Virus record (IMG/VR): IMGVR_UViG_3300031841_001100
Coordinates: 1 to 26,284 of that record
Source of the DNA: a virus
DNA: 26,284 nt
Direction: 5' to 3' (one strand)
This document shows positions 1-26,284 of this stretch, in pieces. Position 1 is the first letter of the stretch. Each line of letters opens with the position of its first letter. The notes under the pieces were generated by a model. The model saw nothing but the letters and a program-made list of their open reading frames with translations. It did not search any database and was not told the origin of the DNA. Both the position numbers and the translations under genes were made by a program.

Positions 1-75
1 GACCATTTGTTCTTTGATGAACCAGCCACCACGACCAGACTTCGTGCCAAACGAGACGTAATACTCATGCTTCAT
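1..75 (-). CDS. Partial hypothetical protein, 3' end off the window
   Basis: Twenty-five codons are visible, beginning MKHEYYVSFGTKSGRGGWFI and still open at base 1, so only the N-terminus is present. The ATG (75-73) lies inside the last codons of the upstream gene (11-nt overlap), the coupling style used by all its neighbours, which argues for a real gene despite its short visible length. The alternating aromatic and basic residues suggest a small soluble protein. No family was recognised. It continues the chain of small unknown genes that occupies the left end. Confidence 0.6.
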   Translation of the reverse strand, partial: MKHEYYVSFGTKSGRGGWFIKEQMV

Positions 76-496
76 TCGTTGCCTCTTTGTTAAAGTTGGC
101 ACGGAACTTGTCAGTGTACTCGCCAAGGGCATGCTGCGCCTCTTTGAGAGACCTATCGTTCAGGTCAAGAGACTCTTTGATGCTGGCAATCTCAACACAC
201 TTGCGCAGCATCATGTCTTGGATCATGTCCTGAGCGGTGCTGTAGCGCCACCAGTACGTCTCACCGTCACGGCCAGTGATACGTTCCAAGACCTTGTCTT
301 CCTCAGCATCAGTCTCAGCATGTCCCATCTTGTCGATGAGCATATCTTCTATCACATCAAGCGACATAAGATCACGAAGCTTTGGCCTTGTCTGCGACAT
401 GAGCAGGTCTTTGTTTTTGTTTAGACGTTGAACGTCTGCGCAGTGGCCTTGATAGACCTTGTCTTGTTGCAGTGCGGTGAACCAGCAGTTTGCCAT
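65..496 (-). CDS. Hypothetical protein, 143 aa, helical
   Basis: This is a 143-residue soluble protein with no signal peptide or membrane segment. It is rich in charged residues, with long helix-prone stretches (about residues 35-75 and 85-135, for example KESLDLNDRSLKEAQHALGE), so a coiled-coil or helical-bundle fold is likely. A WWRY aromatic cluster sits near residue 83. It starts 36 nt after the preceding gene with no clear Shine-Dalgarno and overlaps the next gene by 11 nt. I do not recognise the family. Its place in a run of short coupled genes after the late module fits an early or host-takeover gene, but that is inference. Confidence 0.7.
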   Translation of the reverse strand: MANCWFTALQQDKVYQGHCADVQRLNKNKDLLMSQTRPKLRDLMSLDVIEDMLIDKMGHAETDAEEDKVLERITGRDGETYWWRYSTAQDMIQDMMLRKCVEIASIKESLDLNDRSLKEAQHALGEYTDKFRANFNKEATNEA

Positions 497-532
497 TGGA
501 TTAGGTGCGGATGGCTTGTGATGAATGGTAGA

Positions 533-712
533 TCAGCTGTTGCGATCACCAAAGAATTGGGCAAAGGTCTGTAACAATTCGTAATCATCAAGACCTTGGA
601 CATGGAGAACCACATCAATCAACTGAGGTAGATCCTCTAGGTCGATGTGTTCCGATAGAAAGAACTCTATCAGCTGGTTCTCCATTAGTTCACGTTTGGA
701 GACGTGCATCAT
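533..712 (-). CDS. Small acidic hypothetical protein, 59 aa
   Basis: A 59-residue reading frame starting MMHVSKRELMENQLIEFFLS and ending in TGA at 535-533. Its ATG overlaps the stop codon of the gene before it in an ATGA arrangement, which strongly supports expression by translational coupling. The protein is acidic and amphipathic, with a run of Leu/Asp/Glu (IDLEDLPQLIDVVLHV) that looks like two short helices. Function is unknown; small acidic early phage proteins sometimes act as inhibitors or adaptors, but nothing in the sequence shows that here. Confidence 0.65.
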   Translation of the reverse strand: MMHVSKRELMENQLIEFFLSEHIDLEDLPQLIDVVLHVQGLDDYELLQTFAQFFGDRNS

Positions 713-891
713 GGCATGTAAAGCGACACAGCCTCATTGGCTAAAGCTCCATCAAGTATCTCAACCCAAGAGTTAGGGTAAAGATCACAAATAGAATCAT
801 AGGCTGCGTCTGCTTCTTCGTAGGTTTGGAACCTAGCGTAGGGCGACCAATTGCCCGTAGACTCGTTGAAGATACCAATGGTGACTTTCAT
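709..891 (-). CDS. Hypothetical protein, 60 aa
   Basis: A 60-residue protein beginning MKVTIGIFNESTGNWSPYAR, with a beta-strand-rich start and a central acidic helix (YEEADAAYDSICDL). It resembles the compact folds common among small phage accessory proteins, but I recognise no family. It shares ATGA overlaps on both sides: its start overlaps the stop of the 115-residue gene upstream, and its stop overlaps the start of the 59-residue gene downstream. The arrangement indicates one polycistronic unit. Confidence 0.7.
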   Translation of the reverse strand: MKVTIGIFNESTGNWSPYARFQTYEEADAAYDSICDLYPNSWVEILDGALANEAVSLYMP

Positions 892-1235
892 TTGCAGGAG
901 AAATCAGAGAGACCATACCAGCCATCTTGAGACATCTCGGTGTCTTTGTTGAGTTGGCCATCGTGAAGATACCAGACAAAGTCTTTCTGATGTACTCCGT
1001 CTTTGAATGATCCAAACGTTTTGAGAATGGCATTCAGTCGTGATTTGGTGGTGTTGGTACGATAGCCAGCGTGACGCACTTTGATGTTGAGTTGGTCAAC
1101 TTGTGCAATCTCGCTACCATGAAGGTAGACATGATGCACGCCAGCGTCATCACGTGTTACGCTCGTGTTGTCTTTGCACCAGTGCGCAGCATCGTCGCAA
1201 ATAGCCTGGCACATGTCGCGTTCAATCTTACGCAT
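888..1235 (-). CDS. Hypothetical protein, 115 aa
   Basis: A 115-residue soluble protein beginning MRKIERDMCQAICDDAAHWC. It has several Cys and His residues (C9, C13, C20, then HH and H about residues 34-39), but they are not spaced as a recognisable zinc ribbon. The central part (about 30-90) reads as mixed beta/alpha with a YLHG and a WYLHDG motif, a possible internal repeat. It starts 5 nt after the stop of the 39-residue membrane peptide gene and overlaps the next gene by 4 nt. Function unknown. Confidence 0.7.
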   Translation of the reverse strand: MRKIERDMCQAICDDAAHWCKDNTSVTRDDAGVHHVYLHGSEIAQVDQLNIKVRHAGYRTNTTKSRLNAILKTFGSFKDGVHQKDFVWYLHDGQLNKDTEMSQDGWYGLSDFSCK

Positions 1236-1240
1236 GATGA

Positions 1241-1360
1241 TCAGATGAAAAGGTCAAGAGTAAGAGCACCAAGGCCAGCCATCAAGAGAAGAAGACTGAC
1301 TGATGGAATTGTGACACAGGTCGCAGCAACAAAGGCGACACATCCAAAGAACATTAACAT
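1241..1360 (-). CDS. 39-aa hydrophobic membrane peptide
   Basis: A 39-residue frame that directly follows the TAA of the gene upstream (TAA then ATG with no spacer) and ends 5 nt before the next start. It encodes MLMFFGCVAFVAATCVTIP and then a second hydrophobic stretch rich in Leu/Ala/Gly, with one Asp near the C-terminus. Almost every residue is non-polar, so one or two membrane spans are expected. Tight packing between two genes on the same strand is the main evidence that it is expressed. Role unknown; phage micro-proteins of this kind can act on the host inner membrane. Confidence 0.6.
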   Translation of the reverse strand: MLMFFGCVAFVAATCVTIPSVSLLLLMAGLGALTLDLFI

Positions 1361-1555
1361 TTAGTAACCTAACCAGAAGAGCAGGGCTTGAGCGTTGCGC
1401 TGATCGAGCCAAACAGGATCAACACCGTGGTTGTCTTCGTAGACCTCCGCAAGTGTGAAGCCGTGTTGTTTGAGCAGTTCGGTAGCGTCACCGAAACTGA
1501 GATTGCCGTGGTGGTCGGCTGCGTCTAGGACGCTCTCCTCAAATGATGCGTACAT
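1361..1555 (-). CDS. Hypothetical protein, 64 aa, first gene of the left-end chain
   Basis: I place the start at the ATG at 1555-1553, giving MYASFEESVLDAADHHGNLS and the C-terminus ending in LLFWLGY. The open frame continues upstream to a GTG at 1729 and also offers an ATG at 1627, but the extra residues (rich in Thr, Cys, His and Pro) look like translated regulatory DNA. The 64-residue form is a compact acidic helical protein with a helix-turn-helix-like spacing (FGDATELLKQHGFTLAEVYE), which could be a small DNA-binding fold, though this is weak. It is the first gene after a 500-nt non-coding region, so its promoter should lie there. Confidence 0.6.
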   Translation of the reverse strand: MYASFEESVLDAADHHGNLSFGDATELLKQHGFTLAEVYEDNHGVDPVWLDQRNAQALLFWLGY

Positions 1556-1860
1556 GTCGGGGTGGCCAGTCGGTGGCTTGTGAGAGTATGGAATGAAACA
1601 AGGCAAAAAGAGAGAAGCCTGTAACATTCCGTAACAAATGGCGTCCGTGGGCCGGATGTGTGCCGCTTGTTGAGTACATATTGCCGCGGATTGCTGGGTT
1701 GGCAAGGTCGTGTTGACAATTCGCAACACTCACGCAACATTTCGGCAAACGGGCACAGATAGATAGTAGATAGAGATTAAATATAAACAATTGCACCGCA
1801 CAGTTTGTATAAACAACTGCTGCCCGCGTTACTACACGTTACATTGCGTTACATTTATAC
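1556..1860 (-). promoter_or_regulatory. Non-coding control region with phased repeats and dyads
   Basis: No convincing gene is present in 1556-2058. This half carries short ordered repeats: gttac at 1828-1832, 1838-1842 and 1848-1852, exactly 10 bp apart; gtaac at 1621-1625 and 1631-1635, again 10 bp apart and in the other orientation; a dyad gtgttg-8-caacac at 1710-1729; gcaac at 1723 and 1734; and a 13-bp near-repeat tataaacaa(c/t)tgc at 1782-1794 and 1808-1820 (one mismatch, 26 bp apart). AT-rich -10-like boxes (TATATT, TTTAAT on the minus strand near 1776-1785) lie just downstream of the phased repeats. The layout suits promoter/operator control of the left-end genes; direct evidence of a promoter is lacking. 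Confidence 0.4.
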
Positions 1861-2058
1861 TTACAACGGCATAGGGGGCGGCCATAAATCTAAAACAGCG
1901 GGGGGTATTGGGGGGAGTCGGGCCGATCGCTACAGGCGTAAGGGGTTCGCATTTTTGTGTCAAAATTTACGAGTGACGCCTAGAAGGCCCCGTAGAGGCC
2001 CTCCGAGGAGCTTTAGGTGTACTGACACCTGAAGTGAGTCGGAGGGGTCTTGTAGGGG
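1861..2058. other. Structured G/C-tract intergenic region
   Basis: About 200 nt with no gene that I can support. It holds paired G6 tracts on the plus strand (1900-1905 and 1910-1915 separated by tatt), further G runs nearby at 1874-1878 and 1918-1922, and the nested inverted repeat at 1999-2046 described separately. Read on the minus strand, the G tracts become a C6-AATA-C6-GCTGTT element that is nearly repeated in opposite orientation at 3164-3182. Confidence 0.45.
1999..2046 (-). terminator. Nested hairpin after the thyX cassette
   Basis: A perfect 8-bp outer stem (ccctccga 1999-2006 with tcggaggg 2039-2046) encloses a perfect 6-bp inner stem (aggtgt 2015-2020 with acacct 2025-2030, loop actg). 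It begins 13 nt past the stop codon of the 58-residue protein gene in the direction of transcription. There is no U tract, so it may act as an RNA processing or stabilising structure, or as a Rho-independent-like pause, and not as a classical terminator. Confidence 0.4.
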
Positions 2059-2235
2059 CTAGAACACGTCTCTGGACGTGATCTGTGCGTCAGCTACGGA
2101 GTACGGAGCAGAAGGACGACGCCGAAGACGATTCATTGCTTCTTCATAGAAGACCGAATCTGTCTTACCACTGCGTTCTAATGCTGTCTTTACAGCCATC
2201 CATTTTTCGTACTGCTCATGTGTCATCTCTTCCAT
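2059..2235 (-). CDS. Hypothetical protein, 58 aa, coupled to thyX
   Basis: A 58-residue frame whose ATG (2235-2233) lies 13 nt inside the end of thyX; a second in-frame ATG at residue 4 (2226-2224) is also possible. It begins MEEMTHEQYEKWMAVKTALE and is strongly helical and charged, with an RLRRRPS basic patch near residue 37. The overlap with thyX implies co-expression. No family recognised. Ends in TAG at 2061-2059, just before the nested hairpin. Confidence 0.65.
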   Translation of the reverse strand: MEEMTHEQYEKWMAVKTALERSGKTDSVFYEEAMNRLRRRPSAPYSVADAQITSRDVF

Positions 2236-2864
2236 TTAAGTGCCCTCGCTATGAGAGGTAGTTGTTGGATGAAAATGGTCTTAGCCGAATCAGCAATCTG
2301 TTGATGTTCGAGCTGCGTACCGTTAGCAGTACGAAGATCGATGTAATGAATCCAAGAACGAAGCGTGCCGTTCATGTAGAGCCGCGTTGGCGCGTTCAGC
2401 GGCAACACCGCCCTAGCACATTCCTTGGCAACCCCTGACGACACCATCTCGTGGTAGAGGTCTTCTGCCTCTGCGTAGTGCTGTGCTATGCGTCGGTAGA
2501 AGGACTGGGTTTGTTCTGGAGTCAGATCATCAACAGAGTTCTGTCGGTTCTTTGTGTCTTGTCTACGCAGGTGAGGAAGATCAATACCCCCAAGCTCATC
2601 CATGCGTGCATACCGTTGGCTGAACTCTTGAAAGCTAAAGCTACGGTGACGCAGTATTTGAGCTGAGATTGATCGAGTAGTGTTGATTTCTAACACCATG
2701 TTAGCCATCTCAAAGATGGACCAATGACCGTGCTTAATACAATATCCAAGCAGCTTCTCCACGGTCTGGTGGTTCTCTTGGTTTTGCGGATTACTTACTC
2801 TGGCACAGTAAGCAATCATTTCTTCTGCGTCTGGGTTAATAGAAACAAGACGACAAGTAGTCAT
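2223..2864 (-). CDS. thyX: Flavin-dependent thymidylate synthase ThyX
   Basis: This 213-residue protein should convert dUMP to dTMP using methylenetetrahydrofolate with FAD and NADPH, supplying thymidylate for phage DNA. It carries the ThyX signature RHR-x7-S as RHRSFSFQEFSQR at about residues 72-84, preceded by the typical HxSxxE-like segment (HWSIFEM, about 47-53). It closes with the expected helix containing RLYMNGTLRSWIHYIDLR and a QLEHQQIA segment in place of the common AQxEIR. Length matches the family (about 210-250). It follows the structured island downstream of the terminase and overlaps the 58-residue gene by 13 nt. A thyX at this spot separates the packaging genes from the left-end small genes. 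Confidence 0.93.
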   Translation of the reverse strand: MTTCRLVSINPDAEEMIAYCARVSNPQNQENHQTVEKLLGYCIKHGHWSIFEMANMVLEINTTRSISAQILRHRSFSFQEFSQRYARMDELGGIDLPHLRRQDTKNRQNSVDDLTPEQTQSFYRRIAQHYAEAEDLYHEMVSSGVAKECARAVLPLNAPTRLYMNGTLRSWIHYIDLRTANGTQLEHQQIADSAKTIFIQQLPLIARALKWKR

Positions 2865-2895
2865 TGGGTTGGTAGAAGAAGAACAAGGGGTATAC

Positions 2896-2925
2896 GTTAT
2901 GGTCTGCTTTGTTGGTCTTTTTCAA
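2896..2925 (-). promoter_or_regulatory. Possible sigma-70-type promoter for thyX
   Basis: On the minus strand, TTGAAA (2925-2920) is followed after 18 nt by CATAAC (2901-2896), about 30 nt upstream of the thyX ATG. The -35 matches consensus at 5 of 6 positions and the -10 at 4 of 6. It would let host RNA polymerase transcribe the thyX cassette separately from the late genes. Weak, matched by eye only. Confidence 0.22.
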
Positions 2926-2940
2926 AGATTATCCAAAGCT

Positions 2941-3228
2941 AACGCTCGGGGCTTCGCCCCTCACTAACCATAGCTAGTTAGGGGTTATCTGGTTTGGGTT
3001 GTCTTTTAAAGAAGACCCCCCTATAATCCCCCCAATTGGGTGTCGATTCCGTCTTCCCTAACCGCTCGTCGTGCTCGCCGAAGGCGTTGACAAAAAAAAA
3101 GGACTGTGGTGCTTATGGAATCGACTCGTGAAACGTTGGGAGGGGGGGACGATGGGGTTCGGTCCCCCCCAATACCGCTGTTCCACACCGGAAGGCACCA
3201 CACTTCCGGTCCAAGTGAGCACCTTTTC
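2941..3228. other. Highly structured intergenic island between terminase and thyX
   Basis: This stretch of 288 nt has no supportable gene. It contains many perfect inverted repeats: ggggc-3-gcccc at 2948-2960; ctaac/gttag at 2964-2968 and 2977-2981; gtctt/aagac at 3001-3005 and 3012-3016; cgcc-3-ggcg at 3076-3086; gtcgattcc/ggaatcgac at 3042-3050 and 3117-3125; gggggggac/gtccccccc at 3142-3150 and 3162-3170; accggaag/cttccggt at 3187-3194 and 3203-3210. It also holds a nine-A run (3092-3100), which is a U9 on the minus-strand transcript, and two C6 tracts flanking TATAAT (3016-3033). The position, after the last packaging gene, is where T7-like genomes place the concatemer junction and terminal repeat. 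Confidence 0.55.
2999..3027 (+). promoter_or_regulatory. Possible plus-strand promoter TTGTCT-17-TATAAT
   Basis: TTGTCT at 2999-3004 and a perfect TATAAT at 3022-3027 are separated by exactly 17 nt. The -10 box is bracketed by C6 tracts. Every gene in the window is on the other strand, so a transcript from here would be a non-coding RNA antisense to the terminase 3' end. Could equally be chance within a low-complexity tract. Confidence 0.25.
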
Positions 3229-4962
3229 TTAAACCCAGTGGTGGATTACGTTTTGGTCGGTCTGTAGGTTGTCGTAATTTGCGCCCAAAACAAGGCGATC
3301 TGTGGCCGTCTGAGGGTGTTCTTGGAACGCTCGGACCATCTTGGCCCAGTCGTCCCGCTTTGCTTGAATGAGAGCCTCTTTTGCGGAGATGGCAAGGATG
3401 TCTTGGAAGTACTTGACCCCAAGGGCAAGCGCGTCTACCCGGTCATCGTGTTTAACGGCCCCCTTCTCACGACACATCCTGGTAAGCTGGTACATGAGCA
3501 TACGGGGAAGCCGTTCTTCTGGACTTAGGTCTGGATTGCTGGTATAGTCCCACTCAATCAAACGTTGGTCAATCACGAGACGATGCTGGTTAAGCACCGG
3601 TTCCAGTGTGTCGATGATGCGGTCTTCCTTCCGCGTGGTAGCACGCATCTCTTCGAAGTCGATCGGTGTCTTCATTTCGGCTGCGTGTCGCTTCATCAGC
3701 TCCATGACAGCACCATCACCGAAGTTCGATTCGATCAAGCAGAGGGTAGCTTTGTATTTCTTTGCTCGTCTAAGAATCTCACAGAGGGTCTTGTCCGAGT
3801 AACCGTCTTGGTTAGCAAAGATGTCACGGACAAAGATGAAGCCGTTAAGCTGACTCATAATCACGGCAACGGTTTCGTCTTTTCCGCGTCCCGAGGGGTC
3901 CACCGCAACAATAGTTTGCCCGTAGGGGACAAAGTCCGATGTAGTCTTAGGCCGGTGCCATCTATCGCCAGGGAGAGCAACAGCAGGCAGGTTAAGCAAA
4001 GTGTCCTGATCGGAGCCCCAGACCAAGTCTGACGGACCCTTTTCCATGTCAAGCGGTAATACTGAAAAGTCGCTGAGCTTGAGAGGAAACTTGAGGGCGT
4101 CCGAAAGGGACGTGTCCAGCATGAACTGCAACATAAAGTTGCTACGCGACATACTGGTTTCCCTTTCCAGTAGGTTAATCTCAGAAAAGCGCGTATCTGT
4201 GGGCGTCCACTTAACAGTTTCGTGACCCTTCTTTTCAATGTCCCTAACAAGTTGCGGCGCAAGTACTTCGTCGTATCCAGTCAGATCTTTGGGGTAACGT
4301 GCTGGCCAGACAAAGGGTTTATAGTTACGTTCCCTCAGTGTACGATAAATTGTAAAAGTAGTTTGTGGCGTACCGAGAAACACGATACGACTGTCTTCTT
4401 TTGGGGTAAGGACGGACTCGCCCTCAGTAACCAACTGCAAAAGTTTTTCACGCATGAAGTCGGTAGCAGAGTTAGCGGGAACCTCAACGTCATCGAACAC
4501 AATAAGGTCGGCTCGACTGCCGGTGATTTGACCCGTAATTCCGACACTTTTAACAGACGGCGCCTGAGCGGGTCTACAGCCCGCAACGTCAAACGAGACA
4601 CGCGACCATCGTTGGTCATCGTCCACAGGGCGAAAATGAGCCAACCAATCGAACTCAAGAATACATTTTTGACAGAAGATTGTAAAGTCATCAGCTCTTT
4701 GTTTAGACGCAGAAATAACAAGGATCTTCTTATCACGGTCGTTCCATAGCGTCCAGAGAACGAAGGCAGCAGCGATCCAGCTTTTTCCGAGTCCCCGAAA
4801 TGCTTGGATTTGGAGTCGCTTGGGTCCATTTTGGAGGTAGTTAGCGATAGCGATCTGTGCTCTTGTTGGAGGAGGCAGGTCTAGCGACTTCCATACAAGA
4901 GAAAGAAATAAGGGAAAACTGGCCTCCAGACGGGCCTCTGGGGTGCCTATTTTATGCGCCAT
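3229..4962 (-). CDS. terL: Terminase large subunit (T7 gp19-like)
   Basis: This is the packaging motor ATPase and nuclease that drives DNA into the prohead and cuts concatemers. At 577 residues it is close to T7 gp19 (586). The N-terminal ATPase shows a Walker A-like FRGLGKSW at about 55-62, Walker B LIVFDDVE at 153-160 and the coupling motif FLGTPQ at 195-200. The C-terminal RNase H-like nuclease shows VAVDPSGRG (D355), LIES (E411) and KHDDRVDALA (D506, D507, D510), a complete acidic set. The gene follows an intrinsic terminator and a 56-nt gap, unlike the tightly coupled genes before it, so it may have its own transcript or depend on readthrough. No frameshift seen. Confidence 0.95.
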   Translation of the reverse strand: MAHKIGTPEARLEASFPLFLSLVWKSLDLPPPTRAQIAIANYLQNGPKRLQIQAFRGLGKSWIAAAFVLWTLWNDRDKKILVISASKQRADDFTIFCQKCILEFDWLAHFRPVDDDQRWSRVSFDVAGCRPAQAPSVKSVGITGQITGSRADLIVFDDVEVPANSATDFMREKLLQLVTEGESVLTPKEDSRIVFLGTPQTTFTIYRTLRERNYKPFVWPARYPKDLTGYDEVLAPQLVRDIEKKGHETVKWTPTDTRFSEINLLERETSMSRSNFMLQFMLDTSLSDALKFPLKLSDFSVLPLDMEKGPSDLVWGSDQDTLLNLPAVALPGDRWHRPKTTSDFVPYGQTIVAVDPSGRGKDETVAVIMSQLNGFIFVRDIFANQDGYSDKTLCEILRRAKKYKATLCLIESNFGDGAVMELMKRHAAEMKTPIDFEEMRATTRKEDRIIDTLEPVLNQHRLVIDQRLIEWDYTSNPDLSPEERLPRMLMYQLTRMCREKGAVKHDDRVDALALGVKYFQDILAISAKEALIQAKRDDWAKMVRAFQEHPQTATDRLVLGANYDNLQTDQNVIHHWV

Positions 4963-4973
4963 ATGGATAGATA

Positions 4974-4996
4974 CAAAAAAAGGGGCGGAGGCCCCC
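4974..4996 (-). terminator. Intrinsic terminator upstream of the large terminase gene
   Basis: On the minus strand a GGGGC-CTCC-GCCCC hairpin (arms 4991-4995 and 4982-4986) is followed at once by seven U (4981-4975), the standard form of a Rho-independent terminator. A second hairpin GCCTC-TAG-GAGGC (5003-5015) precedes it, just after the stop codon of the porin-like gene. Together they would end or attenuate the late transcript before the terminase. Confidence 0.75.
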
Positions 4997-5018
4997 TAGA
5001 GAGCCTCCTAGAGGCCTA

Positions 5019-5369
5019 TCAGAAGGAATACTTCAGACCGGCCTTTGTGCCATACGAGTTGACCTTGTCGGCAACCATGCTGAGTTCGCCGTAGACGGAC
5101 AGCACGGGGGACACGGCAACAGAGCCACCGGCTTTGCCAGTGAACTTGGTTTCAGCCTCACCACCATCGGGCGAGAAGAGGGTAGGACCACCTTGGATAT
5201 AGACACTCAAGGAGTCAAAGGTTTCTTCTGCGCCGATGTGGAGGTCGGTGGAAGTGCCCGAGTAGTCAGAGCCAGAGAAACCGCTGTTGGCCTCCACGTT
5301 GACGTAGGGACCAGCAAAGGCAGGGGAAGCAGCTCCGAGGACCAGAGCGGAAGCGATAATGGTTTTCAT
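5019..5369 (-). CDS. Exported small beta-barrel (porin-like) protein
   Basis: A 116-residue protein with a clear signal peptide: MKT, a hydrophobic core, and the cleavage motif PAFA before GPYVNVEANSG at about residue 20. The mature part, about 97 residues, is built of alternating strands (YVNVE, TDLHIGAEE, SVYIQGGP, GSVAV, VYGELSMVA) and ends in AGLKYSF. A C-terminal Phe with aromatic alternation is the signature used by outer-membrane barrels for Bam-dependent insertion. It is therefore likely targeted to the host outer membrane; whether it alters permeability, blocks superinfection or aids release cannot be told. Similar small porin-like proteins occur in cyanophages (from memory). It lies directly upstream of the terminator before terL. 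Confidence 0.65.
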   Translation of the reverse strand: MKTIIASALVLGAASPAFAGPYVNVEANSGFSGSDYSGTSTDLHIGAEETFDSLSVYIQGGPTLFSPDGGEAETKFTGKAGGSVAVSPVLSVYGELSMVADKVNSYGTKAGLKYSF

Positions 5370-5384
5370 GTGGAAATTGGGTGT

Positions 5385-6218
5385 TTACTTTTTGAGACGG
5401 GTGTGGTAACGCTTGCCACGCCAGGTAAATTCTTTTTTACCGGCAGAGCGGGCGGCAGCAAAAGCCTTGTCAAAAGCCTTTGCGCCTGCGCTGAGCTTAG
5501 CAGGCTTTTTGGGTTGTGGCTTCTTAGCCTTGTCAAATGCTGCCTTTTCGGTTTTCTTGTAGTCCTTAGGCAGGTTGGCCACAGGCTTTTTGCCACGCTT
5601 AGCTGCGGGCTTGCCGCTGCCTTGACCACGCCGAGAACCACTGCCTTTTGGCAGCTTAGGCATGTCTGCCATGGTCAAAGGTTTAATCTCGTTAGCACGC
5701 TTGCGTTTGAGAGCCGCAGGACTAAGCAGACGATCTTGAATTTTGTTTGCAGCTGCCAGTGCCAACGTAGCCAAACCGCCACGACCAACAGCTTTACGCA
5801 GACCACGACCTGCGCGAGCTGCCTTGAGCTTAGAGGTCATGTTGGCCAGGTTCTTGGGCGCATTAGCACGACCCCGCAGAGCCGATGCACCACGTTTGAT
5901 GCTAGGCTTCTTTGCCTTGTCTAGCTCTGCCTTGCGGACAAGGGGACGACCGCCCTGGCCACGTTTGCGAGCTTGAGCAGCTTTTGCAGCAAGCTTACGC
6001 ATGGTAGGCTTATTGCGGTTTACCATGCCACTGCCCCGACGAGGCTTAGGCTTAGAGGCAGATGCAGAACCAGTACGACCGGCACCTGGGGCTTGACCGC
6101 CTTTAACGCTAGCAGGACCTTTTTCTAATTTTTTAGCACGAGCTTCACGCCGCAGGCGCATCTGCCGTTGGCGCATCGTTTCGGTTGGCTTTTTAGCCTT
6201 ACTTTTTTTGGCTGCCAT
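5385..6218 (-). CDS. Very basic Lys/Arg/Ala-rich protein, 277 aa
   Basis: A 277-residue protein of extreme basic character, full of AKK, KKP and KRG motifs, starting MAAKKSKAKKPTETMRQRQM. DKAKKP occurs twice (about residues 99 and 228). Low complexity and Ala/Lys/Pro content recall histone H1-like tails, so nucleic acid binding is the simplest inference. The C-terminal 30 residues look folded and carry AFAAARSAGKKEFTWRGKRY, a short motif I have seen at the C-termini of several phage structural proteins. No membrane segment. It starts 3 nt after the previous stop. Candidate role: virion DNA-associated protein or a packaging accessory. Confidence 0.75.
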   Translation of the reverse strand: MAAKKSKAKKPTETMRQRQMRLRREARAKKLEKGPASVKGGQAPGAGRTGSASASKPKPRRGSGMVNRNKPTMRKLAAKAAQARKRGQGGRPLVRKAELDKAKKPSIKRGASALRGRANAPKNLANMTSKLKAARAGRGLRKAVGRGGLATLALAAANKIQDRLLSPAALKRKRANEIKPLTMADMPKLPKGSGSRRGQGSGKPAAKRGKKPVANLPKDYKKTEKAAFDKAKKPQPKKPAKLSAGAKAFDKAFAAARSAGKKEFTWRGKRYHTRLKK

Positions 6219-6221
6219 TTA

Positions 6222-6503
6222 TCAGTTCTCCGCGCTGGAGGCCAGACCCATGGTGCCAGTAGTAGCAGTCTTAGCAGTGGTATTACGGTTACCTACGATA
6301 GCAGTGTTGATCAGACCAACAAGATCAGCAATGGTGTAATCAGCAACAGCTGCGTTAGCAACAGCTTGAGTCAGTGCCACCACGCTAGTGCCTTCAGCTT
6401 CCAGGCCATCCAGTTGGACACCCAGAATGCCATTAACGTTAAGGAATTGGCGGGTTCCGGTCAGATCACCGTAAGCAGTTCCGCCAGCAGGATTAGTTGC
6501 CAT
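6222..6503 (-). CDS. Hypothetical protein, 93 aa, probably structural
   Basis: A 93-residue, Ala/Thr/Gly/Val-rich protein beginning MATNPAGGTAYGDLTGTRQF, with a strand-rich first half, a helical middle (VALTQAVANAAVADYTIADL) and a Thr/Ala-rich tail. Composition is like minor virion or decoration proteins. The gap before it (6504-6518) is an AT-rich 15-nt spacer without a ribosome binding site. It sits between the HNH nuclease and the basic protein. Family not recognised. Confidence 0.7.
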   Translation of the reverse strand: MATNPAGGTAYGDLTGTRQFLNVNGILGVQLDGLEAEGTSVVALTQAVANAAVADYTIADLVGLINTAIVGNRNTTAKTATTGTMGLASSAEN

Positions 6504-6518
6504 TGTTTTTAAAAATAA

Positions 6519-6836
6519 TTAAGCAGTAGTCCAAGAAAGGACTTTGGAAAAGTTGTCAAGACAAAAAGTTTCTTGACCGACCCACCAGCTAAGCCAGTGG
6601 TCAGAGCCTTTACTTTGATTGCACGAAAGGCAGGCACAAACCATGTTGTGAGTTGTGTCGTGGCCTCCTTTTGCTTTTGGGTGGAGATGATCCAGGGTTA
6701 GATGTTCAGTGGCACCGCAATAGACGCACTGGTTGCCCCAGGCTTCTTTGATTGCGGCACGCCACATCCTTTTTGCATCAGAGGAGGTCATGGCCTTAAG
6801 GTGAAAAAGGTAGGCAGAAGGGTCTTTGAGAGGCAT
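6519..6836 (-). CDS. HNH endonuclease
   Basis: A 105-residue HNH-family nuclease. It shows the zinc-knuckle pair CVYC (C37, C40) and CLSCN (C69, C72, N73), the catalytic DH dyad (D49-H50 in LTLDHLHPKAKGG) and the central Asn (N64). An N-terminal helix rich in basic residues precedes it. HNH proteins beside terminase genes often act in cleavage during DNA packaging; free-standing homing endonucleases also look like this, and the lack of an intron or extra DNA-binding domain does not decide between them. It is one of the few genes here with a Shine-Dalgarno (GAGG, 3-4 nt before ATG). Confidence 0.88.
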   Translation of the reverse strand: MPLKDPSAYLFHLKAMTSSDAKRMWRAAIKEAWGNQCVYCGATEHLTLDHLHPKAKGGHDTTHNMVCACLSCNQSKGSDHWLSWWVGQETFCLDNFSKVLSWTTA

Positions 6837-6852
6837 GGTCCTCTACGGTGGA

Positions 6853-6981
6853 TTACTTCTTCTTTTTCTTAGGCCAGCCCTGTTTCATGGCTTTGTATGC
6901 CTTTGGGCTAATGGTGGAGTTTTTCTTGCTGCGGGAAGTGCCAGCTTTCTTCCGCTTGTTGATGTTGCGAACCAGGCTCAT
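6853..6981 (-). CDS. 42-aa very basic protein
   Basis: A 42-residue frame starting MSLVRNINKRKKAGTSRSKK and ending GWPKKKKK. About 40 percent of residues are Lys or Arg. The pattern (LVRNIN, KRKKAG, SKKNST, KAYKAM) matches a small protein family I recall from cyanophages of several morphologies, always near tail or terminase genes, with no known function. It starts 5 nt after the preceding stop and ends 16 nt before the HNH start, so it fits the operon exactly. Confidence 0.75.
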   Translation of the reverse strand: MSLVRNINKRKKAGTSRSKKNSTISPKAYKAMKQGWPKKKKK

Positions 6982-6986
6982 GATGG

Positions 6987-7256
6987 TTATTTCTTGGTGG
7001 ATTTACCGTTGTGGCCGTTACGCGCTCGGTTCCGGCTTCTACTTTCGAGAACCAGCTTCCCCTTTTTCGTATGGGAAAGGTCGGGGCCACCCTTCCCAGC
7101 AATGCCGCGTTTCCGGCGCTCAGTCCAGCGCTTTTCGGATGCCTTTTTGACAGACGGCTTCTTATTTAGTTTTCGTTGGTATGCTGCTTTTCTTTTCGCA
7201 GCGTCAGGATTAGCTGCGTAGTATTTAGCAGACTTACTCTTTTTTGCTTGAGGCAT
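6987..7256 (-). CDS. Basic conserved cyanophage-type protein, 89 aa
   Basis: I use the ATG at 7256, giving MPQAKKSKSAKYYAANPDAA; the longer open frame up to 7343 runs through the neighbouring gene and its extra residues look spurious. The 89-residue protein is strongly basic with no membrane segment and contains SAKYYAANPDA, the KRKAAYQRKLNKKPS segment and the DLSHTKKG segment, all features of a small family I associate with cyanophages. Role unknown. It overlaps the end of the membrane/coiled-coil gene by 23 nt. Confidence 0.8.
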   Translation of the reverse strand: MPQAKKSKSAKYYAANPDAAKRKAAYQRKLNKKPSVKKASEKRWTERRKRGIAGKGGPDLSHTKKGKLVLESRSRNRARNGHNGKSTKK

Positions 7257-7431
7257 TGTTAAAGAAGACTGCGTTTTCAAGGCGCTCAAGACGTACCTCA
7301 GTAGTACTACTTGTCTTAAGCAAAACCTCCACAGACTTTGCAATCTCGTGAAGGGTCAGTGTGTGCCAGCTAAACAAAGCTAGTCCAGCAGCAGCTATTG
7401 TGTTGCGAACTGTCTCGTTAGATAATGACAT
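7234..7431 (-). CDS. Membrane-anchored coiled-coil protein in the T7 gp18.5 position
   Basis: A 65-residue protein with one hydrophobic segment (about 9-27, including TIAAAGLALFSW) followed by a heptad-like helix (about 30-55, EVLLKTSSTTEVRLERLENA). The topology, N-terminal anchor plus periplasmic coiled coil, is that of inner-membrane spanins, and in T7 the gene after the small terminase (gp18) is the Rz-like gp18.5. However it is about half the usual spanin length and no outer-membrane lipoprotein partner is embedded in it. A small holin is the alternative. It overlaps the small terminase by 14 nt. Confidence 0.6.
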   Translation of the reverse strand: MSLSNETVRNTIAAAGLALFSWHTLTLHEIAKSVEVLLKTSSTTEVRLERLENAVFFNNASSKKE

Positions 7432-7648
7432 TTTCTACGTCCTCCAGCTCGATTTCCGGCAAGGTAGCAAATAGCTCAGCAAGCGGAGATCCAGAAACTG
7501 GAAGACCGGTAATGTTATTCTTAGACAGCCAATCGGCAGCTGCTTTGATGTCTTGGGTCGTAGCGACACCCGACTTGATGCGGGCAATTAGTTCTGTCGT
7601 GACGAGCCCGTGAAGTTCGTTAAACTGATCTTCTGTGGCTCTAGTCAT
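7418..7648 (-). CDS. Terminase small subunit (gp18-like), putative
   Basis: I take the ATG at 7648 (2 nt after the preceding stop), giving MTRATEDQFNELHGLVTTEL and 76 residues; a TTG at 7663 would add five residues and overlap the upstream gene. The helical body (ELIARIKSGVATTQDIKAAADWLSKN, about 19-44) is typical of the small terminases in T7-like cyanophages and pelagiphages that recognise viral DNA and regulate the large subunit. Length is near that of T7 gp18 (89). Its order before a membrane protein and the large terminase follows T7, though five other genes are inserted before terL. Family call from pattern recall, not from a search. Confidence 0.65.
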   Translation of the reverse strand: MTRATEDQFNELHGLVTTELIARIKSGVATTQDIKAAADWLSKNNITGLPVSGSPLAELFATLPEIELEDVENVII

Positions 7649-7650
7649 GG

Positions 7651-7935
7651 CTACGGAACCCAAATAGGATGGGCAGATGCGCGTTCAATGGTAGCGCGAA
7701 CCCACTGACCTCTAGCATCGTCAATATCCGTGCCATAAAATGCTGGATTACCACCAGCGGCAGCATAAAAACGACTTTCACCGCACCATTCAAAGGTGGT
7801 ATCGCTAGCAGAGTGTTGCCAAAGCAGACGACGGTGCTCTACGCCCTGAGCATCAGTAAAACCTTCGGTAAAATCGGCGTAAGCATAAGCACTGATGTCA
7901 GGAAACGTACCGTCGTGATAAGGATGAATTGCCAT
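7651..7935 (-). CDS. Hypothetical protein, 94 aa
   Basis: A 94-residue protein beginning MAIHPYHDGTFPDISAYAYA, rich in aromatic and acidic residues (FEWCGESRFYAAAGGNP in the middle) and predicted to be strand-rich. Its ATG overlaps the TAA of the gene before it by one base (TAATG), so it is translationally coupled. No signal peptide or membrane segment. It sits between exported proteins and the small terminase. Family not recognised; a minor structural protein is possible. Confidence 0.7.
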   Translation of the reverse strand: MAIHPYHDGTFPDISAYAYADFTEGFTDAQGVEHRRLLWQHSASDTTFEWCGESRFYAAAGGNPAFYGTDIDDARGQWVRATIERASAHPIWVP

Positions 7936-8513
7936 TAGTTCGATAAATCGGGTTCTTGGTCTTTGGTAAGTGAAACAATGGGTACAATGTCATGACAAAG
8001 CACCTCAACCCGCGATCCAGGTCTAAAGGTAAACCCTGCCTTCATAATTTCAGTACATTTTAGAGCCCGAACAAGCTCATAATCAAGCCTAAGCTTTTCT
8101 TCTTGACGTTTTGCTATCTGTTTACACTGCTCAATCATGCCTCCGTCAAGCGGAATACTAAAATTAAGCTGTGCTCCGTAGTTATTGGTACGGGTATAGC
8201 TGTCTGGCATGACATCATTGCCCATATAAAAAGGCGAAAACGTCATTGTCGTGCCATTACAAGAGTTACCAGGGCTAAATTGTTGCCTACTTGGGGCTCC
8301 ATTGTTCTGAAATTGTACGGCTTGGTTAGTAACATTGCCAGTTGCAGCTGCAATAGGCGATGCATTGTTACTTACCGTCGGCTCCTCGGCCCTAACAGGG
8401 GCTACTGTGAGAAGACCGACAATGAGGTAGTAGTAGAAGAGTAGTCGATGTCCCGAGTAATGTCGATTGTCTCGACCACACCGGCTGCTCGTTCCGTGAT
8501 TTCGAGTTGCCAC
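7935..8513 (-). CDS. Exported protein, 192 aa, GTG start deep in the upstream gene
   Basis: This protein has a hydrophobic segment LLFYYYLIVGLLTVAP ending in the cleavage-like VRA before EEPTVSNN (about residue 43). The mature part carries VTNQAVQFQNN, LNFSIPLDGG and paired Cys (C109 region, C153, C173), resembling a secreted or virion protein family I recall from cyanophages. The only upstream initiation codon is a GTG at 8513-8511, preceded by GGAG four nt away, which places the first 37 codons in another frame of the preceding gene. Start codons ATG, GTG or TTG are otherwise absent before the hydrophobic segment. The N-terminus is therefore unusual, and either this embedded start or a frameshift from the upstream frame must be used. 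Confidence 0.75.
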   Translation of the reverse strand: MATRNHGTSSRCGRDNRHYSGHRLLFYYYLIVGLLTVAPVRAEEPTVSNNASPIAAATGNVTNQAVQFQNNGAPSRQQFSPGNSCNGTTMTFSPFYMGNDVMPDSYTRTNNYGAQLNFSIPLDGGMIEQCKQIAKRQEEKLRLDYELVRALKCTEIMKAGFTFRPGSRVEVLCHDIVPIVSLTKDQEPDLSN

Positions 8514-8755
8514 GGATCTCCAGCGGTAGTTACGGAATAAGTGGTCGTAGAATCATTGATGTTACCGCTAGGGGTTACATTAGTTCCAGACCAGGACTTG
8601 TACGCTCCACCGTACACCTCTGTCGCAATCGTTTCGGTGATCGTTTGCGTGGTAGTGGTGGTAGCTTGCATGGACCCCTGGGTAAACTGTGGGGTCACAG
8701 TCTGTGCCATAGCCGCAGAGGGCAGCATCAGCAACAGAAACAGTAGTTTTTTCAT
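8402..8755 (-). CDS. Secreted Thr-rich protein with signal peptide, 117 aa
   Basis: MKKLLFLLLMLPSAAMA is a textbook signal peptide (cleavage after AMA, before QTVTPQF). The mature protein of about 100 residues is Thr/Ser-rich (a run of Thr near residue 35) and strand-forming. There is no lipobox Cys and no later membrane segment, so a periplasmic or exported product is expected. Its start overlaps the stop of the holin-like gene by 4 nt (ATGA), and its last 112 nt overlap the next gene in a different frame. Function unknown; its pairing with the next exported protein suggests they work together. Confidence 0.8.
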   Translation of the reverse strand: MKKLLFLLLMLPSAAMAQTVTPQFTQGSMQATTTTTQTITETIATEVYGGAYKSWSGTNVTPSGNINDSTTTYSVTTAGDPWQLEITERAAGVVETIDITRDIDYSSTTTSLSVFSQ

Positions 8756-8964
8756 TTAGGTGGATCCTGTTTAGAGTTTTTGTCGATGCGACTAATACCA
8801 TACGACGCTAAAGTACCGCTCAAGAGGCTGGCCACGAACGTCGGATCCATTTTTTGGAGCATTCCCATGTATGAGGCAGTCAACACACCGGCACTCCAAA
8901 CAAGTACAAGTGCTTTGACGATCTCACTGAAGAAATCATGGAAAAAGTTATTGCGCTTCTCCAT
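8752..8964 (-). CDS. Holin-like small membrane protein, 70 aa
   Basis: A 70-residue protein with a charged N-terminus (MEKRNNFFHDFFSE), a hydrophobic segment at about 15-36 (IVKALVLVWSAGVLTASY) and a second, weaker one at about 42-56 (FVASLLSGTLASYG), followed by a charged tail rich in Lys and Asp. Size, two-segment topology and charged C-terminus fit class II holins such as T7 gp17.5, which also lies between the tail fibre and terminase genes. It would form the inner-membrane lesion that triggers lysis. It overlaps the upstream gene by 17 nt. No holin family signature can be confirmed by eye. Confidence 0.6.
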   Translation of the reverse strand: MEKRNNFFHDFFSEIVKALVLVWSAGVLTASYMGMLQKMDPTFVASLLSGTLASYGISRIDKNSKQDPPK

Positions 8965-9379
8965 TTTTAGATTTACGAGTCAGTAATTTCTTGATGATTG
9001 GTTTCAAGACTTGTACTGTCCGTTTGAATACTGCCGTTGCTGTTAGCGTGGCAATCACGGACACAGTCGCAGTGGTTCCTGCTGTTACAAGGATTTCGTT
9101 GCTGGGTAGCGGTACTTCTAACTCCGTTCCAGGCACGTCGATGTAACGTACCTGGGCAGGAATCGGTGGTGTAACAGGGGGTTTCTTTGGCTGTGGCTCG
9201 TTCTTTTCAGAAGGCTCTGAGCTTTTGATACCCGGTGGTGGGCGGAGGTCGTTAGGAGGCACTACAAGGGGCTTATACGAGGGTAACTCGGCCCTTGGCA
9301 CCTCCAGTACGGGACGTGGTAGCGCAAGGGGCTCAGGAAGCCTTAGAACCGGCAATACCGGAGGCTCACCGAGGTTCAC
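8948..9379 (-). CDS. Pro-rich single-span membrane protein, GTG start
   Basis: A 143-residue protein that starts at GTG (9379-9377, overlapping the TGA of the previous gene); no Met occurs anywhere later, which fixes the start. The first 90 residues are Pro/Leu/Glu-rich (LPVLRLPEPLALPRPVLEVP, then PPP and PKKPP), an extended stretch. Then comes a hydrophobic span at about 95-118 (ILVTAGTTATVSVIATLTAT) and a very basic C-terminal tail (KKLLTRKSKNGE). A Pro-rich arm plus anchor could reach through the periplasm, as some lysis proteins do, but the orientation (basic tail after the span, so N-out/C-in) and family are inferred only. Confidence 0.65.
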   Translation of the reverse strand: MNLGEPPVLPVLRLPEPLALPRPVLEVPRAELPSYKPLVVPPNDLRPPPGIKSSEPSEKNEPQPKKPPVTPPIPAQVRYIDVPGTELEVPLPSNEILVTAGTTATVSVIATLTATAVFKRTVQVLKPIIKKLLTRKSKNGEAQ

Positions 9380-9537
9380 TTGTCGCCAAACAGACCGCGC
9401 TCAATGAAGTCAACAGCTTGGTCATCAACGGTATTGGTTGATTGCTCTGCCAGTTTGCGGAGAAGATCCACAACCAGGCGCTTCACCTTCTCGCTGTTGA
9501 GGAAGGAGAAAAGAACAGGACGGATAAGTGCAATCAT
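9376..9537 (-). CDS. 53-aa conserved cyanophage-type protein
   Basis: A 53-residue frame beginning MIALIRPVLFSFLNSEKVKR and ending GLFGDK, with TGA at 9378-9376 overlapping the next gene's GTG. An amphipathic N-terminal helix is followed by KRLVVDLLRKLAEQSTNTVD and an acidic/helical end. I recall near-identical small proteins from cyanophage tail regions, with no function assigned. It starts 5 nt after the upstream stop. Both ends abut neighbours, which supports it as real. Confidence 0.75.
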   Translation of the reverse strand: MIALIRPVLFSFLNSEKVKRLVVDLLRKLAEQSTNTVDDQAVDFIERGLFGDK

Positions 9538-9542
9538 GATGT

Positions 9543-9716
9543 TTAATGATGGTTAGGTTGATTACATTCGCAATAGTCAGGTATCTCAACGATACCAATT
9601 GCTTCTTTTTCAGCAAGTGTGTGATGCCTTAGCCAGCCAGCAGGGTATTGGTTACCGTGCACATCCACAAAAGGAATGTCTGGTTTAAGGACGTGTCCGT
9701 TATAAAGTAATGCCAT
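9543..9716 (-). CDS. 57-aa tail-region protein
   Basis: A 57-residue frame, MALLYNGHVLKPDIPFVDVH and onward, including NQYPAGWLR and an AEKEAIGIVEI segment. The pattern (short strand pair, NQYPxxWLR, then a helix with GI) is that of a small protein seen next to tail genes in several marine phages and often described as tail-associated. The start is 2 nt after the stop of the 795-residue tail protein, so it is co-translated with it. The C-terminus has a CxC and ends in HH, a possible metal site. Confidence 0.75.
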   Translation of the reverse strand: MALLYNGHVLKPDIPFVDVHGNQYPAGWLRHHTLAEKEAIGIVEIPDYCECNQPNHH

Positions 9717-9718
9717 GG

Positions 9719-12106
9719 TTATCTTGCGGTAGCGGGCGAAACACCGGAGCCGCCGAATGGGTTTTCAGCAAATGCCATAAATACATAAACATCGCCCGAT
9801 CCATTTGAATCGTTGTTTGATGTTCTTGGCTTAAACCCGTTAGAAAGGAAATCGTATGACGCACCGCTAGTAGAGGAACTTTCAGCTGAAGAGGAACTGG
9901 CAAACAGTGCGCGGTTAACTTGGTTGTAAGTATCGCGTTTGTTGTCAGATATGTACCAGCCTTGGGCGGTGGTTGTGTTTTTGACCATTAACCATGACAC
10001 CGAAAATCCTGTCTGAACAAATGGACCATCGCTTGATCCGTTGCCGGTGTAGCTGCCGAACTTGCTGTAGCCTTCGACTTCGGCAAAGCAGTAGGCGATG
10101 TGATCAGAAACGTCGTCGTTGTAAGCGGCGCTTAGTGAGAATGTTGTTGAGCTAACAGCAGTCACGCCCCCGTCAGATGTTTCAGCGTCCGAGCTGTTCA
10201 GTTTTAGGCGATCATTTAAACCGGTAGTTGTTGTGTAGACAGACCAGTTAGAAGCAGAAAGAAACTTGTGGATAATCCAGTTTGGCGTAACTCCTAAACC
10301 GTGACCGATACTTTCAGCGGTATCAGTGCCAGTCCATTTAACAATCGAAAAGCCGCTCGTGGGCGATGCACTTACCGTGCTGGTGATGCTGCCATCGGTG
10401 TTGCTTGAGGTGCTGTTGCCTGCAAGCCAGTTCCAAGCGACAAAGGTTGCACCGCTGTTGTTAATGTCAGCGTTGGCAGAATTGCCGATCGAAAAACCAT
10501 CAGTGTCAAAGGAGGTTAATGTGCCTGAGCTTGTAAATTCTTCGTTTGTGAGGTTTGTATAAAGCTGCTTTCCAGTTCCACGGACTGCATCAAAAACATA
10601 GTTGTGATAGGCATTGTTTCTACTTTTTAGCCACACCCAGTCAGGCTGGAACCCAACGCCAGTAATCGACTGAGTGGATCCGTTGCCCGTATAAAGCACC
10701 GTATTAAAATACTGCGACCCATCCTTAACCGTCGGCGCGGGGAGGTTCGACGTGTTCAGCGCCTTGAAACCGCTTGGGACAGTTTGCTCAAATGCTCGCT
10801 GTCCAAAATTAAACGTAAAGTCTCCCCAGTAACCGACTGCTGGGTAGAACCCGTTTGTCATATCTAGACCGGTGAAAGCAGCAGTTCCAGAGTTTTGAGC
10901 TGTGCCGTTTTTGTAGAAATACAAATCGCCATTGTCAGCATCAAAAGCAACGCCTATTACATCACCAACGCCGTAACTGCTGCCGTAGCTAGAAGTGCCA
11001 AGATTTGGAGATGTACATTTAACACCGCTGGCTGCATAAGAGTAGACACCAGCAACATCTGCATAAACGAAATCTCCAGCATCTTGACCTATGCAAGCAT
11101 TGCTCATAACTCCAATGCTTGTTCTAGTTGGTGCGGCAGTGCTGTATTCTCGGCAGGTAACTTCCCAGTACCACTTGCCAGATGTAGGAACCTGGAAAGT
11201 TGCTACAACAGTGTTATTACCAGAACCAGCAGCTAAAACATTATCAACATCAAGGTTGCCGTTTTTAATGCCGGTAATGTTATATGGTTCGCCTGGATCA
11301 AGAGCTGCAATCGGGTTAATAGTGGGATAGTTCGTCGTCGGCGTATCGCTCATCACGTCCGTTCCAGTGCCGGAGGTGTTGAAGTTGTAGGCGGTGAAGT
11401 TATTGCCGTTGCCGCTGTGGTCGTGACCGATGCCGTTGGCGGCAGAGGGATCAAACTTTAGGTAGAAACCATTATTACCGTAGGTTCCTGTGTATTTAAT
11501 GGGACGCCAAACACCGTTGTCGTCATACTCGCCAAAATCAGTTGCGGCTTTTAATGCTCCATCAACAACGTGCATTTCGGCAATATAACCCTTGAGTCTT
11601 GCGTATTGAGTGGATCCGTTACCTTGATAATGCCCAATACGGACGGTGCTTCCGTTGTTTGTAATACCCCAGTTTTGGAATGAATAATTACCAGCCGTAG
11701 TTTGAGATTGTTCTACACCATTTACCCATAATTTACTGACGGTGGCAGCTCCAGACTGAGTTTTGTCAAACTTCCACAAAAAATGATACCAAGCGGAATC
11801 ATCCCTAAAATCAGCTACTGAATACGCACCTCCGTCAACGCTGCCCCATACGCCAGTATGAAGATCAGTTTTGCTTGTATAAAAACGAAACTGGTGCCCA
11901 TATGTTGAGTTTTCGCCTGCGATTATCGTGCGTAGTTGACTGGACGCTGTGGTACTGTCCATTTTGTACCACACCGATAGCGTGCCGTATTGTCCATCAG
12001 TTGAGGCGGTGCTATTGGTTCTAGTTAAATATTCATCAGTACTAAACCGCAAGCTCTGCTCAATTTGATACGTCGGCTTACCCGCATTAAAAAACGAAGA
12101 GAACAT
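9719..12106 (-). CDS. LamG/SPRY multidomain tail protein, receptor-binding candidate
   Basis: A 795-residue protein made of recognition domains. Residues about 15-190 form a LamG/concanavalin-like jelly roll (LSVWYKMD, WYHFLWKFDKTQ, VRIGHYQGNG, YIAEMHVVDG). Residues about 300-436 are SPRY-like (KWYWEV, IGVMSN, GDVIGVAFDADNGDLYFYKNG). Then come three related repeats of about 95-110 residues, starting LYTGNGSTQSITGVGFQPDW, VKWTGTDTAESIGHGLGVTP and SYTGNGSSDGPFVQTGFS, and ending AWNWLAG, YCFAEVEG and VFMAFAENPF. Repeats of this type (DUF7483-like) occur in cyanophage and pelagiphage tail proteins. A clear Shine-Dalgarno (GGAGG, about 10 nt upstream) precedes the ATG, suggesting strong translation. 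Host-surface binding is the likely role. Confidence 0.82.
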   Translation of the reverse strand: MFSSFFNAGKPTYQIEQSLRFSTDEYLTRTNSTASTDGQYGTLSVWYKMDSTTASSQLRTIIAGENSTYGHQFRFYTSKTDLHTGVWGSVDGGAYSVADFRDDSAWYHFLWKFDKTQSGAATVSKLWVNGVEQSQTTAGNYSFQNWGITNNGSTVRIGHYQGNGSTQYARLKGYIAEMHVVDGALKAATDFGEYDDNGVWRPIKYTGTYGNNGFYLKFDPSAANGIGHDHSGNGNNFTAYNFNTSGTGTDVMSDTPTTNYPTINPIAALDPGEPYNITGIKNGNLDVDNVLAAGSGNNTVVATFQVPTSGKWYWEVTCREYSTAAPTRTSIGVMSNACIGQDAGDFVYADVAGVYSYAASGVKCTSPNLGTSSYGSSYGVGDVIGVAFDADNGDLYFYKNGTAQNSGTAAFTGLDMTNGFYPAVGYWGDFTFNFGQRAFEQTVPSGFKALNTSNLPAPTVKDGSQYFNTVLYTGNGSTQSITGVGFQPDWVWLKSRNNAYHNYVFDAVRGTGKQLYTNLTNEEFTSSGTLTSFDTDGFSIGNSANADINNSGATFVAWNWLAGNSTSSNTDGSITSTVSASPTSGFSIVKWTGTDTAESIGHGLGVTPNWIIHKFLSASNWSVYTTTTGLNDRLKLNSSDAETSDGGVTAVSSTTFSLSAAYNDDVSDHIAYCFAEVEGYSKFGSYTGNGSSDGPFVQTGFSVSWLMVKNTTTAQGWYISDNKRDTYNQVNRALFASSSSAESSSTSGASYDFLSNGFKPRTSNNDSNGSGDVYVFMAFAENPFGGSGVSPATAR

Positions 12107-12483
12107 TACGCAATTCCCTCCGTCCAGTTACCCATCAGCAGAGTCGTGCTGTTCTGGACGTAGAACGGAATGATTGCAGGAAAAGCTGTGGGGGCGGTGT
12201 ACGTCCCACCTGGGAACTTACATTCGGCGGGAAAGGTTGGTGCAGCAGTTACACGGATAAGACCGCCTGTGCCTGCTACAGCGTTGGTAGGAGATGGGAT
12301 AGTAATAGCACCACACGTCCAGAAGTTAGCGGTGGCAAGGTCCCAGTTACCGGCACCAGCGGTGATAGTCCGCTCAGTGCCGTTCACAGTGCCAGCAAGA
12401 GTTGCAGAACCGTTGCTGTTAAGAGTCAGGGTTTCAACCGTAGAGCTAGCGTTAAAAACCTTTTCTGTTTTTAGTTTACTCAT
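12106..12483 (-). CDS. Tail-associated protein, 125 aa
   Basis: A 125-residue strand-rich protein. Its N-terminal half (LKTEKVFNASSTVETLTLNS) resembles fibre-like repeats, and the second half (GNWDLATANFWTCGAITIPS, GGLIRVTAAP, FPGGTYTAPTAF) is a motif set I recall from small cyanophage tail-fibre proteins. It ends TEGIA. It overlaps the gene before by 4 nt (ATGA) and the large tail protein after it by one base (TAATG). A fibre tip or connector role is likely. Confidence 0.75.
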   Translation of the reverse strand: MSKLKTEKVFNASSTVETLTLNSNGSATLAGTVNGTERTITAGAGNWDLATANFWTCGAITIPSPTNAVAGTGGLIRVTAAPTFPAECKFPGGTYTAPTAFPAIIPFYVQNSTTLLMGNWTEGIA

Positions 12484-12749
12484 TCTTCACCTCCAGGATA
12501 CGGGAAACGCGCTTTGATTTCAGCGACCTTTGCGGTCCATTCGTCGGTGGTAGCTTCACCGCGTTGTGCTTTGAAAAAGATAGGATCGGCTTCAGAGCGG
12601 TAGGCAGCGGCGCGGTCAGCTTCTGCCTTTTCGCGTAGCCTTACAGGCAATACGTCACGTTCGTATGCCTCACGCTTTGCGATTTCTGCAGCAGTGAGCG
12701 GCGCTTCAGTAATTTCGCCGGTTTGCAAGTTGCGTGTAATTTTATTCAT
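12480..12749 (-). CDS. Small charged tail-fibre accessory protein, 89 aa
   Basis: An 89-residue, helical, highly charged protein starting MNKITRNLQTGEITEAPLTA and containing RSEADPIFFKAQRGEATTDE and AEIKARFPYP. The ADPxFFKxQRGE...W..KVxEIKxRxP pattern is widespread beside phage tail-fibre genes; these proteins are thought to be fibre assembly helpers or small structural parts, without firm proof. It starts 2 nt after the preceding stop and overlaps the next start by 4 nt. No signal or membrane segment. Confidence 0.75.
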   Translation of the reverse strand: MNKITRNLQTGEITEAPLTAAEIAKREAYERDVLPVRLREKAEADRAAAYRSEADPIFFKAQRGEATTDEWTAKVAEIKARFPYPGGEE

Positions 12750-12751
12750 GA

Positions 12752-13396
12752 TTACTCCACCCGATAGTGAACATAGACCGTACCAGCATCAAGGGTGCCT
12801 GAAGGTGCTGCGATGGTCACTCGATCTAAAGTGCCGCCAGCATCAACATAGCCGTTCATATAATAAACCTTGCTTTGTCCCGGAATCCTGCCTCTGTAAT
12901 GAGCGAACCATCTGTTTCCGTTTGCATCACCACGCTCTAATTTCATGATCGCGTAGTTAGCGTAAGCGGCATCATTGGTGCCTTTGGTTGTAAAAGCATC
13001 CGTTGTGCTGGCGCGTTGATCAGAGGTGTTGCCATACCATCCAGCAATAAAATCATAGCCGCTGGTTGTATCTCCACTTGAAGTTCCAACCAAAATGTCC
13101 CATTCGACTGCCGAACTTACCGACAAGCCATCAATAACGATGTGGATCGCCTGTGCATCGCTAGGAATACTGCTAACTGTCACAGAGGCACCGGTAAGAC
13201 TTGTGCCTGTTGAGTCATAGGTCCAGCCAGTGGTATCAGTAACCGTCTGCCAACTCAACGTGCCACTACCATTCGTCTGCAGGTATTGACCGGCATTACC
13301 GTCATTACCAGGCATCGTCAGGACAACAGAGTCGCCGTTAGCAGGTGCGTTTAGTTCGGTGTAACCCGTTGTTTGTCCATTAAGTCTAAGTGCCAT
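12752..13396 (-). CDS. Tail appendage protein, 214 aa
   Basis: A 214-residue protein with the N-terminal fibre motif ALRLNGQTTGYTELNAPANG followed by LTMPGNDGNAGQYLQTNGSG, a pattern common at the base of cyanophage fibre proteins. The rest (about 55-214) is an all-beta domain (VTVSSIPSDAQAIHIVIDGL, FAHYRGRIPGQSKVYYMNGY) resembling a jelly-roll tip. It overlaps the gene before by 11 nt. Likely part of the tail-fibre complex, as an alternative or additional receptor-binding head. Confidence 0.75.
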   Translation of the reverse strand: MALRLNGQTTGYTELNAPANGDSVVLTMPGNDGNAGQYLQTNGSGTLSWQTVTDTTGWTYDSTGTSLTGASVTVSSIPSDAQAIHIVIDGLSVSSAVEWDILVGTSSGDTTSGYDFIAGWYGNTSDQRASTTDAFTTKGTNDAAYANYAIMKLERGDANGNRWFAHYRGRIPGQSKVYYMNGYVDAGGTLDRVTIAAPSGTLDAGTVYVHYRVE

Positions 13397-13769
13397 TAGG
13401 GGTTACCTCCCATTGTTGTGCTGATTCGTTCCATTGATAAAAATTGTCGTCATTTGGACGTACAACAGGAGGATCCCAAAGACAAGTGGTTTCGTTCAAA
13501 GTCCACGAAGGATAAGGTTTGGGTAGAATAAAAGCATCACGATCTGCGTCATAGGTGTAACCAACACCTGCAAAGTTTTTACGCAACGCTTTAGATTGAT
13601 CGACAGACGGTTCATCGGAATCTGGTTGATAATGAACGCCGCCTCTTGTGTTGTAAGAGGTTTGAAGCCACTGACCGGGAGAGTCATCGACAAAAGTATC
13701 GAAAAACTCAGGCTCTGCGACAATCACATTGACGACAGTATCGTCTACAATTTTTGCAAAATGTGCCAT
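13386..13769 (-). CDS. Conserved phage tail-region protein, 127 aa
   Basis: The 127-residue sequence MAHFAKIVDDTVVNVIVAEP, with WLQTSYNTRGGVHY, KNFAGVGYTYDADRDAFILP and SWTLNETTCLWDPP, has the layout of a protein family frequent in cyanophages of different morphologies, usually beside tail genes. It is a compact strand-rich protein, probably structural. It ends with WNESAQQWEVTPNG. Starts 4 nt after the preceding stop; stop overlaps the next gene by 11 nt. Function not established. Confidence 0.8.
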   Translation of the reverse strand: MAHFAKIVDDTVVNVIVAEPEFFDTFVDDSPGQWLQTSYNTRGGVHYQPDSDEPSVDQSKALRKNFAGVGYTYDADRDAFILPKPYPSWTLNETTCLWDPPVVRPNDDNFYQWNESAQQWEVTPNGT

Positions 13770-13773
13770 GGTT

Positions 13774-14778
13774 TTAAGGTGTTAAATAACGGACAATAAC
13801 GATGCCGGAGCCGCCAGAGCCGCCTTGCGATGAACCATCTCCTTTAGGTCCGCCACCGCCACCTCCGGTGTTTGCCGCTCCACTTTGGCCGTTACCGCTT
13901 GAACTGCCATTGCCTCCGCCAGAAGTACCTGCGCCAGGGTCTGCGGATCCACCGTAGTTATTAATCCAGCCGCCGCCGCCGCCGCCTGCGCGGCTAACAG
14001 CAGATCCAGTGATACTGGAGCTAACACCAGAACCGCCGTCACCAGCAGAAGTTCCAGAAGCAGCTTGACCAGCGCCACCGGCACCGCCGCCGCCTCCACC
14101 TGCTCCAATCGCACCGTTACCACCGGCATAACCTTGACCAGAAGTGCCAGCTGCTCCTGATTGACCGTCGTAAGCGCCTCCACCACCAGAGCCGCCAGTT
14201 GCTGCACCTCCTTGCTGGTAACCAGCTCCTCTGCCGCCGCCTATAGAAGTTACGGTTGAAAATACTGAGTTACCACCACTTGCCTTGTTGCCGCCGCCAG
14301 CGCCGACGGTAACAGTGTACGCGCCAGGAACCAGGGTTAAAGCACCTTCGGCACTATTACCACCTCCAGAGCTTTCTCCGCTTACTGAACAGCGGTAACC
14401 GCCCGCACCGCCAGCACCACCACCAGTTGCATAGTCGCTTTGAGAGCCACCGCCACCGCCAGCAATAACAAGATATTCAACGGAACTTGTGCCGGATCCA
14501 ACGGTAAAAGTGCCAGAGCTAGTAAAGGTGTGAATAGTGTAGTTGCCACTTGTTGTTACAGTTCCGCCAGTTGCACTGAATTTATTAGATATAGCGTACC
14601 AGCCTCCATTCCTATACTCTTCGGTCGCATGATCTGTGGTGTTGTACCGAATCATTCCGTTCACGCCAGTTGCAGGACGTTCGGCGGTAGTACCTGCTGG
14701 TAATTCAATAGCACCCGTTGTCGTAAATTCAATGGAATCGCCGCCAATGTCGCCGTTTCCGTTAATAGTAATAGGCAT
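13774..14778 (-). CDS. Glycine-rich tail protein, 334 aa
   Basis: A 334-residue protein in two parts. The first (about 1-70) has LPAGTTAERPATGVNGMIRY and EEYRNGGWYAISN, shared in altered form with the end of the tail fibre upstream. The second (about 95-334) begins VEYLVIAGGGGG and consists of Gly/Ser/Ala-rich loops, closing with SGIVIVRYLTP. This is the glycine-rich fibre-tip type, where many poly-Gly helices pack into a receptor-binding sandwich. It starts 2 nt after the fibre stop. The DNA is strongly repetitive (ccgccg-type triplets) and prone to length variation. Confidence 0.8.
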   Translation of the reverse strand: MPITINGNGDIGGDSIEFTTTGAIELPAGTTAERPATGVNGMIRYNTTDHATEEYRNGGWYAISNKFSATGGTVTTSGNYTIHTFTSSGTFTVGSGTSSVEYLVIAGGGGGSQSDYATGGGAGGAGGYRCSVSGESSGGGNSAEGALTLVPGAYTVTVGAGGGNKASGGNSVFSTVTSIGGGRGAGYQQGGAATGGSGGGGAYDGQSGAAGTSGQGYAGGNGAIGAGGGGGGAGGAGQAASGTSAGDGGSGVSSSITGSAVSRAGGGGGGWINNYGGSADPGAGTSGGGNGSSSGNGQSGAANTGGGGGGPKGDGSSQGGSGGSGIVIVRYLTP

Positions 14779-14780
14779 AA

Positions 14781-16103
14781 TTAAACAATGCTCCAGTTAG
14801 ATCCAGACGGCAAGGTCACAGTGACGCCGCTGTTAATAGTGATAGGACCGGCACTGATAACGTTTTTGCCAGTACCAACGGTGTAATCCGCAGTGATCGT
14901 GTTGTCGTGTTCCAACGCCCAAGCGTCAGTACCACCACCAGTTGCACCGCCGCCAATAGCACCCCACGCAGACCCATAGCCTTCAAAGCTAGAAGTCGTG
15001 GTGTTGTAACGAATCATGCCAGCGGCAGGAGTTCCATCACGTTGTGCAGACGTACCAACAGGCAGCTTGGCAGACCCAGTGGTAGAAGTGCGGGGAACCT
15101 TCTCAGTGTCAAGCTCAGCAATCGCTGCTTGAACGTTAGTAGCAGCCACGTCACCAGTAGCGGTAGACGTTATGTTTGCTGCATCACCAGGGACGTAGGC
15201 GGTTACCCAGGCAGAACCTGTGTAGACACGCATTACATTCGACGTGGTGTTGTAGTAAAGGTCACCACCATTCAAAGGATCACCGTCGTTATCGGTGGTC
15301 GGATCACTTGCCTTAGCACCCAGGTAGGTGTCATCGAAGTTATCAAAGGCAGCCAGAGCAGCTGCGGCAGACGTTGCAGCAGCCGTAGCGCTGTTGCCTG
15401 CGTTAGTCTCGCTAGTAGCTGCGTTAGTAGCACTGGTAGCTGCATTGGTTGCGCTAGTCGCTGCAGCAGTCGCAGAGGAAGCAGCAGCGGTAGCTGAGTT
15501 AGCTGCGTTAGTAGCAGAAGTAGCTGCGTTGGTTTCTGACGTACCAGCATTGGTTTCGCTGGTGGCAGCATTCGTTGCACTGGTAGCAGCTGCAGTAGCT
15601 GAACCAGCAGCAGCAGAAGCACTAGAAGCAGCTGCAGCGGCATAGCCACCAGCAGTACCAATAGTGCTATCGACATACGCCTTAGTACTGGCGTCCTGTG
15701 CTGCCGTAGGATCGGCAAGATCAATGACCTTGTTCTGGTTCATGTCCAGGTCACCGGTCATAGAACCGCCAGTGCTATCAACACGACGGTTTACGGTTTC
15801 CTGGGTTGCGTATAGAAGCTGAAGATTGTTATCGTTCAGATCCTGAGCACGGATAGAAGAGCCTGCAAAGAACGTAGCCTGAGCAGCATCAGTATCCGTA
15901 ACTCGATAGATCCGCACGTTCTGCCCATTGGTAGGGGCAGTGTTAAATTCAATAGTGGTGGCGTTGGCAAAAAAGTATTCAGTTGTAGCTTGGTCAACAC
16001 CGTCAAGGCTAACCTTAACGTCTGACTCCTCTAGATATGGAAATGCAAAGGAGAACTGGGTTAGAATCCCGTTCGCCGTATATGTATTTTGAGTGATTGC
16101 CAT
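14781..16103 (-). CDS. T7-type tail fibre protein with Ala-rich stalk, 440 aa
   Basis: Residues about 1-115 are a T7 gp17-type tail-attachment domain (MAITQNTYTANGILTQFSFA, DGVDQATTEYFFANAT, FFAGSSIRAQDLNDNNLQLL). Then come MTGDLDMNQNKVIDLADPTA and DASTKAYVDS, a collar-like segment. Residues about 155-252 are an Ala/Thr/Ser heptad stalk (ATSATNA, ATSETNA). The end has VGTSAQRDGTPAAGMIRYNT and a strand-rich tail finishing SGSNWSIV, typical of a beta-helix cap. It is shorter than T7 gp17 (553) and lacks a large C-terminal receptor domain, which suggests that the adjacent genes carry the binding tips. Confidence 0.9.
   Translation of the reverse strand: MAITQNTYTANGILTQFSFAFPYLEESDVKVSLDGVDQATTEYFFANATTIEFNTAPTNGQNVRIYRVTDTDAAQATFFAGSSIRAQDLNDNNLQLLYATQETVNRRVDSTGGSMTGDLDMNQNKVIDLADPTAAQDASTKAYVDSTIGTAGGYAAAAASSASAAAGSATAAATSATNAATSETNAGTSETNAATSATNAANSATAAASSATAAATSATNAATSATNAATSETNAGNSATAAATSAAAALAAFDNFDDTYLGAKASDPTTDNDGDPLNGGDLYYNTTSNVMRVYTGSAWVTAYVPGDAANITSTATGDVAATNVQAAIAELDTEKVPRTSTTGSAKLPVGTSAQRDGTPAAGMIRYNTTTSSFEGYGSAWGAIGGGATGGGTDAWALEHDNTITADYTVGTGKNVISAGPITINSGVTVTLPSGSNWSIV
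15348..15641 (-). repeat. Heptad-type Ala/Thr/Ser repeat in the fibre stalk
   Basis: About 14 tandem 7-residue units (21 bp each) of the form A-x-S-A-T/E-N/A-A, for example ATSATNA, ATSETNA, GTSETNA, NSATAAA, at residues about 155-252 of the tail fibre. Such repeats form trimeric helical stalks. The period of 21 bp makes the tract open to expansion or contraction by recombination. Confidence 0.8.
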
Positions 16104-16122
16104 TTAAATACCACAAAAATGG

Positions 16123-19100
16123 TTAATCTAAACCGGCGTACCGGCGAATGGTGTCAATATCGGCTTTGCTAAAGTCACCTTGTGCTGCCCTTTGCCTACG
16201 ATACTTCTCTTCGGCAACAAGCAACAAGTAAGATTGGTCTAGCTTTTCCAACTTCTGGAGTGCGGTTTTCTTATATTTGTTGATTTCCTTCTTCAACATA
16301 GCAATATGAGGAGGATTGACCTCGTCTTCGTTGAGGAAGGTCTCAGTATTAACAGGGCGTCCCCGATATGCCTTAGCCATAGCCTGCCACTCATCACTAC
16401 GCATGATAGTTTCTAAGCGCTTAGACAAACCACTCTTTGCCAGAATCTTGGCAAGTGATTCGCGGTGTTGAGGCTCAAGGCGAACACCATAACGACCAGT
16501 CTTAACAATAGTATTAGCAGGAATACCAAGCTCAGACAGCTTCTGGGCAACGTAATTGTCGTTTACATCTTGAATGCGGATAGGAGAAACCGCATTAAAC
16601 AGACCACCACCAATAGAGTTTAGGGGTTTGCCAGTAATCCAAGAGGTAACAGAAGGCAGATCGTTTCCGTAACCAGGGGCTGCTTGAATCAACATACGAT
16701 CCAGTTCGCCACGAGTCTCCTTCAAATAAGGATCCATGGCGTTAGCCAGTGCCCGGCGTACACCAGAGTACGGAGTGTAGTTATTGAGGGCATTCAGAGC
16801 CATACGGAGGCCACTGGGGTCGTTAAGGTTCTGAGGGGTGAGGATTTCACCAATCTCAGACAGACCAGCCAGGAAGCTCTTTTCGGTGTAGCTGACAACA
16901 ATCGAATACCAAACCTGTGCAGCAATTCTTTCTGCTGCTTCAGCACCACCCATCTTAGCCAAACGAACGCCATCAGCAACAATTGCCATGAGCGAGTTGA
17001 TAGGTTCAATGGATTGGTAAGACACCCACTTGTTACCCACCTTGATTGACATAGGAGGACGACCCTCTGCTTGCCAAGCCTTACGTTCAGCTGCGTCAGG
17101 AGGATAGTTGCCGGTTACGTCGGTGAACAAAGCGGTGGTGAGCAATGTAGTCATCACCATCATGCCTGTTGCGGAACGACCTTCCAGCTCAGCCATCAAG
17201 ATTTTATCACCATTCTCTACTGCTTTTTTGTAAGTATCGTCAAATCGACGAATGGCGTGGTTGATTCCTGGTAGGTGTTCAAATCCATAACCAGCCAGGT
17301 TACCTGGGGTACGGACAAAAGGAAGGAACAAACGACCAGTACCAAGAGGCAGAGAATCAACAAAGTTACCCAGTGCGTTTACAATAGCGCCAGGGTCTTG
17401 CTGGAACGTAGCTCGTTCTGCGTAGTCAAGAAGATCTTTATCAAGGATGCGACCGGTAGCCGGATCAATACCCTGTGAGAATTTCTTGAGTTGGATTTCC
17501 ATTGCCTCCTCAGGAGACAAGCTTGCGTCGGAGTGGCGAAGAGCTTCGTACTTAGACTTAGAATACAGCCGATAGCGAGCGGACATATTCTTAAAGAAGT
17601 CGTCGCTTGCCATCAAGGCACGGTTAGGCCAGCTAATCCAGGGGTTATTCACAAACCTGTAGCTGTTTTCAACCCACGCAGCACCTACCTTTTCACCAGG
17701 CGTACTGGCAGCCATCTTGAGCTGCTTGATCATTGCCTGAGCTTCAAAGTCATCAACAGCAAACTTAGTGTTGAAGTTGACAGAGACGCCCGTTTTTAAG
17801 GTTTGTTTGGCAATACGGAACGAATCTGCAGTACCCATGATCATGCCATGAAGACCTGCCAATGCTGATGCTTGCACATCTGCATCACCCTTCAAAGTAC
17901 CACGAAGGTACGCAGAGAACGGACGCTCAAACGTTGAGTAGGTGTTACCGAGAAGGTTCCTAAGGTGAGTAATAGGACCAGACAAGAGCGACTGGTACAT
18001 GGCACTGGTTGCGTTCTTAAAGCCAAGAGTGATCGCAGCATTCAAGAACTTAACTTGCTTGGAGGGGTCACCACCAGCAAGAACCATAGTATTCACAAGC
18101 CGTAACACTTCCTCGTCAGCAGCCGGGTCTCCACGACGGATAGCTGCTTTGAGGTTCTTAGACCATTCACGAACTTCCTTGATGCTCAGAACCAGATTAT
18201 CATCAGCTGCATCACCGGCACCCAAACCAATTACACGCTTAAACGTTTGGAGGGTAGAACCAGCATCATAGGCTGTGGTCTTATGGAACTCTAGAAGAGT
18301 AGAAAGACGATCAACCAAACGATCAATCTGATTGCCCACAGGAACGCCCTGTGCGCGGCTAGAAGCAGCGTTGACAGCAAGCGAGTGGATCTGCTCAGCA
18401 GTGTCGCCAATCAACGCCTTAGTGACCAGAATACCTTCTTTCGACAGAAGCTTGGCATCCATCGTGGTCTTTGGTTTGAGCATTCCAGCTTCGTCCATCA
18501 TGCTGATGAGCGTCTTTTCTGGAATGTCAGAATTTAAGGCATTGCGGAAATCATCGAGAATAGATGCTGCGTTCTGGATAATCTCAGCAGCAGGACGCTT
18601 GAGCTGGGCTGCCATCTTTTGAAGCTCAACCCGACCCGAATACTTACGGATCAGTTCTTCAACCTCAGGCTTATAGCTCATGCGGTTGTACTGAGCGTCC
18701 GTCATCATGTGGTAAGAACCACCACGCTCAATAGGAGTGATGTCGGGACGAGCAAACGGATCAGAAGTGATTTGCTTTGTGCCTTGGGTAGGCGGAGTGT
18801 CACGCAGGATCTGTTGCTTAATGGTCAGGTTGGGGTCGGCTGGTTTGTTAAAGGCAGCGTTGTCCTGTTGAGGAATACCCCGAACATTATCAGGGTTGTA
18901 ACCGTTGGCGATCTTTTCGTCAATCTCTGCCGTATGCTTACGCACATCCTCAAGGGTTTGACGCATAGCAGCCAGCTTTGGATCAACCTCAGAGATACCA
19001 GACGCACGCAAGGCTTCGATGCGTTCGGTTAGGCTGCGTTCTTGCTCCAACAGCTGCATCAATTGATCAGCGTTGTTCTCGTCAAACAGCTCACCTTCTT

Positions 19101-20103
19101 TGGCGATAGCTTTGGTGTTATAAGAATCCACCTCAGCCATCTTTTCTTTGGCTGCTTTGACACCCTTCTGTAGGGCTTCTTCCTTTGAACCACCTGCTTT
19201 GATGACTTTCTGGGCAGCCTTACGGCCCCACATCAGCCACAGCAGTGAGTCAGCAGCAGCGCCAATCACGCCACCTTCAATGGCACTCTTAAGCTTTGCC
19301 GTAAAGGGGTCGTCGTTTTCTTCGCTCCGTAAAGCAAAGATAAAAGAATCGTGAAGAGGGCTATCTTCTGGAATGAAGTTGTTGACCATTGCCGAGAAGT
19401 TTCCATCCTCAGGCGTGGTCGTGATGAAGTCAGCAACCGCACCAGGAACCAAACCAGACGCAACAGCACCTTTCAGTCCCTTGCCCTTAGTGCCTAGACC
19501 AATCAAAGCCTTAGGCGCACGAACCATAAAGGCCCGCATGATCACGGCAGTCTTTAGAATCTTAGAAGCAAACTGACCAATCTCAGTCCGGGGACCTCGC
19601 GTACCAAAGCTGTAAGCGGCTGCGGTATAGCGGTCACTAAACGGGTCTTCGGTTGCTTTGGTCTCCACACCACGCATGGAGTTGACGCCTTTTTTGACGA
19701 CATCACCCAGCAGGTCAGCAGTGTTAAGGGTATCTTCTACGGTGCCACTAACGACATCTCCGACAACATTAACGGTCTCAGAAGCAAGGGTTCCAATAGG
19801 AGTAGAGTAAGCAGCTTCTTCTGCTGCGGCATCACGTTCCTGTTGAATTTCACGAGCTTCTTCTACCCGTTGGCGATAGGCATCACCCTGACCAAAGAGA
19901 TCAGCGACAGCACCTACACCGCTTTGAATAGCATCAGGAATAGCTTGAAGAGGATTGACCGTTTTGGGTTCTCCTTCCTTGCGGACTTCACCAGTCTGCT
20001 CGTCGTACTCCTGCTGTTCTTCTGCTTGTTGTGCTTCTTGTTTTAGTTTTTCTTGTTCGTAGTAACGCCGGTCGCGTTCTGGATCATAAACAGCTCTAGG
20101 CAT
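16123..20103 (-). CDS. Internal virion protein D (T7 gp16-like), 1326 aa
   Basis: At 1326 residues this is almost exactly the size of T7 gp16 (1318) and in the same position, after the gp15 homologue. It would form part of the ejection conduit across the cell envelope. The first 150 residues are charged and helical, with no transglycosylase motif, unlike T7. Hydrophobic stretches occur at about 275-290 (GVIGAAADSLLWLMWG) and about 1020-1045 (MMVMTTLLTTALFTDVTG), plausible membrane-insertion elements. Long charged helices and Q-rich coiled coils lie between (about 330-420). It is preceded by a terminator-like hairpin, so its level may be set by readthrough. No frameshift. Confidence 0.85.
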   Translation of the reverse strand: MPRAVYDPERDRRYYEQEKLKQEAQQAEEQQEYDEQTGEVRKEGEPKTVNPLQAIPDAIQSGVGAVADLFGQGDAYRQRVEEAREIQQERDAAAEEAAYSTPIGTLASETVNVVGDVVSGTVEDTLNTADLLGDVVKKGVNSMRGVETKATEDPFSDRYTAAAYSFGTRGPRTEIGQFASKILKTAVIMRAFMVRAPKALIGLGTKGKGLKGAVASGLVPGAVADFITTTPEDGNFSAMVNNFIPEDSPLHDSFIFALRSEENDDPFTAKLKSAIEGGVIGAAADSLLWLMWGRKAAQKVIKAGGSKEEALQKGVKAAKEKMAEVDSYNTKAIAKEGELFDENNADQLMQLLEQERSLTERIEALRASGISEVDPKLAAMRQTLEDVRKHTAEIDEKIANGYNPDNVRGIPQQDNAAFNKPADPNLTIKQQILRDTPPTQGTKQITSDPFARPDITPIERGGSYHMMTDAQYNRMSYKPEVEELIRKYSGRVELQKMAAQLKRPAAEIIQNAASILDDFRNALNSDIPEKTLISMMDEAGMLKPKTTMDAKLLSKEGILVTKALIGDTAEQIHSLAVNAASSRAQGVPVGNQIDRLVDRLSTLLEFHKTTAYDAGSTLQTFKRVIGLGAGDAADDNLVLSIKEVREWSKNLKAAIRRGDPAADEEVLRLVNTMVLAGGDPSKQVKFLNAAITLGFKNATSAMYQSLLSGPITHLRNLLGNTYSTFERPFSAYLRGTLKGDADVQASALAGLHGMIMGTADSFRIAKQTLKTGVSVNFNTKFAVDDFEAQAMIKQLKMAASTPGEKVGAAWVENSYRFVNNPWISWPNRALMASDDFFKNMSARYRLYSKSKYEALRHSDASLSPEEAMEIQLKKFSQGIDPATGRILDKDLLDYAERATFQQDPGAIVNALGNFVDSLPLGTGRLFLPFVRTPGNLAGYGFEHLPGINHAIRRFDDTYKKAVENGDKILMAELEGRSATGMMVMTTLLTTALFTDVTGNYPPDAAERKAWQAEGRPPMSIKVGNKWVSYQSIEPINSLMAIVADGVRLAKMGGAEAAERIAAQVWYSIVVSYTEKSFLAGLSEIGEILTPQNLNDPSGLRMALNALNNYTPYSGVRRALANAMDPYLKETRGELDRMLIQAAPGYGNDLPSVTSWITGKPLNSIGGGLFNAVSPIRIQDVNDNYVAQKLSELGIPANTIVKTGRYGVRLEPQHRESLAKILAKSGLSKRLETIMRSDEWQAMAKAYRGRPVNTETFLNEDEVNPPHIAMLKKEINKYKKTALQKLEKLDQSYLLLVAEEKYRRQRAAQGDFSKADIDTIRRYAGLD

Positions 20104-20130
20104 TTAGGAAAAGGCCCGCAGGCAAAAGGG

Positions 20131-20160
20131 AATAAAAAGAAAGGACCAGCGCACCAGTCC
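20131..20160 (-). terminator. Terminator-like hairpin between gp15 and gp16 homologues
   Basis: Directly after the stop of the gp15 homologue, the minus strand has a GGAC...GTCC stem (20160-20143, 4 Watson-Crick pairs extended by G-T pairs) followed by a T-rich tract with TTTCTTTTTATT (20142-20131). A second small GCC-4-GGC hairpin with CTTTT follows (20124-20110). The 57-nt gap is by far the largest inside this block of structural genes. It probably lowers, without stopping, transcription into the 1326-residue gene. Confidence 0.45.
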
Positions 20161-22740
20161 TTACTGTTGAGTTTGCAAAGCCCTCAGGGCTCTGTAAGCG
20201 GCAGGAAGATACTGCCGATAAGCACCAGTTCTATACACAGTCCAAGCGTTATAACCGCTTTTAAGAACGTATGCCATAGCCCTAGCGTTAGTTTCAGGGT
20301 CAGCCAGTTGCATGTTATCTGTAAGACCCAGCTTGCTACGACGATCAGGACCAAGTGCCCCTAGCATGTTGATCTGCCAAAGACCATAAGATTCATCACC
20401 CGTAGCTTCATTAAAGTTATGGTTACCAGGCTTACCAGCGGATTCAGCCAAAGCAATAGCCGTCATGATTACTGCTTGCTTTTCTGATAAACCTTGATTA
20501 AGAGCCAGCTGAAGAATATCCGTATCCGGCATAGCCGTCATACCATCTGCCGGCGCTTCTACTTTTTTACTGGTAAGTTCCCGCTGCTGCTGATAATGAG
20601 CTTGGCGTTGCTTGCCTCTTGCAATTCGTTCTGCTTGAACGAGCTGCTGGAGAGTGTCTTCGGAGTTGTAGTACCGAGACGTTGCCAATGGGGCAGCTGC
20701 TGCGGAGTCGGCTTCAGCGCGATCACGCTCGCCACTAAAATAAGGGGTAGGGTCAATACCATGGTGAAGTGCTTGGGTTTTGAGGAACGCTTTGGTGTCC
20801 ATGCCACGGGTAACGCGGCTGTCCCGCACTCGGCCAGTCAGTTGCTGACCATCACGGAACCTTTCTAGGTTAGCCTGGGTTTCGTTTTTGGACAACAAGA
20901 TAGCCACATTAGGATGTGAGTACCTGATGTTCAGTTGGTCAGGCCTTAGGTTGGTGGCATTGTAGACGACATCACCCTGAGCGTTTGTCTGGGTAATGAC
21001 AGCGTTGGCGAGAAGTTTTGGTTCTTTAGTGTTTACGTCGTAGTACTGGACATAGGTTTCTTTTGCAATCTTTTCCAGTTCTCTACCAAGATCATCCTCG
21101 CTCGGCGGTTGCCCGTTATTTTTCCTAATGTAGTCTTCACGCCAAGCAAACAGCTTGTCTTCAACAGCTTGCGTATAGGCGTTGTAAACCTCAGGTGCTT
21201 TGGTAGGTTTGCCTAGATCATTAAAGGTAACAACCTGATCGTCTTGAGCTTCAATAGCAGCTTTGGTTGACTGCTTAACCAGGCTTCCGTAATCGGATTC
21301 AAACTGGGTACGGTTGCGATCACTTGCCATGTTCCGAAGTTCTTTCTTGCGAGCTTCGGAGATAGGCAGAGCATTGATTTCGTCAAGGGTCATCTTGCCA
21401 GCTAAGGCATCTTCCCTTGCTCGGTTAAATGCTACTTCTTGCTCAGGAAGAATACGATCACCAAGAGCCGTCATGGCATCGACGTTCAGACGATCAGCAT
21501 ATGGCTTAAGTGCCATGCGCGTCTGTTCTTCAATTTCTGCAAGCTTAACTGGATCCTTTTCTTCCCTCCGTGCTTTGTCACGCAAGGCAATAATTTTAGC
21601 CACCTCTGCGTTATCTGCACGCAGGTTCCTGGCTTCAATCTGCTCTTCCTTATTTAGGATAGCTGCTCTAGTTTCTTGGAACTCGGTAATGTGAAGACTA
21701 CCAAGCGTACCCATCTTTGGATCTTTGGCAGACTTAGGAACCTTGGCTAATTCATCCAACACCCGAAGAGCTTCATCAGGAGGCAAAGCTTTAATAGCTT
21801 CTAGCTGGGCAGCCAAAGCAATCTTAGCTGCATTGCCCTTGCCAAGACCACCTTCGGATTGAAGACGATTTACATTTGTCTGATAAGAAACAGACAGCTC
21901 TTGGGCGGTTACGTTGTCTTTGTTGACATCTACCTTGAGTTGATTACTGATGTCTTCAACTGCGGTGTCACGGTTGTTCTTTGCAACCTCAGCAATGGCG
22001 TTGGCTTTGGTTTGAGACTTAGCAGCTTGAAAGGTAGGGGCAAACTCTTCTGCCAAGATGACAGGGTTGATGTTATACAGACCCTTCTTCTGGAACATCT
22101 CTTGCTGACCGATTGCCAAAGCAGCATCAATCTCAGCAGGAGTGCCAGAGGTCCGAATCTCAGCAGGCGATTTTAAACCGTCTGGAGTAGGAACGATCTT
22201 TTCGGTACGCTCCATAAAACCCATCAGGAAACCCTGAGTGTCCAGAGCTGCTTTCTTAGCAGTGCCCACAGCACGTCCATAAGCACGCCAGCCACGGATA
22301 GCGGGACTTTCTTGACGAAAAGAGGTAGACACCTCAGCGTCTTCAATTTGGTTAGCCACCTCACCGTCAGCCGTTGCAGCTGCCTGGAGCGTGTTGACTT
22401 CCCTGTTGTGTTGGTCGATGGTCTGTTGAGGAAACTCAACGTTACCATTCATGACCTCAGCAAGACCAAGCTTATACTGCTTGTCGTTTTGCTTCTTTTG
22501 GTAATCAACCAAAAACTCACTCAGGGTGTCACTAAAAGAAGACAGAGCCCGCAGGTCGTTTTCTTGGTTCTTGGCAATGTCAGCGCCAAGTTGTTGTACT
22601 TGATCTTTGTAGCTGGCAAAAGCATCCTGCCGGTACTGGGCGTCCTGCTTTGCCTGCTGCATCATCTGACCAGATTTATCGTAAACCTGTTCAGCTTTAA
22701 AGCCGCGAGGGCCTTGGTATCCGGTTAGTTGTACTGCCAT
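20161..22740 (-). CDS. Internal virion protein C (T7 gp15-like) with C-terminal lytic transglycosylase
   Basis: An 859-residue, mostly helical protein (T7 gp15: 747), expected in the ejected tunnel. The N-terminal part is rich in Gln/Lys coiled coils (YDKSGQMMQQAKQDAQYRQD). The last ~120 residues are a lysozyme-like SLT domain: KQAVIMTAIALAESAGKPGN, with the likely catalytic Glu at about 766, then GDESYGLWQINM, LGLTDNM, and NARAMAYVLKSGYNAWTVYR. It would cut peptidoglycan at entry. In T7 this activity sits at the N-terminus of gp16. The gene starts 3 nt after the gp14 homologue's stop. Confidence 0.88.
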   Translation of the reverse strand: MAVQLTGYQGPRGFKAEQVYDKSGQMMQQAKQDAQYRQDAFASYKDQVQQLGADIAKNQENDLRALSSFSDTLSEFLVDYQKKQNDKQYKLGLAEVMNGNVEFPQQTIDQHNREVNTLQAAATADGEVANQIEDAEVSTSFRQESPAIRGWRAYGRAVGTAKKAALDTQGFLMGFMERTEKIVPTPDGLKSPAEIRTSGTPAEIDAALAIGQQEMFQKKGLYNINPVILAEEFAPTFQAAKSQTKANAIAEVAKNNRDTAVEDISNQLKVDVNKDNVTAQELSVSYQTNVNRLQSEGGLGKGNAAKIALAAQLEAIKALPPDEALRVLDELAKVPKSAKDPKMGTLGSLHITEFQETRAAILNKEEQIEARNLRADNAEVAKIIALRDKARREEKDPVKLAEIEEQTRMALKPYADRLNVDAMTALGDRILPEQEVAFNRAREDALAGKMTLDEINALPISEARKKELRNMASDRNRTQFESDYGSLVKQSTKAAIEAQDDQVVTFNDLGKPTKAPEVYNAYTQAVEDKLFAWREDYIRKNNGQPPSEDDLGRELEKIAKETYVQYYDVNTKEPKLLANAVITQTNAQGDVVYNATNLRPDQLNIRYSHPNVAILLSKNETQANLERFRDGQQLTGRVRDSRVTRGMDTKAFLKTQALHHGIDPTPYFSGERDRAEADSAAAAPLATSRYYNSEDTLQQLVQAERIARGKQRQAHYQQQRELTSKKVEAPADGMTAMPDTDILQLALNQGLSEKQAVIMTAIALAESAGKPGNHNFNEATGDESYGLWQINMLGALGPDRRSKLGLTDNMQLADPETNARAMAYVLKSGYNAWTVYRTGAYRQYLPAAYRALRALQTQQ

Positions 22741-22743
22741 TTG

Positions 22744-23499
22744 TTAGCCAATAGATTGGACGGAGCCGGGGAAAGGAGTTGGCCCAGTAAGAGGTCTAGA
22801 GCCTACTTTTGCAGCGTCTGATGCAGCTCCAGCGCCTGCTGACGGGGCAGCAAGAGACATACCAGTAGTAACACCACCAAGGATAGACTGACCGATGCCT
22901 AAGACCATCCCAGCAGCGCTTGGAGCGGGTCCAGAATAGGGCTGAGCTACAAACCCTTTGATCGGTTCAATCATGCGCCTAGAGGCGGCCATAGCGTTCG
23001 CAGACTTAGCTTCCAAGAACAGGCGTTCCTGCTCAAGGCTGTAGGCATCACGGGCATAGCCAAGGTTTGTACCAAGGGCAGCAAGATCTCTACCGTACTC
23101 ACGCTCTGCGTCAGACGCAAGATACTCGTTCACACCGCCGGTACGTCCCAGAGCAAGGACTTGTCCGCGTTTCTTCAAGCTATCCATCAACAGCTGACTG
23201 GCTTGCTGACGAGCTTTGTCGTATTCACCCTTGAGCTTGAGTTGCTCATACTGGTAAGCACGGTTAGCGGCTGCGTCGTTAGCTTCTAGCTGTGCCTGGT
23301 AGGCTTCCTGAGAGGCATGATAAGCTGCCATCTCTTGGTTGTAACGAGCAGTAGCGTTTGCTTGTTCAACCTGATATTGATACTGTTGAGCTTGTTGTTG
23401 GTAAGCGTACTGTGCTTGCTGTTGCTGATAGCCTGCAATAGATTGCAAACCACCCATTACGGCTGTTGCTGCACCAACAATAATAGTAGGTTCACACAT
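22744..23499 (-). CDS. Internal virion protein B (T7 gp14-like), 251 aa
   Basis: Position, length (T7 gp14: 196) and composition fit the first ejected protein, which forms the channel in the outer membrane. Residues about 5-23 are hydrophobic (TIIVGAATAVMGGLQSIAGY). The next 30-60 are Gln/Tyr/Ala-rich (YQQQQAQYAYQQQAQQYQYQ). A helical core follows, and the C-terminus has a second Gly-rich hydrophobic region (MVLGIGQSILGGVTTGMSLA). The ATG overlaps the end of the gp13 homologue by 8 nt. Confidence 0.85.
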   Translation of the reverse strand: MCEPTIIVGAATAVMGGLQSIAGYQQQQAQYAYQQQAQQYQYQVEQANATARYNQEMAAYHASQEAYQAQLEANDAAANRAYQYEQLKLKGEYDKARQQASQLLMDSLKKRGQVLALGRTGGVNEYLASDAEREYGRDLAALGTNLGYARDAYSLEQERLFLEAKSANAMAASRRMIEPIKGFVAQPYSGPAPSAAGMVLGIGQSILGGVTTGMSLAAPSAGAGAASDAAKVGSRPLTGPTPFPGSVQSIG

Positions 23500-23944
23500 T
23501 TGTCAATTTAGCAAATTCTACATACGTTAGTTTTTGTGGTCCCACCGTCGCATAACCAAGCTTCTTAAATCCAAGCATGTGGAGAAGCTTCATATGCATT
23601 CGGTTTCGTGGATCAGCTATGTTATGAAGCACAGCATAGGAGGTCTGTTGATCGACCCATTTCTTAGCCTCCTTGAAAAAGAGTTTTGGATAAGGGCGGA
23701 CATGATCTGTGGTCAACATCCAAATCGCACCACAGTTGGCATCTGTTCTGGATACCCCCGCCATCCCACACAGCTGCCCCTTTACAAGAAATGCAATGGG
23801 GTCTTCGAGCTGCGAAAAGGACTCGGGTAGAACCTGATAAGGATTGTGGCCCCACCCGAGGATTTCATTTAGGTCATCCGCCTGGAGGTTATCAGCCAAA
23901 TAGATGGTATCTTCAATTGTAGCTGGGCGGATTTCGTGGATCAT
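23492..23944 (-). CDS. GNAT-like internal virion protein A (T7 gp13-like), 150 aa
   Basis: A 150-residue protein (T7 gp13: 138) with an acetyltransferase-like layout: MIHEIRPATIEDTIYLADNL at the start, a beta strand with FLVKGQLCGMAGVSR, and the C-terminal RNRMHMKLLHMLGFKKLGYA resembling GNAT motif B. The acetyl-CoA loop (Q/RxxGxG/A) is not evident, so catalytic activity is doubtful and a structural role is likely. It overlaps the tail tube gene by 4 nt (ATGA) and the gp14 homologue by 8 nt, exactly as expected for the T7 13-14 pair. Confidence 0.8.
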   Translation of the reverse strand: MIHEIRPATIEDTIYLADNLQADDLNEILGWGHNPYQVLPESFSQLEDPIAFLVKGQLCGMAGVSRTDANCGAIWMLTTDHVRPYPKLFFKEAKKWVDQQTSYAVLHNIADPRNRMHMKLLHMLGFKKLGYATVGPQKLTYVEFAKLTNV

Positions 23945-26284
23945 ACGGCTTTGATACCTTTGTTGTTATAGGTGCCTTCCCAAATCATAGTGATCAGAGC
24001 CAGGGGGAATGGCGCATCACATAGAATCTTAAGATCAGCATCACGACCCTTAGCCATGATTGGCACAATGTTTTCCGCGTTACGGATCATTGGTGCGCTG
24101 TTGGCTTCGTTTTGGTTGGCTGTGATCTGTGGGAAGTTAAGGGTAAATTCATTACGGCCAGGCACGTTAAGCACCGCCTGGAAGGGACCAGACTCGTGGC
24201 TATAGAAGCGAGCACGGTGAACCGTAGGAATGTTTAGCTCGTCTGCTTGCTTGTCTTGTTTGACATAGAAACCAGGGAACCTAGCCTCAGAAGTGTATTG
24301 ATAGCCAAGGGCATACTCTTCGCTAGTCTGATCACCTTCGACAGTCACATAATACTTCTGTCCAACAGCACCACCACTGTCGTGAACAACCGTGGGGTAT
24401 TGAACGTATGAGTTGTCGTTAGCACTAATCTTTACAAGACATGCCGTAGCGTTTGCGATGTTAGCCCCTTCTCGGAAGTAGATCCGGGTCTCATTATCAG
24501 CAGAAATGTAGGCCTTAGATGGGAAGTAATCAAACAAATCCAACCGAAGGTCAACGTACTGTCCTTCGAACAGAATAGCACCACCAGGGGTTTCCGTCAG
24601 CAGCTCAGAGTGACACAGGATTGGATAGTCATCACCTTCCAGAATCATAAAGATCTCATCCTCATGGAACTCAACAAGGAGTACCTCAGAGGGGAAGGTC
24701 CATTTAAACCAAGACGCCAACAGCCGTTCGTTGTCCTGGGTGTAATACCGGAACAAGTAAAGGGTGTTTGGCTCTTGGATAGATTTGATAGCAAAGACCG
24801 AGGCACTAAGACTGTTAGTGATCAGCTCAATACCATTAGGCATATACGACGGAATCAGCTTGCTGATGTCCTTACGGAGTGCCTGATCGACAGCAACTGA
24901 GATCTCGTTGACAGCAAGAGACTTGTCGTTTTCTTCAATAATAACAAAGCTACTGCCGATGTCCAGAGGAGTGATCTCTGTGGTGTGACTAAAGCTAGAC
25001 AGTAGGTTAAGTTCAGCCGTAGCAGGTGAGAATGCTTCGGTTCTGGTTTGAAGAATATATTGTGAGTTATCCGCAAACAGCAGCAGACCAGTGGACTGTT
25101 GCAACGCATGGCGAAACTCCATCCGCGTCACCGAACCTGCCGAGATGTCGATAGGGTCGTTGTCAACAATGGTGATAACAGTAGACGGATAGAAGTTAAG
25201 GAACTCACCTGCTTGCGAGCAGACGATGTTCTCTTGACTCATTAGGACCAGGCGGTTCTTGAAGAACGAAATGCCTGTAATTTTTTCTCCAACAAAACTA
25301 GGACTAGGGGCTGACTGTGCGTCACCCACGGTACGCTGTTCCCAATACTGGGTAGCCCAAGTGCTGCCAGAAATAGTAGCAGAACCAACAGACGTAATCG
25401 TAAAGGTATCGCCTTCGTTGTTGGTAACTACATCATTTAGGGTGTAGTCTTGTCCAGCTTGGACAATGGTAACGCCGGTAATCTGTCTGGTTGAATTGAC
25501 AGAGCTAACCTCAAGACGCAGGTTCTTACCAGTGCCACCGTAGACAGAGAAGTGTTGACCAACGTTCCAGCGAGCAGCACCATTAGAGGTGACGCCAACC
25601 GTTACGGGAATGCCGTTGACTGTGGTGGAGGTGGTAAAGGCAGCCGCAGCTGTTTCGCTCAGCTCACGGAAGGTATAGCTACCATCTGCTTCACGAATCA
25701 ACGCATGAGGCATTGTGGTTGCATCAATACCTAGGACTTCTCCTGGCTTGATTGTTTCGACCCACACACCAGCACCTTGACCACTGCCGTTGCTGGTTTC
25801 AAAGACAAGGTGATAGTTGTCTGCGTCAGTATCGGCAGAGCCTGTGACGCTAATCACAGCACCGTCAATGAACTGAGCAGGCAGATCTTCTACGCCACCA
25901 ACCGTGCCTTTGTAAGCCTTGAGGCCAGTACCCGACAAACTACCAGTAGCCTCTAAGCTGAAATCAGCACCATCAACTCGCTTAATGTGTATGTAGTTGG
26001 CGATAACTGTAGCTGTATAATTAGGGTTACCGTTAATACTACTAGCAAGGCCAGATACAATTGTGTCGGCGTTAAGAGAACTACCCGATGAAGTAGGCGT
26101 ATTATAAGTAAAAGTAGTTCCGTCAATTTTGATGCGGTAGGTAGTGTCGTAAGCAATAGTTTGCAACGTCACATAACCAAACGGATCTTGTGCTGGTGAG
26201 GTTGTAGTATCGTCCTCTACCGTAATGCTACGGTTTAGCACAAACACATAGTCGTTAATCTGGAGAACCTCCAGGTCAGACCTT
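23941..26284 (-). CDS. Tail tubular protein B (T7 gp12-like), 5' end outside the window
   Basis: About 780 codons are visible and the frame stays open to the window edge, with SDLEVLQINDYVFVLNRSIT at its start; the Val codon GTG at 26247 is internal and not the real start. T7 gp12 is 794 residues, so little more than the N-terminal end, roughly 60-100 residues by family comparison, is missing. It contains strand-rich regions (FTYNTPTSSG, NIVCSQAGEFLNFYPSTVIT) and ends with LALITMIWEGTYNNKGIKAV, a typical closing of this family. It forms the nozzle of the short tail that docks the fibres. The gp13 homologue follows by 4-nt overlap. Confidence 0.88.
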   Translation of the reverse strand, partial: RSDLEVLQINDYVFVLNRSITVEDDTTTSPAQDPFGYVTLQTIAYDTTYRIKIDGTTFTYNTPTSSGSSLNADTIVSGLASSINGNPNYTATVIANYIHIKRVDGADFSLEATGSLSGTGLKAYKGTVGGVEDLPAQFIDGAVISVTGSADTDADNYHLVFETSNGSGQGAGVWVETIKPGEVLGIDATTMPHALIREADGSYTFRELSETAAAAFTTSTTVNGIPVTVGVTSNGAARWNVGQHFSVYGGTGKNLRLEVSSVNSTRQITGVTIVQAGQDYTLNDVVTNNEGDTFTITSVGSATISGSTWATQYWEQRTVGDAQSAPSPSFVGEKITGISFFKNRLVLMSQENIVCSQAGEFLNFYPSTVITIVDNDPIDISAGSVTRMEFRHALQQSTGLLLFADNSQYILQTRTEAFSPATAELNLLSSFSHTTEITPLDIGSSFVIIEENDKSLAVNEISVAVDQALRKDISKLIPSYMPNGIELITNSLSASVFAIKSIQEPNTLYLFRYYTQDNERLLASWFKWTFPSEVLLVEFHEDEIFMILEGDDYPILCHSELLTETPGGAILFEGQYVDLRLDLFDYFPSKAYISADNETRIYFREGANIANATACLVKISANDNSYVQYPTVVHDSGGAVGQKYYVTVEGDQTSEEYALGYQYTSEARFPGFYVKQDKQADELNIPTVHRARFYSHESGPFQAVLNVPGRNEFTLNFPQITANQNEANSAPMIRNAENIVPIMAKGRDADLKILCDAPFPLALITMIWEGTYNNKGIKAV

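Follow-up and report, generated by a model that had tools for sequence, protein, structure and literature searches.

A predicted direct terminal repeat with phased GTTAC repeats at the putative concatemer junction of a T7-like cyanopodovirus

The boundary between late and early genes in IMG/VR record IMGVR_UViG_3300031841_001100 (the window, i.e., the whole analysed stretch of 26,284 bases) very probably represents the concatemer junction of a T7-like cyanopodovirus, in which a predicted direct terminal repeat (DTR) is followed by an early leader. The phased GTTAC array located here would be a lineage-specific repeat, any protein-binding role being secondary. The original prediction described an unexplained control region and proposed an early repressor/activator, a replication initiator or a packaging protein to bind it. 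Its view of a non-coding control region holds, and among the three suggestions packaging is the best supported, considering the predicted DTR and the early leader.

Genome context and predicted terminal repeat

The window covers part of a T7-like cyanopodovirus genome. Its main genes all lie on the minus strand and encode tail and internal virion proteins, tail fibres, terminase and thymidylate synthase ThyX, followed by small ORFs. The best-ranked matches of the terminase are from cyanopodoviruses (58–63 % identity), followed by a Mesorhizobium phage (48 %). Both ends of the window are matched at 99.9–100 % by contig IMGVR 3300032087_002731 (27,412 bases), and joining the two yields a circular assembly of ~43.9 kb. 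Past the left end of the window, this contig encodes a T7-type RNA polymerase, a primase-helicase and endonuclease I; the polymerase, the phage's own, matches RNA_pol PF00940. Terminase kinship and T7-type RNA polymerase both indicate membership in the cyanopodoviruses (Autographiviridae). A small hydrophobic ORF (~35 aa; 1254–1360, minus strand), whose ATG overlaps the stop codon of the preceding early gene, possibly codes for a small membrane protein. The features of the junction and its surroundings are as follows (L086 and L319 are the relatives aligned over this region; HLR1 is a cyanobacterial regulator site treated below):

888–1235: early gene matching Kyano_Gp96 (cyanophage family)
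1558–1760, minus strand: leader of ~200 bp from the DTR to the first early gene, from alignments with L086 and L319
1621–1635, plus strand: GTAAC pair (1621, 1631) with a 10-bp step in the leader; also an imperfect HLR1 with 2 mismatches
1760–1755, minus strand: ATCTGT directly after the DTR, matching the T7 pause signal ATCTGTT
1761–1939, minus strand: predicted DTR of 179 bp, from the edge rule of four isolates (marks found in 38 relatives)
1782–1820, minus strand: two 13-bp boxes GCARTTGTTTATA, 26 bp apart, kept in L319; candidate −10 elements TATACA (1811–1806) and TATATT (1785–1780)
1828–1852, plus strand: three GTTAC (1828, 1838, 1848) with 10-bp steps, located within the predicted DTR
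1838–1855, plus strand: GTTACATTGCGTTACATT, exact copy of HLR1 (18/18, no mismatch to the consensus)
1940–1965, minus strand: conserved left-edge signal, TTTTGACA (1965–1958) plus 18 nt, with the DTR beginning directly after it; same 26-nt spacing in Syn5, P-SSP7, S-SBP1 and S-TIP37
1980–2066, minus strand: hairpin just ahead of the DTR (−35.5 kcal/mol, z −4.0)
2059–2235, minus strand: last small gene ahead of the junction (58 aa)
2223–2864, minus strand: ThyX, after the terminase
3229–4962, minus strand: terminase (late block)

For cyanopodovirus records, both ends of each linear genome were compared for exact terminal repeats, which were present in four isolate records: Syn5 (237 bp), P-SSP7 (206 bp), S-SBP1 (180 bp) and S-TIP37 (150 bp). 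The repeat of P-SSP7 is backed by experimental end mapping, its length being that obtained by sequencing of the genome ends (PMC3350473), and those of Syn5, S-SBP1 and S-TIP37 are taken from the genome records. In all four isolates the repeat begins exactly 26 nt past the start of TTTTGRCA. At its right edge it directly abuts ATCTGT in Syn5, S-SBP1 and S-TIP37, and ACCTGT in P-SSP7. Phage T7, fetched as a check, has a 160-bp repeat immediately followed by ATCTGTT (positions 161–167). This heptamer, present at the T7 concatemer junction, serves T7 RNA polymerase as class II pause/termination signal (PMC11617373); Syn5 polymerase likewise gave terminated products on a template whose T7 stop mapped to ATCTGTT (PMC9624206). 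Among 65 relatives with enough downstream sequence, 36 carry both marks on the terminase strand, as compared to 2 on the opposite strand and 1 in shuffled sequence; an exact pair is missing in about half of the relatives. Across relatives, predicted repeat lengths range from 135 to 297 bp, with 178 bp each for L086 and L319; for the cultured relatives S-RIP1 and NATL1A-7, whose records do not display the ends, 254 and 175 bp are predicted.

In the window, the marks at 1965–1958 and 1760–1755 predict a DTR running from 1939 down to 1761, which is expected to occupy both genome ends and to have been merged into a single copy during assembly. The circular assembly of ~43.9 kb fits the expectation for such a collapsed repeat. 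The junction is located between the late (terminase) block and the small early ORFs that precede the RNA polymerase. Since the edge marks place the DTR at 1761–1939, the GTTAC triple and the 13-bp boxes would both lie inside it. By analogy to T7, replicated genomes would be joined head to tail via the terminal repeat, the phage RNA polymerase would pause at ATCTGT at the right edge of the repeat, and the terminase would cut at the repeat edges, with the repeat being duplicated to provide one copy per genome end.

The window shares with the T7 concatemer junction the terminase and terminal repeat where late meets early genes, ATCTGT adjoining the repeat on its right, a phage-owned RNA polymerase and a comparable repeat length (160 bp in T7, predicted 179 bp here). 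In contrast to T7, the left edge (TTTTGRCA plus 18 nt) is common to cyanopodoviruses and resembles that of T7 only partially, and the window has candidate host promoters inside the repeat as well as repeats of other sequence. With the DTRs of P-SSP7 and Syn5 it has in common both edge signals, their spacing and the position after the terminase, whereas length, internal sequence and the GTTAC array differ.

The ATG at 1557 is probably the start of the first early gene, given that both L086 and L319 show a 2-bp indel just upstream of it. On the other side of the DTR, the hairpin at 1980–2066, one arm of which (CTCCTCGGAGGGCC) is kept in about 25 relatives, possibly acts as a terminator or belongs to the packaging signal. 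Elements TTATTGAGAATC and GATTCTCAATAA, resembling Fur boxes at first sight, occur as direct or inverted copies in and just after the terminal repeats of L343, L362, L376 and Syn5; they are absent from the window.

Phased repeats, boxes and their turnover

The originally described GTTAC copies (1828, 1838, 1848) and GTAAC copies (1621, 1631) were confirmed, and a half-degenerate further pair is located at about 1354–1368. GTTAC-N5-GTTAC occurs three times in the window, as compared to 0.02 in dinucleotide shuffles. The pattern is not as frequent in shuffled sequence: in 500 shuffles of the 245-bp region, no pentamer triple with a 10-bp step appeared, and triples at any step of 6–30 bp are likewise rare there (p = 0.004). 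The GTAAC/GTAAT pair at 571–585 lies inside a coding ORF, as had been claimed; its conservation adds nothing, because this stretch is 93 % identical to L086 throughout.

The two near-identical 13-bp boxes with 26-bp spacing were also confirmed (TATAAACAATTGC at 1782–1794 and TATAAACAACTGC at 1808–1820; chance p = 0.006). Their reading as a phage promoter recurring throughout the genome was rejected, the window holding these two copies alone. The GTGTTG/CAACAC dyad at 1710–1729 is present, but not significant (1 observed vs 1.7 expected, p = 0.72), and was dismissed as a chance occurrence; in L086 one of its arms is altered without a compensating change. A Syn5-type phage promoter (ATTGGGCACCCGTAA) was discarded, as no match was obtained at ≤3 mismatches, and a scan for sigma-70 consensus promoters detected no site in the region.

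On whether the repeats are lost in close relatives that keep the flanks, as asked by the original prediction, the two relatives give different answers. L086 (89 % DNA identity around the region) retains all repeats, with the array identical at 28 of 28 bases vs 82 % identity over the whole DTR; an intact array against this background could reflect function. L319, with a 94 % identical terminase, shares the whole region at about 75–80 %; it lacks two of the three array copies and one member of the leader pair, the boxes still being 92 % identical. Since L319 dropped two of three copies yet kept the boxes, the array appears to be under no strong constraint, and its turnover is apparently faster than that of boxes and edges.

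Of 31 other predicted terminal repeats, 5 contain unrelated phased pentamer triples (0.4 expected), as compared to 0–2 of 26–32 segments around those repeats; near-duplicates and simple sequence were excluded from these counts, which are small. It thus seems that terminal-repeat DNA in this group recurrently carries short phased repeats, whose sequence varies. In T7, the short phased repeats SRL and SRR are associated with the terminal repeat, and a role in terminal-repeat processing has been suggested for these end repeats; the array of the window differs from them in sequence and step and is located inside rather than beside the repeat.

A packaging role of the array itself would mean recognition by the phage terminase or another packaging factor during terminal-repeat processing. 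The position inside the predicted terminal repeat and the phased short repeats in other terminal repeats of the group agree with such a role; however, relatives vary in sequence and step of the repeats, and L319 shows a decayed array despite its 94 % identical terminase, which renders this explanation unlikely. Most likely, the GTTAC array represents a short phased repeat specific to its lineage, any protein-binding role being secondary: the terminal-repeat part of the junction most likely follows the known plan, with the GTTAC repeats as a short-lived local feature.

Candidate proteins binding the array

The array overlaps an exact match to the high-light response element HLR1 (consensus KTTACAWWNNKTTACAWW), the site of the OmpR-type light regulator RpaB (PMC13421787). 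At 1838–1855 two KTTACAWW are separated by 2 nt, in agreement with the definition of HLR1. Among the relatives sharing the region, conservation is incomplete: the site is kept in L086 and has 3 mismatches in L319. The 151 genomes of Cyanobiaceae, the likely host family, harbour 24 exact HLR1 sites. Of the 23 sites inspected, 18 immediately precede hli genes, and two host copies (GTTACATTGCTTTACATA) deviate from the phage copy at 2 of 18 positions. Judged by these occurrences, HLR1 is a genuine host element, and the hosts say nothing on the working of the phage copy. In L405 and L406, Cyanobiaceae genomes of 68–69 % G+C, an exact reversed HLR1 lies 8–9 bp before a conserved gene for a protein of 60 aa (MNDPLSLSREFSTAVHSRAI...), which is a possible RpaB target other than hli.

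If the array were a working HLR1, RpaB or the related RpaA could activate or repress a host-polymerase promoter firing from the terminal repeat into the early genes. Beyond the exact match and its similarity to host sites that mostly precede hli genes, this is favoured by the candidate −10 boxes, which follow the array at distances of 17 and 43 bp, and by the possible occurrence of HLR1 sites on either strand (PMC6331805). Moreover, HLR1-like sites (≤2 mismatches, opposite strand) were observed in the 1.0–2.6 kb after the terminase of other relatives (10 vs 1.4 in shuffles). However, 5 out of 300 permuted motifs reach an equally good score in the relatives, HLR1-like motifs with a 3-nt spacer yield nearly as many sites (both strands together), and those sites of relatives that can be placed are located after the DTR, none inside. 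As a positionally conserved general feature of cyanopodovirus early regions, HLR1 was therefore rejected: it is enriched over shuffles and unconvincing against permuted motifs and other spacings. A control with the reversed pattern was confounded, because TTACATT reads the same backwards.

Further points argue against a working HLR1. L319 has one intact half-site left, and the exact motif is absent from 25 isolate genomes. Host copies of the motif mostly point in the same direction as the gene, whereas the phage copy is reversed. Published zones relative to the start site are −66 to −45 for activating and −38 to +23 for repressing sites; the phage site, at an inferred −39 to −56 with start sites guessed from the −10-like boxes, straddles both. 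In comparison to cyanobacterial HLR1, the phage site has the exact consensus, the 10-bp step and the half-sites GTTACATT in common; in contrast, it lies in phage DNA, has a third half-site, is reversed and is not kept in L319. Finally, intergenic arrays of this kind are widespread among many unrelated viruses: triple GTTACA arrays (10-bp steps, at least 3 copies) were found in 62 IMG/VR contigs (L161–L222) vs 1 for a GATTC control, in 58 of the 62 between ORFs, in unrelated viruses of very different G+C content. Regulation by RpaB or RpaA via the array is accordingly considered a rather doubtful, tentative option.

The same arrays constitute the main argument for an early repressor or replication initiator encoded by the phage: since they are common in unrelated viruses, proteins reading GTTACA arrays would exist in phage biology. 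On the other hand, no common neighbour gene, and hence no shared partner, emerged among the arrays examined, and the tested early genes gave no match to a DNA-binding regulator. T7-like phages are not known to need an early repressor. Binding by such a phage protein is thus very unlikely.

The preferred reading remains that of a lineage-specific repeat within a predicted DTR. If the array nevertheless binds a protein, the host OmpR-type regulator RpaB would be the leading candidate. That a lytic cyanophage carries HLR1 in its terminal repeat and thereby ties early transcription to the photosynthetic redox state of the host via RpaB is regarded as improbable; among the papers searched, no report of a direct molecular link between host light sensing and phage gene expression was found.

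Implications for cyanopodoviruses

The shared edge marks suggest that the pause-and-cut signal of T7 is common to the cyanopodovirus group, too. Genome ends are usually lost in circular assemblies; by means of the edge rule (TTTTGRCA plus 18 nt on one side, ATCTGT on the other), the ends of many uncultured cyanopodovirus genomes would become placeable on the basis of sequence only. The HLR1 match, if functional, would constitute a direct molecular link from host light sensing to phage gene expression.
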